Assembly: GCF_021018745.1 (NCBI RefSeq)
Contig: NZ_CP063845.1
Coordinates: 1,302,001 to 1,366,000, forward strand
Direction: 5' to 3'
Origin: Gloeobacter morelensis MG652769
Lineage (GTDB): Bacteria > Cyanobacteriota > Cyanobacteriia > Gloeobacterales > Gloeobacteraceae
DNA: 64,000 bases
The notes under the pieces were generated by a model. That model was not told where the DNA came from. It saw only the letters and a program-made list of their open reading frames with translations, and made no database searches. Within the stretch, counting starts at the first letter, position 1. Each line of letters starts with the position of its first letter. This document shows, piece after piece, positions 1 to 64,000 of the stretch. The position numbers were made by a program, and so were the translations under genes.

Positions 1-379
1 CGACTTCATTTACAGCCGCCTGCGCGAGCATAGTTGTACAGCTGACTAGAGCGCCGGGAACACTCTCAAGGTCGAGTAACCGGGCGGCATCGGCGCCGCC
101 GTCCAGGAGAATGCCGGCGTTGTTGACCAGCGCGTCGAGGCGGCCGAAGCGTTCGCGCACGAAACCGGCGAGCGCCTCGGCGCTGGCCGGGTCGGTGACG
201 TCGAGCGGGTGAAAAAGTACGTCCAGACCCTCCGATTGCAACTTTTCAGCGGCGGTTTTTCCCTGTTCCGGGTCGCGACCGGTGAGGATCACCTGGTATC
301 CGAGTTGGGCGAGTTGACGGCTCACCGCGAAGCCGATACCGCGATTGCCCCCGGTCACGACTGCCAGTTTCTTGTCCAT
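1..379 (-). CDS. Short-chain dehydrogenase/reductase (SDR), 3' end outside window
   Basis: Only the N-terminal 126 codons are present because the gene runs off the left edge. The ATG at 379 is preceded by a GGAGGAAG ribosome binding site. The protein shows the classical SDR nucleotide-binding motif TGGNRGIG at residues 9-16 and the NNAG motif at 86-89, so it should bind NAD(P)H in a Rossmann fold and reduce or oxidise a small carbonyl or alcohol substrate. The substrate cannot be told because the YxxxK active site lies outside. It is divergent from the ECF transporter operon to its right, with about 155 bases between them. Confidence 0.85.
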   Translation of the reverse strand, partial: MDKKLAVVTGGNRGIGFAVSRQLAQLGYQVILTGRDPEQGKTAAEKLQSEGLDVLFHPLDVTDPASAEALAGFVRERFGRLDALVNNAGILLDGGADAARLLDLESVPGALVSCTTMLAQAAVNEV

Positions 380-534
380 CAATCTTCCTCCAGATCTAGC
401 GCCCATCCCCCGTTGAACACCGAACCCTCACCGCTTCGCATCCCCCCCGGGTGGATATGGCGGAAAAATGGAGGCGCTATGGTATGTAGAGACTTCGGGA
501 ACACAGGGTGAATTTACGGCTGCCGCTGCTGGCG

Positions 535-1224
535 ATGCACATTCCGGACGGGTTTTTGAGCCTGCCTGTCTGCCTGGCCATGGGTCTGGTGTCTCTGGTG
601 ATCCTCGCCATCGCCCTGCGCCAGGTCGAGCGCCAGTTCGCCGATCGGCTGGTGCCTTTGATGGGTGTGAGCGCCGCCTTTATCTTCGCAGCCCAGATGA
701 TCAACTTTCCAGTGCTCGGGGGCACCAGCGGTCACCTGTTGGGCGGCACGCTGGCCGGGGTGTTGCTCGGTCCCTGGGCCGGCACGCTCGCGGTGATGGT
801 CGTCTTTGGGGTGCAGGCGCTGCTCTTTCAAGACGGCGGCATCGTCGCCCTGGGCGCTAATCTGTTCAACATGGGCTTCGTGGGCACGTTTTTGGGTTAC
901 TACCTCTACCGGGCTGTGCGCGCGCTGAGCGGGGGCAAAAGCTGGCTGGCCATGGCCACCGGCACGGCCGTGGCCAGTTGGGCGAGTGTGGTGACGGCCT
1001 CGGCCCTGGTGGCAGTGCAACTGGCCCTCTCCGGCACCGTGAACCTGGCTGTCGTGCTCCCTGCGATGATCGGGGTGCACGCGCTGATTGGCGTCGGCGA
1101 AGCTATTCTCACCGTCGGCGTCGTAAGCTTCCTGTGGCGCACGCGGCCCGATTTGATCTTTGAGCCCCCCGTGCCCACCCTCACGGCGGTGCCACCTATC
1201 AAAGAATCGATCCATGGGCGCTAG
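535..1224 (+). CDS. cbiM: ECF transporter substrate-binding membrane subunit CbiM/NikM
   Basis: This is the metal-specific integral membrane component of a group I energy-coupling factor transporter for cobalt or nickel. Family members begin with the metal-binding sequence MHIPDGF, which here starts at the ATG at 535; an upstream in-frame GTG at 508 would add nine residues not typical of the family. About 229 residues with six or so hydrophobic segments fit the family. Its 3' end overlaps the next gene (ATG at 1214), and the whole block cbiM, PDGLE, cbiQ, cbiO is overlapping and surely one operon. I saw no cobalamin riboswitch upstream, so the metal remains undecided between Co and Ni. Confidence 0.9.
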   Translation: MHIPDGFLSLPVCLAMGLVSLVILAIALRQVERQFADRLVPLMGVSAAFIFAAQMINFPVLGGTSGHLLGGTLAGVLLGPWAGTLAVMVVFGVQALLFQDGGIVALGANLFNMGFVGTFLGYYLYRAVRALSGGKSWLAMATGTAVASWASVVTASALVAVQLALSGTVNLAVVLPAMIGVHALIGVGEAILTVGVVSFLWRTRPDLIFEPPVPTLTAVPPIKESIHGR

Positions 1225-1531
1225 GGGCCGCTGGGTGGTGGCCGGCCTGGGATTGGCCCTGCTGGTGGCCATCGTTTCGCCCCTTGCGAGTCCCGACCCG
1301 GATGGACTGGAGCGGGTGGCCGCCGAGCAGGGGTTTGCCCAACGGGAAGTACCTTCCTGGGCTGAGCAGTTGCCCTTCGCCGAGTGGTTCGCCGGTTACG
1401 CACTGCGCGGCCTTGCCGATCCGGCTGCAGCCAAAATCGCCGCCGGAATCACAGGCACCCTCGTGGTTTTCGGCCTTGCCTGGGGAGCAGGGGCGGTGCT
1501 CGCGCGCGCGCGGGGAGCAAGACGCCCGTGA
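1214..1531 (+). CDS. PDGLE-domain small membrane subunit (CbiN/NikN-like)
   Basis: A protein of 105 residues with a membrane segment near each end (residues about 8-26 and 78-99) and the sequence SPDPDGLE in the extracytoplasmic stretch between them. The PDGLE domain is known as the accessory small subunit of Ni/Co ECF transporters, taking the place of CbiN. The ATG at 1214 overlaps the end of cbiM and the TGA overlaps the GTG of cbiQ (GTGA), which supports translational coupling. A longer reading from 1160 would only add residues overlapping cbiM and is rejected. Confidence 0.85.
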   Translation: MGARGRWVVAGLGLALLVAIVSPLASPDPDGLERVAAEQGFAQREVPSWAEQLPFAEWFAGYALRGLADPAAAKIAAGITGTLVVFGLAWGAGAVLARARGARRP

Positions 1532-2307
1532 TCTTGCTGCATGTACCGACCTTCAGCCTCGCCGCCTACGCCCAGGGCGACAGCTTCTGGCACCGGCTGC
1601 AGCCGCAGGTGCGTCTTGCCGTGGCACTGCTGTCGGTCCTCGGGGCGGTGTTGTTGCCGGAGGGAGCCTGGAACTATTGGGGCCTTTACGCTGCGGTGCT
1701 CGCCATCCTCGTGCTCCTAAGTCAGGTCTCGCCCGTCGCTTTACTGCGCAGGCTCGCCGTCGAACTGGTGTTCGTGGGTGTACTGTTGCTCACGATATTG
1801 CTCTCCGGGCGAGGGACACCGCTTTGGACCTGGGGACCGTTGGTGATTGCGGACGGCTCGCTGCTCACCTTTGCCAGCGTGCTGGTGCGCTCGGCCCTCT
1901 CACTGTGGGTGCTCAACCTGCTCACCCTCACCACCCCGGCCCCCTCGCTGCTGCAGGCCCTGGCCGGTTTCGGCTGTCCGGCGCTGTTGGTGAGGGTGCT
2001 CGAATCGATGCTGCGCTACGTGGCGGTGCTGGTCGACGAACTCGGTTCGATGCAGCGCGCCGCCCAGGCCCGCTCGGGGGCGCGGGCGCTGTTGCGCTGG
2101 AATATATTGGGCAATTTGCTGGGGGCGCTGTTCCTGCGCACCTACGGGCGCGGCGAGCGCACCTACCTGGCGATGCAGGCGCGGGGGTTCGCGGGACGCT
2201 TCCCGGAGACGGATGCCCGCCCCTGGCGGCCGGACGAGTGGCTGATGACCACCGCCACCGCCCTGTTTGCCGTCTCGACACTGGCGCTTGCCTGGTGGCC
2301 GCTGTGA
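1528..2307 (+). CDS. cbiQ: ECF transporter transmembrane coupling protein CbiQ
   Basis: A 259-residue membrane protein matching the EcfT/CbiQ family, which couples the S component to the ATPases. Several hydrophobic helices fill the first two thirds, and two cytoplasmic helices carry the characteristic Ala-Arg-Gly/Ser motifs, seen here as AQARSGAR (about residue 175) and MQARGF (about 216), which dock onto the ATPase. The GTG at 1528 overlaps the stop codon of the PDGLE gene, and its own TGA overlaps the GTG start of cbiO. The order M-N-Q-O is the standard one. Confidence 0.9.
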   Translation: MILLHVPTFSLAAYAQGDSFWHRLQPQVRLAVALLSVLGAVLLPEGAWNYWGLYAAVLAILVLLSQVSPVALLRRLAVELVFVGVLLLTILLSGRGTPLWTWGPLVIADGSLLTFASVLVRSALSLWVLNLLTLTTPAPSLLQALAGFGCPALLVRVLESMLRYVAVLVDELGSMQRAAQARSGARALLRWNILGNLLGALFLRTYGRGERTYLAMQARGFAGRFPETDARPWRPDEWLMTTATALFAVSTLALAWWPL

Positions 2308-3038
2308 TCGAGCCGCTGGTAGTCGAAGATCTGTATTACAGCTATCCGGACGGCACTGCCGCCCTGCGGGGAATAACCCTGGCGCTAGGTGCGGGCGAAA
2401 ACGTCGCCCTAGTCGGTCCCAACGGCTCCGGCAAATCGACGCTGCTGCTGCATCTGAACGGATTGCTCCTGCCCGGTCGGGGCCGCATCGAGGTGGGGGG
2501 AAAACTGCTCAGCGCTTCCACCCTCGAATTTGCCCGCCGCTTTGTGGGCCTGGTCTTCCAGAATCCTGAAGACCAGCTCTTTATGCCCACCGTCGCCGAG
2601 GATGTCGCCTTCGGTCCCCAGAATCTGGGTTTCAAGGGCGAGAAGTTGCGCGAGTGCGTGCGCTCCGCCCTCGAACAGGTGGGCCTGGAGCCCGCCCGCT
2701 TCCTGCAGCGGCAGAGTTTCAACCTGTCTATCGGCGAGAAGAAACGGGTGGCCCTCGCTGGTGTGCTGGCCATGGAGCCGGAGGTGCTCGTGCTCGACGA
2801 ACCCTCGGCGGGCCTCGACCCGCGCAGCCGCCGCCGTCTGATGCGTTTGCTCGCCGAATTGCCCCAGACCAAGTTCGTCGCCACCCACGACCTGGACATG
2901 GCCCTGGAGACCTGCACCCGCACCATCATCATCGACCGCGGCCAGGTAGTCGCCGACGGCCCGAGCGGGAACATCCTTGCCGACCGGGTGTTGCTTGAAA
3001 CCCACGGCCTGGAACTGCCCCTGTCGCTGTCGCGTTAA
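2304..3038 (+). CDS. cbiO: ECF transporter ATP-binding protein CbiO
   Basis: The energising ATPase of the Ni/Co ECF transporter, 244 residues. Walker A is GPNGSGKS near residue 38, the Q-loop reads VFQNPEDQLF, the signature reads LSIGEKKR (Gly replaced by Ile, Gln by Glu relative to LSGGQ), Walker B is VLVLDEP and the switch histidine is in ATHDLDM. The start is the GTG at 2304, overlapping the cbiQ stop. It is the last gene of the operon; about 200 bases follow with no gene and no clear terminator. A single ATPase gene suggests it works as a homodimer. Confidence 0.92.
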   Translation: MIEPLVVEDLYYSYPDGTAALRGITLALGAGENVALVGPNGSGKSTLLLHLNGLLLPGRGRIEVGGKLLSASTLEFARRFVGLVFQNPEDQLFMPTVAEDVAFGPQNLGFKGEKLRECVRSALEQVGLEPARFLQRQSFNLSIGEKKRVALAGVLAMEPEVLVLDEPSAGLDPRSRRRLMRLLAELPQTKFVATHDLDMALETCTRTIIIDRGQVVADGPSGNILADRVLLETHGLELPLSLSR

Positions 3039-3242
3039 TGCAGGTGTCAGGGGCAAACCACTGCCTGTCAGGCCTGTACAGCCTGTGCCCAAGCCGCTTC
3101 GTTTCCCGATACCGCCGCAGTCGGCCATCCCCCCGCGCACCGTGCGCACACTGGAAGCAGGGGACAGGCTCACCCACCGACTCTCCCACCCAACCTGCCA
3201 TCGAGTCCGGGGGCGGGCGACCGATACCCTCAAGCCAGACGA

Positions 3243-3908
3243 CTAACGGGTCGTGGTTGTCTGCTCAGGCTCAATCTTGGACTTTTTGGCAGCTTTGTGC
3301 TCGGCGCGCTCGTCCATGAAATGGCGGACGACCCCAAAGGCGATGATGGCAACCACCAGCAAGATCAGCCCCCAGATGCCGATGCCCTCGAAGAATTTGA
3401 GCACCGCCACCCCAAAAAAGTAAGCGGCTGTGCCAATCGCCCCGCCCCAGGCGAAGGCCCCCAGCGCGTTAAAGAGCACAAATTTTGGCCAGGGCATGCG
3501 GGTGATCCCCGCCAGCGGCCCCGCCAAAATGCGCAACAGCACAATAAAGCGCCCAACAAACACCGCCCAGGCGCTGTTTTTGAGAAAGGCCGCCTCGGCG
3601 CGGTCGAACTTGTCCTGGGTCAACCCAAAGACTTTGCCATACTTGAGCACCAGGTCGCGCCCGAAGCGCCGACCGATGAAGTAGCCCATGTTGTCGCCCA
3701 AGATCGCGCCGCAGATGGCCGCGATTAGCACCAGCGGAAAGGCGAGGATTTCTTTAGAAGCGAGCACCGAAGCCAGAATCAGCGTTGTCTCGCCAGGCAG
3801 GGGCAAGCCGGAATTTTCAAGAAAGATGATTCCTGCGATCAGCAGGTAACCGAGTGGACCGTTGGATTCAAGAAAGTGTTGAATGGACTCCGCCAGTTGC
3901 TCAATCAT
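3243..3908 (-). CDS. DedA family membrane protein
   Basis: A 221-residue integral membrane protein of the DedA/SNARE-associated family. The signature ENSGLPLPGET lies near residues 31-41, and the motif FVGRFIVLLRILAGPLAG with the conserved arginine pair is near 118-135. These proteins act in membrane homeostasis, and some scramble or flip undecaprenyl phosphate or phospholipids. The C-terminal tail is charged and ends in a run of four threonines. It stands alone, convergent with cbiO, and divergent from the merR gene beyond it. Confidence 0.88.
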   Translation of the reverse strand: MIEQLAESIQHFLESNGPLGYLLIAGIIFLENSGLPLPGETTLILASVLASKEILAFPLVLIAAICGAILGDNMGYFIGRRFGRDLVLKYGKVFGLTQDKFDRAEAAFLKNSAWAVFVGRFIVLLRILAGPLAGITRMPWPKFVLFNALGAFAWGGAIGTAAYFFGVAVLKFFEGIGIWGLILLVVAIIAFGVVRHFMDERAEHKAAKKSKIEPEQTTTTR

Positions 3909-4049
3909 CGTACCTGCCGTCTGGGAAAGATGGTTGCAGCGGTCGCACCCCTTTCAATCTTACAGGCCCTCGCCCTGCCGCGGTTTTTTCAGTTTTGTGC
4001 TCAAATCAATTGCGTGCGGTTGCCGCCCTATCGGCTATTGTACTGTTTG

Positions 4050-4080
4050 TTGCACTGATTGTTTGCCGGAAATTTATACT
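4050..4080 (+). promoter_or_regulatory. Candidate MerR-type promoter with 19-base spacer
   Basis: TTGCAC (4050-4055) and TATACT (4075-4080) are separated by 19 bases, longer than the usual 17 and typical of promoters that MerR proteins activate by DNA distortion. An imperfect palindrome, TTTGCCGGAAA, sits inside the spacer. The merR gene starts 47 bases downstream of the -10 hexamer, so autoregulation is plausible. This is read from sequence only. Confidence 0.45.
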
Positions 4081-4126
4081 GGTATTCGGATTCAGAACTG
4101 GTGGGACATTCAGAGGGACAGCTGCA

Positions 4127-4555
4127 ATGGACGTTCGCAAGAAGGGCTACCGCATCGGTGAGTTGGCGCACCTGGCGAAGGTGAATCCCCGTACGATCGA
4201 CTTTTACACCCGCGAGGGGTTGCTTGAGCCCCTCGACCGCGCCGACGCGCACCAGCACCGCTATTATCCGGCCACCTCCCTCGACCGGCTGCACCTTATC
4301 AAGCACCTGCGGGGCCGCCACATGAGCCTGGCCGAAATCCGCGACCAGCTCAAGTGTGTGCAGCGGCCGGAGCAACGCGAGGTGATCCAGACATTGCAAC
4401 TGGTCTGCCAGCAAATTGACGACCTGCAGCACCAGCTCAAGGACCTATCGCCCATCGCCCCCCAGACCGACCGGGCCTTGGTGATGGTCATGACCGTGGA
4501 GGCGATGCAGAAGGTGGCAACTCTCACCGCCGCGCTTACAACACTGCTTGCGTGA
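4127..4555 (+). CDS. MerR family transcriptional regulator
   Basis: A 142-residue regulator. Residues 6-75 form the MerR winged-helix domain (YRIGELAHLAKVNPRTIDFYTREGLLEP), with Thr-Ile-Asp-Phe-Tyr replacing the usual Thr-Ile-Arg-Tyr-Tyr at the recognition helix. The second half is a coiled coil for dimerisation (about 85-120), followed by a short hydrophobic C-terminus without cysteines, so a metal effector is not indicated. The ATG at 4127 begins the homologous sequence. The last codons overlap the GTG of thiD, so the two genes are co-transcribed and translationally coupled. The inducer is unknown; a link to thiamine or a multidrug signal would be a guess. Confidence 0.85.
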   Translation: MDVRKKGYRIGELAHLAKVNPRTIDFYTREGLLEPLDRADAHQHRYYPATSLDRLHLIKHLRGRHMSLAEIRDQLKCVQRPEQREVIQTLQLVCQQIDDLQHQLKDLSPIAPQTDRALVMVMTVEAMQKVATLTAALTTLLA

Positions 4556-5358
4556 CGATCGCCCGCGCTCTGACCATCGCCGGGTCCGATTCGGGTGGCG
4601 GGGCGGGTCTACAGGCCGACCTGCGCACCTTCGCCTTTCACAAAGTGCACGGCATGTCCGCCGTCACCTGCCTGACCGCCCAGAACACCCTCGGGGTCCA
4701 GGGAGTCATGCCTGTGGAACCCGATTTTGTCGCTCTGCAAGTCGAAGCGGTGGCCGGGGATATTGGTCTGGATGCCGTCAAGACGGGCATGCTGCTCAAC
4801 GCCGGGATCATCGCCCGGGTCGCCAGGCTGGCTGCCGAGCTGCCTTTGCCAAATCTGGTGGTGGACCCGGTGATGGTCTCGCGCACGGGTGTCCAGCTCA
4901 TCGACGATGACGCCGTGGTGGCCCTCAAGAACAAACTGTTGCCGCTGGCGATGCTCGTGACGCCCAATTTGCACGAGGCGCGCTTGCTGAGCGGGATTGC
5001 CATCGAAACGGTTGCCGACATGCAGACGGCTGCCCGCCGCATCGCCGCCCTCGGGGCGCGAAGCGTACTGATCAAAGGGGGAGCCCTCGCAGTCGGACGC
5101 GGCACGGATATCTGGTACGACGGCGGCGCATGGGTCGTACTGAAGGGCGACACGATCGACACGCCCCACACCCACGGCACCGGCTGCACCTTGGCCGCGG
5201 CAATTGCCGCCAACCTCGCCCTCGGTCTTCCGCTGCGCGAGGCGATTGTGCGAGCCAAAGCCTACGTCACCGCCGCGCTGCGCCGTAGCCTGGCGATTGG
5301 CCGCGGCCAGGGGCCGGTAGGCCACTTCTGGCCACTGCTCGGCGATGCCGACGGTTAG
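4552..5358 (+). CDS. thiD: Hydroxymethylpyrimidine/phosphomethylpyrimidine kinase ThiD
   Basis: ThiD phosphorylates HMP and then HMP-phosphate to HMP-diphosphate in thiamine biosynthesis. The ribokinase-fold protein has 268 residues. It shows the N-terminal motif LTIAGSDSGGGAGLQAD (residues 7-23), the VKTGML motif, VVDPVMVSRTG, and the C-terminal anion-hole motif HTHGTGCTLAAAI. The GTG start at 4552 overlaps the merR stop codon (GTGA). It is a stand-alone ThiD without a ThiE fusion. Coupling to a MerR regulator rather than to a TPP riboswitch is unusual. Confidence 0.93.
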   Translation: MTIARALTIAGSDSGGGAGLQADLRTFAFHKVHGMSAVTCLTAQNTLGVQGVMPVEPDFVALQVEAVAGDIGLDAVKTGMLLNAGIIARVARLAAELPLPNLVVDPVMVSRTGVQLIDDDAVVALKNKLLPLAMLVTPNLHEARLLSGIAIETVADMQTAARRIAALGARSVLIKGGALAVGRGTDIWYDGGAWVVLKGDTIDTPHTHGTGCTLAAAIAANLALGLPLREAIVRAKAYVTAALRRSLAIGRGQGPVGHFWPLLGDADG

Positions 5359-5488
5359 GTTTGGGCTTTCGGTTTGGCAGCCAGGGACTGCAGCGATTCC
5401 GCCTCTCGGACTCTGTAGCCGCCGGAGCCTACTTGCAAGCTGCTTGTCCTGGCCCGGCCCGGCAGAGCGCTGGATTCGCACTCCAGAG

Positions 5489-6289
5489 CTAGCCAGTCGT
5501 CGGCTTTTGCCCCCAAGTAGCGATTGTTGTGTAGTAGAGCCCCCAGACTTTTGGATCTCCAGCCAGGCGGGCGTACTGTTCAACATCTTTCTGGTTTGCT
5601 GCACCTGTCGCAGCCAGGCGTTCCGTCAAATGCGTCAATGACACACCCATCATGCGGGCGACACCCGAACCTCCCGGCACCACGGGCAGATCCGCTTCAG
5701 CCGCCACATTCTCCAGACCCAGATCCTGACAGAGCGCCGGCAACCGCCGTCCAAAGCTCGGATCGATGCCCATGGCGGTGTACATACGCAGAACCGCTTC
5801 GTTCACCCGCATTACCGCTGCCGCATCATTGCCTTCCCGTTGTAGCGGCGCGGCCGTCGTAAAGTCCGGTTCTTCCAAAAGCACCCAGCCGCCTGGTTTG
5901 AGGGCGCGAACCATGTTAGTCAAGGCTTCTTGCCAGCGCTGAATATGGAGCAGAACATAGCGCGTGTGAATCAGGTCAAACATCTCATGCTCAGACAATG
6001 TCACGATGTCCTGCCGGCGAACTTCCACGTTGGCGGGCACTAGGCGCAGGGCCGAATGCGGCCGGATATCCAGAGCGAGGACACGGCCCTGCGCCTCCAC
6101 CTGTCCGGCCAGCCACCGCGTCACAGAACCGGCACCGGGACCAACCTCCAGACAAGACCAGCCGGGTTTCACTCCCAACTGAGCTATCCGGCGGCACGTG
6201 GCAGGGTCGAAGCACTCCTCGATCGCCCGCAGGCGCCGCCACTCCGCTTCTTCGGCGTGGTCGGCAAAGACGTAGTTGATGGTCCCCAA
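5489..6289 (-). CDS. Class I SAM-dependent methyltransferase
   Basis: A 266-residue class I methyltransferase. Motif I is CLEVGPGAGSV (about residues 46-56), the acidic loop that binds the ribose is ALDIRP, and FDLIHTRYVLLHI with LKPGGWVLLEEPD gives motifs II and III, so SAM binding is expected. The substrate cannot be inferred. Translation appears to start at a TTG at 6289, since no ATG or GTG precedes the conserved part in frame. It lies downstream of, and on the same strand as, the Uma2 gene, with a gap of 48 bases. Confidence 0.8.
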   Translation of the reverse strand: MGTINYVFADHAEEAEWRRLRAIEECFDPATCRRIAQLGVKPGWSCLEVGPGAGSVTRWLAGQVEAQGRVLALDIRPHSALRLVPANVEVRRQDIVTLSEHEMFDLIHTRYVLLHIQRWQEALTNMVRALKPGGWVLLEEPDFTTAAPLQREGNDAAAVMRVNEAVLRMYTAMGIDPSFGRRLPALCQDLGLENVAAEADLPVVPGGSGVARMMGVSLTHLTERLAATGAANQKDVEQYARLAGDPKVWGLYYTTIATWGQKPTTG

Positions 6290-6337
6290 AGTGCGGTCTC
6301 CACATCGCCAGAAAGGTACTCCGAGAGCATCTTAGGC

Positions 6338-7099
6338 TTAAAGTGCGTCCGGATCCATTCCCAGCGCCCTCAGCCGTTCCACCAGAGCCGCGGCTCGTTG
6401 CTCCGCCTGCTGCGCTCGCTGCTCCGCCTGTTCCGCCCGCTGCCGTTCACGCTCCTCGGGAGTCAAAATCCATTCGCCGTTTGCACCGTACCAGCGCAAC
6501 CACTGGCGTTCCAGACCGGTGAACTTCCCCTGCCACAGACCCAGTCCGATCTGCAACTCGTCGATCCACAGACGGGTCTGGAACAGCTCCCGATACGTCG
6601 CGCCTTCCAACCGGAACAGCCGGAAGGTATTCGCTTCGCGATTGAACAGGACGTAGTACGGTACTCGCAAAAGGCTCTCGTATACTTCCCACTTACTGGG
6701 CGGCTGCCGACCGCGTAGGGTCTGGCCTTGATCTTCTTCCTGGGTATTGGGTGAGAGCAATTCCACCACCACCATCGGATTGCGGCCTTCGCGCCAGATA
6801 ACATAGCTCAACCGACCGGCATCCACCAGGCGAGGCACTCCTACCACCGCGAACCAGTCGGGACGCTTGTAGTAGCCGGTGTTGCGAACGTCGTAGTACA
6901 AGTTGAGGTCCGCAGCCGTGAAGACCTGGTCCTCCGGGTAAGCCACGGGTCGGAAGGTTTGACTCAAAAGTTGCGGTTGCCAATCGTGAAACTCGTCGGG
7001 CAAACCGGGTTCCTCGGGATTCTCGCTCGGCAAATCATACATCGACGGCAGCGGCGGCGAGGGTGCGGGAGAAAACGTCGGTTTGTAAGGCGCTGTCAT
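6338..7099 (-). CDS. Uma2 family putative restriction endonuclease (DUF820)
   Basis: A 253-residue member of the Uma2/DUF820 family, which has a PD-(D/E)XK-like nuclease fold and is greatly expanded in cyanobacteria. Characteristic sequences are DLNLYYDVRNTGYYKRPDWFAVVGVPR, PMVVVELLSPNT, and the YESLLRVPYYVLFN segment. The C-terminus is a Glu/Gln/Arg-rich coiled coil of the kind often seen in this family. The biological role of Uma2 proteins is unknown. The ATG at 7099 is the natural start. Confidence 0.85.
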   Translation of the reverse strand: MTAPYKPTFSPAPSPPLPSMYDLPSENPEEPGLPDEFHDWQPQLLSQTFRPVAYPEDQVFTAADLNLYYDVRNTGYYKRPDWFAVVGVPRLVDAGRLSYVIWREGRNPMVVVELLSPNTQEEDQGQTLRGRQPPSKWEVYESLLRVPYYVLFNREANTFRLFRLEGATYRELFQTRLWIDELQIGLGLWQGKFTGLERQWLRWYGANGEWILTPEERERQRAEQAEQRAQQAEQRAAALVERLRALGMDPDAL

Positions 7100-7161
7100 C
7101 GGATGGAGTTCTCCAGCAAGCTTGTCCTGACCACCAGGATAATTCCATCGAGTTTAAACCC

Positions 7162-7192
7162 AAAAAAAGGCCGCGCCTTGGAGGGCACGGCC
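7162..7192 (-). terminator. Rho-independent terminator
   Basis: On the minus strand GGCCGTGCC pairs with GGCGCGGCC (one G-U pair) and is followed by seven T residues (7162-7168). It lies 36 bases past the stop of the lipoprotein gene that ends at 7228 and separates it from the uma2 gene. Confidence 0.8.
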
Positions 7193-7227
7193 AGGATAAG
7201 CGTTATCGCTTCTGAGAAGAAAGGGTC

Positions 7228-8094
7228 TTAGCGACGACGGCCACCGGAGCGCATCCGGCCGCTGCCGAAGCCGCTGCTGCTGCGGGAACGATCGACGGTG
7301 CTGCCGCCGCTGGACGGGTCGGTTGAGCGCAGCGTGCTGCCGCCGAAGCCCGAACCGCTCGAGCGGCTGGAATTGGGGCTGGTGCGCTGAGAACGGCTCG
7401 CCGAGGAACCGAAGCCGCTGCCGGTGCCGAGTGAGCGGCTATTGCGCGTGGCGGCAGGCAGAGCACCGCCGTTGCGCGTCTGGTAGTTGCTGACCGCCTG
7501 GCCGTAGGTGTTGCCGTAGCCGCCGTAACCCGCCATGCCGCCCGCGGCATAGGCCGGGGGCATGTAGTAGCGGGGGGCAAAGAGCATGTTGCCGATGGCC
7601 GCACCGGCCAGCGAAGCGGCGAAGGGCGTCCAGAAGCTCGACTCCTGGCGGACGACCACCGTCTGCTGCTCACCGGTCTGGGGATTGGTCTTGGTCTCAG
7701 TCACGTTGTGGACGTAGCCAATCTTGTAGTCCGGGGTCAGATAGAGCACCGGTTTGCCGCCTTCGACTTTGAGGTAGCTCTTCTTGCCGGCTTTGATCTC
7801 TTCTTCGCTCAGCTGCGCCATCTGCAACTCGGCGGTGCGCAGGCTGGAGGAGCTGCCGGGAGGGGTGTTGAGCAACAACAGGCTGTACTCGCCGCTGGCG
7901 TCGTTGTAGTTGGCCTGCTGCAGCGGATACTGGCCGTCGGCCAGGGGCTTTTGAGGCGCGGTGGCGGTGGTGCCGCCCTGGCGGTTGCCGGCGGTCTCGC
8001 TCTGGTTGCTGCCGCAGGCGACGGTGGTCAGGGTCAGCGTCAGCGCCAGCAGCACGGATAGGGACTTTTGCAGAGGCGAAGCGGATGATTTCAT
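7228..8094 (-). CDS. Putative lipoprotein with Ser/Gly/Arg-rich tail
   Basis: A 288-residue hypothetical protein. It has an N-terminal signal with a lipobox-like TVAC at about residues 24-27, so it is probably lipid-anchored outside the cytoplasm. The middle part (about 55-165) is soluble and contains a hydrophobic patch, FAASLAGAAIGNMLF. The last 120 residues are low-complexity Gly-Tyr, then Ser-Arg-Gly repeats ending RSGGRRR, giving a very basic tail. The gene stands 61 bases downstream of the DUF1517-like gene on the same strand, and a terminator follows it. I do not recognise a specific function. Confidence 0.65.
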   Translation of the reverse strand: MKSSASPLQKSLSVLLALTLTLTTVACGSNQSETAGNRQGGTTATAPQKPLADGQYPLQQANYNDASGEYSLLLLNTPPGSSSSLRTAELQMAQLSEEEIKAGKKSYLKVEGGKPVLYLTPDYKIGYVHNVTETKTNPQTGEQQTVVVRQESSFWTPFAASLAGAAIGNMLFAPRYYMPPAYAAGGMAGYGGYGNTYGQAVSNYQTRNGGALPAATRNSRSLGTGSGFGSSASRSQRTSPNSSRSSGSGFGGSTLRSTDPSSGGSTVDRSRSSSGFGSGRMRSGGRRR

Positions 8095-8155
8095 CGTTTG
8101 CCAAGGTGTATAGAGAACGGGTCACTTGAACTGAACGGGAGTGGCGGGCGGGTTC

Positions 8156-8761
8156 TTAGATGGGAACCAGTTCCGGGAAATTGACCAGCAACTGGTCGGA
8201 GGTCAGCTCGTCGCCCAGTTGGGCCGGGGAGAAGTGCACCTGCAGGGCGCGCAACCGGCCGTTGTAGTGCAGGTTGATGAGCGCCTGGATCCCTTTGCCG
8301 AGCGCCTCGGCGCTCGAAAGATCGGTTTCGAGTTCGGGGCATTCACCTTCGAAGGCGACGGTGATCATCACCACCAGATTGCGGGTGGCCGGCAGGGCCA
8401 GCGGCTTGTCGGCCGGGAGAGTGGCCGCCTCGAGATCCGGACCGCTCAAGTAACGCCGGGCCGAGTCGGTGTAGAGGGCGTTGAATTCGTCGCCCGCCTG
8501 TCCTTCTTCCCAAAACACGTCGCCCTCGTTGGCCACCGAGCGCCAGTAGGTGTCGTACTGCAACAGCGCCTGGGCAATATTGGCCAGGCTCTCGCCCAGC
8601 ACCTCCATATCGCCGTCGGCGGCCACCGCCCGACGGCCCTCTTCGTTGAGGATGCCCAGCATCGGGGCGGCATCTTCGCCGGCCAGATGAATGAACAGGC
8701 GGCACACCACAAAGCGGGTCCGGCCCGCCATGCGGCTCAATCGGTCGCGCCAGGATGTCAC
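8156..8761 (-). CDS. DUF1517-like cyanobacterial/plastid protein
   Basis: A 201-residue soluble protein starting at a GTG at 8761. The C-terminal half (RNLVVMITVAFEG, LQVHFSPAQLGDELTSDQLL, then FPEL) resembles the conserved C-terminus of DUF1517 proteins, in which a VVT-type strand is followed by a WTPQ-like motif and a conserved YP near the end. DUF1517 proteins are found in cyanobacteria and chloroplasts and their function is not settled. The typical N-terminal membrane segment is missing here, so it is a short member or a remote relative. It is likely co-transcribed with the lipoprotein that follows. Confidence 0.55.
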   Translation of the reverse strand: MTSWRDRLSRMAGRTRFVVCRLFIHLAGEDAAPMLGILNEEGRRAVAADGDMEVLGESLANIAQALLQYDTYWRSVANEGDVFWEEGQAGDEFNALYTDSARRYLSGPDLEAATLPADKPLALPATRNLVVMITVAFEGECPELETDLSSAEALGKGIQALINLHYNGRLRALQVHFSPAQLGDELTSDQLLVNFPELVPI

Positions 8762-8861
8762 GGGTTTCTCATGAACCTACACTTCTATGTTAGTTAACAA
8801 ACAGTAAAAGAGCAAAGCGTCTTACCCCTAGGGGCTCGGCAAGCCGTGCGACGATGATGCC

Positions 8862-10211
8862 GTGTCTACAGCGCCTGCCATGAACGCCAAATTCGACAGC
8901 GAAGCGGGAATTCGCGCCTACTACGACCAGGCTCCCTATCCGAATTATCCCCTCGAAACGACCCACGCCGACAACGCCGACGCGCTCTACCTGCACAACC
9001 TGGTCACACCCTATTACCTGCGCAACCAGCGCGTGATAGCGAGTGCCGGCAAACGCATTCTCGATGCCGGCTGCGGCAGCGGCTTCACCAGCCTGGCCCT
9101 CGCCCAGGCCAATCCGGGGGCGCGCATCGTCGGGATCGACCTCTCGGAGCGCTCGCTCGCTGTGGCCCGCGAGCGCCTCGCTTTTCACGGCTTTAAAAGC
9201 GCCGAGTTTCACGCGCTGCCCATCGAGCGGGTGGGGGAGCTGGGCGAGGATTTCGACTTGATCAACTGCGACGAGGTGCTCTATTTGCTGCCGGATCCGG
9301 GGGTGGGGCTTGCTGCTCTGGCGGGGGTGCTCGCCCCCGACGGCATCCTGCGCGCCAATCTGCACGACCGGCACCAGCGCGCCCCGCTCTTTCGCGCCCA
9401 GCAGGCGTTCGCCTTGCTGAACGCCGTGGGCAAGGTCGAGGGAGAGGCGCGCTATGCCCTGGTGAGCGACGTGATGGAGTCTTTGGGCGACCGGGTCTTC
9501 CTCAAGCAGAGTTGCTGGGGCTATGCGGGTGAGGAACACCGCTACGCCGAGTGGATCGCCATGAACTATCTGCTCGAAGGCGACAAAGGTTTCACGATCC
9601 CCGAGCTGTTCGCGATGCTGCGCCAGGCAAATCTCGAGTTTGTCTGCATGCTGCAGTGGCCGGAGTGGGAATTGGTGAACCTGTTCAAAGAACCCACCCT
9701 TTTGCCGCCGCAGTTTGCGCAGATCTACCGCTCCGCTTCGCCTGAGGTGCGGCTGCACCTGTACGAACTGTTTCACGGCAACCACCGGCTCATCGACTTC
9801 TGGTGCGCCCACCCCGGCCGGGGTCGGCCTTACCAGCCTCTGGCCCGATGGAGCGCACCAGAACTGGCCGCCGCCCGGGTTCACCTGCATCCGCAGCTTT
9901 GCACCGAACAACTCAAAGCGGATTTGAGGGCGAGTCTGGCACAAAACAACGATTTTCAGATGAACCGCTACCTGCGCGCCCCGCGCGGCGGCGAATTCAC
10001 CCTTGATAGCCTCATCGCCCGCGGCCTGCTGCCGCTCTGGGAAGGACCGCAGCCGTTGGAGACGCTCATCGAAAACTGGGTGGCGGCGGTCTGCACCGAG
10101 ACGGAAGCGACCGGGGGTGCGGTCGATCCCGAGCGGTTGCGCGGCGACCTGCTCAACTTTGTAGCCTACGGCGAGCGCTTTGCCTATTTTCTGGTCGAAC
10201 GGGCGGCTTGA
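8862..10211 (+). CDS. Tandem-array methyltransferase A (intact copy)
   Basis: This is the only intact copy of three tandem paralogues. It has 449 residues from a GTG at 8862; an ATG at 8880 is an equally plausible start and gives 443 residues. The N-terminal half is a class I SAM methyltransferase: YYDQAPYP motif, RILDAGCGSGFTSLALAQ (motif I, about residues 66-83), IVGIDLSERSLAVARERL, and INCDEVLYLLPDP. The C-terminal half is a helical domain with the conserved HRLIDFWCAH and HLHPQL motifs. DNA at 9004-9230 is identical to copy C. The substrate is unknown; this two-domain arrangement is seen in bacterial protein or peptide methyltransferases of uncertain target. Confidence 0.8.
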   Translation: MSTAPAMNAKFDSEAGIRAYYDQAPYPNYPLETTHADNADALYLHNLVTPYYLRNQRVIASAGKRILDAGCGSGFTSLALAQANPGARIVGIDLSERSLAVARERLAFHGFKSAEFHALPIERVGELGEDFDLINCDEVLYLLPDPGVGLAALAGVLAPDGILRANLHDRHQRAPLFRAQQAFALLNAVGKVEGEARYALVSDVMESLGDRVFLKQSCWGYAGEEHRYAEWIAMNYLLEGDKGFTIPELFAMLRQANLEFVCMLQWPEWELVNLFKEPTLLPPQFAQIYRSASPEVRLHLYELFHGNHRLIDFWCAHPGRGRPYQPLARWSAPELAAARVHLHPQLCTEQLKADLRASLAQNNDFQMNRYLRAPRGGEFTLDSLIARGLLPLWEGPQPLETLIENWVAAVCTETEATGGAVDPERLRGDLLNFVAYGERFAYFLVERAA

Positions 10212-10215
10212 ACCT

Positions 10216-11526
10216 ATGGAAGAACTGTTGCTTCTTGACAAGCTGCGCCGGCAGTACGACCAGACACCCTACCCAAAAGTCGCCATCGAAAGCGTCCACG
10301 ACCGCGACTCCCTGTGGCTGCACAGCTTCACCACCCCCTACTACCGTCGCCATCGGCGGCTACCCCCGAGTGGCGCTCCCCTGCGCATCCTCGATGCGGG
10401 CTGCGGCAGCGGCTACACCAGCCTGGCCCTCGCCCAGGCCAATCCGGGAGCGCAACTGGTCTGTCTGGACCTCTCGGCGGCCTCCCTCGCGGTGGCCTGC
10501 GAGCGACTCGCCTTTCACGGCTTCACGGATGTCGAATTCCACGATCTGCCGCTGGAGCAGGTAGGGGAGCTGGGCGAGGATTTCGACTTGATCAACTGCG
10601 ACGAGGTGCTCTATTTGCTGCCGGATCCGGGGGTGGGGCTTGCCGCTCTGGCGGGGGTACTCGCCCCCGACGGCATCCTGCGCGCCAATCTGCACAGCGC
10701 CTACGCCCGCGCGGCGGTCTTTCGCGCCCAACGGGTCTTCCAGATGATGGGGCTCACCAACGGCACGCCGGGCGAAGCGGAGATGGAACTGGTGCGCTCG
10801 ACGATGGACGCCCTCAACAACAGCACCCACCTCAAAATCGACACCTGGGTGCCCACCATCCACCTGCACGACGACCTGGAGTGGTACCAGCTCAACTATC
10901 TGCTCGCAGGCGACAAGGGCTACACCGTGCCGGAGGTGTTTGCTCTGCTCGCCGGGGCAAACCTCGAATTTATCAGCATGGTGCTCTGGCCGACCTGGGA
11001 TGTGCGCTGTTTGTTTCGTGATCCCAACCGCCTGCCGCCGCTGTTTGCCGAACGGCTGGCGGACAAATCGCCGCTAGAACGGCTGCACCTGTACGAACTG
11101 ATTCACAGTCCCCACCGGCTCATCGACTTCTGGTGCACCCACGCCGCTCAGCAGCCCGCCGCGACCCAACCGCCGGCTCTGGAGCACAACCTGCGCCTGC
11201 ACCTGCATCCGCAGTTGCGCACAGACAGCCTGCGCGGGCGCCTGGAGCAAGCGCTCGGCGAGGGCAAACCCTTCGAGTTGCAGCAGCATATTCGCTTTCC
11301 CTTCGGCGAACCGCTCCCCAATGCGCAGATGGCAGGTTGTCTGCTGCCGCTGGGATGGGCCGATGGAACTGGAGCGCTTCGAGCGCCACTGGCTTGAATT
11401 TGCCCGCGCCACGGGTCAACCGGAGCCGGTCGCCCAACCGGGCGCGGCCGCCGCTTCGCCGCGGCGGCAGAGGGTTTGCTGTATCTGCTTTTTGATCCAC
11501 CTGAGCTGCCTTCGCAGGAGGTTGTC
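10216..11526 (+). pseudogene. Tandem-array methyltransferase B (frameshifted)
   Basis: This second paralogue starts at the ATG at 10216, five bases after copy A ends. It keeps motif I (RILDAGCGSGYTSLALAQ), INCDEVLYLLPDP, HRLIDFWCTH and HLHPQL, but the frame closes at 11397. The paralogues read LLPLW followed by about 60 more residues, and here a T appears to be missing after 11352. In the shifted frame the homologous text continues (LERFERHWLEFARATG). A second shift must follow before 11475, because the terminal EGLLYLLFD is in frame 1 again. In that frame no stop separates B from copy C. It is either a recent pseudogene or a sequence error. Confidence 0.75.
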
Positions 11527-12845
11527 ATGGGCCACGATGCTGAGCACCTGGAGCGCGTGCGCGCCCAGTACGACACCGCTCCCTACCCGCGCATCCCGCT
11601 GCACCACTCCCACAGCGAGGACACCGCCATGCTCTACCTGCACAACCTGATCACACCCTATTACCTGCGCAACCAGCGCGTGATAGCGAGTGCCGGCAAA
11701 CGCATTCTCGATGCCGGCTGCGGCAGCGGCTTCACCAGCCTGGCCCTCGCCCAGGCCAATCCGGGGGCGCGCATCGTCGGGATCGACCTCTCGGAGCGCT
11801 CGCTCGCTGTGGCCCGCGAGCGCCTCGCTTTTCACGGCTTTAAAAGCGCCGAGTTTCACGCGCTGCCCATCGAGCGGGGGGGAGCTGGGCGAGGATTTCG
11901 ACTTGATCAACTGCGACGAGGTGCTCTATTTGCTGCCGGATCCGGGGTGGGGCTTGCCGCTCTGGCGGGGTACTCGCCCCCGACGGCATCCTGCGCGCCA
12001 ATCTGCACAGCGCCTACGCCCGCGCGCCGGTTTTTCGCGCCCAGAAATTTTTTCAGACCCTGGGGCTTGCAGGTCACAGGGACGAAGCGGAGGAAATTGC
12101 CCTGGCGCGCCAGACGATGGAGCGGATGAACGAAGGTGCCCAGCTCAAAAAGGACGCCTGGACACCCTTTGCGAGTCTGCACGACGACAGCGAATGGTAC
12201 CGGATGAATTATCTGCTGGTGGGCGACAAGGGCTTCACGATTCCGGAGACCTTCGCGATGCTCGCCGATTGCGGCCTCGAACTGGTCAAGATGCTCCTGT
12301 GGCCCACCTGGGAGCTGCGCCACTGGTTCAAAAGCGGGCAGCTGCCGCCCCTGGTCGCCGCCCAGATTGGTAAACTGACCACCACCGAGCAGCTGCACCT
12401 GAGCGAACTCATCCACAGTTCCCACCGGCTCATCGACTTCTGGTGCGGCCACGCCGAACGCAGCCACCCCCGCAATCCCGTCGAAACCTGGGATGCAGGC
12501 GACTTTGCTGCATCGGTACTGCACCTGCACCCGCAGCTTGCCACCGAAAGGCTCAGGCAATTTCTGCTCGACTGCCTGGAGGCCGGGGAGCCTTTCAATT
12601 TCAATCAGCACATGCGGGTGCCCTACGGCGATCCGATTGTCATCGACGGCATGGAGGAAGCGCTGTTGCCTTTGTGGGACAGCCCCCAACCCTACGCCGA
12701 ATTCGAGCGCCACTGGGTGCACCTCGCGGTGCGCAAAACCACCGTCGCCCGTCCCGTTTTCGAGCACACCGCCCGCGCTGGCTTGCGCCGCCTGGTGCGC
12801 CAGATGGAAGCCCTGGCCTACTTGATGGTAGAACCTGTGGGATGA
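11527..12845 (+). pseudogene. Tandem-array methyltransferase C (three G-tract frameshifts)
   Basis: The third paralogue has the best start of the array: AGGAGG at 11516-11521 followed by ATG at 11527. The frame is correct through SAM motif I and as far as the sequence PIER. It then breaks at a run of seven G (11876-11882), again at CCGGGGTGGGG near 11945, and again at CGGGGTACTC near 11970. Each tract is shorter by one or two bases than the matching tract in copies A or B. Downstream the frame is open to 12845, with HRLIDFWCGH and HLHPQL conserved. Repairing the three tracts restores a product of about 440 residues. Confidence 0.78.
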
Positions 12846-12905
12846 TGGGGCAGTGCATGTCGGCCCAGAAGCGCTGCTGTGCTCGGAGCCGATGGAGAGG
12901 AAATT

Positions 12906-13547
12906 TTGGGAGTAGAACTGCGCAGTTATGTCTATCTCGATAACCTGCAAGCGCAGTTTGCGGCTTTTCTGGGGACGATTGCACCGGGATTTTTGCCGCT
13001 GCCGGGGGACGCTTCGCTGTGGATCGAGATCTCCCCGGGCATCGAGATCAACCGGATCACCGATATCGCCCTCAAAGCCGCCGTTGTGCGGCCGGGACTG
13101 CAGGTGGTCGAGCGGCTGTTCGGCAGCCTTGAAATCCACTCCAACCGCCAGGGCGAGACCAAGACGGCCGGTCAGGCCATTCTTGAGTACCTGGGGGTGC
13201 GCGAGCGCGAGCGGCTCAAGCCACGCGTGATCTCAAGCCAAATTATCCGCAACATTGACCCCCACCAGACCCAGCTCATCAATCGATTCAAGCGCGGCCA
13301 GATGATCCTGGCGGGCCAGACGCTCTTTGTGCTGGAGGTGGAGCCTGCCGCCTACATTGCCCTCGCCGCCAACGAAGCCGAAAAAGCCGCCAATATCAAC
13401 ATCCTGGAAGTGTTGCCCTTCGGCAGCTTCGGGCGGATGTACCTGGGGGGCGAGGAGCGCGACATCATGGTCAGCTACTCCGCCTCGATCGCCGCGGTCG
13501 AGAACGTCTTCGGGCGCGAAGACCCGGCAGCCGGGCGCCGGGAATAA
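12906..13547 (+). CDS. BMC-domain-like shell protein homologue
   Basis: A 213-residue protein resembling a conserved cyanobacterial family related to bacterial microcompartment shell proteins. The family consensus begins [15 protein letters not shown], which places the start at the TTG at 12906 after AGAGGAAA; a GTG at 12879 is also open. The two halves look like BMC-type repeats: [21 protein letters not shown] with ITDIALKAA, and [18 protein letters not shown] with [19 protein letters not shown]. It is not next to ccm or other shell genes, and it ends at a bidirectional terminator shared with typA. The family assignment is from memory and only moderately certain. Confidence 0.55.
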
Positions 13548-13593
13548 ACCCAACCAACCGCGATATCCACGTCAGGGCGCCTGAACAGGATAA

Positions 13594-13625
13594 GCCCGGC
13601 CGCTCGCTGCAGCGAGCGGCCGGGC
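13594..13625. terminator. Bidirectional terminator palindrome
   Basis: A perfect 32-base palindrome rich in G and C (arms GCCCGGCCGCTCGCTG) lies between the convergent ends of the BMC-like gene (13547) and typA (13643). No strong T run follows on either side, but the position and stability suit a shared transcription end. Confidence 0.65.
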
Positions 13626-13642
13626 GATGGACTTGAAGACGG

Positions 13643-15451
13643 CTACTTGCGGGCGGCTTTGAGGGACAGCTTGCGCAGGCGGATGGACTTGGGCGTCACT
13701 TCCACCAGTTCGTCGTCGTTGATGTACTCGAGGGCGCGCTCGAGGCTCATGATCACCGGCGTCTTGAGCTGCACCAACTCCTCGCCCCCGGCGGAGCGCA
13801 TGTTGGTGAGCTTCTTGGTCTTGCAGATGTTCAGTTCGAGATCCTGCTGGCGGTTGTTCTCGCCGATGATCATGCCGGCGTAGACGCGGGTGCCGGGGGT
13901 GATAAAGAAGATGCCCCGGTCCTCGGCGTTCTGCAGGGAGTAATAGGTCGCTTCTCCTTCTTCGAAGGCGATGAGCACACCGTTTCTGAGGGTTTCCATC
14001 TCGCCCACCGTCGAGCGGTAGTCGAGGAAGGAGTGGCTCATGATCCCTTCGCCGCGCGTCAGGCGCAGGCACTCGGTGCGAAAGCCCATCAACCCGCGCG
14101 CCGGGATCACAAATTCGAGCTGGGTGCGGCCGTTGCCGAAGCTCTGCATGTTCTGCATCTCGGCGCGGCGGCGGCCGAGGTTGGAGATGCAGCCGCCCGC
14201 CGCGTCGTCGGGCACATCGAGTACAAGCAGTTCGAACGGCTCGTAGACGTGGCCGTCCACCACCCGAAAGATCACCTGGGGTTTGGAGACTTGAAACTCG
14301 TAACCCTCCCGGCGCATCGTCTCAATCAAGATGCCCAGGTGCAGTTCGCCGCGGCCGGAGACCAAAAAGCGATCGGGCGAATCGGTCTCCTCGACCCTCA
14401 GCGAGACGTTGGTCTCAAGCTCTTTGAAGAGGCGCTCGCGCAGCTTGCGGGAGGTGACGTGCTTGCCCTCCTGGCCCGCGAAGGGCGAGTCGTTGACCGA
14501 GAAGGTCATTTGCAAAGTCGGTTCGTCGACTTTGATGAGCGGCAGTGCCTCGGGGTGCTCAGCACTGGTGAGCGTCTCGCCGATGTTGGCGTCGGCGAAA
14601 CCGGCCACCGCTACGATATTGCCCGCGTAAGCCTCGGTCAGTTCGGTGCGGCTAAGACCATCGAAGCCGAACAGTTTGACCACCTTGCCCCGCTCGATTT
14701 TGCCGGAATCTTTGACGATGGCGATGGTCTCGTTGGCGCGGATCGAACCGTTGTGAATTTTGCCCACGACGATGCGGCCCAGGTACTCGGAGTAATCGAG
14801 GGTGGTCACCTGCAGCTGCAGCGGCTTGGTCGGGTCACCCACCGGCGCCGGAACGTGGCGGAGGATCGCTTCAAAAAGCGGCTGCATGTCCTTAGACTCA
14901 TCGGCCAGGTCGTTTTTGGCGTAACCCGACAGCCCCGAGGCAAAGAGCACCGGAAAATCGATCTGATCGTCGTCGGCCCCCAGTTCGATAAATAGATCCA
15001 GCACCTTGTCGATGGCGCGGTGCGGGTCAGCCTGGGGTCGGTCGATCTTGTTGACCAGCAAAATCGGCTTGAGACCCTTTTCGAGCGCCTTTTTGAGCAC
15101 GAAGCGCGTCTGGGGCATCGGTCCTTCGTTGGCGTCCACGATGAGCAGGCAACCTTCGACCATACCGAGCACCCGCTCGACTTCGCCGCCAAAGTCGGCG
15201 TGGCCGGGGGTGTCCACGATATTGATCAGATGGTCGAGGTAGCTTACCGCCGTGTTCTTGGCCAAAATCGTGATCCCGCGCTCGCGCTCGAGGTCGTTCG
15301 AGTCCATCACGCAGGTTTCCACCACTTCGTTGTCCCGAAAGATCCCGGACTGCTTGAGCAGAGCGTCGACCAGGGTGGTCTTGCCGTGGTCGACGTGGGC
15401 AATGATCGCGACGTTGCGAATCTGAGCCGGACTCAGACGGTTGGTTTCCAT
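13643..15451 (-). CDS. typA: Ribosome-associated GTPase TypA/BipA
   Basis: A translational GTPase of 602 residues, the normal length for TypA/BipA, which binds the 70S ribosome and helps ribosome assembly and stress adaptation. The G1 motif is AHVDHGKT (residues 18-25), G2 RGIT within [14 protein letters not shown]3 DTPGH, G4 NKID. The EF-Tu-like domain II, the EF-G-like domain and the TypA-specific C-terminal domain ([12 protein letters not shown] near the end) are all present. The ATG at 15451 is followed directly by the conserved METNRL sequence. It is monocistronic. Confidence 0.97.
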
Positions 15452-15536
15452 GGATAGGTCCGAATGCTGGTGGTTTTACAAAAGTTAAGACTTGAGCCCT
15501 ATCCTAGCATTCTTCGCCCAAGGCCGTCAGTTGCGC

Positions 15537-15884
15537 TTACGACGCCGAGACGCGGCCGTCGACGGGTCTTGCACCTTCGCCCCATATCCCTTCGTACTTG
15601 GTCACTTCGATGTCCCCCAGGACTTTCACCTGGCAGGCGAGCCGCCGCCCGCCTTCGACGCCTTTGTGCGGGGGCAGTCCGAGACGAAACTTCTCCCGGC
15701 CGCCCGCTTCTGAGACCGGCCCGGCGATCCCCACAGCGCAGGTGCCGCAGGTGCCGAGGCCATGGCAGTTGACGAGGGACGACGGGCCATTGTACAGAGG
15801 CACGTTCTGATCGAGCAAAAACTGGCGGAGGTTGGCTCCCTGGGCGCAGGTGTAGGTCTTGCCGAAAATTTTGACTTGTGGCAT
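15537..15884 (-). CDS. Plant-type [2Fe-2S] ferredoxin
   Basis: A 115-residue ferredoxin carrying electrons in the cytoplasm. Cluster ligands follow the plant-type spacing: Cys in VNCHGLGTCGTC (C-x5-C-x2-C) and a fourth Cys in RRLACQVKV. The start is the ATG at 15884, preceded by GGGAGAG; the longer reading from 15962 would overlap the promoter region of ndhM. The C-terminal extension after the last cysteine (DIEVTKYEGIWGEG) is longer than in PetF, so it is a PetF paralogue rather than the main photosynthetic ferredoxin. It is divergent from ndhM. Confidence 0.9.
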   Translation of the reverse strand: MPQVKIFGKTYTCAQGANLRQFLLDQNVPLYNGPSSLVNCHGLGTCGTCAVGIAGPVSEAGGREKFRLGLPPHKGVEGGRRLACQVKVLGDIEVTKYEGIWGEGARPVDGRVSAS

Positions 15885-16010
15885 CGCTCTCTCCCGATGG
15901 CTCGCCTGCCTCCAGGGTATCCGCCCGCTTCCATCCCGGCACAGCGGCACCGGGAGCCACAAAAGCCGGTGTTACAATCCAAGTTGAAATGCCCGAGCCA
16001 GGCGACGCCG

Positions 16011-16349
16011 ATGTTGAAGTCCACCACCCGCCACGTCCACATCTTCGCTGCCGACATCCGCAACGACAATTTCATCGCAAGCGATACCAAGCTCACCCTC
16101 GATGTCGATCCGGACAACGAATTTATCTGGAACGACCCGGCACTGCAAAAGGTTTACAGCGAGTTCGATCGGCTGGTCGCCGCCTACACTGGCCTGGCCC
16201 TTACCGAGTACAACCTGCGCCGCATCGGTTCGGATCTCGAAAATTTTATCCGCGGCCTTTTGCAGCAGGGCGAAATCGCCTACAACCTCGACAGCCGCGT
16301 ACTCAACTTCAGCATGGGCCGTCCGCAGGTCAGAGGCCCCGGCCAATAG
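16011..16349 (+). CDS. ndhM: NAD(P)H-quinone oxidoreductase subunit M
   Basis: NdhM is one of the oxygenic-photosynthesis-specific subunits of the NDH-1 complex, which runs cyclic electron flow and respiration in cyanobacteria and plastids. The product of 112 residues shows the conserved N-terminus MLKSTTRHVHIFAA, the block LTLDVDPDNEFIW, LTEYNLRRIGSDLE and the ending NFSMGRPQ. The ATG at 16011 matches the family start. It is a strong marker that the window is cyanobacterial. The gene stands alone, divergent from a ferredoxin gene, which could be coincidental or reflect electron supply to NDH-1. Confidence 0.94.
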   Translation: MLKSTTRHVHIFAADIRNDNFIASDTKLTLDVDPDNEFIWNDPALQKVYSEFDRLVAAYTGLALTEYNLRRIGSDLENFIRGLLQQGEIAYNLDSRVLNFSMGRPQVRGPGQ

Positions 16350-16403
16350 CTTCGCCCCGGAATCGACATAGAGTTTCCGGCTGCGGGAAATTTCAACCGA
16401 CCC

Positions 16404-16934
16404 ATGCCGCCTGAGCGAATCCACAAAATGCAGGAAGCGCGCCAAACCAGAGGTCCGATTCTCGGCAGCGGCGATCACCTGATTCGTCCCGAATTCGAAC
16501 GGCGCTACCGGCAGATGCCCCATCTCAAAAAGGCGCAACTCGTCGAAGGAGTTGTCTTTGTGCCATCGCCCGTCCGCATTGGCGCTCACGGCCGACCGCG
16601 CGCCCACCTAGTCGGCTGGCTGACGCTTTATTGTGCGGCCACGCCCGGCGTAGACATTGGCGACAACGCCACGGTCCGCCTGGATTTCGATAACGAACCG
16701 CAGCCGGATGTTCTGTTGCGCCGCGAAAATGGCACCTCGTCGATTGGTGCCGACGGGTATGTGGAAGGCCCGCCGGAACTGCTCGTCGAGATCGCCGCCA
16801 GCAGCGTCTCCTACGATCTGCACGAAAAGTTGCGCGCTTACCAGCGCAACGGGGTGCAGGAGTACCTGGTCTGGCGCCTCGAAGACGGGCAAATCGATTG
16901 GTTTATCTTACACCTGCGATTGTCCGGTCGGTAG
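16404..16934 (+). pseudogene. Uma2 family nuclease, 3' end lost by deletion
   Basis: The first 168 residues are a good Uma2/DUF820 protein: LKKAQLVEGVVFVPSPV, DNEPQPDVLL, GPPELLVEIAASSVSYDLHEKLRAY and GVQEYLVWR. The normal ending (a strand, then a PGLWL-like motif) is absent. After residue about 169 (WFIL, near 16905) the frame enters foreign sequence and stops eight codons later. In another frame that sequence encodes the middle of a SWIM zinc-finger protein, so a deletion fused two genes. The active-site region is still present, so a short product might fold. Confidence 0.75.
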
Positions 16935-18441
16935 CGATGGGGTTTTCTGCAAACATTGCGTGGCGGTAGGATTGGCCTGGCTTGAGGATCCTGAAGCGAT
17001 CAAGCAGCAGAGTGCCCAGTACCGGACAGCCGAGGCAAAGCTGCGCAGCTACCTGGAGGGGCTCGATCGCGCCGAACTGGTGCGGCTGTTGCTGGAGCAG
17101 ACCGCCCAAGATGCCGACTTCGGCGAGCGATTGCGGCTGAAAGCAGCAGCCACCGGTGAGCAAGTTGATGTGGCAGTCTTCCGGCAGAGTTTGCAGCGGG
17201 CACTCGCCACGGACGGCTTCGTCGAATACGGCGAAGCCAGGGAGTATGCCCAGCGGATCGATAGGATCCTCGATTCGATGGCCCAACTGCTCGATGTCGG
17301 TCAGGCCGAAGCGGTGATCGACCTGGCCGAAGAAGCGCTTGAGCGGTTGGAGGAGGTGCTTTCCCACGGCGTCGACGATTCCGAAGGTCACGTGGGCGGT
17401 ATACTCATGCGCGCCCAGGAGTTGCACCATCAAGCCTGTCACCTGGCCAGGCCCGATCCGGAGGAACTGGCCCGCTATTTGTTCGATTGGGAGATGCGCG
17501 CCGAGTTCGACACGTTTTACGACGCGATGGACAGCTACGCCGAAGTGCTGGGTGAAGCCGGTACCGCCCTCTACCGGCGCCTGGCCGAGGCTGAATGGCA
17601 GCGGCTGCCGGCTTTGAAACCCGGGGATCAGCGCAGTTTTGAGGGAAATCGCTTTCGGCTGACCAAAATCATGGAGCGCCTGGCGGAGCAGTCCGGCGAC
17701 ATCGACGCGCTGATTGCCGTCAAAAGCCGGGATCTGTCCTCGGCCTATGCTTATTTGCAAATTGCCGAATTGTGTCGCTCAGCCGATCGGACCGACGAGG
17801 CGCTCAAGTGGGCAGAGCAGGGCTGGCAGATTTTTAACGAGCGCCCCGACAGTCGGTTGCGCGATTTTCTAGTTGACGAATACCAGCGGCGCGACCGCTT
17901 CGACGCAGCGTTAAACCTGGTGTGGACCGAATTTAACGAATCTCCCTACATGACCACCTTTGCCAAACTCAGGAAGCTTACCGAGGGATACGGCCTGTGG
18001 CCTCAGTACCGCGAGAGTGCCCTCGCCCACATCCGTGCGCTGATTGGGAAAAAGCCGGATTATTCTAGTGGCCGGTACGGCGCGCACCTGACCGACGGCT
18101 CACTGCTGGTCGAATTTTTCTTGAGCGAAGGTGATGTCGATCAAGCCCTCCGCGAGGCTAAAGCCCTCGGCTGCGATCAAAGACTGTGGCTAAGACTGGC
18201 CGAAGCGCTGGAGCAGGAGCACCCTGAAGAAGCGTTACCCATCTACCGGCGTCCGGTAGAAGCACTCATCGAGCAGACGAACAACGACGCCTACGCCCAG
18301 GCGGTGCGGTTGTTGGTGAAGGTACACCTGCTGATGGACCGGCTCGGCCGACACGAACAGTTCGAGGATTGGCTTGCACACCTGCGCAAAACCTACAAAG
18401 CCAAGCGCAATTTCATCAAGTTGTTGAACACCAGTTTCTGA
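16906..18441 (+). pseudogene. SWIM zinc-finger protein, 5' end lost by deletion
   Basis: An open frame of about 511 residues that begins abruptly with YTCDCPVGSDGVFCKH, the C-x-C-x8-C-x-H core of a SWIM zinc finger, followed by CVAVGLAWLED as in SWIM proteins. The rest is helical and probably TPR-like (tandem helices from about residue 200 to the end). Family members carry 50 or more residues before the first cysteine, which are missing here along with a start codon; in this frame the upstream sequence is a shadow of the Uma2 gene. Re-initiation at the GTG at 16960 would lose the zinc finger. It continues to 18441, just before the ISL3 element. Confidence 0.7.
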
Positions 18442-18508
18442 GCGCCCCTCAGGTGCTCTCACCCGAGCGAAGCGATTGAGCCCAGGCTGTACAGGGTAAA
18501 TGCCTGCG

Positions 18509-19739
18509 GGCTCTCCTGAGTTCAAGGTGAGCAGCATCCCTTCTTGGCAAAGCCAGCGAGCAGCCGCAAGCGCAGGTTCTCAAAGTTTGTAAAGCCGTAG
18601 CCCTGGCGTTTGATTAACTTGATGCGGTTGTTGATGCCCTCCATCACTCCACTACTCGACCGACGGATAAAATAGTTGCAGACCCCCTCGAAATGTTCTG
18701 TAATGGTCTGCACCACCTTCCCATATACCTTGCGGGCTTTCAAAAGCCAGTCTTCCAACTTCTGCTGACCTTCATCTACACTCTGACTCCTCTCATAAAT
18801 CCACCGAAATTCCTCTTTGTATTCATACGCTTTGCGTAAACGTTTGTCGATCTGCAGATAGGTTTCTAGCTGAACTTTCTGCCCGGCATTCAAGTCCACT
18901 CCATTCTTTAGGAGCAAAAATTGCTCCTTGCGCTTGCCCAAGCCACATTGGCGAGCAATCTTCTTGACCTCTTCGTTCACCATCCGCATCACGTGAAACC
19001 GGTCGTAGACAATCACAGCATTGGGAAAGGCTTCCTGGACAACCTTTCGAAAACCTCCCCACATGTCGATGCTCACTTCTTCAATAGCTTCGCGCACCTC
19101 AAGCGCTTGCAGGCAAAGGCTTTCAATGATCTCTTTTTGTTTGTGACTATCGATGACCTCCAGCAATTCGCCAGTCTCGATATCGCAAAGTACCGTTTTA
19201 AAATCGTGGCCGCGCCGCCCACTAAACTCATCGATGCTGATGCGCTTGACGGGGCCCCAGTCTTTTTTTTAACTGCCTGGCCACATGCTCGAACATGCCT
19301 CGTACTTCGTCTGGACTGATGCCTTCTTCGCGCGCAATCTGTTCGAGACTTGAGGCGGGTACCCGCTCGTAGATATCCTGCTCGAAACGGCGGGTGTGTC
19401 GCCGTCGCCAATCGACGAAATCCAGTTGTTCGGTACAGTAGCGTTCGCAGGTTTGGCAGTAAAATTGTCTTCGAGGAATGTGCAAAAATACGGGCATTTT
19501 ACGTATTTTCAAGTCTCGGATGTGCAGGGGACGTGCTTGATGTTCGCGGTCGGTAAACTGGCCGCAACCGCCGCAGAGTATACCTGGAGCAAGCGGCTTG
19601 AGATAGAAGATAATGCCCCGTTCATCGATGGACTGCCGTTCGACATAAACGTTGGGTAGCCCGAGCAGTTGCGTCAGTTCGATACTCATTGGCAGAATGT
19701 ATGGTGCTATACAGCATACACCATGGACTCAGGAGAGCC
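18509..19739 (-). mobile_element. ISL3-family insertion sequence, 1,231 bp
   Basis: The ends are inverted repeats GGCTCTCCTGAGTTCA (18509-18524) and GGCTCTCCTGAGTCCA (read on the minus strand from 19739 to 19724), 15 of 16 bases matching; a GGCTCT start is typical of ISL3. Adjacent flanks are TGCCTGCG (18501-18508) and TGCCTGGC (19740-19747), agreeing in six of eight bases, which fits a decayed 8-bp target duplication. The element holds one transposase gene whose frame is broken at an A8 run. It sits between the SWIM remnant and the broken HepT gene, marking a decayed island. Confidence 0.85.
18522..19689 (-). pseudogene. ISL3-family transposase, frame broken at A8 run
   Basis: The first frame (ATG at 19689) encodes the zinc-binding N-terminus (CGGC, then FYCQTCERYC) and a helix-turn-helix as far as QLKK. 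It then meets eight A residues (19263-19270 on the plus strand). With seven A residues the frame continues as DWGPVKRISIDEFSGRRGH, the first catalytic Asp of ISL3. The second Asp is in VIVYDRFHVM, and the Glu is in GVMEGINNRIK, as in the DDE family. The whole would be about 388 residues. The break is an inactivating mutation, a sequencing error or a slippage site. The stop codon lies inside the inverted repeat. Confidence 0.8.
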
Positions 19740-19816
19740 TGCCTGGCGGGGCATCTCGTTCGGCAGACCAACGGCGGGCCAGCAGACGGGCGGTTTCAAA
19801 CAGAACAGTCATCTGC

Positions 19817-20107
19817 TTACTTTCCCAATGTGTTCGAGACGTCGTCCGGCTTCTCTATAGCAGCTGTACAAACTGCTTTTAGTTGCGGCAGTTCTTCAAT
19901 GACGGTGTTCCAAATCAAAACCGGATCGATCCGGTCGTAAGCGTGGCGAAGGTGATTACCGATGCCGCGCACGTCTCTCCAGGGCACTTGCGGGCAAAGT
20001 GCCTCCGCATCGCTTCCCAATTTGACTGGTGCTTCGCTGATGCGCAACAGGCAGCGCTCAACCACATCTATCGTTTTGTTGTCGGTTAAAAACATGTCCA
20101 ATTCCAT
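19817..20107 (-). pseudogene. HepT-like HEPN protein, C-terminal fragment
   Basis: This 96-residue open frame is the larger part of a HepT/DUF86 protein, the HEPN-domain partner of MntA nucleotidyltransferases in HepT-MntA toxin-antitoxin modules. The block WRDVRGIGNHLRHAYDRIDPVLIWNTV matches the family, which usually reads RN-x3-H-x-Y; here the catalytic Arg of RN is Gly (GNHLRHAY), so RNase activity is doubtful. The fragment begins with ATG GAA TTG, the exact 9-bp duplication made by the adjacent IS4-family element. The first 26 codons of the gene lie on the other side, at 21388-21474. Confidence 0.8.
20099..20107. repeat. Left copy of 9-bp target duplication
   Basis: CAATTCCAT abuts the left inverted repeat of the IS4-family element and is repeated exactly at 21388-21396. 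On the coding strand it spells ATG GAA TTG, three in-frame codons of hepT. Confidence 0.92.
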
Positions 20108-21387
20108 TTCAAGGGGTGACAGACAAGGCTACGTGACGCTCAGCATCAACCTTGCAGCCCGCAACCCGCGTCGATAGTCCCGGGCTTTGTTCCTACAGGT
20201 GTCTATCAAATTGTCGAGCCAGTCACCCAAACCCAGCACCGCCTGTGCCCAGTGCCAAGCGTACTGGCCAACCCGAAAAGGGCTGTGACGCCGCAAGCGT
20301 CGCTGCTTTTCTTGAACCCTGCCGGTGTACTTGTCCACCCCTATTCGCTCCAGTTGCAGACCGTTGAGCATCGCTGCACTCCAGGCAATCGATGCTAACA
20401 ACAGTACCCGCATCATCCGTTCCTGACTGACGCGTACTTCTTCAAGATGGTAGCCACAGGATTTGACGTCTTTGTGCCAAACTTCGATTCCCCAACGGTC
20501 AGCATACAGCTCAAGTGCTTCGTGTAACTTTGGCCGGTCTGTCAAAATATACCAGCCTTCACCCGGTTGCATATTCCGGATTTTTCGTTTCCAGATACAA
20601 GCAATATTGAACGGCTCGAATCCCTTGTTTTTACGATTTTTGGTGACGCGCACTCCGCCAAGAAACATCGACATTCCAGGTTGTAGTTCCAAAGACTTTA
20701 GCGAGCGAAAGTCTGCACCTTGTTGTCGAATATATTCACTGATTTTTAATCTCAAGCAAAAGCCGGCCTTTCGACTGCGCAACCAATTGGCCAGCTTGAC
20801 ACTGCAAAACTCTCTGTCCCCCAACACCACGACGCGATAGGCAGAAAGTAGAGACAGAACCGGTGAGAGTAACAGTTGTTGGTCTTCGAGGTTACTGTTG
20901 CCAGGATGGTCGAGCAAGGTCCAATTGAGTGGCAAGGCATGTCTATGCCACACCAGGGCCACTGTCAGCACGTTGTAGTGCCACCAGTCGGTGCGGTCGA
21001 TCGCCAGTTTGAGTGTGGTTGTCTTGGAAAAGTGGGTCAGTACCAGGTACAAAACCAATGGGAACCAAGCCTCGAAAATATTGAGTTTGTCGAGGGTGAG
21101 AAAGCGTTGGAGAGCGCGCTTGCGACTGTCGGCAGTGATCGGCAGCGGCAGTGCCTGGGAGAGTTTGCCCAAGGCGAGCTGTTTGTGGGTTTGCAAAGTG
21201 GCGACAAGCAAATGCAAAAACAGAGACTGTCGCGCAGTGAGCAGGTGTGCGAAGAAGGTCTGGTAGAATGCAGGCATCATTGTTTTTTTGGATGGACTTG
21301 GGCGACATCCCAAGTCCATTTTCCTATGTAGCGATGCCTGGAATGCTTGTCCAGTCCGGTTTGTGAGCTACTCTGTCACCCCTTGAA
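20108..21387 (-). mobile_element. IS4-family insertion sequence, 1,280 bp
   Basis: The ends are perfect 16-base inverted repeats TTCAAGGGGTGACAGA (20108-20123) and its reverse complement at 21372-21387. They are flanked by the exact 9-bp direct repeat CAATTCCAT. The single transposase gene is open from end to end, so the element looks recent and possibly active. It inserted into the 27th-29th codons of hepT. A perfect hairpin, GGACTTGGG-N6-CCCAAGTCC, lies at 21293-21316 just upstream of the transposase ATG and may limit translation from outside transcripts. Confidence 0.93.
20129..21280 (-). CDS. IS4-family transposase
   Basis: A DDE transposase of about 383 residues counted from the ATG at 21280; an open extension to 21319 lies over the hairpin and is less likely. 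The first Asp is in KLAIDRTDWW, the second in VVVLGDREFCS, and the Glu is in YADRWGIEVWHKDVKS, which fits the Y-x2-R-x3-E-x6-K signature of the IS4 family exactly. The C-terminus is a basic helix bundle. The frame is intact and the inverted repeats are perfect, so it could still transpose. Confidence 0.92.
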   Translation of the reverse strand: MMPAFYQTFFAHLLTARQSLFLHLLVATLQTHKQLALGKLSQALPLPITADSRKRALQRFLTLDKLNIFEAWFPLVLYLVLTHFSKTTTLKLAIDRTDWWHYNVLTVALVWHRHALPLNWTLLDHPGNSNLEDQQLLLSPVLSLLSAYRVVVLGDREFCSVKLANWLRSRKAGFCLRLKISEYIRQQGADFRSLKSLELQPGMSMFLGGVRVTKNRKNKGFEPFNIACIWKRKIRNMQPGEGWYILTDRPKLHEALELYADRWGIEVWHKDVKSCGYHLEEVRVSQERMMRVLLLASIAWSAAMLNGLQLERIGVDKYTGRVQEKQRRLRRHSPFRVGQYAWHWAQAVLGLGDWLDNLIDTCRNKARDYRRGLRAARLMLSVT

Positions 21388-21396
21388 CAATTCCAT
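21388..21396. repeat. Right copy of 9-bp target duplication
   Basis: CAATTCCAT follows the right inverted repeat directly and matches 20099-20107 in all nine bases, giving the insertion point to the base. Confidence 0.92.
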
Positions 21397-21474
21397 ACAA
21401 GAAACATATCCTTCAATGCGCGTTATGTTGTCGAGAATATCGCGAAGGCGTTTCGCCGAATTTTTAGAAGGCAA
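21388..21474 (-). pseudogene. HepT-like protein, N-terminal fragment
   Basis: Twenty-nine codons from a TTG start at 21474, which overlaps the stop region of mntA, read MPSKNSAKRLRDILDN and then ITRIEGYVSC before the duplicated MEL. This is the normal N-terminus of HepT/DUF86 proteins (a helix with LxDIxxxIxxIxxY). Removing the IS element and one duplication joins it in frame with 19817-20107 to give an intact 122-residue protein. The fragment is too short for the usual ORF search. Confidence 0.8.
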
Positions 21475-21760
21475 GGAGTTGATCCTTTAATGCTGCATGG
21501 CGAATATCCGGTCCTAACGATTTTAGTTCAACCAGATCGACGGGTCGCTTGAGCAAATCGCTCAAAAGATTGCTTATAGAGATCATCTGCAGCAAAGACA
21601 TTTTCGCTTCCGGCTCGAAGACTACCAGCAGATCAATGTCGCTTTCGGGCTTTGCTTCACTGCGAGCAACCGAGCCAAAAAGAGACAGGCTGGCCACTCC
21701 CAGACACCGCAATTCCAGTTGGTGCTCGCGAAGCGATTCCAAAATGACTTGGTTGTCCAT
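21464..21760 (-). CDS. MntA-like nucleotidyltransferase antitoxin
   Basis: A minimal nucleotidyltransferase of 98 residues. The catalytic GS-x10-D-x-D motif is exact: Gly29-Ser30, then Asp41 and Asp43. In HepT-MntA modules this protein AMPylates or otherwise modifies the HEPN partner and so neutralises it. The partner gene follows immediately and is split by the IS element, so this antitoxin now has no full toxin. A 7-bp hairpin (21774-21795) sits just before its start. It lies directly downstream of rpoB. Confidence 0.88.
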   Translation of the reverse strand: MDNQVILESLREHQLELRCLGVASLSLFGSVARSEAKPESDIDLLVVFEPEAKMSLLQMISISNLLSDLLKRPVDLVELKSLGPDIRHAALKDQLLAF

Positions 21761-21821
21761 ACCAAAATAGTAATTGCCCGTTTTCCAGCGGGCAAGCCTC
21801 CTGCCTGATGGCCAAATAATT

Positions 21822-21849
21822 AGCCCTCGCCTACTTGGAGGCGAGGGCT
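21822..21849 (-). terminator. Hairpin terminator after rpoB
   Basis: Eleven-base arms AGCCCTCGCCT and AGGCGAGGGCT enclose a six-base loop, 24 bases past the rpoB stop. On the minus strand the stem is followed by AATTATTTGG, a weak T-rich tail. It suggests that rpoB is transcribed without the usual rpoC1C2 continuation. Confidence 0.7.
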
Positions 21850-21872
21850 GAATGATAGGCCGCTTGTGCAGC

Positions 21873-25169
<3,297 letters not shown>

Positions 25170-25358
25170 GCGTACCTCAGGCAGGGCGTCAGCATAGCGA
25201 AAGTCGGGCACAAAACAGCAGGGACGCCAGGGGCGCCCGACAGGTTTTCCATCATACTTCAGACGGAGTGGGAACCGCCAGCATTTCGTCCTCGCGGCAC
25301 TCCCGGGTCCGCAGCCGAGCGGCGACGATCGTTGCGTATAGAGACGAGAGGACACCCC

Positions 25359-26414
25359 ATGGTACCTATCATTGCCGACGACAAACGCCTGGCGATTGCC
25401 GTCAAACTGGCCGACATCAAGGCCCTTCAGGAGTTACTGATCACCATCGAGCAGCGCTTGGTCACCCTGTGCGACGACCCGGACATCCGCAAGCGCTTGG
25501 GGGATATGCTCGCAGACGACCAGAAAAATCTCACCATCATCGACAACACGATCATCCAGTACGGCGTCAAGGGCGAACCGCGCGACACCGTCGTCGAGAT
25601 GGCCGGCAAGCTGAACGATCTGATGCAAAGCAGCAAGCTGAGCCTCTACGACAAGTTCAGCCAACTCGAACTGCTCAAGCACCAGGCGGCGATGGCCGGC
25701 ATCCTGGTCCACAAGGCGGCCCAGCTGGTCGGTGCGGACATCGATGCGGCCATCGCCCCGCTCAATACGGTCAACTTCGAGAACCGCGCCCACCAGGAGC
25801 AGCTCAAAGGCATCCTGGAGGTGCTCGGCACGCGCGAACTGACCGGCAAAGAAGCCGATCAGGGGCTATGGGCACGGGTGCAAGATTCGCTGGCGGCCCT
25901 TTCCGGCGTCTTCGGCTCGGTCCTCTCCCACGGCGAGGGCGGTGCGGACATGAAAGTGACCGACATCGTGCGCATGGACCACCAGAAGGTCAACATGCTA
26001 TTTGGCCAGATCCAGGGCACGAACGACCCGGCCAAGAAGCTGGAATTTTTTAACCAGCTCTACGGCGATCTGAGCGCCCATGCCGAGGCTGAAGACCAGA
26101 CCTGGTACGCCGATCTCAAGCGCTTCGACGACAGCATTGACAAGGCCGAGTTTGCCTACAAAGACCAAGACGAACTGGTGGTCCTGTTGGAACAGGTCAA
26201 AACCAGCGGCATCGATTCTGCCGAATTTGACTCGCGTTTGTCCCAGTTGCAGCAGAAGGTGACCAGCCACGTCAACTACGAGGAGGCTGAGCTTTTTGCC
26301 AAGCTACGCCAGCACTTTAGGGACGAGCAACTGCGCGAGATGGGCAAGCAGTTCCAGATGGCCAAGAGCCGTTACCAGGACATCCAGCAGCAGCAAATGA
26401 CGGGCCGTTTGTAA
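25359..26414 (+). CDS. Hemerythrin HHE-domain protein
   Basis: A 351-residue helical protein. The C-terminal 140 residues form a hemerythrin-like HHE domain with the metal-binding pattern [22 protein letters not shown] and [11 protein letters not shown], expected to bind a di-iron or mixed metal centre that senses oxygen, NO or iron. The N-terminal 200 residues are also helical and contain a second, degenerate-looking four-helix bundle (LITIEQRL to LVHKAAQ) without the full ligand set. The ATG at 25359 follows GAGAGG. The gene is divergent from rpoB and ends at a strong terminator. Confidence 0.8.
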
Positions 26415-26437
26415 AACGTCCGAAATCCTGAATGATG

Positions 26438-26464
26438 GGGGAGGCCGTCTGCCTCCCCTTTTTT
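26438..26464 (+). terminator. Rho-independent terminator
   Basis: GGGGAGGC (26438-26445) pairs with GCCTCCCC (26451-26458) around a five-base loop and is followed by six T residues. It ends the hemerythrin gene and overlaps the last codon of hslO on the other strand. Confidence 0.92.
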
Positions 26465-27383
26465 ATTCTTGCGAACTGACCTCACGCTCGGAGCGCAGTT
26501 GCTCGACTAGGGTCTCAAGCTCGCTTGCTTGAACCTGGTAGATCTGGTTGCAGAAGTGGCAGGTGGCCTCAGCCCCGCCGTCTTTTTCGATCATGTCCAG
26601 CAGTTCGGCTTCACCCATCATTTTGAGTGCCCCGAGGACCCTCTGCGGTGAGCAGTGGCAGTGGAAGCGCACAAGTTGCACCTCCGGGAAAACTTCAAGA
26701 CCCATATCCCCCAGCAGTTCTTCGAGAATCTGGGGGATACGCTTGCCTGAGCGAACCAGGGGCGTAAAACCTTCTACAGTGGCAAGCCGCCGCTCAAGCG
26801 TCGCGGCCAGTTCCTCGTCCTCTTGGCCGTCGGCACTGGGCATCACCTGCAACAACAGCCCGCCTGCCGCGTCCACCCCGTCGGCGCCCACAAACACCCC
26901 GAGCATCAGGGCTGAGGCCACCTGCTCGGAGGTGACCAGGTAATGGGTGACATCGTCGCCGATTTCGCCCGTTACCAGTTCGGTCGTGCCCGAAAACGGG
27001 TAGCCGTACCCTAGATCTTTGACCACGTACAGAAAACCGTTCGCTCCCACCGCCCGGCCGACGTCGAGCTTGCCCTTGGGGGAGGGGGGCAGTTCCACCT
27101 GGGGATTTTTGACGTAGCCGCGCACGGTGCCGTCGGCCCCGGCGTCCACCAGAATACCGCCTAAGGGGCCATCTCCCTGGACGCGCAGGTTCACCCGCGC
27201 CTCGGTTTGCTTGAGGTTGGAGGCAATCAGCAAACCGGCGGCCATCGTCCGCCCCAAAGCCGCCGTCGCTACATACGAGAGCTTGTGCCGGCCGCGCGCT
27301 TCCTCCGTCAGGCGCGTCGAGAGCACGCCCACGGCCCGGATCCTGCCCTCTGCCGCCGTCGCCCGTACCAGTTGATCCGCCAT
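26463..27383 (-). CDS. hslO: Redox-regulated chaperone Hsp33
   Basis: Hsp33 is a cytoplasmic holdase activated by oxidative unfolding. The 306-residue protein has the family core (VATAALGRTMAAGLL, GDGPLGGILVDAGADGTVRGYV, GFLYVVKDLGYGYPFSG) and the C-terminal zinc switch with four cysteines, C-x-C in FHCHCS and C-x2-C in TCHFCNQ. Zinc binding at these cysteines keeps the chaperone off until oxidation. The ATG at 27383 is the family start. It is convergent with the hemerythrin gene and follows the ABC ATPase gene on the same strand by about 53 bases. Confidence 0.95.
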   Translation of the reverse strand: MADQLVRATAAEGRIRAVGVLSTRLTEEARGRHKLSYVATAALGRTMAAGLLIASNLKQTEARVNLRVQGDGPLGGILVDAGADGTVRGYVKNPQVELPPSPKGKLDVGRAVGANGFLYVVKDLGYGYPFSGTTELVTGEIGDDVTHYLVTSEQVASALMLGVFVGADGVDAAGGLLLQVMPSADGQEDEELAATLERRLATVEGFTPLVRSGKRIPQILEELLGDMGLEVFPEVQLVRFHCHCSPQRVLGALKMMGEAELLDMIEKDGGAEATCHFCNQIYQVQASELETLVEQLRSEREVSSQE

Positions 27384-27436
27384 GAAAATCCTTTACGGAA
27401 AGTTACACACTTTCTCTATTGTGCCCTGCCGGGGTA

Positions 27437-28198
27437 TCAAACCGTGCCGCCCAGGTAGGCGGCGATCACCTGCGGATCCGAGCGCACCTGGGCGGGCTTG
27501 CCGTCGGCAATTTTCTGGCCGAAGTTCATGACGACGATGCGGTCGGACAGGCTCATCACCAAGTTCATATCGTGTTCGATGAGTACCACCGTGACACCGC
27601 GGCTCTGAATTTTGCGGATAAGGCCCACCAGCGCACCGGTCTCGCGGGGGTTCATACCGGCGGCGGGTTCGTCCAGCAGCACCATCTGCGGATCGGTAGC
27701 GAGGGCACGGGCCACCTCCAGACGGCGCTGATCGCCGTAGGGCAGGCGATCGGCGCTCTGGGAGGCGCGGGCGGTAAGACCCACGAAGGCAAGTTCTGCG
27801 TAGGCGCGCTCGGCAATTTGCTGCTCTTCTTCGACTCCTGCTTTGCCAGGGAGGAGGGCGGACCAGAAGCCACTGCGGGTGCGGCTGTGACGACCAATCA
27901 TCACATTTTCGAGCGCCGTCATGCTGCCAAAAAGGCGGATGTTTTGAAATGTACGCGCCAGACCGACCTCGGCAATCTGGTGGGGTTTGAGACCGGTGAT
28001 CGGCCTGCCTGCGAGGCTTGCATTGCCCTCACTCGCCTGGTAGATGCCCGTGAGCGTGTTGAAGAGTGTCGTCTTGCCCGCGCCGTTCGGTCCGATCACA
28101 CTCAAAATTTCGGCAGACTCGACACTGAAAGAGACGTTGTTGACGGCCACCAAACCGCCGAAGCGCTTGGTGAGGTTCTCGACGACAAGCAGAGGCAT
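27437..28198 (-). CDS. livG: Branched-chain amino acid-type ABC transporter ATPase (LivG-like)
   Basis: A 253-residue ATPase of the LivG type. Walker A is GPNGAGKT, the Q-loop region reads LARTFQNIRLFGSMTALENVMIGRH (LivG hallmark), the signature is LPYGDQRRLEVARAL, Walker B is MVLLDEPAAGMNP and the switch His is in LIEHDMNLVM. Such ATPases power import of branched-chain amino acids or related substrates with LivF, LivH, LivM and a binding protein, none of which is nearby, so the gene is an orphan. Tandem TGACACC repeats lie just upstream of the ATG at 28198. Confidence 0.9.
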   Translation of the reverse strand: MPLLVVENLTKRFGGLVAVNNVSFSVESAEILSVIGPNGAGKTTLFNTLTGIYQASEGNASLAGRPITGLKPHQIAEVGLARTFQNIRLFGSMTALENVMIGRHSRTRSGFWSALLPGKAGVEEEQQIAERAYAELAFVGLTARASQSADRLPYGDQRRLEVARALATDPQMVLLDEPAAGMNPRETGALVGLIRKIQSRGVTVVLIEHDMNLVMSLSDRIVVMNFGQKIADGKPAQVRSDPQVIAAYLGGTV

Positions 28199-28477
28199 GG
28201 ATCGGGTGTCAGGTGTCAGAGCGTACTGGCACCCGACACCTTATCACTCCTTGGGGTGTGGCCGGGGTGCGATACTGTTGGCGAAATATTTTGAAACGCC
28301 TCGCTCCGGCCGAACCGTACCATGCTTGCTGCGGGGGCGACCTGGATCGATTGCCACATCCGTCCTGTCGAGCCTGTGACACAATACGGAGGCATCACTT
28401 CGCGCCTCAGTTCTTGTCCTCTAAACCGGACAGCCAAAGTTCACACGCCTGCGGCACTCCTGAAGATTGGTGGGCTC

Positions 28478-28975
28478 CTACTTCTGGACGGTCAGGACCC
28501 CGACCATACCCGCCGACTTGTGGGGGGTGCAGTTGAAGGCGTAGTCGCCGGGTTTGGCGTTTGCCGGTACGGTCACTTCGAGTTTGTCGCCGGGCTTGCT
28601 GAGCAGCTTGGTGAGCGCCATCGCCTTGGCGGCAGCCGGGTCGGGGACGTTTGCATCAAAAACGGCGTTGTGGGGACCGGCTTTGTTCATCAGCCAGACA
28701 ATTTTGTCGCCGGGCTTGACGGTGAGCTTTGCCGGCACGAAAACCAGTTGACCGGTATCTGAACCCATCTTGACGACAAGACCCTCGCCGGGGGCAGGGA
28801 CGGCGGGCTCAGCAGGGGCCGAGGCGGTGGGTTCTGCCGGAGCGGTGGCACTGGGCTCGGTGGGAGCGGGGGTGGTTTTTTCGGTGGTCGTGGTCGTGGT
28901 GGTCGTCTCACCGCCGCCACAGGCGCTCAACAATACCACCAGAGCAACCGCGAGGGATATGGGGGCTTTTTTCAT
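28478..28975 (-). CDS. petE: Plastocyanin with lipoprotein anchor and long linker
   Basis: Plastocyanin carries electrons from cytochrome b6f to photosystem I. From the ATG at 28975 the protein has 165 residues. Residues 1-18 are a lipoprotein signal with lipobox LSAC (Cys19). Residues 20-64 are a Gly-Thr stretch with eight Thr in a row, then a Pro/Ala/Glu-rich linker. The cupredoxin domain follows, with copper ligands His102, Cys149, His152 and Met157 (NCTPHKSAGM). Typical plastocyanins are soluble; here a tethered form is predicted. The next gene upstream on the same strand is gshA, about 94 bases away. Confidence 0.85.
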   Translation of the reverse strand: MKKAPISLAVALVVLLSACGGGETTTTTTTTEKTTPAPTEPSATAPAEPTASAPAEPAVPAPGEGLVVKMGSDTGQLVFVPAKLTVKPGDKIVWLMNKAGPHNAVFDANVPDPAAAKAMALTKLLSKPGDKLEVTVPANAKPGDYAFNCTPHKSAGMVGVLTVQK

Positions 28976-29068
28976 CGAAGTTTTCCTTACGCTAACCTTG
29001 CATTCCAATCTAACGAACCCGTCGCCCGGACCGGCTCTGTCCCCCGATAGGAAGGAGCATCGCGGCAT

Positions 29069-30217
29069 CTAGCAGGGCAAAGGAGCACCGACGCAAAGCC
29101 GCGCGCGCAATTCGGCTTCCTCGGCTTCGAGTCTGCGGGCGGCCTGCTGCAAGATCGTCCGTATCGAGACCCCGGCGCGGTAGGCGGCCAGCCAGCGGTC
29201 CGCCTCGCTGCCGTAGGCAAGCACCGATTCGACCGCCGGCAAGTAGCGCTCGAAGCCACGCTCGGCAGCCACCGGTGCCGCCTGCACCAGCCAGCGCTCG
29301 GTCCACTCGCGCACGCTCGACTCGCGGCCGGTCTGCCAATCGATCAGGCGCGCATCGAGGCCGTCGGCCGCCGCCGCCCGCTCGTTGCGATCGGCCATCT
29401 CGACCAGTTCTGCGGGGGTAAACGCACCGGCGAGCGGGTCGGGGATTTCGCCTGCAAGCAGCGCCAACAGCCGCGTCTCCACCAGGGCCGTAATCCCCAA
29501 CAGCACCGGCGGCGAGGCGATCAGATCGGCGATGCGCAGCTCGGCGCGGTTGATGCGGTAGGGCCGATCCGCACCGTTGGGGCGCACCGAACTCCACAGA
29601 TGCCGGACGTTAAACATTGTTCCCAACTGCAGCTGCTCCTCCACCCAGTCGATGTAGTGGGCGTGGCTCAAAAACAGCGGCACCTGCTCGGGGGTGCGCG
29701 GAAAGCGCAGCCAGCGCGTCGAGTGCGCCCCGCTCACCTCTCCATTAAAAAAGGGCGAAGAAGCACTCAAGGCGAGCACCACCGGCGCTTCGAGCCGCAA
29801 CAGCCGACAAGCTTTGATGATGTCCTCAGCCTCGGCGATGCCGAAGTTGATATGGATGCTCGAAGTGACCACCCGGGTGCCGTGCTGCGCCTCGATGCGG
29901 GCATGGTAGGGATTGTCGGGGTCGGAACGCAAAAAGCGGGCTGTATCGTGCTCCAGAGCCAGGGCGCTGCCCGGGATAAGCGTATAGTCCCCCAGCGTCT
30001 TGAGATAGCGCCGCAGCTGGCAGCGCGGGTGCACCAGCGCACAGAGCAAATCGTCGTAGCCGGTGAGCGGCTCGGTGGCATACTCGACATTGCGCTGGTC
30101 GGGTTCGAGCATGAACCCGGGCAGGTCCCGCACGATGCGGTGCGACAAACCGACAACATCCCCGGCAGCGGTACCGGTATACATCTCGACTTCGAAGCCT
30201 TTAGTCAGTAGGACCAT
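29069..30217 (-). CDS. gshA: Glutamate-cysteine ligase, cyanobacterial type
   Basis: This enzyme joins glutamate and cysteine in the first step of glutathione synthesis. At 382 residues it fits the cyanobacterial GshA family, distinct from proteobacterial GshA. Landmarks are KGFEVEMYTGTAAGDVVGLSH at the start, FMLEPDQRNVEYATEP, TSSIHINFGI, and LSASSPFFNGEVSGAHSTRWLRFPRTPEQVP. The ATG at 30217 is the family start. The response-regulator gene upstream ends 22 bases before it on the same strand, so read-through from the two-component cluster is possible. Confidence 0.93.
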   Translation of the reverse strand: MVLLTKGFEVEMYTGTAAGDVVGLSHRIVRDLPGFMLEPDQRNVEYATEPLTGYDDLLCALVHPRCQLRRYLKTLGDYTLIPGSALALEHDTARFLRSDPDNPYHARIEAQHGTRVVTSSIHINFGIAEAEDIIKACRLLRLEAPVVLALSASSPFFNGEVSGAHSTRWLRFPRTPEQVPLFLSHAHYIDWVEEQLQLGTMFNVRHLWSSVRPNGADRPYRINRAELRIADLIASPPVLLGITALVETRLLALLAGEIPDPLAGAFTPAELVEMADRNERAAAADGLDARLIDWQTGRESSVREWTERWLVQAAPVAAERGFERYLPAVESVLAYGSEADRWLAAYRAGVSIRTILQQAARRLEAEEAELRARLCVGAPLPC

Positions 30218-30238
30218 GCTGCGCCTTTGGATTCCCTG

Positions 30239-30943
30239 TCAAAATTTTAGGGGTGAGCGCGCCTGGGAACCAGGCTCCTCAAGGAGGAACATATAACCGA
30301 TGCCGCGCACGGTCTGCAAAAAGCGCGGGTGGCGCGGGTCCGATTCAACTTTTTTGCGCAGCGTGAGGACGTGGGTATCGACGGTACGGGGGTTGTCCAC
30401 CTGCTCGGGCCAGGCGAGTTTGAGCAGTTCCTCACGGGTGAAGGGCACCCCTGGGCTTTTCGCTACCACGTAGAGCAGACTGAATTCTTGCGGGGTCAGA
30501 TCGATGATGTGGCCGTCGAGCAGCACCCGGCGCTGCACCGGGTCGATCGTCAGCGGCCCGAACTGCATCGAGCGCTGCCTGAGCCGCCGGGCCAAGGCCT
30601 CGATGCGCGCCCGAAATTCTTGCATACCGAAGGGTTTGACCAGATAGTCATCCGCCCCTGCCCTGAGGCCCACGACCTTTTCGCCCTCGGTGCCCCGGCA
30701 GGACAAAATCAAAATATACGATTCGACCTGCTGGCGCAGCCAGCGGCAAAAGTCGATGCCGTCACCGTCGGGCAACTGCAAATCGAGCACCACCAGATCC
30801 GGCCGGTGGCCGCTCAGCCAGTCGCGTCCGTCCTTGAGGGTGCCCACGGCGTGGGGCTGATAGCCGTCCTGCTCCAGTTGCCAGTTGAGCAGCGCGCGCA
30901 GCTGGTGGTTGTCTTCAACGATGAGAATTTGATATGGCTTCAC
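30239..30943 (-). CDS. OmpR-family response regulator
   Basis: A 234-residue transcription factor. The receiver domain (residues 1-120) has the acidic pocket ED at 10-11, phospho-acceptor Asp in VVLDLQLPDGDG and the conserved Lys in YLVKPFG; the usual Thr/Ser switch sits in LILSCRGTEGEK. The C-terminal winged helix (about 128-225) has the OmpR signature LTPQEFSLLYVVAKSPGVPFTREELL and TVDTHVLTLRKKVE. The GTG at 30943 overlaps the DHp gene by 29 bases. It is the output gene of the three-gene cluster; its targets are unknown. Confidence 0.92.
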   Translation of the reverse strand: MKPYQILIVEDNHQLRALLNWQLEQDGYQPHAVGTLKDGRDWLSGHRPDLVVLDLQLPDGDGIDFCRWLRQQVESYILILSCRGTEGEKVVGLRAGADDYLVKPFGMQEFRARIEALARRLRQRSMQFGPLTIDPVQRRVLLDGHIIDLTPQEFSLLYVVAKSPGVPFTREELLKLAWPEQVDNPRTVDTHVLTLRKKVESDPRHPRFLQTVRGIGYMFLLEEPGSQARSPLKF

Positions 30944-31139
30944 CGAGGATCTCCTCTAAGCGCTGCTGCAGCAGGATGGCCTGACCTTCAATTGCCTCCA
31001 GCAACTGCTGGCGCAGGCCGCTGTCCATCTGCGTCTCCGTGCGCAGCACCTCGGCGTACAGACGAATCGCCGTCAGCGGCTCGCCGATGTCGTGGCGCAA
31101 ATCCCGCAGCGGGACAGGTTTTATCGCATCTTCGGGCAT
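30915..31139 (-). CDS. Stand-alone DHp (HisKA) phosphotransfer mini-protein
   Basis: A protein of only 74 residues that is little more than a histidine-kinase dimerisation and phospho-acceptor domain. The H-box reads LRHDIGEPLTAIRLYAEVL with His16, and a second helix (about 40-66, rich in Leu, Gln and Glu) completes the helical hairpin. There is no sensor and no ATP-binding domain, and the gene is closed by overlaps on both sides: 19 bases with the receiver gene and 29 bases with the OmpR-type gene. It may dimerise and shuttle phosphate between the two receivers, as Spo0B or ChpT do. Confidence 0.75.
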   Translation of the reverse strand: MPEDAIKPVPLRDLRHDIGEPLTAIRLYAEVLRTETQMDSGLRQQLLEAIEGQAILLQQRLEEILGEAISNSHR

Positions 31140-31492
31140 GTCAGGTAGCTCTCTAGATCTCGGTGGAAGGTTCTCACATCGATCGGTTTGCTCATGTAGC
31201 CGTCGAAGCCCGCCGCGAGCACCCGCTCGCGATCCCCCACCAGGGCGTGGGCCGTCAAGGCCACCACCGGCACGCCGATCCCCTGTTCGCGCAGACGGGA
31301 CAACACCGACCAGCCGTCCAAAAGCGGCAAAGACAAATCCATCAAAATCAAATCCGGCTCGCCCGCCAGGGCAGCGGCCAATCCCCCGGGACCGTCCTCG
31401 GCCTCCAGCACCTGATGGCCCGCGAGGTGCAGCACGCGGCGCAGCAGATTGCGGCTAATCGGTACATCCTCAATGACCAGAACTTTCGCCAT
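31121..31492 (-). CDS. Single-domain response regulator (CheY/DivK-like)
   Basis: A 123-residue receiver domain without output domain. From the ATG at 31492 it reads MAKVLVIEDVPISRNLLRRVL, then LILMDLSLPLLDGW with the acceptor Asp, VVALTAHAL with the switch Thr, and GYMSKPIDV with the Lys. The sequence style is like DivK. Its end overlaps the start of the DHp mini-gene by 19 bases, so the receiver is translated first and the phosphotransfer protein next. Only 175 bases separate it from the divergent hrcA gene. Confidence 0.9.
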   Translation of the reverse strand: MAKVLVIEDVPISRNLLRRVLHLAGHQVLEAEDGPGGLAAALAGEPDLILMDLSLPLLDGWSVLSRLREQGIGVPVVALTAHALVGDRERVLAAGFDGYMSKPIDVRTFHRDLESYLTCPKMR

Positions 31493-31667
31493 ACCGTGGG
31501 GATTGCCCAGACACAGGCCTGACCCCAAGCGTATCATGGGATACGCCCATCGGCGCGGCCAGCTTGGCAAGATGTATCACAGTGCGGCCGAGGCTGGCCC
31601 TGCGGCCCGGGGCCGCGCTCCCGTTAGAATATTGGTGTTGATTCCAGAAGCGAGACAGGCGGTCGTC

Positions 31668-32750
31668 GTGAGCAGTTTTTCGTTCGAATCCTCCGCAAGA
31701 TTGCCCTTGAACCCCCGCTTCAAGCAGATCCTGCACGCGACGGTCAAAAGCTACATCGATACTGCCGAGCCGGTCGGCTCGAAGATGCTCACCCAGCAAT
31801 ACAACTTCGGCCTCAGCTCGGCCACCATCCGCAATGCCATGGCGGTGCTCGAGAGCTGGGGATTGTTGTTCCAGCCCCATACCAGCGCCGGTCGCATCCC
31901 GTCGGATTCGGGTTACCGGGTTTACGTCGACGAGTTAATTTCGCCGCCAACCGAACTCATCCAGCAGATGCGCGCCGCCCTCGCCGAGAACCTGGGGGAG
32001 CGACAGGACTTAGAGAGCCTTCTGCAGGGGGCGACCCGGCTGCTGGCTACCCTCAGCGGCTGTGTAGCGCTGATTACTGCTCCCCAGAGTGTCTTTGTGA
32101 GTGTTCGCCATCTACAGATCGTGCACATCGGCGAGGGGCGGGCGCTGGTGATCGTGGTCACCGATGCGCTGCAGACGCGCTCGTTTTTGCTCGATCTGCC
32201 CCAGCCGGAGATGGCCGAGCAGCTTGAGACGCTCAACAACTTTCTCAACCTCCAGCTGCAGAATCGGCGGGTGGACGATCTGAATGCGGCGGCCGTGGAG
32301 GCGATGGGTGGTGAGTTTCACTGGTACACCGACTTTTTGCGCGGTCTAATCGCGCTGTTGCAGCGGGTTCTGCAGCCGCCCACAGGCCAGCTTTACGTGA
32401 GCGGCGTGGGCGAAATCCTCAAGCAGCCCGAATTTTCTGAACCAGAGCGCATCCAGGCCATCGTGCAACTGCTCGAAGTCGAGCGCGAACGGCTCGGGCC
32501 ACTCATCTCCCCGACCCAGCGCCACAGCCGGCAGATCGTCGTGCGCATCGGTGCTGAAAACCCGTTGGGACCGATGCAGTTCTGCTCGCTGGTCAGTAGC
32601 ACCTACTACCTCAACGAGGTGCCGGTGGGTTCGGTGGGCGTGCTCGGCCCTACCCGGCTCCCTTACGACCGGGCTATCGCTTCGGTACAGGCCGCAAGCG
32701 ACCACCTCTGCCAGGTGATGCAGGCTGAGGACGAACCGCACCGCTGGTAA
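31668..32750 (+). CDS. hrcA: Heat-inducible transcription repressor HrcA
   Basis: HrcA represses class I heat-shock operons through the CIRCE operator. The product has 360 residues from a GTG at 31668; the conserved part begins LNPRFKQILHATVKSYIDTAEPVGSK. The winged helix (SSATIRNAMAVLESWGLLFQPHTSAGRIPSDSGYRVYV) and the IMPDH-like effector region (IVVRIGAENPLGPMQFCSLVSSTYYL) are both complete. There is no dnaK or grpE neighbour and no CIRCE element nearby, so it must act in trans. A more upstream start is open but overlaps the divergent receiver gene. Confidence 0.93.
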   Translation: MSSFSFESSARLPLNPRFKQILHATVKSYIDTAEPVGSKMLTQQYNFGLSSATIRNAMAVLESWGLLFQPHTSAGRIPSDSGYRVYVDELISPPTELIQQMRAALAENLGERQDLESLLQGATRLLATLSGCVALITAPQSVFVSVRHLQIVHIGEGRALVIVVTDALQTRSFLLDLPQPEMAEQLETLNNFLNLQLQNRRVDDLNAAAVEAMGGEFHWYTDFLRGLIALLQRVLQPPTGQLYVSGVGEILKQPEFSEPERIQAIVQLLEVERERLGPLISPTQRHSRQIVVRIGAENPLGPMQFCSLVSSTYYLNEVPVGSVGVLGPTRLPYDRAIASVQAASDHLCQVMQAEDEPHRW

Positions 32751-32868
32751 TTTTGTGTTTCTCGCGGTTTAAGGCGTGCCGATCCCCGCCGTTGGTGCCG
32801 GTGAACTCGCCGGAGCAGCCTTGTCGAGCGCCTTGGCCATGGTTTGCGTTCGTGCAGTTGATCTTGCT

Positions 32869-34515
32869 TTAACTCTGCCGCTTCGCTCGGCGGTAGCGCC
32901 GGATCAGGGCGTTGGTGGAGCTGTCGTGGGTGAGTGCGGTTTCCCCGGTGCTTTCCAGCTCGGGAATGATTCGCTGAGCGAGCACCTTACCCAGCTCCAC
33001 TCCCCATTGATCGAACGAATCGAGGTTCCAGATGACGCCCTGGGTGAAGACTTTGTGCTCATAAAGGGCGATCAGTTTGCCCAACACCCCCGGGGTGAGC
33101 CGCTCAGCCAGCAGCGTGTTGGTGGGCCGGTTGCCCTCGAAGACCCGGTGGGGCACCAGCCAGTCGGCCACCCCCTCGGCGCGCACCTCGGCTTCGGTCT
33201 TGCCGAAGGCGAGCGCCTCGGTTTGGGCGAAGAAGTTGGCCATCAGCTGATCGTGGTGGGGAGCAATCGGATTGAGGGTTTGGCAAAAGCCGATAAAGTC
33301 GCAGGGGATGAGCTTGGTGCCCTGGTGGATGAGCTGGTAGAACGAGTGCTGCCCGTCGGTGCCCGGCTGGCCCCAGATGATGGGACCAGTCTGGTAGGTG
33401 ACTTGCTGGCCGTCGATATCGACGTGTTTGCCGTTGCTCTCCATGTCGAGTTGCTGCAAGTAGGCGGGCAGCTTGCCCAGGTAGTAGTCGTAGGGCAGCA
33501 CCGCGACGGTTTGGGCGCCAAAAAAGTTGTTGTACCACAGGCCAATCAAGGCCATCAGCACCGGCAGGTTGCGCTCAAAAGGGGCGGTGCGAAAGTGCTC
33601 GTCCATGGCGTGGAAACCGTCGAGCAGGGCGCGGAAATGCTCCGGCCCCACCGCGATCATCGTCGAAAGGCCGATGGCTGAATCCATCGAGTAGCGCCCA
33701 CCCACCCAGTCCCAAAAACCGAACATATGGGCGGTATCGATGCCGAACTTTTCGACTTCGGCCGCGTTGGTGGAGACGGCCACGAAGTGCTTGGCGATCG
33801 CCTGTTCGTCTCCCAAAGCCGCGAGGCACCACCGCCGGGCGCTGTGGGCGTTGGTCATCGTCTCCAGGGTCGTAAAGGTCTTGGAGCAGACGATAAACAA
33901 CGTCTCGTCGGGTTCAAGGTCGTGGGTCACCTCGGCAAAGTTGGAACCATCGACGTTGGCCACGAAGCGCACTTTCAAGTCGCGGGCGCTGTAGTGCTTG
34001 AGCGCGTCGTAGGCCATGTCCGGTCCGAGGTAGGAGCCGCCGATACCGATGTTGACGACGGTGCGGATGCGCCTGCCGGTGTAGCCTCTCCACTCGCCGC
34101 TGCGCACCCGGTCGGCAAATTCGGCCATCCGGTCGAGAACGGCATGCACCTCGGGCACAACATTCTCGCCGTCCTCGATTACCGTGGCTCCCCGGGGTGC
34201 GCGCAAGGCAGTGTGCAGCACGGAGCGCTTCTCGGTGGTGTTGATCTTCTCGCCTGAGAACATCGCCTCAATGCGGCCGCGCAGGTCCGATTCCTCCGCC
34301 AAGGCCGACAGCAGGCGCAACGTCTCGTCGGTGAGCCGATTTTTGGAGTAATCGAGGTAGAAGCCTTCCGCTTCGAGGGCAAACCGCTCGCCGCGGGTAG
34401 GATCTTCAGCAAAAAGCTCGCGCAGATGGATCTCGCGGATTTGCTCGTAATGGGCCGCAAGCGCCTGCCAGGCCGCGCGCTGGGTGAGCGGTGTGGGTGC
34501 GAATGTCGAGGTCAT
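32869..34515 (-). CDS. pgi: Glucose-6-phosphate isomerase
   Basis: Pgi interconverts glucose-6-phosphate and fructose-6-phosphate. The 548-residue protein has the family landmarks: [19 protein letters not shown] (sugar-phosphate loop), [31 protein letters not shown], and the second signature [18 protein letters not shown]. The catalytic Glu lies in the [17 protein letters not shown] to GHxxxxx segments as in the bacterial enzyme. The ATG at 34515 is the family start. The gene is convergent with hrcA, with 118 bases between. Confidence 0.97.
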
Positions 34516-34935
34516 ACGAAAAGCCGTCTCCCTTGAGATTGTTTTGAGAATAGCCGCAGGGCGTTAACGCGAGACTAAATGCGCGCCAAGAGGCGTTTGC
34601 AACCGGGTCGGTGCGCACTTGGTGCCGATCCTACCAGCCGGGGGGCCAAGGAGCACTGACCGGGCTCAGCGCTTGGCCAGTCCTCTGTGCGCCAGCCAGT
34701 ACCAGCAAGAATCCCGCGAAGTCGACCACGCTCGCGACGCAACAGCCAGGTAATAGCTCAAGTACAGGTCCACTACCCCGGCAGCGACCGCAAAGACCGT
34801 TCCTAAGAGCCCCGGCGCTTGACCAGCAGATAAGCTGTCCCCGCCGGGCCGACTAGCAGGGCCGCCACCAGCACCACCCCGCTCCAGAAAGCCCGCCGGC
34901 AAGCCGTAGGCCGCTGCCCCCTCAACGGCTTTGGC
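34516..34935. other. Intergenic stretch with possible decayed membrane protein
   Basis: No convincing gene lies in these 420 bases. On the minus strand, hydrophobic segments occur in different frames: FWSGVVLVAALLVGPAG in one (an open stretch of about 40 codons ending LLVKRRGS, start TTG near 34929), VVDLYLSYYLAVAS in another and VVDFAGFLLVLAG in a third. This looks like a small membrane protein broken by several indels, or a single short membrane peptide followed by chance hydrophobicity. Neither can be decided from the sequence alone. Confidence 0.25.
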
Positions 34936-35217
34936 CTAAGTACCCTGCGGTGGGTTCTGCGCAGGCGGCGGCTCCAGCAATTTCTTGGTGCGCTTAAGCC
35001 GCTTCCAGAGCAGGCGGATCTGTTCGTAGGCTTCCTCGGCGCTCAAGTTGCCCCCGGTCTCCAGTGCGCAGATATAACCCACCCGTTGGGCAAATTCCTG
35101 CAAATTGGCGTCAAAGAGCAACCTTTCGGGGCTAAATGCACCGTAGTAGCGACTGCGCGGGTGCAAAAACTGTTCGAGGGCGTCGCGCCCGTCGGGATCC
35201 TCCGGCTCGTTTGGCAT
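34936..35217 (-). CDS. DUF7219 family protein
   Basis: A 93-residue conserved cyanobacterial protein of unknown function. The family core is complete: HPRSRYYGAFSPERLLFDANLQEFAQRVGYICALETGGNLSAEEAYEQIRLLWKRLKRTKK. The start is the ATG at 35217 (MPNEPEDPDG), preceded by GGAGGGG; a longer reading to 35247 is not needed. It is soluble and helical, with acidic N-terminus and basic C-terminus. Its neighbours give no clue to function. Confidence 0.75.
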   Translation of the reverse strand: MPNEPEDPDGRDALEQFLHPRSRYYGAFSPERLLFDANLQEFAQRVGYICALETGGNLSAEEAYEQIRLLWKRLKRTKKLLEPPPAQNPPQGT

Positions 35218-35289
35218 TCCCCAGGCCCCTCCACAAAGCGGGTACAACCGGTATAAAGTTAAGAATAGATTAAACCTCGAAGCTTTGAT

Positions 35290-35713
35290 TCATTGTAGAC
35301 GGAAGTCCGCAGACAGCGGGTTGGTGAATAACACGCCCTCGATTGTCGAACTTGGGTTGAAATCTTCGCTGTATACAGATGGAATTTGGTTGAGGCGAGC
35401 AGCTGCCCAAATCTGGGCGTCCCAAAACCCAAACCGATGCATTTCAACTCCTCGCAGAGCTTCCAGGACCACAAACGGCGTCACATCGACCACCTCAAAA
35501 CACACGTTCAATGGCTTCTTCAGCGCTGAGCAGCTGCCGCCTGGGCCAGGTGGTAGCTGCAATGAATTCCCCAAGCACCTGGGTACTCACAATGGCCCGG
35601 GCCGTGCGCACCAAACCGTCGACAATTGCGATGGACCTCGCTTGCTTAGCAGCGTCAAAAAGATCGTAGACGTATACCAAAATATTTGTGTCGAGGAAAA
35701 CTTTACCGTTCAT
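35290..35713 (-). pseudogene. VapC-type PIN toxin with one-base frameshift
   Basis: The frame from the ATG at 35713 begins MNGKVFLDTNILVYVYD, the first Asp of a PIN nuclease, and continues through STQVLGEF to EEAIERVF, then stops at 35495. Directly after, in the next frame, comes the rest of a PIN domain: FEVVDVTPFVVLEAL, FWDAQIWAAA with the second Asp, and YSED. The two parts join perfectly if the T4 run (35497-35500) is T3. The repaired protein has about 141 residues. It overlaps its antitoxin gene by 11 bases. Either the toxin is inactivated or the base is an error. Confidence 0.78.
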
Positions 35714-35984
35714 GGAGGTCTGCGCGATTCCAATCGCGACCTCCAGGTAGGGGAACTCGCTTTTGAATTTCGGCAATGAACGCTTTTTCCCTTTCCCAAG
35801 CATCAAGGCTAGGACGCGTGGAAGCAAAGCCCCGCAGATGCCGCTCGATGGCTTGTCGAATGAGTTCGGCCTCGCTGGTGCCGCTTTGCTGCGCCAGTTC
35901 CTTAAGAAGCTTTTCTTGATAAGGCTCGATGTAAATCTGTTTACGCACTTTAGGACCCATTGGGGAGATTCTATTGGATTTCAT
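35703..35984 (-). CDS. Ribbon-helix-helix antitoxin of VapBC type
   Basis: A 93-residue protein with an N-terminal RHH fold: KVRKQIYIEPYQEKLLKELAQQSGTSEAELIRQAIERHL is the usual strand-helix-helix order. The C-terminal part (WEREKAFIAEIQKRVP) would bind and block the PIN toxin encoded next. The gene starts at an ATG at 35984 and its end overlaps the toxin start, as usual in type II modules. It should also repress its own promoter as a dimer. The toxin is frameshifted, so the antitoxin may now be free. Confidence 0.8.
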   Translation of the reverse strand: MKSNRISPMGPKVRKQIYIEPYQEKLLKELAQQSGTSEAELIRQAIERHLRGFASTRPSLDAWEREKAFIAEIQKRVPLPGGRDWNRADLHER

Positions 35985-36115
35985 ACATCACTTTGTACAT
36001 TATGAGCGGCCCGCTCGCCGGCAGCATTCGAGCATGCTCATCATTTCAGATTTGCATCTATCGCCGATCATTGCCGCCGGGCCCACCCCGCCTTAGGGCG
36101 TAGAATTTTCTGCCC

Positions 36116-36158
36116 GGCGCGTCGTGGTTGTGGGCACTGCCCACAACCACGACGCGCC
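36116..36158. repeat. 43-base near-perfect palindrome
   Basis: Two 21-base arms, GGCGCGTCGTGGTTGTGGGC plus A and their reverse complement, meet around a single C. The copies pair without a mismatch, so a very stable hairpin forms on either strand. It lies in a gap between the VapB gene and the K+ channel gene. AAAAAG follows on the plus strand and AGAAAATT on the minus strand, so it is a poor canonical terminator. It could be a mobile repeat unit. Confidence 0.85.
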
Positions 36159-36203
36159 CGCCAAAAAGCTAGAATGCGCGCGTGCTGAGTTGCCGAAGGA
36201 TCG

Positions 36204-36581
36204 ATGTCTGCCGATTTTTGGAGAGTATGGCGGCTCTATCTGCTGCAACTGGCGCTTTTGAGCGCCGGGGTGATTGTGGTTTTTGCACTGCTCTATCAGA
36301 GCTTCGACGCGCTGGGGTGGGGAGCGGTGCACAACCGCGCGGGGGAGCGCGAGCGACATTTTCTCGACTTGCTCTACTTCAGTACTGGCACATTCTTTCG
36401 CATCGGCTACGGCGATCAGGTGCCCGTGGGTTGGGCGCGGCTGCTGGTGGGCCTTGAGGCGTTTTGCAATTTTCTGTTGGGCCTGGCTTTTATCGCCCAA
36501 CTGGCCCCAGCCGCCTGGCAGCACCTGGCCCAGATCAACCTGCGCAACCAACTGGAAGGTTTCACGCGCAGCCGCGATTGA
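36204..36581 (+). CDS. Minimal two-helix ion channel (K+ channel-like)
   Basis: A protein of 125 residues with the smallest potassium-channel architecture: membrane helix at about 11-31, pore region with the selectivity filter RIGYGD (66-71, in place of TVGYGD), and a second helix at about 78-104. A tetramer is expected in the cytoplasmic membrane. The charged N-terminus and a short cytoplasmic tail leave no regulatory domain, so gating is unknown. The ATG at 36204 follows AAGGA at good spacing. It is convergent with the hfq-like gene. Confidence 0.78.
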   Translation: MSADFWRVWRLYLLQLALLSAGVIVVFALLYQSFDALGWGAVHNRAGERERHFLDLLYFSTGTFFRIGYGDQVPVGWARLLVGLEAFCNFLLGLAFIAQLAPAAWQHLAQINLRNQLEGFTRSRD

Positions 36582-36624
36582 ACAACACCGTGAAGGCAGG
36601 GCCGACACAGAGTCTGCCCACAGG

Positions 36625-36840
36625 TCAGGTTGCCGGCAGCGGGCGGATAAACGCCAGCCCCGAGCGCCAGAGAAGCAGCTCGCCTTCGGTGGCCCGCAGG
36701 CAGAGGCACTCGCCGTCCTGCCAGCGCAGGACGCCATTAAAGGAATCTCCGGCGCAGGTGACAATCGAGACGGGCGACTGGTCGCGGATGAGCTGTTGTA
36801 AATAACGGGTACTCGGAACGGCGAGGTCGAGGGTGGGCAT
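36625..36840 (-). CDS. hfq: Hfq-like protein of cyanobacterial type
   Basis: A 71-residue Sm-like protein. It fits the divergent cyanobacterial Hfq family: LPSTRYLQQLIRDQSPVSIVTCAGDSFNGVLRWQDGECLCLRA covers Sm1, and LLLWRSGLAFIRPL covers Sm2. Cyanobacterial Hfq lacks several RNA-binding residues of enterobacterial Hfq and in some species works through the type IV pilus. The ATG at 36840 is 15 bases downstream of lpdA on the same strand, so the two may be co-transcribed. Confidence 0.8.
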   Translation of the reverse strand: MPTLDLAVPSTRYLQQLIRDQSPVSIVTCAGDSFNGVLRWQDGECLCLRATEGELLLWRSGLAFIRPLPAT

Positions 36841-36855
36841 AGAACGGCAAAATTC

Positions 36856-38235
36856 CTACAGGACGGTGGCCGCCCGTTTGTACCCTTCGTCGAGGATTTC
36901 GCTGAGGGTAGGGTGGGTATGCACCAGGTGCGCAAGCCGCTCGATGCGGTCGCGCCCGGCGATGGCCTGGGCCGCCTCCGCCACCAATAGCGACGCCTCG
37001 GGGCCGATGATGTGGCAGCCGAGCAGTTCGCCGGTGGTCTGGTCGTAGACGAGTTTGGCCATCCCCTCGGTGTCCCCCTGGGCGATAGCCTTAGAATTCC
37101 CGCCAAAATACGTCCGTACCACCCCGACTTTGTAACCCTGCTCTTTGGCCTGGGGTTCGGTGAGGCCAACAAAGCCGATTTCCGGGTGGGTGAAACAGGC
37201 GGCCGGGATCGCGCGGTAGTCGATCGTGCGCTCGTGACCCAGCATGTTGTCGACTGCGACGATGCCCTGGGCGGCGGCGGCGTGGGCGAGCATCATCTTG
37301 CCAGTCGCATCTCCGATCGCCCAGAGGTGCTCAGCGGCGGTGGCCATGCGCCCGTCCACCGGGATAAAGCCCCGGGCCGTCTCGATACCCACGGACTCCA
37401 GGCCCAGGTTCTTGGTATCGGGAGTCCGGCCGCAGGCCACCAGCACCGCGTCGAACTGGAGCACCTCGCCGGTCGAGAGTTCCACCGTCGCCGGTTGGCC
37501 GGGGGTGACTTTTTTGGCGAAGACGCCGACTTTGGTGTCGATGTCGCGGGATTTGACGAGCAGGCGGGCGGCAAGGCGGGCGATATCCGGATCGAAGCCA
37601 GGCATGAGCCGATCGAGCGCTTCGATCATCGTTACTTTGGAACCCAGGGCGGTGTAGACGTCCGAAAATTCGAGGCCAATGTAGCCCGAGCCGATGATGC
37701 AGATGTGCTCGGGGAGGTGTTCGAGGCGCACACCCTCGTCGCTGGTGTAAACGCTCTTGCCGTCGGTGACCATTCCCGGCGGCACAAAAGGCTGTGAGCC
37801 GCTCGCGATCATCACTTCGCGGGCGGTGAGCACCTGGACTTCGCCGCCGCCTTCGCCCGGGTCGATTTCGACCGTCTGGGAACCTTTGAGGCGGGCATGA
37901 CCGTGCAGGATGGTCACCCCCAGTTTCTGGAGGCTCCTGGTCAGATCCGCTCGGATTTTATCGACGACGCTCGCGGCGTGGTGGGCGATTTTAGCGCGAT
38001 CGAAGCGGATTTCACCGACGCTGATTCCCAGGTGTTCGCTCGCGCGCAGCACCCGGAGCCGGCCGGCGGCAGCCAATAGCGCCTTCGAAGGGATGCAGCC
38101 GCGGTTGATGCAGGTGCCCCCCAGGTCGCGGGCCTCGACCACAGCCACTTTGAGCTTGTGGGCCACCGCGTGCAGGGCCGCCCCGTGCCCGCCGACGCCA
38201 CAGCCGATAATCAGCAAGTCGTAGTCGAATGCCAC
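36856..38235 (-). CDS. lpdA: Dihydrolipoyl dehydrogenase
   Basis: The E3 flavoprotein of pyruvate dehydrogenase and related complexes, 459 residues. The N-terminal FAD site is LLIIGCGVGGHGAALHA. The redox-active disulfide is in GGTCINRGCIPSKALL (C-x4-C). The NAD site is ICIIGSGYIGLEFSDVY, and the C-terminal interface has the active-site pair HTHPTLSE near residue 440. All features needed for activity are present. The start is the ATG at 38235. It could be co-transcribed with the hfq-like gene that follows. Confidence 0.95.
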   Translation of the reverse strand: MAFDYDLLIIGCGVGGHGAALHAVAHKLKVAVVEARDLGGTCINRGCIPSKALLAAAGRLRVLRASEHLGISVGEIRFDRAKIAHHAASVVDKIRADLTRSLQKLGVTILHGHARLKGSQTVEIDPGEGGGEVQVLTAREVMIASGSQPFVPPGMVTDGKSVYTSDEGVRLEHLPEHICIIGSGYIGLEFSDVYTALGSKVTMIEALDRLMPGFDPDIARLAARLLVKSRDIDTKVGVFAKKVTPGQPATVELSTGEVLQFDAVLVACGRTPDTKNLGLESVGIETARGFIPVDGRMATAAEHLWAIGDATGKMMLAHAAAAQGIVAVDNMLGHERTIDYRAIPAACFTHPEIGFVGLTEPQAKEQGYKVGVVRTYFGGNSKAIAQGDTEGMAKLVYDQTTGELLGCHIIGPEASLLVAEAAQAIAGRDRIERLAHLVHTHPTLSEILDEGYKRAATVL

Positions 38236-38350
38236 GGTCCATCCCCCAATGCAAACGTGAATTTATCCTACGCCAGGATGTCCAGCGGCCGCTGCCGGGG
38301 TGGATAGGGATCTTTTTTGCCGGTATTGATTCGATGGATGGGTGCGGGCA

Positions 38351-38623
38351 CTACGCGAGCGGATCGGCCTCGGCGATGGCGCGCAGGCCGCGCGGGGTGA
38401 TATTGCGCACGACCACATCTTCGATAAAGTGCCGGCCGGTGTTGCTCTCGCGGCTGGGGGGAAAGGACAGTTCGATAAATCCGACGTCCGCCAAAAACAA
38501 CAGTCGCTCCGCCCGGACCTGAAAACCGGCCAGATCCCCGCCCTGGGGGCTGTAGATCGTCGGGCGCTTTTGTTGCTGGATGGACTTGAGCAGGTCGATC
38601 GTCATTTCGTCGAGGGCAATCAT
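38351..38623 (-). CDS. Hypothetical protein, 90 residues
   Basis: A small soluble protein with a coherent reading frame and an ATG at 38623. It begins with an acidic, amphipathic helix (MIALDEMTIDLLKSIQQQ), followed by predicted strands (AERLLFLADVGFIELSFPP) and ending VVVRNITPRGLRAIAEAD, which resembles the end of a winged-helix fold (a strand, TPRG, then a helix, as in many ITPKG-type helices). No Zn or metal motif is visible. It lies 115 bases upstream of lpdA on the same strand. I do not recognise the family. Confidence 0.55.
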   Translation of the reverse strand: MIALDEMTIDLLKSIQQQKRPTIYSPQGGDLAGFQVRAERLLFLADVGFIELSFPPSRESNTGRHFIEDVVVRNITPRGLRAIAEADPLA

Positions 38624-38701
38624 CTATTTTTCCCAACCTCTGGTGATGCAGGAGTGAGCATTTAGGCAGTATACGCGTAGACATCTTTTTTGCGGTCGCG
38701 C

Positions 38702-39442
38702 TCAGGCGAACGGAGCGGCCAGCAAGATCAGGCGAGGAGCGCGATCGGTCGGCGGGTTGGCCCGGTAGTCGCCGTGGCGATCCAGCAGATAAAATCCGCA
38801 CCCTTCCAATTCCGCTTCGACCCGGGAAGCCCCAAGCCGCTGCAGAGTGAGCCTCTGGACCAACGTCACCGCTTGAGATCGCCAGGTATAGCGGATGCGG
38901 ATCTGCTCGGCCTCGGCGGCAACCGCCGTGGACTTGTGAAATACCGCTCCGGTCTGCGGGTCGACCACCGTCCGTTCACCCGGCAACTCGCCTGTGGCGA
39001 GCGCAGCGGCAGGATTGATCAGATCGAGCACCAGCAGACCATCCGCACGCAGATGGTGGCGGCAGCAGACCAGACAGGCGCGGCGATCCGCCTCGCTTTG
39101 CAAGAACCCCAGAGCGGAGAAGGCGACGACGATGTTGGCGAACGCCTCCTCCAGTGCGAAGTTGCGCATATCGCCGACTTTCCAACAGACATTGTGAGTA
39201 CGCCGGGTGCGGGCGCGGCGGATCATCGCCTCTGAGCGATCGATCCCCACCACCCGCCGACCATCCGCCGCAAGACGCACAGCGAGCCTGCCGCTGCCGC
39301 AGGCCAGTTCCAGTACCGGACCGGGGGCTAGGCGCTCGGTGTAATAGGCCACATCGCTGTCAAAAGCGTCGTACTCCGCGTCGTAGAGGCGGGCGAGCAG
39401 ATCGTCGTCGTAGTCGGTGCGCTCGATAGTCTCCTCGGCCAT
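38702..39442 (-). CDS. Class I SAM-dependent methyltransferase
   Basis: A 246-residue enzyme of the methyltransferase 25/11 type. Motif I is VLELACGSGRLAVRLAADG (about residues 43-61), followed by VVGIDRSEAMI with the ribose-binding Asp, VGDMRNFALEE, IVVAFSALGFL and LRADGLLVLDLINP. The C-terminal beta strands match members that methylate small molecules or act on proteins in trans. The substrate is unknown. The ATG at 39442 begins MAEETIERTDYDDDLLARLYDAEYD, a usual lead for this subgroup. Confidence 0.82.
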   Translation of the reverse strand: MAEETIERTDYDDDLLARLYDAEYDAFDSDVAYYTERLAPGPVLELACGSGRLAVRLAADGRRVVGIDRSEAMIRRARTRRTHNVCWKVGDMRNFALEEAFANIVVAFSALGFLQSEADRRACLVCCRHHLRADGLLVLDLINPAAALATGELPGERTVVDPQTGAVFHKSTAVAAEAEQIRIRYTWRSQAVTLVQRLTLQRLGASRVEAELEGCGFYLLDRHGDYRANPPTDRAPRLILLAAPFA

Positions 39443-39507
39443 GGGCAGGAACCTGTGGGGTCGGTTAGGTTATCACTACTATTTCAGTTCAGCATCGAGT
39501 GCAGGCG

Positions 39508-41319
39508 ATGAAACGAGCGGCAATCGGCACAGTCCTGCTGCTGCTGTCGGCGGGAAACCTCCCTGCCCGGGCGGCGGAGGTGACGGTGCCCCTGGGGGCG
39601 CGGGCCGACAAAATCGAGGTGCTCTACACCAGGCAGGGGCCCATGGCCCTGGTGGGGTTGCTCGACGAAGAAGCCCTGGCGGTCGTGGACCTAACCAGCA
39701 AGCAGATCAAAAGCCGCACGCCTTTGGGCATCCGGCCTCTGGTGGTGCGCCGCGTCGGTTCTACCAAGGTGGCGGCGGTGGGCGGCCCGGCCAGCGGCAA
39801 CCTGGTGCTGGTGGACTTCGAGAAGCAGGAGGTTGTCCGCCAGGTCGACCTGGGGTCGGGCATTTTTGATATCGCCGTGGACGCGGAGCGGGGTCGCATC
39901 GTGGTCACCCACCCGGCGGCGGACCGCATTTCGGTGGTCAACCCCGCCACGGGTCAGGTGCGCATCTTTCCGATGCCGGGGCCCCCCCTGGCCGCCGCCA
40001 TCCAGTCGGCCAACGGCAATTTGCTGGTCACCCTGGGCGGGAGCGACCCGCTAGGGCTTGCGATCGTCAATCTGGCCAACGGCGAACTGCTCGCCCGCCT
40101 CAGAAGCGGCGCCACCCCCGAGGACATGGTGCTCGACCTGGTCCACCAGCAGGCGGTGGTGCTCAACTCCGGCAGCAATGACCTGACGCTGGTGCCCCTG
40201 AGCGCCACGGCCCGCACCGTGCGCACCGTCGGCCTCGACTGGCGGCCGAGCCGGCTGGTGCTCTCCCGAGACGGCCGCTACGCCTATGTGACCAGCGGCG
40301 AGAGCGACCGGCTGCAGATTGTCGATCTTGAAGCGGGCCAGATTGTCAAAAGCCGTCCCCTCGGGCGCCTGCCCACCGGCATCGTCCTGTTGGAGGACGA
40401 CTCGCTGCTGGTGGCTGAGGCAGGCACCCAGGCTCTGCGTCGCATCACCCCTGAGTCCTTTGCGGTGAGCGAACTGCCCCCGCTGCAGCCGGGTTCGGTA
40501 GCCGGGGTGATCACCGACGTGGCCGGCAAGCCGATTACCAAAGGCGTGCTCAAAGTCGAAGGGCGCACGGTGCCGATCTTGCCCGACGGCTCGTTTCTCA
40601 TCTCGAAGCTGCCCGCCGGTAAGCACCTGGTCGATGTGCAGGTGCCGGGTTTTCCAGCGTTTTCCGCGCGCCTGCAGGCGCGCGAGGGCTACGTGGTCAC
40701 CGATGAAATTCGCCTGCCGCCGCGCTCGCAGGCCGAAAAAGTGGACGGCATCGGCTTTATCGCCGATGTACCCCAGTACTCGGAACTGCTCGCCCGCACC
40801 CTGGTGGAGCGGCTGGCGGGCAAAGAAAAAACGCGCAAGGTGATCTTGCTCAACGGGCCACTCGGTCCGCATCCGGAGTTCGTGCAACTGGCCCCCACGG
40901 TGCGCGATCTCAACTTGCTCGACCGCGACAACCGCTACACCGAAGATCTGGAGAAACTGCAGACGATCGGCCGCAGCCTCGGTCTGCGCTATATCGTCGT
41001 CACCCAGGTCCAGTTCACCCGCGGCTACAACACCCAGGGCGATCCGATCATCAATACGCTGCTGCGCTTTTTTGTGCCGGTGTCGCTGCCCAATTTCAGC
41101 CCCAACCAGTTGCGCTCCCAGGCGGTGGCTGTCGTTGTCGACCTGCAGAAGGTACGATCAGGAGATAAAGCGATGCTGTTTAAGGCCGAAGATCGCGACG
41201 ATACGGGCGGGCCGCCCCTGTTCGAAGAAGCGGCCGATGGGCTTTTCCGCCTGGAGGTCAAGCGCATGGCCGAGCAGATCGACAACCAGTGGAAAGAAAA
41301 AAGTCCGTTTATCAGCTAG
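39508..41319 (+). CDS. Secreted YVTN-type beta-propeller protein with Ig-like module
   Basis: A protein of about 603 residues from the ATG at 39508; the reading from 39499 adds three residues. A signal peptide is present (KRAAIGTVLLLLSAGNLPARA). Residues about 25-330 form a YVTN-style beta-propeller with repeats like GRIVVTHPAADRISVVNPATGQV and GRYAYVTSGESDRLQIVDLEAGQ. Residues about 335-400 look like a carboxypeptidase-regulatory-type beta sandwich (GVITDVAGKPITKGVLKVEGR). The C-terminal 200 residues (DGIGFIADVPQYSEL to the end) are an unidentified alpha/beta domain. Two small genes follow closely, suggesting an operon of three. Confidence 0.7.
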   Translation: MKRAAIGTVLLLLSAGNLPARAAEVTVPLGARADKIEVLYTRQGPMALVGLLDEEALAVVDLTSKQIKSRTPLGIRPLVVRRVGSTKVAAVGGPASGNLVLVDFEKQEVVRQVDLGSGIFDIAVDAERGRIVVTHPAADRISVVNPATGQVRIFPMPGPPLAAAIQSANGNLLVTLGGSDPLGLAIVNLANGELLARLRSGATPEDMVLDLVHQQAVVLNSGSNDLTLVPLSATARTVRTVGLDWRPSRLVLSRDGRYAYVTSGESDRLQIVDLEAGQIVKSRPLGRLPTGIVLLEDDSLLVAEAGTQALRRITPESFAVSELPPLQPGSVAGVITDVAGKPITKGVLKVEGRTVPILPDGSFLISKLPAGKHLVDVQVPGFPAFSARLQAREGYVVTDEIRLPPRSQAEKVDGIGFIADVPQYSELLARTLVERLAGKEKTRKVILLNGPLGPHPEFVQLAPTVRDLNLLDRDNRYTEDLEKLQTIGRSLGLRYIVVTQVQFTRGYNTQGDPIINTLLRFFVPVSLPNFSPNQLRSQAVAVVVDLQKVRSGDKAMLFKAEDRDDTGGPPLFEEAADGLFRLEVKRMAEQIDNQWKEKSPFIS

Positions 41320-41328
41320 GAGAACGCT

Positions 41329-41631
41329 GTGAGCAAAAACCAGTTCAGCATTGCCGAATTTACCGCCCGGGTGGAGCGGGTGGCAGGCCGGGTCGACCCG
41401 GTGCTGCGCGTCTCCCAGGCGGGTCCGGACATGGTACTGGTCACCTACCCGGGTCTTAGCAAACACGTCTGGGTCAAAGCCGCCGACGAAGGCGAAAAAT
41501 TCGTCGTCCTCAAGACCCGCACCGATGCTCCCCGCCCCGCCCACATGGGTGAAATCGGCGCGGTAGGCGAAGGATTTCTGGCTGAGATCCTGGGCAACTA
41601 CGTTGCTGAAGTCGGCAACCCCAGTCTCTAG
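41329..41631 (+). CDS. Hypothetical protein, 100 residues
   Basis: A small basic-acidic soluble protein starting at a GTG at 41329 after AGGAGA. It begins only 10 bases after the beta-propeller gene and ends 32 bases before moaA, so it is part of a compact plus-strand run. The sequence [58 protein letters not shown] reads like a small alpha/beta fold. I do not recognise it. Confidence 0.6.
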
Positions 41632-41663
41632 GCACCCTTGATTTCTCCGTATTCGGCCTGGCC

Positions 41664-42641
41664 ATGAACACCGTCAACTACCTGCGCATCTCCCTGGTGG
41701 ACCGCTGCAACTTTCGCTGCAGCTACTGCATGCCCACGGGCGAGGCGATAACCTACCTGCACCGCTCGGAAATTTTGAGCTACGAGGAGCTGCTGTTTCT
41801 GGTGGGCGAAGTCTTTTTGCCCCTGGGGATCGACCGCTTTCGTCTCACCGGCGGCGAGCCGCTGCTCAGGCGGGGAGTAGTGGGCTTCGTGCGCGCCCTG
41901 GTGGGATTGCCGGGGGTGGCGGACGTATCGCTGAGCACCAACGCCTATCTGCTCGAAGAACTGGCGGAGGACCTGTACACCGCCGGTTTGAGGCGGGTGA
42001 ATATTTCACTGGACTCCCTCGACCCGGGGGTATTCGCGCGCATCACCGGTCGCGACCACTGGCACAAAGTCTGGGCAGGCATCCAGGCGGCCCACCGGGT
42101 CGGTTTCGACCCGCTCAAGCTCAATATCGTAGTCCTGCCGGGGATCAACGAACAGGAAGTGCCGGCTCTGGCCGCCCTCACCCTCGATCGGCTGTGGCAC
42201 GTGCGCTTCATCGAATTCATGCCGATTGGCAACACCGGTTACTTTGAGCAGGCAGGCTGGGTGGATTCCGAGGCGCTGCGCCGCCGCATCCGCGAACGCT
42301 TCGGCCTGGCGCAAGGCACCTGCTATGGCAACGGTCCGGCCGATGTGTTTCAGATTCCGGGGGCCAAAGGCACCGTCGGCTTTATCTCCCAGATGTCCGA
42401 GTGCTTTTGCAGCCGCTGCAACCGGGTGCGGCTGGCGGCCGACGGGTTTTTGCGGCCCTGCCTGCTCAACGAAGCCGATCAAATCGACCTCAAGACGCCC
42501 TTGCGCGCCGGGGCGGGCGCCGCTCAACTGCGCGAGCTGGTAAGTGAACTGCTGCTTCGCAAACCCGAAATCAACTTTCGTGAGCGCGATCGGGGGACCA
42601 CCGGTTTCTATGGCCGCACCATGTCTCAAATTGGTGGTTAA
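41664..42641 (+). CDS. moaA: GTP 3',8-cyclase MoaA (molybdenum cofactor)
   Basis: MoaA is the radical-SAM enzyme that starts molybdopterin synthesis from GTP. The 325-residue protein has the N-terminal cluster motif [10 protein letters not shown] (C-x3-C-x2-C), the GGEPLLR motif that binds SAM, and the C-terminal second cluster ligands in [24 protein letters not shown]. It ends in the conserved GG (SQIGG). The ATG at 41664 begins [17 protein letters not shown], the family start. It is followed by a folded intergenic region and metG. Confidence 0.95.
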
Positions 42642-42649
42642 TACCTATT

Positions 42650-42727
42650 GCCCATAGCGCTGGCGCCCGCTGCCGGAGCTCTGGGCTGTTTGCCACCACC
42701 GCCGGGTGGCGACGGGCTGCTATGGGC
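42650..42727 (+). other. Structured intergenic RNA candidate
   Basis: GCCCATAGC (42650-42658) pairs with GCTATGGGC (42719-42727), enclosing CCCG paired with CGGG and an inner hairpin GCCACC/GGTGGC. No gene is encoded here. The nested stems suggest a structured RNA at the end of moaA or in the metG leader, but GC-rich sequence can form stems by chance. Confidence 0.3.
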
Positions 42728-42777
42728 CGCAGCCAACGGACAGAGGGTGTATGATTGCCGTACCTCCCGAACTTTTC

Positions 42778-42786
42778 TGTTATAAT
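42778..42786 (+). promoter_or_regulatory. Extended -10 promoter for metG
   Basis: TGTTATAAT is a perfect -10 hexamer (42781-42786) with the extended TGn element. It lies 55 bases before the metG ATG in a locally AT-rich stretch. A -35 at good spacing is not obvious, as expected for an extended -10 promoter. Confidence 0.6.
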
Positions 42787-42846
42787 TCATTAACATTTTT
42801 CGGTTTTCCGAACGATCCATTCCAGTTCGATTGAGTATCGATACAG

Positions 42847-44397
42847 ATGATGCAGGGTTTTGCACTTACAACCCCACTGTTTTACGTTAATGCTTTGCCC
42901 CACATCGGCAGTGCCTACCCGACGCTGGCGGCGGACGCGGTGGCGCGCTATCACCGTTTGCGGGGCCGCTCCGTGCGTTTTGTGACCGGCACCGACGAGT
43001 ACGGGCTTAAGATTGAGCGGCAGGCGGCGGAGCGCAACTTAACCCCTCGCGAGCACTGTAACGAGATTGCCGCCGGGTTCGAGAAACTCTGGCAGGCGCT
43101 GTCAATCGATTACGACCGCTTCATCCGCACCACCGATCCGCGCCACGCCGCGATCGTGCGCGAATTTTTCGAGCGCTGCTGGCAGGCGGGCGACATTTAT
43201 AAAGGTCGCTACACGGGCCTGTATTGCGTCGATTGCGAGGAGTTCAAAAAAAAACCCGACGAGGATTACTTCGTCGAAAACGGCGAGCCTCGTTGCAAGA
43301 TTCACCTCAAGCCATTGCGCGAGCAGGACGAAGAGAACTATATTTTTGCGCTCTCACGCTACCAGCAAAAACTGGAGCAATACTTCGACGAGCATCCCGA
43401 ATTTGTGCAGCCAGATTTTCGGGCCCACGAGGTGCGCAATTTCATTGCCGGGGGACTCGAAGATTTTTCGATCTCGCGGGCCCATGTCTCGTGGGGGTTG
43501 CCGATTCCCGTCGATCCCAGCCAGACGATTTATGTCTGGTTCAACGCGCTCCTGGGCTATGTGACGGCCCTGCTCGAACCCGACGACGAACCCACCTTAG
43601 AAAATGCCCTCGCGCGCTGGTGGCCCATCGATCTGCACATTGTCGGCAAGGACATTTTGCGCTTTCACGCCGTCTACTGGCCGGCGATGCTGATGTCGGC
43701 GGGGTTGCCGCTGCCGGGGATGATCTTCGGCCACGGGTTTTTGACGCGCGACGGCCGCAAGATGGGCAAGGCCCTCGGCAACGTCATCGACCCGGGTGCG
43801 CTCGTTGAACAGTATGGCTCCGACGCGGTACGTTACTATTTTCTCAAAGCGATCGAGTTCGGACGCGACAACGATTTTAACGAAACCCGTTTTCGCGAGA
43901 TTCTTAATGCGGATCTGGCCAATGATCTGGGCAATTTGCTGAACCGAACTGGTAATATGGTCGTCAAATATTGCGGTGGTGTTGTCCCTTCCGTTGCGAT
44001 CGATCCCACCGACGCCCTGCGGGACAAGGCCACTGGCCTCGCGCAGGTGTGCGCCGAGCATTGGGAGGCGCTGCGGTTTTCCGAGGCCAGCGAGTTGGCG
44101 CTGGCCCTGGTGCGGGCGGGCAACCGCTACCTCGATGCGCGCGCGCCCTGGTCGCTGTACAAAAAAGGCGAGCAGGCGCAGGTTGAACAGGTACTCTACG
44201 CGGTTCTCGAATCGGTGCGCATCGCAGCGGTGCTGCTGTCGCCGCTGATTCCGGGGTTGGCCGCCGAGATTTACCGGCAACTGGGATTCTCCATCCAGGC
44301 TTGGGAGGATCGCAGTTGGGACGATGCCTTGTGGGGCGGTTTGCCGGGGGGGCAGCCGCTCTGTTTGGGGTCGCCTCTATTTCCCCGCCTGGAATAA
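42847..44397 (+). CDS. metG: Methionyl-tRNA synthetase
   Basis: MetRS charges tRNA-Met with methionine. The 516-residue protein has the ATP-binding HIGH-type motif LPHIGSAYPTLAADAVAR and the KMSKS-type motif DGRKMGKALGN, where Gly replaces the first Ser as in plastid and cyanobacterial enzymes. The connective peptide includes CVDCEEF but lacks the four-cysteine zinc knuckle. There is no C-terminal EMAP-like domain, so it is a short form. Two ATGs stand together at 42847 and 42850. Confidence 0.95.
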   Translation: MMQGFALTTPLFYVNALPHIGSAYPTLAADAVARYHRLRGRSVRFVTGTDEYGLKIERQAAERNLTPREHCNEIAAGFEKLWQALSIDYDRFIRTTDPRHAAIVREFFERCWQAGDIYKGRYTGLYCVDCEEFKKKPDEDYFVENGEPRCKIHLKPLREQDEENYIFALSRYQQKLEQYFDEHPEFVQPDFRAHEVRNFIAGGLEDFSISRAHVSWGLPIPVDPSQTIYVWFNALLGYVTALLEPDDEPTLENALARWWPIDLHIVGKDILRFHAVYWPAMLMSAGLPLPGMIFGHGFLTRDGRKMGKALGNVIDPGALVEQYGSDAVRYYFLKAIEFGRDNDFNETRFREILNADLANDLGNLLNRTGNMVVKYCGGVVPSVAIDPTDALRDKATGLAQVCAEHWEALRFSEASELALALVRAGNRYLDARAPWSLYKKGEQAQVEQVLYAVLESVRIAAVLLSPLIPGLAAEIYRQLGFSIQAWEDRSWDDALWGGLPGGQPLCLGSPLFPRLE

Positions 44398-44430
44398 GGT
44401 TCACTTATCTCCGACGAGGTTGACTACTTT

Positions 44431-45105
44431 ATGACCGCTTCTTCAGATACTACCGAAGGACTATTGGCCCGAGACCAGGCGATGATGCGCGGGCGGGTGG
44501 CCATCTTCATCGACGGCTCGAACCTCTTTTACGCTGCGCTGCAGTTGGGGATCGAGATCGATTACACCAAGCTGCTCAATCGTCTGACCAACGGTTCGCG
44601 CCTGTTGCGCTCATTTTTCTACACCGGCGTCGATCGGGCCAACGAGAAGCAGCAGGGCTTTTTGTTGTGGATGCGCCGCAACGGCTACCGGGTGATCACC
44701 AAGGACTTGGTGCAGTTGCCCGACGGTTCCAAAAAGGCCAACCTCGACGTCGAAATTGCCGTCGACATGCTCTCGCTGGCGGGTTCCTACGACACGGCGA
44801 TCCTCGTCTCGGGCGACGGCGACCTGGCCTATGCCGTCAATGCCGCCTCCTATAAGGGAGTGCGCGTCGAGGTGGTGAGCCTGCGCTCGATGACCAGCGA
44901 CTACCTCATCAACGTCGCCGATCGCTACATCGACCTGGAGCAGATCAAAGAGGACATTCAGAAGGCCCCCCGCCAGAACGGCTATGCTTACCGGCCGCTG
45001 CCGACGAACCACACCGCCAACGGCTTCCACCACCACGGTGCCAACGGCTCCAACGGCGCCGCCCACAGTCTCGCCATCAACACCGCCGAGGACGAAGCGA
45101 GATAG
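44431..45105 (+). CDS. LabA-like NYN-domain protein
   Basis: A 224-residue member of the LabA/DUF88 family of NYN-domain (PIN-like) proteins. The fold is marked by VAIFIDGSNLFYAALQ (residues about 23-38), FFYTGVDRANEKQQGFLLWMRRNGYRV, KANLDVEIAVDML and ILVSGDGDLAYAV, giving the acidic residues of a metal-dependent nuclease centre. LabA in Synechococcus influences circadian output. The C-terminus is a Gly/Asn/His-rich tail. A second in-frame start (ATG at 44482) would drop 17 residues. It is followed by rsmI after four bases. Confidence 0.85.
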   Translation: MTASSDTTEGLLARDQAMMRGRVAIFIDGSNLFYAALQLGIEIDYTKLLNRLTNGSRLLRSFFYTGVDRANEKQQGFLLWMRRNGYRVITKDLVQLPDGSKKANLDVEIAVDMLSLAGSYDTAILVSGDGDLAYAVNAASYKGVRVEVVSLRSMTSDYLINVADRYIDLEQIKEDIQKAPRQNGYAYRPLPTNHTANGFHHHGANGSNGAAHSLAINTAEDEAR

Positions 45106-45109
45106 TCCC

Positions 45110-45958
45110 TTGACGGGCACGCTCTACCTGGTGGCGACACCGATCGGCAACCTCGAAGACATCACCCTGCGGGCGCTGCGCGTCCTCAAAGCGTGCGACC
45201 GGATCGCCTGTGAGGACACGCGCCACTCGCGCAAACTGCTCGCCCACTTCGAGATCTCCAGGCCGCTGGTGAGTTTCCACGCCCACAACGCCCAGGCACG
45301 CACGGGCGAACTGGTGGCTGCCCTTCAAGCAGGCCGGGACATCGCTTTGATTACCGATGCGGGCATGCCCGGCGTGAGCGATCCCGGCGCCGAACTGGTG
45401 GCCGCCTGCCGGGCTGAGAATCTGCCGGTCAGCGTCATTCCTGGCCCGAGCGCCCTGACCGCTGCTCTGGCCCTGGCGGGCTTTTCCGAGCCCCGCTTCG
45501 TTTTTGAAGGCTTTTTACCCACCACCGGTCGCCGCCGCGAACGCCTGGCGGCCCTGGCGCCCGAGGAGCGTCCGGTGGTGCTTTTCGAGGCCCCCCACCG
45601 CCTGCTGCGCACCCTGGCGGATCTGAGCACCCACCTGGGAGCGGAGCGGCCCGTCGTCATCTGCCGCGAGCTGACCAAGATTCACGAGCAAGTCTGGCAG
45701 GGTAGCCTTTCAGAGGCGATTGCTTACTTTGAATCCACCCCGCCCCGGGGCGAATTTACCCTGGTGGTCGCCGGCGCCCCCGCTCTGCCGCCCGAGCCGC
45801 CCACCCGGGAGCAGTTGCAGACGAGTCTGGAGGCGATGATTGCCTCCGGCCTCTCGCGCTCGGAGGCAAGCCGTCAACTGGCTGCCCAGACCGGCCTGCC
45901 GCGCAAAGAGATCTACCGGCTGTCGCTCACCCTCGAAGCCGATGGCGGATCCAAATAG
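45110..45958 (+). CDS. rsmI: 16S rRNA (cytidine-2'-O) methyltransferase RsmI
   Basis: RsmI methylates the ribose of C1402 in 16S rRNA. The 282-residue protein has the family sequence LYLVATPIGNLEDITLRALRVLKACD at the N-terminus, the ACEDTRHSRKLL block, ITDAGMPGVSDPGAELV, and VIPGPSALTAALALAGF, all typical of this tetrapyrrole-methylase-like fold. The start is a TTG at 45110, four bases after the labA-like gene. The tRNA-fMet gene follows 26 bases past the stop, so rsmI and labA may share a transcript that ends in the tRNA terminator. Confidence 0.92.
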   Translation: MTGTLYLVATPIGNLEDITLRALRVLKACDRIACEDTRHSRKLLAHFEISRPLVSFHAHNAQARTGELVAALQAGRDIALITDAGMPGVSDPGAELVAACRAENLPVSVIPGPSALTAALALAGFSEPRFVFEGFLPTTGRRRERLAALAPEERPVVLFEAPHRLLRTLADLSTHLGAERPVVICRELTKIHEQVWQGSLSEAIAYFESTPPRGEFTLVVAGAPALPPEPPTREQLQTSLEAMIASGLSRSEASRQLAAQTGLPRKEIYRLSLTLEADGGSK

Positions 45959-45984
45959 AAGTCTGTTAGGATGAGCAGGTTCGA

Positions 45985-46061
<77 letters not shown>

Positions 46062-46070
46062 TCTCAAGTG

Positions 46071-46110
46071 AAGCGCCGGCAAGTTTTTCTTCCGGCGCTT
46101 TTGCTTTTTT
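46071..46110 (+). terminator. Rho-independent terminator after tRNA-fMet
   Basis: AAGCGCCGG (46071-46079) pairs with CCGGCGCTT (46092-46100) around a T-rich loop. TTGCTTTTTT follows. It ends the tRNA transcript and probably rsmI read-through. Confidence 0.92.
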
Positions 46111-46303
46111 GCAGAGGATGATGAAAGTCGCAAGATCCCTTGCGCTTGGCAATAAGCCCGAAAATTGATGCCCCCCTATAGTCCTCGATTGCAGGTCCAG
46201 CCTCCGATGCTTACAAGCCGCTACAACTAAAATAGTGCGCAGGCTGCCGCCCGACCGGACACCCTGGCCCTTCATTGCAAGCCCTCTATTGAGATCCATC
46301 CCA

Positions 46304-47509
46304 ATGACTAGCGTCCCCCTCAGTTGGGCAGAACTAGAAGCGCTCACAGATTTTCAATTGGATACCGTGAATGGGCCGACCAATGCCCAGGCCCGTCTGC
46401 GCCTGTTTGGCCTCACCGAATCCGCTGTGCGAATCACCCTTTACCGCGACAATCACGCCTGGTGCCCCTACTGCCAGAAGGTCTGGCTGTGGCTTGAAGA
46501 AAAACAGCTTCCCTACCGCATCGAAAAAGTGACGATGTTTTGCTACGGGCAGAAGGAGAGCTGGTACAAGCGCAAGGTGCCCTCCGGCATGCTGCCGGCT
46601 GTCGAATTGGACGGCCGGGTGATCACAGAAAGCGACGACATCCTGATTGCCCTCGAACGGACCTTCGGCCCCTTGGGATCGGGCATGGAAGACCCGACGG
46701 TGCTCCCCCTGCGGCGGCTGGAGCGGCTGTTATTTCGGGCCTGGTGCACCTGGCTTTGCTATCCGGCCGGTTCGTCCCGCGAGGAGCAGCGCAATCGCGA
46801 CCAGTTCAAAGCCGTGGTCGCTGCGGTCGAGGATGCCCTCGCTCGCACCTCGGGGCCTTACTTTTTAGAGCAGTTCGGCACCGCCGATGTGATCTTCACG
46901 CCCTACGTCGAACGGATGAACGCCAGCCTCTACTACTACAAGGGCTACTCCCTGCGCGAAGAAAATCCCCGCCTGGCTGCCTGGTTTGCAGCGATGGAAA
47001 GCCGACCCGCCTACCGCGGCACCCAGAGCGACTTCCACACCCATGTCCACGACTTGCCGCCCCAGATGGGGGGCTGCTGGGAAAACGGCGAGCCCCAGAT
47101 GCAACGCAATAAAGCACGGGTCGATCATGGTCCTTGGACCGGATTGCCCGATGTCGCTTACCCCGAGCCCGAAAACTCCCGCACAGAAGCGCTTCAGCGG
47201 GTGCTCAAGCACCGCAACAACATCATTCGAGTCAACCCCGCCGATCGCCAACTGTTCGACGAAGCGCTGCGCTGTGCCCTGACCCACCTGATCACCGGCC
47301 AAGTCTGCACACCGCCGCCGGGCTCCGACCCGGCACTGCGATATCTGCGCGACCGGATAAACGTGCCCCGCGACATGTCTATCTACGCGGCCAAACGGTT
47401 GCGCGAATCCCTGGAGCAGACCGCCGCTTTGGTGGGCGATGGCCAGGGTCCCCCTCTGCCTGTCCAGCATCGGCGCGACCAGGACCCGGCGAATTTTGCC
47501 GGCGTTTGA
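46304..47509 (+). CDS. Glutathione S-transferase family protein with C-terminal extension
   Basis: A 401-residue protein. Residues about 44-125 are a thioredoxin-fold GST N-domain with CPYC (54-57), like omega-type or glutaredoxin-like GSTs. Residues about 140-255 form the helical C-domain. An extra 140 residues follow (from about 260), including [20 protein letters not shown] and a helical end, which many GSTs lack but cyanobacterial relatives of this type have. It probably conjugates or reduces substrates with glutathione, and the genome does encode gshA. The ATG at 46304 matches the start of the conserved [12 protein letters not shown] sequence. Confidence 0.8.
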
Positions 47510-47586
47510 GACGTAGGCTCTCCAGGCCCACACGGAGGCCATCAATTTACGGACCGGAAAGTCAATTAGCCCCAGCGCAGCTGCTG

Positions 47587-48030
47587 TTACGTGGGCGCCC
47601 AGCCCCCGGTAAAGTGCATCTGCAGCGTCTGGGTAGTCCAGGTAGGAAGGCCGCATCCCAAAAAGTCGTTGTCTTCAGTCCAGATGCCACTTTCGAGAAC
47701 CAGTGCCAGGGCAACGGTAGGCCAATCGTCCGGGTCACGAGGAATACGCTGGCGGGCTTGGCGCTCAACCGGTAAATACACCAGCTCCGGCGCAATACGG
47801 ATATTCCGGCAAAGAGTGCTGAGCGCCAATTCAAGCAGGGTGTCGCGCTGTACCGGTAGAATACGGCCCTGGCAAACCATGGCATTGCCCCGTTTGCGCA
47901 ATTCGTGCAACGCTTCGTCCACAGCCCGTTCGCAGATAAACAGATCCAACCTCCGCTCAGAGACCAGAGTACGGCCCGCCTCCCGCAAAAGCGTTCCGAC
48001 GATGATATTGGCGTCAACAACCAGCAGCAT
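47587..48030 (-). CDS. PIN-domain toxin (VapC-like)
   Basis: A 147-residue protein with a PIN nuclease fold. LLVVDANIIVGTLL carries the first Asp, and the acidic pair DPDDWPTVALAL and WTEDNDFL complete the metal site. The start is the ATG at 48030, which lies 17 bases inside the end of the antitoxin gene; the reading from 48084 would overlap it further. With the gene before it, it forms a type II toxin-antitoxin pair. The frame is intact, unlike the VapC-like gene at 35290. Confidence 0.82.
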   Translation of the reverse strand: MLLVVDANIIVGTLLREAGRTLVSERRLDLFICERAVDEALHELRKRGNAMVCQGRILPVQRDTLLELALSTLCRNIRIAPELVYLPVERQARQRIPRDPDDWPTVALALVLESGIWTEDNDFLGCGLPTWTTQTLQMHFTGGWAPT

Positions 48031-48286
48031 TCGCACCCAGTTCGTCTTCAGCACTCTCGAACATGGCGGCAAAGCTCTCTTCATCGAGCTCGTTCTGGGC
48101 AGCCATTTGACGGACTAGCTCCCCCAGGCGCTCGATGTCTCCGGTTTGCTCTTCGTGCTCCAGCAACTCCGGCAACGGAATATAAACACCGATCAGGCGG
48201 TTGTTTCTGCGAATGCCAAGGGCGTGCTTGCTTGCCAAATAATGACTGGCGCGATCTCGAAACTCGCGGACACCAATGAATTCCAT
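48014..48286 (-). CDS. Phd/YefM-like antitoxin
   Basis: A 90-residue antitoxin starting at the ATG at 48286. The N-terminus MEFIGVREFRDRASHYLASKHALGIRRNNRLIGVYIP fits Phd/YefM antitoxins, which dimerise on DNA through this domain. The acidic C-terminus (ELDEESFAAMFESAEDEL) would block the PIN toxin encoded next. It overlaps the toxin gene by 17 bases. A 10+10-base inverted repeat covers its start codon and is a good operator candidate. Confidence 0.78.
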   Translation of the reverse strand: MEFIGVREFRDRASHYLASKHALGIRRNNRLIGVYIPLPELLEHEEQTGDIERLGELVRQMAAQNELDEESFAAMFESAEDELGANAAGC

Positions 48287-48316
48287 AATAGTGGCTACAT
48301 GCGTGACCACTATTAT
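48285..48316 (-). promoter_or_regulatory. Operator-like inverted repeat of the PIN module
   Basis: Arms ATAATAGTGG (48285-48294) and CCACTATTAT (48307-48316) match in all ten bases around a 12-base spacer. The left arm includes the antitoxin ATG and the right one lies about 30 bases upstream, where its promoter should be. This is the usual layout for autorepression by the antitoxin-toxin complex. Confidence 0.7.
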
Positions 48317-48452
48317 GTATCATTGCTGCCATACAGGGCAGACTGCGGACGAAGTGATCGGTGGTTGAGGCGCCTTTCCTGCTTTGTGCATAGCTTGCTC
48401 TGCAGGCGCACTGCGATGATGAAGAGGTCGGCCGGAGCAAAGAAGGTACGCG

Positions 48453-49505
48453 ATGTTTGTGCTGCTGTCGATCCTGGTGCTGGGACTGCTCATCGTCGTA
48501 CACGAGCTGGGCCATTTTCTGGCGGCCCGCTGGCAACATATCCGGGTAAGCCGCTTCTCGATCGGCTTTGGACCGGTGATCGCCCGCTACCAGGGGCCGG
48601 AGGTGGAGTATGCCCTGCGCGCCTTGCCCCTGGGCGGCTATGTCGGCTTTCCTGACGACGACCCGGATAGCGGCATCTCCAAAGACGATCCGAATTTGCT
48701 CAAGAACCGGCCGATTCTCGATAGAACGATCGTCCTGCTTGCCGGGGTGACGGCGAACTTTGTGTTTGGCTATCTGGTGCTGTTGGCGCTGGTGGTGCTG
48801 GGGGGCGTTCCTGAGACCCAGGTGCGGCCCGGCGCCCTCATCCAGCAGGTGACGGCCGGTCAGGCGGCCGAGCGCGCGGGCCTCGAAGCGGGCGATGTCG
48901 TCCTCGAAGCGGCAGGGCGGCCCATCGGCAGTGGCGACGGGGCGCTTGCCCAACTGAGCCGGGTGTTTGAGGCCAATCCCGACAAGCCCGTCGACCTGGT
49001 GATCCGGCGCGGCGAGCAGCGGCGGCCCGTGGCCCTCACCCCGAGTACCCAGGGGAAAGTCGGCGTTTCGCTCTCTGCCAACGGCACCGTGACGCGCCGG
49101 GCACCCCGGGATGTCGCCGAAGTTTTCACCAGCAGCGCCACCGCCTACGGCCGCATCGCCGTCACGACGTTGAACGGCTTCGGGCAGTTGTTTACCGGCC
49201 GGGCGGGGCTTGACCAACTCACCGGACCGGTGGGGATCGTGGCCGTCACCGCCCAGGCCGCCCAGAGCGACTGGCTCAACTTGTTCTACGTGGCGGCGTT
49301 GATTTCCTTTAATCTCGCGGTGCTGAACCTGCTGCCCCTACCGGCCCTCGACGGCGGACAACTCGTGTTCGTGATTGCCGAGGCGCTGCGGGGCAAACCC
49401 GTCCCCGAGCCGGTGCAAAACTACGTCAACCAGGCGGGCATGCTGGTGCTGCTGGGATTGGGCGTGCTGTTGATCTTTCGGGACACCTTCAATTTGCTGC
49501 AGTGA
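48453..49505 (+). CDS. rseP: Site-2 protease family metalloprotease RseP
   Basis: An intramembrane zinc protease of 350 residues. The first membrane helix carries HELGH (residues 17-21), and the second catalytic motif NLLPLPALDGGQ lies near residue 300. A single PDZ domain (about 130-195, with GLEAGDVVLEAAGRPI) sits between. Such proteases cut membrane anchors of anti-sigma factors or other regulators. The ATG at 48453 is the family start. It is not next to dxr or proS as in some bacteria. Confidence 0.92.
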   Translation: MFVLLSILVLGLLIVVHELGHFLAARWQHIRVSRFSIGFGPVIARYQGPEVEYALRALPLGGYVGFPDDDPDSGISKDDPNLLKNRPILDRTIVLLAGVTANFVFGYLVLLALVVLGGVPETQVRPGALIQQVTAGQAAERAGLEAGDVVLEAAGRPIGSGDGALAQLSRVFEANPDKPVDLVIRRGEQRRPVALTPSTQGKVGVSLSANGTVTRRAPRDVAEVFTSSATAYGRIAVTTLNGFGQLFTGRAGLDQLTGPVGIVAVTAQAAQSDWLNLFYVAALISFNLAVLNLLPLPALDGGQLVFVIAEALRGKPVPEPVQNYVNQAGMLVLLGLGVLLIFRDTFNLLQ

Positions 49506-49646
49506 GCGCTCAGATAGCCTCGCCCACTCCAGGCGGTTGGCGTCCGTCTGTAGATCGTAGGCCATCTGCCGCACCGGCCCCGGTTATACTGAGCGGCACC
49601 GGCCCCAGGCCGTCTTCACCCAGGCGGAATCAGCGAAAGGTTTGCA

Positions 49647-50657
49647 TTGATTGAGATTCACGCGCTCGCCGCCCTGGAGGCGGGTAGACCCCTCGAAGCG
49701 TTTACCTATACCCTGGGCGGCCTGGCCAGCCAGGATTGCCTGATTCGGGTGTGCGCCTGCGGCGTCTGCCACTCGGACCTGCACATGATCGACAACGACT
49801 GGGGCCGCTCGCGCTATCCACTGGTGCCCGGGCACGAGGTGGTGGGGGAGGTGGTAGAGGTCGGCTCCGAGGTGCGCCACCTCAAGCCCGGCGATCGGGT
49901 GGGGGTGGGCTGGCAGCGCTCGGCCTGTCTGCAGTGCCTCGAGTGCCTGCGCGGCAACGAAAATCTGTGCGCCCACAGCCAGGCTACGATCGTCACCGGC
50001 TACGGCGGCTTCGGCGATTATCTGGCGATCGACGCGCGCTTTGCCTTCAAGATTCCGGCGGGGATTCCCACCCACGTCGCCGGACCGCTTCTGTGCGGCG
50101 GGATCACAGTCTATTCGGGGTTGCGGGCGGCAGGGATGAGTTCGGGCCAGGAGATTGGCGTTATCGGGGTGGGCGGACTCGGCCACCTGGCGGTCCAGTT
50201 CGCCGGCCGCCTCGGCAACCGGGTGACGGTCTTCACCACCTCCGAGGACAAAGCCCGGCAGGCGGCGGCCCTCGGAGCGCACCGGGCGGTGATCGTGCCG
50301 CCGGGCGAGTCGCCCCCGCCGCCTGTCGAACGTCTCGACATCATCATCAGCACGATCCCCTACGCCCTCGATGCGGTGGGCTATCTGGCTCACCTCGCCG
50401 CCGACGGCACCCTGGTGTTCGTCGGCGTACCGCCCGAACCGCTGGCGTTGCCGGTGCGCGAACTCGTCCGGGGCCGACGGCGCCTGATGGGATCGGGCAT
50501 CGGCAGCCGCTCGCGCATCGTCGAAATGCTCTCGGTAGCCGAGCGCTTTGGAGTGATGCCGATAGTTGAAACCTTCGCGATGGCCGAGGCGAACGAGGCG
50601 CTTGAGCGGGTGCGCCGCAATCGGGTCCGCTATCGCGCGGTGCTGCTGGCTGAATGA
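49647..50657 (+). CDS. Zinc-dependent alcohol dehydrogenase (cinnamyl-alcohol type)
   Basis: A 336-residue MDR-superfamily enzyme. The catalytic zinc site reads CACGVCHSDLHMID and GHEVVGEVVEVGSEV, and the structural zinc site has four cysteines in SACLQCLECLRGNENLC. The NADP-binding motif is GVIGVGGLGHLAVQFA. The enzyme probably reduces aldehydes with NADPH, like the broad-range cyanobacterial and YahK-type dehydrogenases. The start seems to be TTG at 49647, as nothing better precedes it. It follows rseP by 141 bases. Confidence 0.88.
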   Translation: MIEIHALAALEAGRPLEAFTYTLGGLASQDCLIRVCACGVCHSDLHMIDNDWGRSRYPLVPGHEVVGEVVEVGSEVRHLKPGDRVGVGWQRSACLQCLECLRGNENLCAHSQATIVTGYGGFGDYLAIDARFAFKIPAGIPTHVAGPLLCGGITVYSGLRAAGMSSGQEIGVIGVGGLGHLAVQFAGRLGNRVTVFTTSEDKARQAAALGAHRAVIVPPGESPPPPVERLDIIISTIPYALDAVGYLAHLAADGTLVFVGVPPEPLALPVRELVRGRRRLMGSGIGSRSRIVEMLSVAERFGVMPIVETFAMAEANEALERVRRNRVRYRAVLLAE

Positions 50658-50750
50658 TCTCTGCAGTTATTGCATAAAGTGATTACATAAATCTTGCTTT
50701 GTGGGAAAATCTTGGCCATAAGCGACGTCACCTGGCCTGCGAGGGAGTAG

Positions 50751-51272
50751 ATGCTGCTGGGAAGATTCACCGTATTTCCTGGAGAAGAGCGAACGCTGGC
50801 CGTTCAAATCCAGAGTGAAGAGTTCCGCTTCAACGAATGGAACGACAAACACATCGAGCAAGGGTTCTCCTGGCGGCCGGGCAGTGTGTCGTTTGAAACC
50901 CTGAGCGACATCGGCCTGCTTGCCGTCGAGGTGCGCGTCGAGCCGACCTTTGAGATTGCGCCATCGGCGATGCGGGCTATCCAGGTACCTTTTGCGGTAC
51001 CCGAGGGTGAGAGCATTTTCGTAGGGGCGCTCATTGACGAAGAAGACCATCGCTTCGCCGTCCCACCCGGAGAATACGCACTCGTTTACCAGACGGGGCT
51101 GGTGGAAGCGCAGCCGCCACCCGGCCCGCCGGAGTTGGACGACGCCGACACGTGGTGCCGCCTATCTTTTGTGCGGCAGGACAACACCCAAGCGGAGATC
51201 TTGCGCATCGAAGCGGGCTACATGCCTGTGCTGCCGTTGCTGATGCAGGCGCGAGCCGTTGGCGTCGAGTAG
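50751..51272 (+). CDS. ComJ-like protein
   Basis: A 173-residue soluble beta-rich protein. The middle sequence WNDKHIEQGFSWRPGSVSFETL and the later IQVPFAVPEGESIFVGALIDEEDHRFAVPPGEYALVYQ resemble the ComJ family, known in Bacillus as inhibitor of the competence nuclease NucA. No nuclease gene lies nearby, so the role may differ. The ATG at 50751 is preceded by GGGAGTAG, a fair ribosome binding site. The assignment is by pattern memory and moderate. Confidence 0.55.
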   Translation: MLLGRFTVFPGEERTLAVQIQSEEFRFNEWNDKHIEQGFSWRPGSVSFETLSDIGLLAVEVRVEPTFEIAPSAMRAIQVPFAVPEGESIFVGALIDEEDHRFAVPPGEYALVYQTGLVEAQPPPGPPELDDADTWCRLSFVRQDNTQAEILRIEAGYMPVLPLLMQARAVGVE

Positions 51273-51302
51273 CGCAGCCCAGTTGCAACGTGGCAAGTAT
51301 CG

Positions 51303-52532
51303 CTAGCAATGCCGCATGACTTCTAATGCCGCTTCCAGGGCAATTTCGACGTGGGCCAGGTGGGTGCCGCCCTGCAAAAAAACAATGTAGGGTTCGCGCA
51401 GTGGACCGTCCGCCGAAAGTTCCAGGGTGCTCCCCTCGATGAAGGTGCCCCCGGCCATCACCACGGCGTCGGCGTAGCCGGGCACGACGTCGGGCACCGG
51501 CTCCAGGTAGCTGTCGATGGGCGAGCTGCGCTGGATGGCCCGGCAGAAGGCGACGAGCTTCTCAGGCGAACCCAGACGCAGAGCCTGGATGACATCGGTG
51601 CGCGGATCGGTGGGGGCAGGTTGAACCGCATAACCCAACTGCGAAAAGATATAGCTCGCCAGGTGCGCCCCCTTCATCGCCTCCCCGACCATCTGGGGCG
51701 CCAGAAAGAGACCCTGCATCAGCAAGCGGTTGGTGTCGAGGGAGGAACCCCCTTCGCTGCCGATGCCGGGGGCGGTGAGCCGGGCGCAGGCCCGCTCGAC
51801 CCACTCGGCCTTGCCTGCCAGGTAGCCCCCCGCCGGGGCGATCGTTCCGCCCGGATTTTTGATCAGGGAGCCCGCCACCAAGTCCGCTCCGACGTGGGTA
51901 GGCTCGCGATCTTCGCAAAATTCGCCGTAGCAGTTGTCTACAAAGCAGACGGTGTCAGGGTTTTGGGCTTTGACAAGCGCTATGACGCGCTCGATTTCGC
52001 CGATGGGAACGCTGGGCCGCCAGCTGTAGCCGCAGGAGCGCTGGATAAGCACCATGCGCGTCTCGGAGCGGACGGCCGAGGCCAATTTTTCCCAGTCGAT
52101 GCGGCCTGCCGGGGTGAGGGCCACTTCGCGGTAGGCGACGCCAAAATCCTTGAGCGATCCCTGTCCGTGGCCGCGCAGGCCGATCACTTCTTCGAGGGTG
52201 TCGTAGGGCGCACCCGCCACCGAGAGCAGCTCGTCACCCGGGCGCAGCACGCCAAACAGGGCGCAGGTGATGGCGTGGGTGCCGGAGACGAACTGGATGC
52301 GCACGGCGGCTTGCTCGGCGCCGAAGATGCGCGCAAAGGCTCGGTCAAGGGTGTCGCGGCCAAGATCTCCGTGGCCGTAGCCGCTCACCCCGGCAAAGTG
52401 GTGGGCGCCGATTTTTTCGGTGCGGTAGGCGGCAAGCACGCGCTGGAGGTTTTTTTTCACCCGGTTATCGACGGCGGCGAAGACGGGGGCTAGATCCTGC
52501 CTGGCCTGGACAAATAGTTCGACAGTAGACAC
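51303..52532 (-). CDS. PLP-dependent methionine gamma-lyase family protein
   Basis: A 409-residue PLP enzyme of the family once called aluminium resistance protein and now methionine gamma-lyase-like. Typical blocks are FSGVSGYGHGDLGRDTLD (here FAGVSGYG), QFVSGTHAITCALFG, PYDTLEEVIGLRG, VLIQRSCGYSWRPS, VCFVDNCYGEFCE and the PLP-lysine motif GSLIKNPGGTIAPAGGYLAG. Its substrate in cyanobacteria is not known; it probably cleaves a sulphur-containing amino acid. The ATG at 52532 is the family start. Confidence 0.85.
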   Translation of the reverse strand: MSTVELFVQARQDLAPVFAAVDNRVKKNLQRVLAAYRTEKIGAHHFAGVSGYGHGDLGRDTLDRAFARIFGAEQAAVRIQFVSGTHAITCALFGVLRPGDELLSVAGAPYDTLEEVIGLRGHGQGSLKDFGVAYREVALTPAGRIDWEKLASAVRSETRMVLIQRSCGYSWRPSVPIGEIERVIALVKAQNPDTVCFVDNCYGEFCEDREPTHVGADLVAGSLIKNPGGTIAPAGGYLAGKAEWVERACARLTAPGIGSEGGSSLDTNRLLMQGLFLAPQMVGEAMKGAHLASYIFSQLGYAVQPAPTDPRTDVIQALRLGSPEKLVAFCRAIQRSSPIDSYLEPVPDVVPGYADAVVMAGGTFIEGSTLELSADGPLREPYIVFLQGGTHLAHVEIALEAALEVMRHC

Positions 52533-52598
52533 GGTTCCTCGGAATTTGCCAAAGCAACGATTCTAATCGGCTTCTGTTCAGTTTCGGTTTACGCTTCC

Positions 52599-52628
52599 AG
52601 GGCCTGCACGATGCGTGTCGACTGCGGC
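52599..52628. repeat. Copy 1 of a dispersed 30-base repeat
   Basis: AGGGCCTGCACGATGCGTGT plus CGACTGCGGC matches 60443-60472 in 28 of 30 bases. Both copies, read on the minus strand, encode a similar peptide end, PQSTRIVQALE here and PQSTRVVHALE there, each followed by a stop codon one codon later. It lies between genes. Confidence 0.6.
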
Positions 52629-52720
52629 ACAGATTTGAGTGTGCGAGGCTTTAGAGCGGTAAAACCAGCCGGTCAGCCGAAAATCCCAACGCAAACCGGT
52701 TTTTCCTCCTGATACCTGCT

Positions 52721-53287
52721 CTAAACTTCGCTGTGCAGTAACTGGTCGCTCAGGCTTGCCAGGACGCGCTCGAAGGGACCGTTGTCATCCAGGCCGCCAG
52801 AGAGGATCAGTGCTCCCTGGATGCGCAGTACCGCTTCCTCCGCGCGCTGCCTGGCTTCGGAGGTTTCCACGCCGGCTTCGACCGCCAGTTGTGCAAGGGC
52901 ATCTATCAGGGTCTCGAAGCTCGCGCGCAACGGCTCTTGAAACAACAGGCGCGATTCGCCATGCACCAGAGTACCCAATAGACAGGCTTCCCGGCCGTGG
53001 GCGTAGAGGCTGTCCAGTGCGGCTACGAACTTCTCCAGCCGCGCTTCGGGGGTGCCTGCTCCCCGTAGTGGGATAAGCAGGTGCTCTTGCGCCCAGGTGT
53101 CCATCCGTTCGAGCGCGGCGCGGGCCATCTCTTCTTTGCCTCCCGGAAAGTAATGGTACAGACTGGAGCGGCCCAATCCGGCAGCCTTCGACAACTCGGC
53201 AAGCGACGCTCCCTCGAAGCCCTGGCGGCGAAACACCAGCATCAGCCGATCGATGACTTGTTCTCGCGACAGCAATGGAGCAGGCAT
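52721..53287 (-). CDS. TetR family transcriptional regulator
   Basis: A 188-residue repressor. The N-terminal TetR helix-turn-helix (residues about 8-55) reads REQVIDRLMLVFRRQGFEGASLAELSKAAGLGRSSLYHYFPGGKEEM. The remaining helices form the ligand-binding domain. It follows the alpha/beta hydrolase gene by about 70 bases on the same strand, separated by a 26-base hairpin (53305-53330). A perfect palindrome overlapping the promoter of the hydrolase gene is the likely binding site, so the regulator would control its own unit. Confidence 0.85.
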   Translation of the reverse strand: MPAPLLSREQVIDRLMLVFRRQGFEGASLAELSKAAGLGRSSLYHYFPGGKEEMARAALERMDTWAQEHLLIPLRGAGTPEARLEKFVAALDSLYAHGREACLLGTLVHGESRLLFQEPLRASFETLIDALAQLAVEAGVETSEARQRAEEAVLRIQGALILSGGLDDNGPFERVLASLSDQLLHSEV

Positions 53288-53304
53288 GGGACACCCGGTA
53301 GAGC

Positions 53305-53330
53305 CCGTGCTGGAATGGTTTCCAGCACGG
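53305..53330 (-). other. Hairpin between hydrolase and tetR
   Basis: CCGTGCTGGAA and TTCCAGCACGG pair in all 11 bases around TGGT. No T run follows on the minus strand, so it is not a strong terminator. It may lower read-through or stabilise the upstream transcript so that the hydrolase exceeds its repressor. Confidence 0.5.
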
Positions 53331-53355
53331 CTGTGTCGATTGTACCGATGGCAGA

Positions 53356-54219
53356 TCAGCCGCGGGGCCGCCGGGTGGCCAGAAAGCGGCGGATAAGCTC
53401 GGCGATAAGGGCACTTTCTTCTTCCAGGGCAAAGTGGCCGGTGTTGAGCAGGTGGATTTCGGTGTCTTTGAGGTCTCGCTGGAAGGCAAGTGCCCCGGGC
53501 TGGCTGAAGATTTCGTCGTTTTTACCCCACACCACCAGGGTCGGCGGCTGGTGGCGGCGGAAGTATTCCTGCCAGCGCGGATAAAGGGGCGGGTTGGTGC
53601 GGTAGTCGTAGAACAGGGCCAGCTGGATATCCTGGTTGCCGGGCCGCTCTAAGGTCGCCTGGTCGGCATTGACCGCATCGAGGCTGACGTGTTGGGGATT
53701 GCGCGCCCCGTTAAAGTACTGCCATTCGGTGGCCCCCCGGGTCAACAAAAAGCGCAGCGCCTCGCCGGTGGTTTCGTTTTTGTCCTGCCAGAAGGCGCGG
53801 ATCGGTTCCCAGAACTTGGGAAGGCCCTCCTCGTAGGCGTTGCCGTTCTGGACAATGAGCGCCCGGATGCGCTCGGGATGGCGCTCGGCGATCCGAAAGC
53901 CAATCGGTGCGCCGTAATCCATGACGTAAGGGATGAATTGCTCAATGCCGAGGGCGGCAAGGAATTTTTCCATCAAGTCGGCAAGCCGCTCGAAGCTGTA
54001 CTCGAAGTCGTGCACAGATGGGTTGTCGCTATTGCCAAAACCCGGGTAGTCAGGGGCAATCAGGTGAAAGTCCTCAGCAAGTTCTGTCATTAAGTTGCGA
54101 AACATGTGCGATGAAGACGGAAAGCCGTGCAGCAGCACGATCGTCGGCGCACCGGGCCGTCCCGCCTCGCGGTAGAAAATCTTCAGCCCATCGACATGGA
54201 CAGTCCTGTAAGCAATCAT
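53356..54219 (-). CDS. Alpha/beta hydrolase, haloalkane dehalogenase/epoxide hydrolase-like
   Basis: A 287-residue alpha/beta hydrolase. The oxyanion motif is LLHGFPSSSHMF, and the nucleophile elbow reads PYVMDYGAPIGFR, where Asp (not Ser) is the nucleophile, as in haloalkane dehalogenases and epoxide hydrolases. The acid is likely Asp/Glu in WGKNDEIF, and the catalytic His is in LLNTGHFALEEE. The substrate is unknown. Control by the adjacent TetR through the palindrome in its promoter suggests induction by a xenobiotic or reactive compound. Confidence 0.85.
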   Translation of the reverse strand: MIAYRTVHVDGLKIFYREAGRPGAPTIVLLHGFPSSSHMFRNLMTELAEDFHLIAPDYPGFGNSDNPSVHDFEYSFERLADLMEKFLAALGIEQFIPYVMDYGAPIGFRIAERHPERIRALIVQNGNAYEEGLPKFWEPIRAFWQDKNETTGEALRFLLTRGATEWQYFNGARNPQHVSLDAVNADQATLERPGNQDIQLALFYDYRTNPPLYPRWQEYFRRHQPPTLVVWGKNDEIFSQPGALAFQRDLKDTEIHLLNTGHFALEEESALIAELIRRFLATRRPRG

Positions 54220-54287
54220 GTCCGCCTCCGTGTGCAGTGTGAAAAACTGAGTGCGGTCCCAACCCGGCGGGCTGCGAACCTGTCACC

Positions 54288-54316
54288 AATGTACCGAACA
54301 TTCGGTTTAATGTCAA
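54288..54316 (-). promoter_or_regulatory. TetR operator inside a sigma70 promoter
   Basis: On the minus strand TTGACA (54316-54311), a 17-base spacer and TACATT (54293-54288) make a strong promoter, and the palindrome ACCGAACATTCGGT (54293-54306) fills most of the spacer and touches the -10. Binding there would block RNA polymerase. The hydrolase starts 69 bases further on. Confidence 0.82.
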
Positions 54317-54389
54317 TGCCTGTCGACCCCGCGTATCCCGCAGAATGTCTGCCAGGTCGGCCGCGATTTTGATGCGGGCCTCGAAGGCC

Positions 54390-55685
54390 CTATTGCAAAT
54401 CGGCAGCGCGGATCACCTGTTCCCAGAGCGGCTGGCCCAAGGCATTCCAGCAGCGCAGGCGCAATCGGGCGTCTTTGGGGCTGCCGCCAAAATCCAGACT
54501 GGCGAAATTGTGCTCGGTGACGAAAGTACCGGGGACGGCGATGCGCGCCGGTTGGGCTTCTTTGTAGGCTTTGGAGGTGAGCGGCGAGCAGGTTAGTTCG
54601 TACAGCGGGTAGGTACCCGGCCGCTCGTAGCGCAACAGTTCGCTGAAGTGGCGATCGCCGCTCAAGAAGACCACGCCCCGGATGCGGCTCGCCCCCAGCC
54701 AGCGCACGAACTCCTCGCGCTCGCTGGGAAATTTGTTCCAGCCCTCGAAGCGGTTGTCGTCGTTGAACATCTGGTTGCCGCCCGCCACCACCTTGAAGAC
54801 CCCCCGGGAGCGCAGCAGCCCGTCTTTGAGCCAGGCCAGTTGCTTCTCACCCAGCATCTGCTCGCCCGTGCGGTGGTAGCGATCGTCCAGCAAGAAAAAA
54901 TCGACACCGTTCAGCTCGAAGCGGGTGAACACGCCGGGGGTGTCGGGCAGGCCGTAGGTGGGGTTGTCCCAGAAGCGCTGGAACAAGTCCAGACTCTCCC
55001 GCTTGAGGGAATAGCCGCTGTCGGCGTCGTTGGGGCCGTAGTCGTGGTCGTCCCAGACAGCCCAGTGGTGCGTGCTGCGCAACAGCGGCTGCAAAGCAGC
55101 CGCCTGGCGATCCTGGCGGTAGCGGTTGTGCATTGCCTGGGCTGTGGCCCATTCGCCGGTGATCAACAGCGCCGAGCGCTGGAAGTAGACGTTGTCCCCC
55201 AGCCAGAGCATCCCATCCGGGCGCAGGCGGGCCATGCTCGCGAAGATGGGAGTGTCCTTGGTGTAGGCGCACGAACCGGCGAGCATCGTAAAGGGGGCGT
55301 AGGTGCCGCTCGCTCCCGACGTGCGAAACAGCAGCGGTTCGGAAATTGCCTGGACAATGCCGTCGAGCAGCACGCGGTAGGCGTAGCGGCGACTAGGTCC
55401 AAGCCCACCGATGCGCAGGTGGGCGATGTAATCCTCGGCGGCCGTCAGCGCGTACTCGCCGCTCAGCATCCGCTTTTGCGGGGCGAGCACGTCCCAGTAC
55501 TCAACGTGCAGTTTCGCCGGGGCGTTGCCCTGCAACCAAAGTGTGACACCATCGGGGCGCAGGCAGCCGGGCATCGGACCGGCCGCAAGACCCACCGCAG
55601 CCCGTGTCGGTCTTGCCGCAACACCCGCGACCAGGAAACTATAGGCCAATCCCTGCAACATTGGACGCCGCCTGGACATGCTCAT
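54390..55685 (-). CDS. Alkaline phosphatase D (PhoD) family protein
   Basis: A 431-residue metallophosphatase of the PhoD type. The N-terminus has a Tat-like signal (SRRRPMLQGLAYSFLVAG) and probably exports the folded protein. A short N-domain is followed by the metal site: MLAGSCAY, GMLWLGDNVYFQ, WAVWDDHDYGPNDAD, VVAGGNQMFN and LSGDRHFSELLRYE, as in PhoD with Fe/Ca. It lies upstream of the hydrolase-tetR unit on the same strand, beyond its own 3' gap. The ATG at 55685 is the natural start. Confidence 0.87.
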   Translation of the reverse strand: MSMSRRRPMLQGLAYSFLVAGVAARPTRAAVGLAAGPMPGCLRPDGVTLWLQGNAPAKLHVEYWDVLAPQKRMLSGEYALTAAEDYIAHLRIGGLGPSRRYAYRVLLDGIVQAISEPLLFRTSGASGTYAPFTMLAGSCAYTKDTPIFASMARLRPDGMLWLGDNVYFQRSALLITGEWATAQAMHNRYRQDRQAAALQPLLRSTHHWAVWDDHDYGPNDADSGYSLKRESLDLFQRFWDNPTYGLPDTPGVFTRFELNGVDFFLLDDRYHRTGEQMLGEKQLAWLKDGLLRSRGVFKVVAGGNQMFNDDNRFEGWNKFPSEREEFVRWLGASRIRGVVFLSGDRHFSELLRYERPGTYPLYELTCSPLTSKAYKEAQPARIAVPGTFVTEHNFASLDFGGSPKDARLRLRCWNALGQPLWEQVIRAADLQ

Positions 55686-55960
55686 CCCTCCTCCAGCCAG
55701 ACAAGTCAGGGCAATTTTACTGCGGACGGCCAGCCGTCTACCCGGGTTTTCTCATGACCTGAAAGGCACTGAGGTACCAGCTTTTGCGGTGCTCCAGATG
55801 CCTGTTCCCGTACTGGTCGATGGTTGAATCCGGTTGTTGCATGGTTCGCTCTCGCAGACTGCCTACTTTGCTCGTGCAGGAGGGATCTACCCCTGAAGAT
55901 GGTGGAAGGCGCAACGGCCACCGGGGACGATCGGGTTATGCACGACACCTAGGTGTTTTC

Positions 55961-56341
55961 ATGACCTTTTCGCTGCATTATCGGCTGCTCACGGTTGTAG
56001 GCGGCCTGGTTCTGGCCTTCGCCCCGCCGAGTCTCGCCCAACTGGAGCGCACCAGCCCGGTGGCGCCTCCCAACTCGCCCGCTACGCCGAACGGCACGCT
56101 GCCTGAGATCGTGCCCTGCGACAAAGACGGCAAACCGATCGGCAGCAAAGACGACAAGATTGTCGCCGTGCCGACGCCGTCTGGCACCCCCCGCGACGAA
56201 GGGGCGGTCATTGCCCCGCCCCCCGGTACCCCTGAGGACAAGGGGGCTGTGATTGCCCCCGAAAAAGCGGTCGGCACGCCGTCAAACCTGCCCCGCTGCA
56301 CGCCGCAGCCGGCGAGGAGCACCCCGGATCAGCCGCGCTAG
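55961..56341 (+). CDS. Secreted proline-rich hypothetical protein
   Basis: A 126-residue protein from the ATG at 55961. Residues 1-26 are a signal peptide ending APPSLA. The mature part is Pro, Thr, Gly and Asp rich, with a repeated unit (PSGTPRDEGAVIAPP and PGTPEDKGAVIAPE), a cysteine in VPCDKDGKPIG and another in PRCTPQPA. It probably is unstructured outside the cytoplasm. Its stop overlaps the end of the DUF2808 gene by four bases in convergent orientation. I do not recognise a family. Confidence 0.6.
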   Translation: MTFSLHYRLLTVVGGLVLAFAPPSLAQLERTSPVAPPNSPATPNGTLPEIVPCDKDGKPIGSKDDKIVAVPTPSGTPRDEGAVIAPPPGTPEDKGAVIAPEKAVGTPSNLPRCTPQPARSTPDQPR

Positions 56342-56856
56342 TGGCCCCGGCCGCCCGGGGTATAAAAAGTAATCCGCCCGTAGCTGAGAAACTGGGCGCG
56401 GGGTGATGGACCTGCCGGGGCGGCGTTCACATCGAACAAAAACGTACCGCCCCGGCGGGGATTGCGCATCGGATAGAACTGCACCGACACGCGGTTACCA
56501 GGCCCCACCGGTTGGACGAAGGCCACCTGCACGGTGTTGCCCTGAATATTCACCGGCTGCAACGCCACCGGATCGCCGTTGCCGTTGAACGCCTGCACCA
56601 TGTCCGGCGCCGGCATTCGGATTCCGTTCGGGATGCCGATGGAGAGGCTTCCTAGCCCCTCGCCGCTGTCGGTGGGCACCACGACATCGAAGCTGTAGCG
56701 CGCGAAGTTGTATGTCGAACTGTTGTTGTCGGTGGCAGCCCGCGCCAGCGCCGGGAAGCGCTCAAAAAACGTTTCGCCATTGGCCACTCCCGCCACGACC
56801 GCACCCGGAAGTACCAGCATCACACCCATCAACCCGACCGCAAGCGCTTTCAACAT
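56338..56856 (-). CDS. DUF2808 secreted protein
   Basis: A 172-residue cyanobacterial protein. It has a signal peptide (ALAVGLMGVMLVLPGAVVAG). The domain includes the typical ATDNNSSTYNFARYSFDVVVP, LSIGIPNGI, VQVAFVQPVGPGNRVSVQFYPMRNPRRGGTFLFDV and the ending GRITFYTPGG. DUF2808 is confined largely to cyanobacteria, and its function is unknown; location is the periplasm or cell surface. The ATG at 56856 overlaps the Rieske gene upstream by seven bases, so they share a transcript. Confidence 0.85.
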   Translation of the reverse strand: MLKALAVGLMGVMLVLPGAVVAGVANGETFFERFPALARAATDNNSSTYNFARYSFDVVVPTDSGEGLGSLSIGIPNGIRMPAPDMVQAFNGNGDPVALQPVNIQGNTVQVAFVQPVGPGNRVSVQFYPMRNPRRGGTFLFDVNAAPAGPSPRAQFLSYGRITFYTPGGRGH

Positions 56857-57182
56857 ACCCAGACGTACAACTCACCTGCTTCGATAGTAACCGGGTAGGC
56901 CCGCGTGTCGAACCCGCTGCGATCGCAGCGGCCGGTGGCCGGGTCGAACAAAAAGCGATGCCAGGGACAACTCACCCACATCTGGCCAGCTTCGAAGACA
57001 GCTTTGCCGTCCACCAGCGGCGCCTCCTTGTGGGGGCAGAGATTGTCGAGGGCGCAGAAGCGTCCTTCGATGTTGAACACGGCAATCTGCCGGTCCTGCC
57101 ACTCGAAGACCACTGGTGTTTCGGAGGTCACCCGCGCCGCCGACCCCGCCCAGACTTTGTACTGCATGCCAGTCGCATTCAT
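56850..57182 (-). CDS. Rieske [2Fe-2S] domain protein (NirD-like ferredoxin)
   Basis: A single-domain Rieske protein of 110 residues. The cluster ligands are CPHKEAPL and CPWHRFLFD (Cys-x-His, then Cys-x2-His). It has no membrane anchor and resembles small Rieske ferredoxins or NirD rather than the b6f Rieske. It would pass electrons to an oxygenase or act with nitrite reductase, but no partner lies nearby; the DUF2808 gene that follows overlaps it by seven bases. The ATG at 57182 is the start. Confidence 0.88.
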   Translation of the reverse strand: MNATGMQYKVWAGSAARVTSETPVVFEWQDRQIAVFNIEGRFCALDNLCPHKEAPLVDGKAVFEAGQMWVSCPWHRFLFDPATGRCDRSGFDTRAYPVTIEAGELYVWVC

Positions 57183-57213
57183 AGCTCCTGCCCCATTATT
57201 TCAACCCAACAGA

Positions 57214-57248
57214 CGAACCGCCCGCAGGGCGGATACCTGCGGGCGGTT
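57214..57248 (-). terminator. Hairpin terminator after aqpZ
   Basis: GAACCGCCCGCAGG (57214-57227) and CCTGCGGGCGGTTC (57235-57248) match in all 14 bases around a seven-base loop. It lies 35 bases past the aqpZ stop. There is only a weak T tract, so it may instead be a stable end protector. Confidence 0.6.
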
Positions 57249-57283
57249 CATTCAGGGCGCGATCGCCAGGATGCGGAGACAAA

Positions 57284-58030
57284 TTAGGCTTCGGTGCGCA
57301 GTTGGGCAGAGGCGGGAGTGCCCTCCGTTTCCTCGCCGGGTTCGTCAAGAAAAGCGTGGTAGAAAAGACCCGCCAGGGCCGCTCCGACAATCGGAGCGAG
57401 CCAGAAAAGCCACAACTCGGCAATCGCCCAATCGCCCACGAACAACGCCGGGCCGGTACTGCGGGCCGGGTTGACCGAGGTGTTGGTGACCGGGATGCTA
57501 ATCAGGTGAATCAGCGTCAGGCTCAAACCGATGGCGATAGGAGCAAATCCCTTGGGGGCACGACGGTCGGTGGAACCGAGGATGATCATCAAGAACATGA
57601 AGGTCATCACTACTTCGCAGACTAGACAGGCAAGCAACGTGTAGCCGCCCGGCGAATGGAGGCCGTAGCCGTTGGAGGCGAAGCCGCCGCTCAGGCTGAA
57701 CCCGGCTTTGCCGCTGGCGATCAAATAGAGCACCCCGGCTCCGGCGATCCCGCCCAATACCTGGGCGGCGATGTAGGGCAACAGCTCGGTGGCCGGGAAG
57801 CGCTTGGCCGCCCAAAGTCCGATCGATACCGCCGGATTGATGTGACAACCCGAGATGTGGCCAATGGCAAAGGCCATCGTCAAAAGCGTCAGACCAAACG
57901 CCAGCGACACCCCGGCAAACCCGATACCTAGATTCGGAAAGGCCGCCGCGAGCACGGCGGCACCGCAACCTCCCAGGACCAGCCAAAAAGTTCCGATGAA
58001 CTCGGCTACGGAACGCTTGACAAGTGACAT
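57284..58030 (-). CDS. aqpZ: Aquaporin Z
   Basis: A 248-residue water channel of the AqpZ type with six membrane helices. The two half-helix motifs are HINPAVSIG and SVNPARSTG. The selectivity arginine in NPARS is present, and the His of the ar/R filter is likely [19 protein letters not shown] glycerol-type filter is unlikely. The C-terminal tail is acidic ([11 protein letters not shown]). The ATG at 58030 is the start, and a hairpin follows the gene. Confidence 0.93.
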
Positions 58031-58291
58031 ATCTATAACCCGCTTTGAAAAATCGGTAGTGGTATCCTATCTGAAAAGCCAAAAACCGAGCAACATGTTG
58101 AAGTAATTTTTACGTTCGTCTTTTGCTTTGATTTAGTGAGCGGCGATGGCGATTTCAAACCATCCGAAGCTGGCGGGAAACCTGTCGTGCAAACAGAATC
58201 AAAGGACAATCCGTAGGAAACATCCAGAAATTGCGGAAATGGTGGGCTTGCTAACCGGCGAAAATGGGAATGTCACTGCGGGAGAACAAAG

Positions 58292-59326
58292 ATGCACTCG
58301 GCGATGCTGTACGGGGTGGAAGATGTGCGGCTGGAGGAAGTGCCGTGTCCGGAGCCGGGGCCTGGGGAGGTGCTGGTGCGGGTGGTGGTGGCGCCCACCT
58401 GCGGCACCGACCTCAAAGTCTGGCTGCGCGGCGGCCACGCGCGGATGCTGGTCCCCCCGACGCCTTTCGGCCACGAGTTTGCAGGCGAAATTGCCGCCCT
58501 TGGCGAGGGAGTGAGCGGCTGGCGGAGCGGGGAGCAGGTGGTGGCTAACAATTCCGCTCCCTGCTTCGATTGCTATTATTGCCGGCGCGAGCGCTTCAGC
58601 CTCTGTGAAAACTTGATCTTCAACAACGGAACGTTCGCTGAATACCTGCGCATTCCGGCTGCCATCGTCCGCCACAACTTGCTTACCGTCCCGCCTGGGT
58701 TACCGCTGGAACTCGCGGCGATGAGCGAACCGCTCGCCTGCGTGCTGCACGGCGTCGAAGAAGCGGGGGTCAGGGCGGGCGATACGGCGGTGGTGATGGG
58801 GGACGGTGCGATCGGCCTGATGCTGGTGGCCGTCTGTGCTGTGCGCGGGGCTGCGGTGATCCTCGCAGGCGGCCAATCGGCCCGGCTTGCCGTAGCGGAA
58901 CAATTGGGAGCACAGGTGACCCTCAACTACCGCCGGGCAGGCGATCCGGTGGGGCGGTTACGAGCATTGACCGAGGGTGGCCGGGGTGCGGATGTCGTTA
59001 TCGAAGCCACCGGCAAACCGGCCGCCTGGGAGGCGGCTATCGCCACGGCCCGACCGGGGGCGACGGTGCTGCTATTTGGGGGCTGTCCGCGCGGAACGGC
59101 GGTGAGCGTCGATACGGAAAACCTCCATTACAACGAACTGACCCTCAAGGGGGTTTTTCATAACACCCCGCGCCATGTGCGCGAGGCGCTGGCACTGATT
59201 GCTTGCCGGCGCATTCCTTTTGAATTGCTCGTGAGCGACAGTTTGCCCCTCGGCAAACTGGAAGAGGCCCTGGCGCGCATGCGCGATCGGACAGCCATCA
59301 AAGTGGCGATGCTGCCGGGAAGCTGA
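58292..59326 (+). CDS. Zinc-dependent MDR dehydrogenase (threonine/sorbitol-type)
   Basis: A 344-residue medium-chain dehydrogenase. The catalytic zinc site is CGTDLKVWLRGG with GHEFAGEIAALG, and the usual structural zinc cysteines are partly present in CFDCYYCRRERFSLCE. The Rossmann motif GDGAIGLMLVAV precedes a nucleotide-binding strand. It resembles threonine or sorbitol dehydrogenase relatives in secondary metabolism; the substrate is open. The ATG at 58292 has the ribosome binding site GGGAGAAC. There is no obvious partner gene. Confidence 0.8.
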   Translation: MHSAMLYGVEDVRLEEVPCPEPGPGEVLVRVVVAPTCGTDLKVWLRGGHARMLVPPTPFGHEFAGEIAALGEGVSGWRSGEQVVANNSAPCFDCYYCRRERFSLCENLIFNNGTFAEYLRIPAAIVRHNLLTVPPGLPLELAAMSEPLACVLHGVEEAGVRAGDTAVVMGDGAIGLMLVAVCAVRGAAVILAGGQSARLAVAEQLGAQVTLNYRRAGDPVGRLRALTEGGRGADVVIEATGKPAAWEAAIATARPGATVLLFGGCPRGTAVSVDTENLHYNELTLKGVFHNTPRHVREALALIACRRIPFELLVSDSLPLGKLEEALARMRDRTAIKVAMLPGS

Positions 59327-59583
59327 ACGGTTGAGGGGCGTTCGGGGCTGTTTTGGTGATGGCATAGGCAAACCGTAAGGACTGTTGACGCCGCATGCGC
59401 TGCTGGAAAATCTTCGCCTGGTCCCTTTCGAGCGACGCACACGATCCATAGAAACCCGCCGTCGCAGGTTGGATACGCGCTACGCGATGTCCGCCCTGCG
59501 GTTGGATATACCGAACGATCTCGGAATCCAGAAATTCAGTTTGTTGCCAATCAAGTCAACACACTTTTGGAGACGTCACTTCC

Positions 59584-60189
59584 ATGGAAGAAGAAATGGA
59601 GCAGGAGCAGCCCGGTTTTTTTGAAGGGTTAGGCGAACAAGCGGACGAGATCGCCGGCGGTGTGAGCGAGGGGATCGCCGGGTTGTGGGGCGGCATCACC
59701 CAGGGAGCCGAGGATGCGTGGAATGCCACCACGGACTTCGTCGGCGAACAAATGGCCAATGTCGCCGGGTTCGCAGACGATGCCACCGATTACGTCCAAG
59801 AAAGTTACGCCGAGACCGGTGAATTCTTGGCGGAGGCCGGCGCCGACGCCGTCGGGACGACCGTGGGGGTGGCCTCAGAAGGGTCCGAATTGCTCAGCGA
59901 AGGCCTAGCTGAGGTCGGAGAACTGGCCCAGGACGGCGGCGAAGACCTCTCGGCGTGGGGTGAGCAACAGTCCGCAGAGGATCCCGAGGGAAGCCCCCTC
60001 GGCGAGGCGGCGCAGTGGACTGGCGAAAGCTTGGAAGCCGGCGGCGAATGGGCCGCAGAGACCGGCGAATTTGGCGATAACTTGTCCGAACAGACCGGGG
60101 AGACGGGTGACGATATCGTGGCTTACGATCCGGAGTTCGACGCCCCGCAAGATGACTATGTCGACCAGCTCGATGAGACCCTCAACTAG
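59584..60189 (+). CDS. Highly acidic protein with no Lys, Arg, His or Cys
   Basis: A 201-residue protein that, on my reading, contains no Lys, Arg, His or Cys at all and is very rich in Glu, Asp, Gly and Ala. Sequence such as GLWGGITQGAEDAWNATTDFVGEQMANVAG suggests amphipathic helices in which Trp, Phe and Val form one face, with loose repeats of the style AAxTGEF/AETGEFLAEAG. There is no signal peptide, so it should be cytoplasmic. The ATG at 59584 follows GGAG. I do not recognise a family; it might coat a surface, bind cations or resist desiccation, which are guesses. Confidence 0.6.
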   Translation: MEEEMEQEQPGFFEGLGEQADEIAGGVSEGIAGLWGGITQGAEDAWNATTDFVGEQMANVAGFADDATDYVQESYAETGEFLAEAGADAVGTTVGVASEGSELLSEGLAEVGELAQDGGEDLSAWGEQQSAEDPEGSPLGEAAQWTGESLEAGGEWAAETGEFGDNLSEQTGETGDDIVAYDPEFDAPQDDYVDQLDETLN

Positions 60190-60493
60190 AGCGCTTCAGA
60201 AGCTGCCCTGATATCGGCAAGCCTTGTCAAACCCCAGTGTCTAACGGTTTTGACCCTGACACCTGAGACTTGGTAGTTGGCTATGCACGACAGCGGGTGA
60301 GCGAAAGGCGGAACCCCCTTCGGGTTCCCCTCTCGCGCTCTCCCCCTCCCCGCGTCGAGGGGGTGCCACCCCCCCGACACCCCCCGGACTTATCGGCACG
60401 GTGGAGTACGAGAGTTGGTGGGTGGGGTGGGTTTATTCTTCTAGGGCGTGCACGACGCGTGTCGACTGCGGCGGCGGGGCTGGCTGGTCGTTT
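60190..60493. other. Gene-free stretch, 304 bases
   Basis: No reading frame here is convincing. The left part is ordinary, the middle is C-rich and G-rich (CCCCCTCC and CCCCCCCGACACCCCCC), and the right part holds copy 2 of a 30-base repeat (60443-60472). It may be the end of the acidic-protein transcript followed by a decayed gene. Confidence 0.5.
60443..60472. repeat. Copy 2 of a dispersed 30-base repeat
   Basis: It matches 52599-52628 with two substitutions. On the minus strand it encodes PPQSTRVVHALEE then TAA, very like the other copy's PQSTRIVQALEA then TAA, so both could be the 3' ends of lost related genes. Confidence 0.6.
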
Positions 60494-61117
60494 TTACCCT
60501 ACAGCATTGACTCGGGCACGGGCGAGCAGTTGACCCCGGTAGCGGTAGCCGACGGTTTTGATTTTGGCCGGCTCGCCCGGCGATAGCCCTGCTCCCTGGT
60601 GCAAGGTCGGATCGAAGGGCACCCGTTCCCCCGGTGTGCCAAGGGTTTCAAACCCGACATCGTGTACGAATTCTTCGAAAGGCAGCATCAGGTCGAGCAC
60701 CGTCTGGGCGCTGAGAGCCGGATTCTGGTCGGCCGCTTTGCGCAGGGTCGGCAACTGCAACAACAACAGCTCCACCCGCCGGAAAAACGCCAGATCCCAC
60801 GCTTCGCGCAGGTGGGCCTCAAGCTCGTTGAACTGGGCGCGCAGGCGCTCGTACTCCAGCTGCCAATCGGTGGTGGCCGGGGCAGCGACGGGAACGGCCG
60901 GCTCGAAGCGCTCGATCAGATCGGCCACGTCCACGCCGAAGGCTACGGCGATCCGCCTGAGGGTCTCCAGGCGGATCGCCGCGAGGTTGCCTTCCTGCAA
61001 ATGCCGGGCGGTGCGCCGACCGATCTTGGCGGTTCGGCAAAAGGCGCTCAGGCTTGCAAAGCCCGCCTCGGCCAGCAATTCCGTCAGCACCGGCTGCGTC
61101 CTCGCAGAGCCGTCCAT
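60494..61117 (-). CDS. HTH protein with GrpE-like C-terminal domain
   Basis: A protein of 207 residues from the ATG at 61117 (213 from 61135). Residues 10-65 look like an XRE-type helix-turn-helix (LTELLAEAGFASLSAFCRTAKIGRRTARHLQEGNLAAIRLETLRRIAVAFGV). A long helix follows (WQLEYERLRAQFNELEAHL). The end (VGFETLGTPGERVPFDPTLHQ, then KIKTVGYRYRGQLLARARV) follows the GrpE head pattern, in which an FDP-x2-H motif precedes a GY and an RxAxV strand. It is divergent from the amylase gene with 102 bases between. Role is unknown. Confidence 0.6.
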   Translation of the reverse strand: MDGSARTQPVLTELLAEAGFASLSAFCRTAKIGRRTARHLQEGNLAAIRLETLRRIAVAFGVDVADLIERFEPAVPVAAPATTDWQLEYERLRAQFNELEAHLREAWDLAFFRRVELLLLQLPTLRKAADQNPALSAQTVLDLMLPFEEFVHDVGFETLGTPGERVPFDPTLHQGAGLSPGEPAKIKTVGYRYRGQLLARARVNAVG

Positions 61118-61219
61118 GGCATACCCCATGACCACGACGATATCTTACCGAACCGGCACGTTCTCATGTTTGGTCGGCCTCCCCGTTCTCTATACTCAAG
61201 GGGGATTGAGGGGGATCCA

Positions 61220-63094
61220 ATGGACACGCAAAAAATCGGCGAAGTCGAGCCGCACTCGCAAATCGAGGTCCAGGAAAAAGAAGGCGAGTTTGTCAATCTG
61301 CTGCAGCTGAGCGATATCGAATTTCGGGGTGAGACGATTTACTTTATCGTGGTCGATCGCTTCTTCAACGGCGACCCGGACAACGACGACGGACCGGACC
61401 CGAGCCTCTATGACCCCGAGCGCCAGGACTGGGGCAAGTACTGGGGGGGCGACCTGCAGGGCATTATCGAGAAGCTCGACTATCTGCAACAGCTCGGGGT
61501 GACGGCCGTCTGGGTGACGCCGCTCTTCGAGCAGGTCGAGGCGATGGCCTGGGAGGCGGCCCCCATCCATGGCTACTGGACGCGCGATTTTAAGCGCATC
61601 AACCCGCGCTGGGTGGCGGGGGAGCACGAGGTGCGCCTGTTCGAGCGCAACGACACGACCTTCGACCGGCTCATCGAAGCACTCCACAAGCGCGGCATGA
61701 AGCTCGTTCTCGACATCGTCTGCAACCACAGCTCCCCCGACGCCGGGGGCATCAAAGGTCAACTCTTTGACGACGGCAAGCTCATCGCCGATTACAGCGA
61801 TGACAAAGACCACTGGTACCACCACTACGGCGATGTAAGCGACTGGGACGACGAGTGGCAGGTCCAAAACTGCGAACTGGCGGGGCTTGCCACCTTCAAC
61901 GAAAACAACGTCCGCTACCGCAACTACATCAAAGGCGCCATCAAGCTCTGGCTCGATAAGGGCGTCGATGCCCTGCGGGTCGATACGGTCAAGCACATGC
62001 CCATCTGGTTCTGGCAGGAGTTCAACTCCGACATCCAGGCCCATAAACCGGACGTATTTGTCTTTGGCGAGTGGATCTATTCGCACCCGCTGGGGGAGCG
62101 GCCGGTTGAGTTTGCCAACTATTCGGGGATGACGATTCTTGATTTTGGGCTGTGCGTCGCTATCCGCCAGGCCCTCGGCCAGGGCGATCCGGCCGGCTTT
62201 CACCTCATCGAGAACATCTTCAAAGTAGACTGGCGCTACCGAGGGGCCACCGAACTGGTCACTTTTGTCGACAACCACGACATGCCGCGCTTTCAGTCGC
62301 TCGGGGCGGACGGTGAGGCGTTGCGTCTGGCGGTGGACTTGATTATGACCTGCCGGGGGATTCCTTGTTTGTACTACGGCACCGAGCAGTACCTGCACGA
62401 CGACACCGACGGCGGCAACGACCCCTACAACCGGCCGATGATGGAGCGCTGGGACACCGACACGCCGATGTTTCAAGATATTCGGGTGCTCTCGGAGGTG
62501 CGGCGGCGCAACCCGGCAGTCAAGTGGGGCGGCCAGTGGACGCGCTATATCACCCCGGAGGTCTTTGCTTACGTGCGCAAGTACCGCGACTCGCGCTGCT
62601 TCGTGGCGATGAACCGCAGCTACGAACCGGTGCGGCTCGAAGCGGTGCTCACCGAGCTGCCCGACGGCGCGCACCGCTGCGTGCTGAGCGAGGCCAAGTT
62701 CACGATCCAAGACGGCCGCCTCGAAAAACTGGAACTCGCTCCCCGGCAGGTAGTGGTCATCAGCTTCGTGGGCAGGCCTGTGCGCGGGCGCGAGATCGTC
62801 CGCATCCAGGTCAACGGTTTTCGCACCCAGCCGGGGGAAGTGGTCGGGGTAATCGGCGACTGCCCGGAGCTGGGCGACTGGGACTTGAGCCGCGCCTTTC
62901 GCCTGGAGTACATCAACGACAACACCTGGTTTGGAGAGATCCCCTTTAAAGAGAGCGCCAACCAGATCGTCGCCTACAAGTATGTGATCTTCCGCGAGAA
63001 CGGCCCGCCCATCAACGAAAACCGCACCAGCCGCCGCCGCTTCGTGCCGGACAAGAGCATCGCCAAGTGGCGCGACGTGTGGGAAGAAGGCTAG
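61220..63094 (+). CDS. GH13 alpha-amylase family enzyme with CBM20
   Basis: A 624-residue glycoside hydrolase family 13 enzyme. Residues about 40-440 form the TIM barrel: IVVDRFFNGDPDND, DLQGIIEKLDYLQQLGVTAVWVTPLFE, GVDALRVDTVKH (nucleophile Asp), FVFGEWIY (acid-base Glu) and TFVDNHDMPRF (transition-state Asp). A beta domain C follows, then a CBM20 starch-binding module (about 530-620, with GVIGDCPELGDWD and FGEIPFKESANQIVAYKYVIF). The layout resembles cyclodextrin glucanotransferase or maltogenic amylase. There is no signal peptide, so it acts in the cytoplasm, likely on glycogen. The ATG at 61220 is clear. Confidence 0.9.
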   Translation: MDTQKIGEVEPHSQIEVQEKEGEFVNLLQLSDIEFRGETIYFIVVDRFFNGDPDNDDGPDPSLYDPERQDWGKYWGGDLQGIIEKLDYLQQLGVTAVWVTPLFEQVEAMAWEAAPIHGYWTRDFKRINPRWVAGEHEVRLFERNDTTFDRLIEALHKRGMKLVLDIVCNHSSPDAGGIKGQLFDDGKLIADYSDDKDHWYHHYGDVSDWDDEWQVQNCELAGLATFNENNVRYRNYIKGAIKLWLDKGVDALRVDTVKHMPIWFWQEFNSDIQAHKPDVFVFGEWIYSHPLGERPVEFANYSGMTILDFGLCVAIRQALGQGDPAGFHLIENIFKVDWRYRGATELVTFVDNHDMPRFQSLGADGEALRLAVDLIMTCRGIPCLYYGTEQYLHDDTDGGNDPYNRPMMERWDTDTPMFQDIRVLSEVRRRNPAVKWGGQWTRYITPEVFAYVRKYRDSRCFVAMNRSYEPVRLEAVLTELPDGAHRCVLSEAKFTIQDGRLEKLELAPRQVVVISFVGRPVRGREIVRIQVNGFRTQPGEVVGVIGDCPELGDWDLSRAFRLEYINDNTWFGEIPFKESANQIVAYKYVIFRENGPPINENRTSRRRFVPDKSIAKWRDVWEEG

Positions 63095-63154
63095 GGCGCC
63101 GATTGGGGCGCACTTGAGCCACAATGCTTCTTTAGAAGGCCCAGGAGAACTGTC

Positions 63155-64000
63155 ATGTCCGATACCCCGAGGCCGCGGCCCTCGATCGATGCGCTGCAGC
63201 CGCAGCTGGTGCAGTGGCGCCGCCACCTGCACCAATTTCCGGAACTGGGCTTCCAGGAGCAGGCCACCAGCCGCTTCATCGCCCAGAAGCTCACCAGTTG
63301 GGGTATTGATGTCCAGACCGGGGTGGCGAAGACCGGGGTGGTGGCTACTATCGCAGGCCGGGGCGACGGGCCGGTGGTGGCGGTGCGCGCCGACATGGAC
63401 GCGCTGCCGATTCTGGAGCGCAACCGGGTCGAGTACGCCTCCGAGAACACCGGCATCATGCACGCCTGCGGCCACGACGGCCATGTGGCCATCGCTTTGG
63501 GGACCGCCCGCTGGCTTGCCGAGCACCGCGACGCCCTTCCGGCAACTGTCAAAATTCTGTTTCAACCGGCCGAAGAAGGCCCCGGCGGCGCCAAGCCGAT
63601 GATCGAAGCGGGGGCGCTCGCCTCACCGGATGTCGCGGCGATCGTCGGGCTGCACCTGTGGAACAACATGCCCCTCGGCCAGGTAGGGGTCAAGGGCGGG
63701 CCTTCCTTTGCCAACGCCGCCAAATTCAAGGCAACCATCCTCGGCAGGGGCGGCCACGGGGCCATCCCCCAGCAGACGGTCGACGCGGTGGTGGTTGGCG
63801 CCCAGGTGGTCAATGCCCTGCAAACCATCGTGGCGCGCAATGTCGATCCGTTCGAGCCGGCGGTGGTGACGGTGGGCAAATTCCAGAGCGGCACCAACTT
63901 CAACGTCATCGCCCAGAGCGCCTACCTCGAAGGCACCGTCCGCTGCTTCAGCCCCGAACTGGAAACCAGGCTTCCCGAGCGCATCGAGCAGGTGATCGCA
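63155..64000 (+). CDS. M20 family amidohydrolase, 3' end outside window
   Basis: The first 282 codons of an M20/HipO-type amidohydrolase. The ribosome binding site AGGAG lies before the ATG at 63155. Metal ligands and signatures are HLHQFPELGFQE, VVAVRADMDALPI, HACGHDGHVAIALG, QPAEEGPGGAKPMIEAG and GLHLWNNMPLGQVGVKGG; the dimerisation domain starts at KFKATILGRGGHGAIPQQTVDAV. Such enzymes cleave N-acyl amino acids (hippurate, or indole-acetyl conjugates). The gene runs off the right edge; its end and true substrate are not visible. Confidence 0.92.
   Translation, partial: MSDTPRPRPSIDALQPQLVQWRRHLHQFPELGFQEQATSRFIAQKLTSWGIDVQTGVAKTGVVATIAGRGDGPVVAVRADMDALPILERNRVEYASENTGIMHACGHDGHVAIALGTARWLAEHRDALPATVKILFQPAEEGPGGAKPMIEAGALASPDVAAIVGLHLWNNMPLGQVGVKGGPSFANAAKFKATILGRGGHGAIPQQTVDAVVVGAQVVNALQTIVARNVDPFEPAVVTVGKFQSGTNFNVIAQSAYLEGTVRCFSPELETRLPERIEQVIA

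Follow-up and report, generated by a model that had tools for sequence, protein, structure and literature searches.

The window, the whole 64,000-nucleotide stretch of Gloeobacter morelensis DNA analysed here, carries on its forward strand an open reading frame (ORF) at 59584-60189, of which both the coordinates and the translation into a 201-aa protein (P0001) are exact. It lies between a zinc-type dehydrogenase gene and a convergent Cro/C1-type HTH gene, beyond which a gene for an alpha-amylase with a CBM20 (starch-binding) domain begins, and these neighbours give no hint of a lipid or stress role. The features of the locus are as follows:

58292-59326, forward strand: zinc-type dehydrogenase gene, the 5' neighbour
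59327-59583, forward strand: upstream intergenic stretch, single copy, 95% identical in both orthologues
59569-59572, forward strand: GGAG, 11 nt ahead of the ATG, a candidate ribosome-binding site read by eye and the same in three genomes
59584-60189, forward strand: coding sequence of the all-acidic protein P0001 (201 aa), based on the ORF list, orthologues and dN/dS
59617-59979, forward strand: eleven gapless 11-residue units (residues 12-132) forming the hydrophobic and acidic faces of a putative 3-11 helix, based on periodicity and lag-11 rank
59980-59997, forward strand: putative Pro hinge DPEGSP (residues 133-138), at which the hydrophobic face loses its phase (moment 0.07-0.08 in spanning windows)
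59998-60117, forward strand: second amphipathic block (residues 139-178), phase shifted, based on its moment and on a helix in a low-confidence model
60109-60186, forward strand: acidic C-terminal tail (residues 176-201), overlapping the end of the second block and identical in all three orthologues
60494-61135, reverse strand: Cro/C1-type HTH gene, the convergent 3' neighbour
from 61220, forward strand: alpha-amylase gene with CBM20 domain

P0001 contains no Lys, Arg, His or Cys, exactly as the original prediction had claimed, and its 34 Glu and 19 Asp give 53 acidic residues and a computed charge of about -53 at pH 7. Gly (31 residues, 15.4%) and Ala (27 residues) are also abundant, and the GRAVY value is -0.54. 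Ten residues (A, D, E, G, I, L, P, S, T and V), which we take to be the prebiotic alphabet, make up 82% of the protein. A frameshift or a wrong start had been named as what could undo this picture; both were looked for and neither was found. No in-frame ATG, GTG or TTG lies upstream, the ORF list starting at the first start codon after a stop, and one orthologue has a 1-nt indel directly before the ATG, which argues against a longer, hidden N-terminus; the ORF list and this indel together rule out a frameshift or a concealed N-terminus. An antisense gene was likewise rejected, because stop codons interrupt the frame that was read on the minus strand of 59584-60189.

The upstream stretch 59327-59583 is likely the promoter and leader, and its 95% identity is near that of the neighbouring genes and thus not exceptional. 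A regulatory RNA in these 257 bp was rejected, as the stretch is single copy and had no Rfam match up to E 1; its fold is no more stable than that of shuffles (z-score +0.34). A terminator scan found none. A GC-rich palindrome (GGAACCC-CCTTC-GGGTTCC, 60310-60328) without a T-run lies 3' of the gene and is conserved in three of three genomes. In G001, presumably G. violaceus, the orthologue has directly downstream of it an ORF (L004:2274-3506, minus strand) whose product carries a Tn5 transposase dimerisation domain, and this ORF is absent from the window. In G003, presumably G. kilaueensis, the dehydrogenase and amylase genes lie apart, and no low-basic ORF was found beside either within 1.5-kb flanks.

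The proteome comparison proposed in the original prediction was run on 444 kb of the 5.10-Mb, three-contig host genome (the window plus 19 stretches of 20 kb), with 402 ORFs (100 aa or longer, non-overlapping and picked by length) as a rough stand-in for gene calls. Within this sample, which covers less than a tenth of the genome, so that ranks are not a whole-proteome count, P0001 ranked first of 402 on two counts. Its basic fraction is zero, the next lowest values being 0.8% (a hydrophobic 122-aa ORF), 2.3% and 2.6% (both acidic ORFs), and its charge of -0.264 per residue is the most negative, ahead of -0.174 for the runner-up. Among the 1437 ORFs that reach 100 aa in the six frames of the same 444 kb, no other lacks basic residues altogether. 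At the combined K+R+H+C frequency of this genome (14.4%), the probability of meeting none of the four in 200 residues is about 3e-14, and the claim that such an absence is very unlikely by chance is borne out by both figures.

Matches to P0001 at E <= 0.001 were found in four of 59 related genomes (its own included), namely the gene itself, two orthologues that are 85-86% identical to P0001 and have the same neighbouring genes, and a different protein that matched weakly. One relative, in the MAG Aphanocapsa lilacina HA4352-LM1 (G002), came from a pattern-limited scan of genome contigs. The homologue search in Gloeobacter that had been suggested thus yielded two same-place orthologues with the same kind of composition, rather than the homologues of normal composition that would have spoken against the prediction: P0002 has one Arg, and P0003 has one Lys and one Arg. 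This indicates that the strict zero belongs to this species and that a near-zero basic content is common to all. The dN/dS ratios of the three orthologue pairs were 0.40, 0.24 and 0.28, with most variation at codon position 3. Both dN (0.07-0.10) and dS (0.19-0.34) lie above those of the flanking dehydrogenase and HTH genes (dN 0.013-0.027, dS 0.056-0.137), suggesting that the gene evolves fast, under purifying selection. Judged from these alignments, the ORF is a real, constrained gene. In dS, the ORF exceeds its flanking genes roughly two- to threefold.

Among the three orthologues, a basic residue occurs in only two of the 49 variable columns. If nonsynonymous changes were random, K/R/H would be involved in 16-18% and K/R/H/C in about 20% of cases, and at 20% the probability of two or fewer of 49 columns is about 0.0015. 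Changes between basic and non-basic residues in the P0001 gene numbered 1 of 30 (5.0 expected) and 2 of 29 (4.9 expected). Control ORFs from the same 12 kb gave 23 of 77 (19.2 expected) and 21 of 68 (17.2 expected), in line with the mutational expectation; two of them (831 aa and 235 aa) are possibly partly or wholly non-genes, and the control without these gave 6 of 31 and 6 of 22. This is good but modest evidence that the gain of basic residues in P0001 is selected against, modest because the species pairs are not independent.

Beneath this composition lies a regular order. In each of the three orthologues, the spectrum of hydrophobicity has its maximum at 98 degrees (three turns per 11 residues), and none of 500 shuffles reached the peak of P0001. 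The hydrophobic autocorrelation is 0.44 at lag 11, 0.37 at lag 22 and 0.28 at lag 33; P0001 ranks first of 402 ORFs for the lag-11 value (0.439, next 0.219) and first of 366 for the coherent 122-residue moment (0.369, next 0.269). The hydrophobic face is centred at +36 degrees and the acidic face at -116 degrees, and none of 5000 shuffles was as face-segregated, for either hydrophobic or acidic residues. Within the 11-residue unit, position 5 is mostly hydrophobic and position 11 is acidic in 10 of the 11 units or nearly so. Residues 11-132 have a mean 33-residue moment of 0.36, a hydrophobic fraction of 0.41 and 18% Gly, and the net charge of this putative helix averages -7.0 per 33 residues. 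The last 26 residues are identical across the three species. The loose repeats remarked on in the original prediction prove to be the visible trace of this precise periodicity, although the 11-residue order itself and the invariant C-terminal tail had been missed. An AlphaFold2 model built from three sequences is nearly all helix at pLDDT 43, which is compatible with a helix and proves nothing, and a second model is also nearly all helix and of low confidence (pLDDT 53).

No family in Pfam, NCBIfam or PADLOC reached its cut-off for P0001, and none of the PADLOC-DB anti-phage defence models matched it. Matches to DUF2321 (Pfam, E 0.23, below the cut-off) and, weakly, to PHROG phage tape-measure proteins (best E 0.0034) were set aside as effects of composition and periodicity. 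Identity as a phage tail tape-measure protein was rejected for a protein of 201 aa beside dehydrogenase, HTH and amylase genes with no tail gene cluster, and so was a phage or plasmid origin, as tblastn against phages and plasmids gave no match and viral contigs held no relative. The best PDB match (E 0.33) is a chance one, and no solved structure matches. A search of the phylum (292 genomes) returned the gene itself and two weak matches (E 0.004-0.005), which were dismissed as ORFs with 73 and 52 Lys. From the outcome of the contig, phylum, phage, plasmid and viral searches, the gene is known here from three close genomes alone. In the open-licence literature, no paper was found on the gene or under the G. 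violaceus locus tags guessed from its position, and none of the papers listed by phrase searches appears to describe a natural protein without basic residues.

P0001 has gapless 11-residue units in common with perilipins, synucleins, exchangeable apolipoproteins and group 3 LEA proteins; family-model searches gave no significant sequence match to known 11-mer helix proteins. The other 11-mer helices (synucleins, apolipoproteins, LEA) carry Lys. Those of group 3 LEA proteins are Lys-bearing 11-mers of the TAQAAKEKAGE type, whereas P0001 has no Lys at all and no significant LEA Pfam match (LEA_4). Phasins are helical granule coats, and P0001 matched none of the phasin models PF09361, PF05597 and TIGR01985, unlike P0004, an 11-mer protein of G003, which matches PF09361. 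No PHA synthase was matched by TIGR01836 in nine genomes or by PF07167 in six (the host genome among both sets), which makes a role as PHA-granule coat unlikely. Hydrophilins are defined, in the accessible part of PMC4190154, by Gly above 6% and GRAVY below -1; P0001 exceeds this Gly content and is, at -0.54, too hydrophobic for a hydrophilin. Table 1 in the accessible part of PMC5889406 gives hydrophobic moments of 0.257 for Plin4, 0.30 for alpha-synuclein, 0.35 for Plin3 and 0.39 for ApoA-I, with hydrophobic fractions of 0.35-0.47, and both values of P0001 fall in the same range as those of these lipid-binding helices. Its gapless period and its moment (0.36 vs 0.257-0.39) are those of the 3-11 amphipathic-helix class. 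The difference lies in charge: Plin4 is net +1 per 33 residues and has Lys, according to the same part of PMC5889406, whereas P0001 is at -7.0 with no basic residue. By sequence, P0001 is of the 11-mer amphipathic-helix type and, by the criteria tested, is not an LEA_4 protein, a phasin or a hydrophilin. Amphipathic 11-mer helices are already known; what is new here is the hidden 11-residue period in a near-basic-free, all-acidic protein.

The reading that we put first, tentatively and somewhat short of even confidence, is that P0001 may be a cytoplasmic, conditionally folding, all-anionic 3-11 amphipathic-helix coat or protectant, for which we infer the following folding, surface, location and purpose. 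The free chain would be soluble and largely unfolded through its own charge repulsion; screening of this charge (by divalent cations, high solute or water loss), together with a surface at the hydrophobic face, could turn it into a long helix. The likeliest surface would be weakly negative, for example deposits of neutral lipid or the Gloeobacter membrane, which is rich in galactolipids and lacks sulfolipid. The bound protein would then act as a reversible coat or protectant, like the 11-mer LEA, perilipin and phasin helices, and its conserved acidic tail may contact a partner. Among the roles guessed at originally, coating fits best, because over 121 gapless residues the hydrophobic side chains line up on a single face of a 3-11 helix, whereas metal sequestration, buffering and nucleic-acid mimicry found no specific support.

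According to the accessible part of PMC5889406, a net-negative Plin4 helix left lipid droplets and returned with more hydrophobicity, which suggests that negative charge is a handicap and not a bar; that version had -1 per 33 residues, far smaller than the charge of P0001. The anionic sulfolipid SQDG is given as missing from Gloeobacter in the accessible part of PMC3806779, and the neutral lipid acyl-plastoquinol as accumulating in G. violaceus in that of PMC12048435, and as far as these sources go, both would ease the binding of an anionic protein. Against a coat stands the charge itself, which is far outside that of the tested lipid-binding helices, so that anionic membranes would repel P0001, and also the low pLDDT of 43, helix and surface binding both being predicted. 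A more specific and rather unlikely version would make P0001 a cation-gated anionic counterpart of synuclein and perilipin, folding and binding only when cations or water loss screen its charge; that its basic residues were purged by selection, and that it is fitted to the sulfolipid-free, thylakoid-less Gloeobacter membrane, we would hold with similar reserve.

The 11/3 periodicity with 3-4-4 spacing is equally a signature of hendecad coiled coils, and the weakly matching PHROG tape-measure proteins share such patterns, so the hydrophobic faces could instead pack into a helical bundle or filament, with divalent cations between the acidic faces as stabilisers. We consider this unlikely: the hydrophobic face is wide and rich in Ala, Gly and Thr, salt-bridge partners are absent, and 18% Gly in residues 11-132 is unusual for a stable coiled coil. 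An equally unlikely alternative is a polyanion without a defined surface partner, which would bind cations (Ca, Mg, Fe, polyamines) or basic proteins, or mimic the charge of nucleic acids. The presence of 53 negative side chains and of no positive one over 201 aa, the apparent selection against basic residues and the almost always acidic position 11 of the unit all suit it, yet a charge function needs no 11-residue hydrophobic order, which is the strongest among the 402 genes, and no PADLOC model matched. Many type I secretion substrates are acidic and Cys-free with a C-terminal signal, and P0001 is likewise acidic and Cys-free with an invariant C-terminal tail that could be an export signal; having no Lys or Arg, this species' copy could not carry an ordinary Sec or Tat signal peptide, which would fit such a route. 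Type I-like secretion is nevertheless very improbable, as the adjacent genes examined include no transporter and Pfam gave no match to RTX repeats.

A surface-coating role, if real, bears on a general rule, as membrane-coating amphipathic helices are usually thought to need Lys or Arg, and a conserved natural protein of 201 aa without either tests it. P0001 likewise puts to the test what the prebiotic-alphabet designs PV1 and PV2 ask, namely whether a purely acidic protein can fold and work; the accessible part of PMC3880840 describes these two as acidic halophilic proteins whose folding is stabilised by salt. Those are designed beta-trefoils (same source), whereas P0001 is a natural, helical-repeat protein that keeps Trp, Phe, Tyr, Gln, Asn and Met. 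If the cation-gated reading were true, P0001 would show in a living organism that a protein can work without basic amino acids. With no trypsin site and no lysine, P0001 would be missed by standard tryptic proteomics. Proteins without Lys and Arg are missed by this method in general and are poorly stained by Lys/Arg-binding dyes, so that proteins like P0001 may be systematically overlooked.

P0004, the openly repetitive acidic 11-mer protein of G003 (241 aa, with four Lys, two His, no Arg and no Cys), passes the Pfam cut-off for Phasin_2 (28.8 vs 24.9 bits) and has a 53% identical relative, L017, in the genome of the window. Both resemble P0001 in their 11-residue period, strong acidity, lack of Arg and very few basic residues, but lie at other loci and have an N-terminal Gly/Ala-rich hydrophobic segment, and the repeats of P0004 are nearly identical to each other. 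P0004 and P0001 align weakly and over a short stretch (hhalign probability 29%, profile E 2.9e-6), so convergence is possible. A P0004 relative of 191 aa, an 11-mer protein whose N-terminus is hydrophobic and Gly-rich, is encoded at L027:6131-6706 (minus strand, C1 near 341-343 kb), and the adjoining ORF (L027:5236-5937, minus strand) encodes an acidic protein of 233 aa that had no Pfam match; by eye, the acidic tail of this protein, which bears Tyr, resembles that of P0001. The ORF at L043:7762-8796 (minus strand; 344 aa, acidic, eight basic residues, no Cys, no Pfam match) has a weaker periodicity at lags 22, 7 and 18 and is possibly another acidic helical-repeat protein. A Pro/Glu/Ala/Leu-rich ORF of 3239 aa (L031:3029-12748, plus strand; 2.6% basic, no Cys, no Pfam match) ends in a stretch of ordinary composition that, to our mind, recalls contractile-injection tape-measure proteins. 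In the ORF at L045:1968-3923 (minus strand, 651 aa), a calpain-type cysteine protease domain occurs together with RTX calcium-binding repeats.
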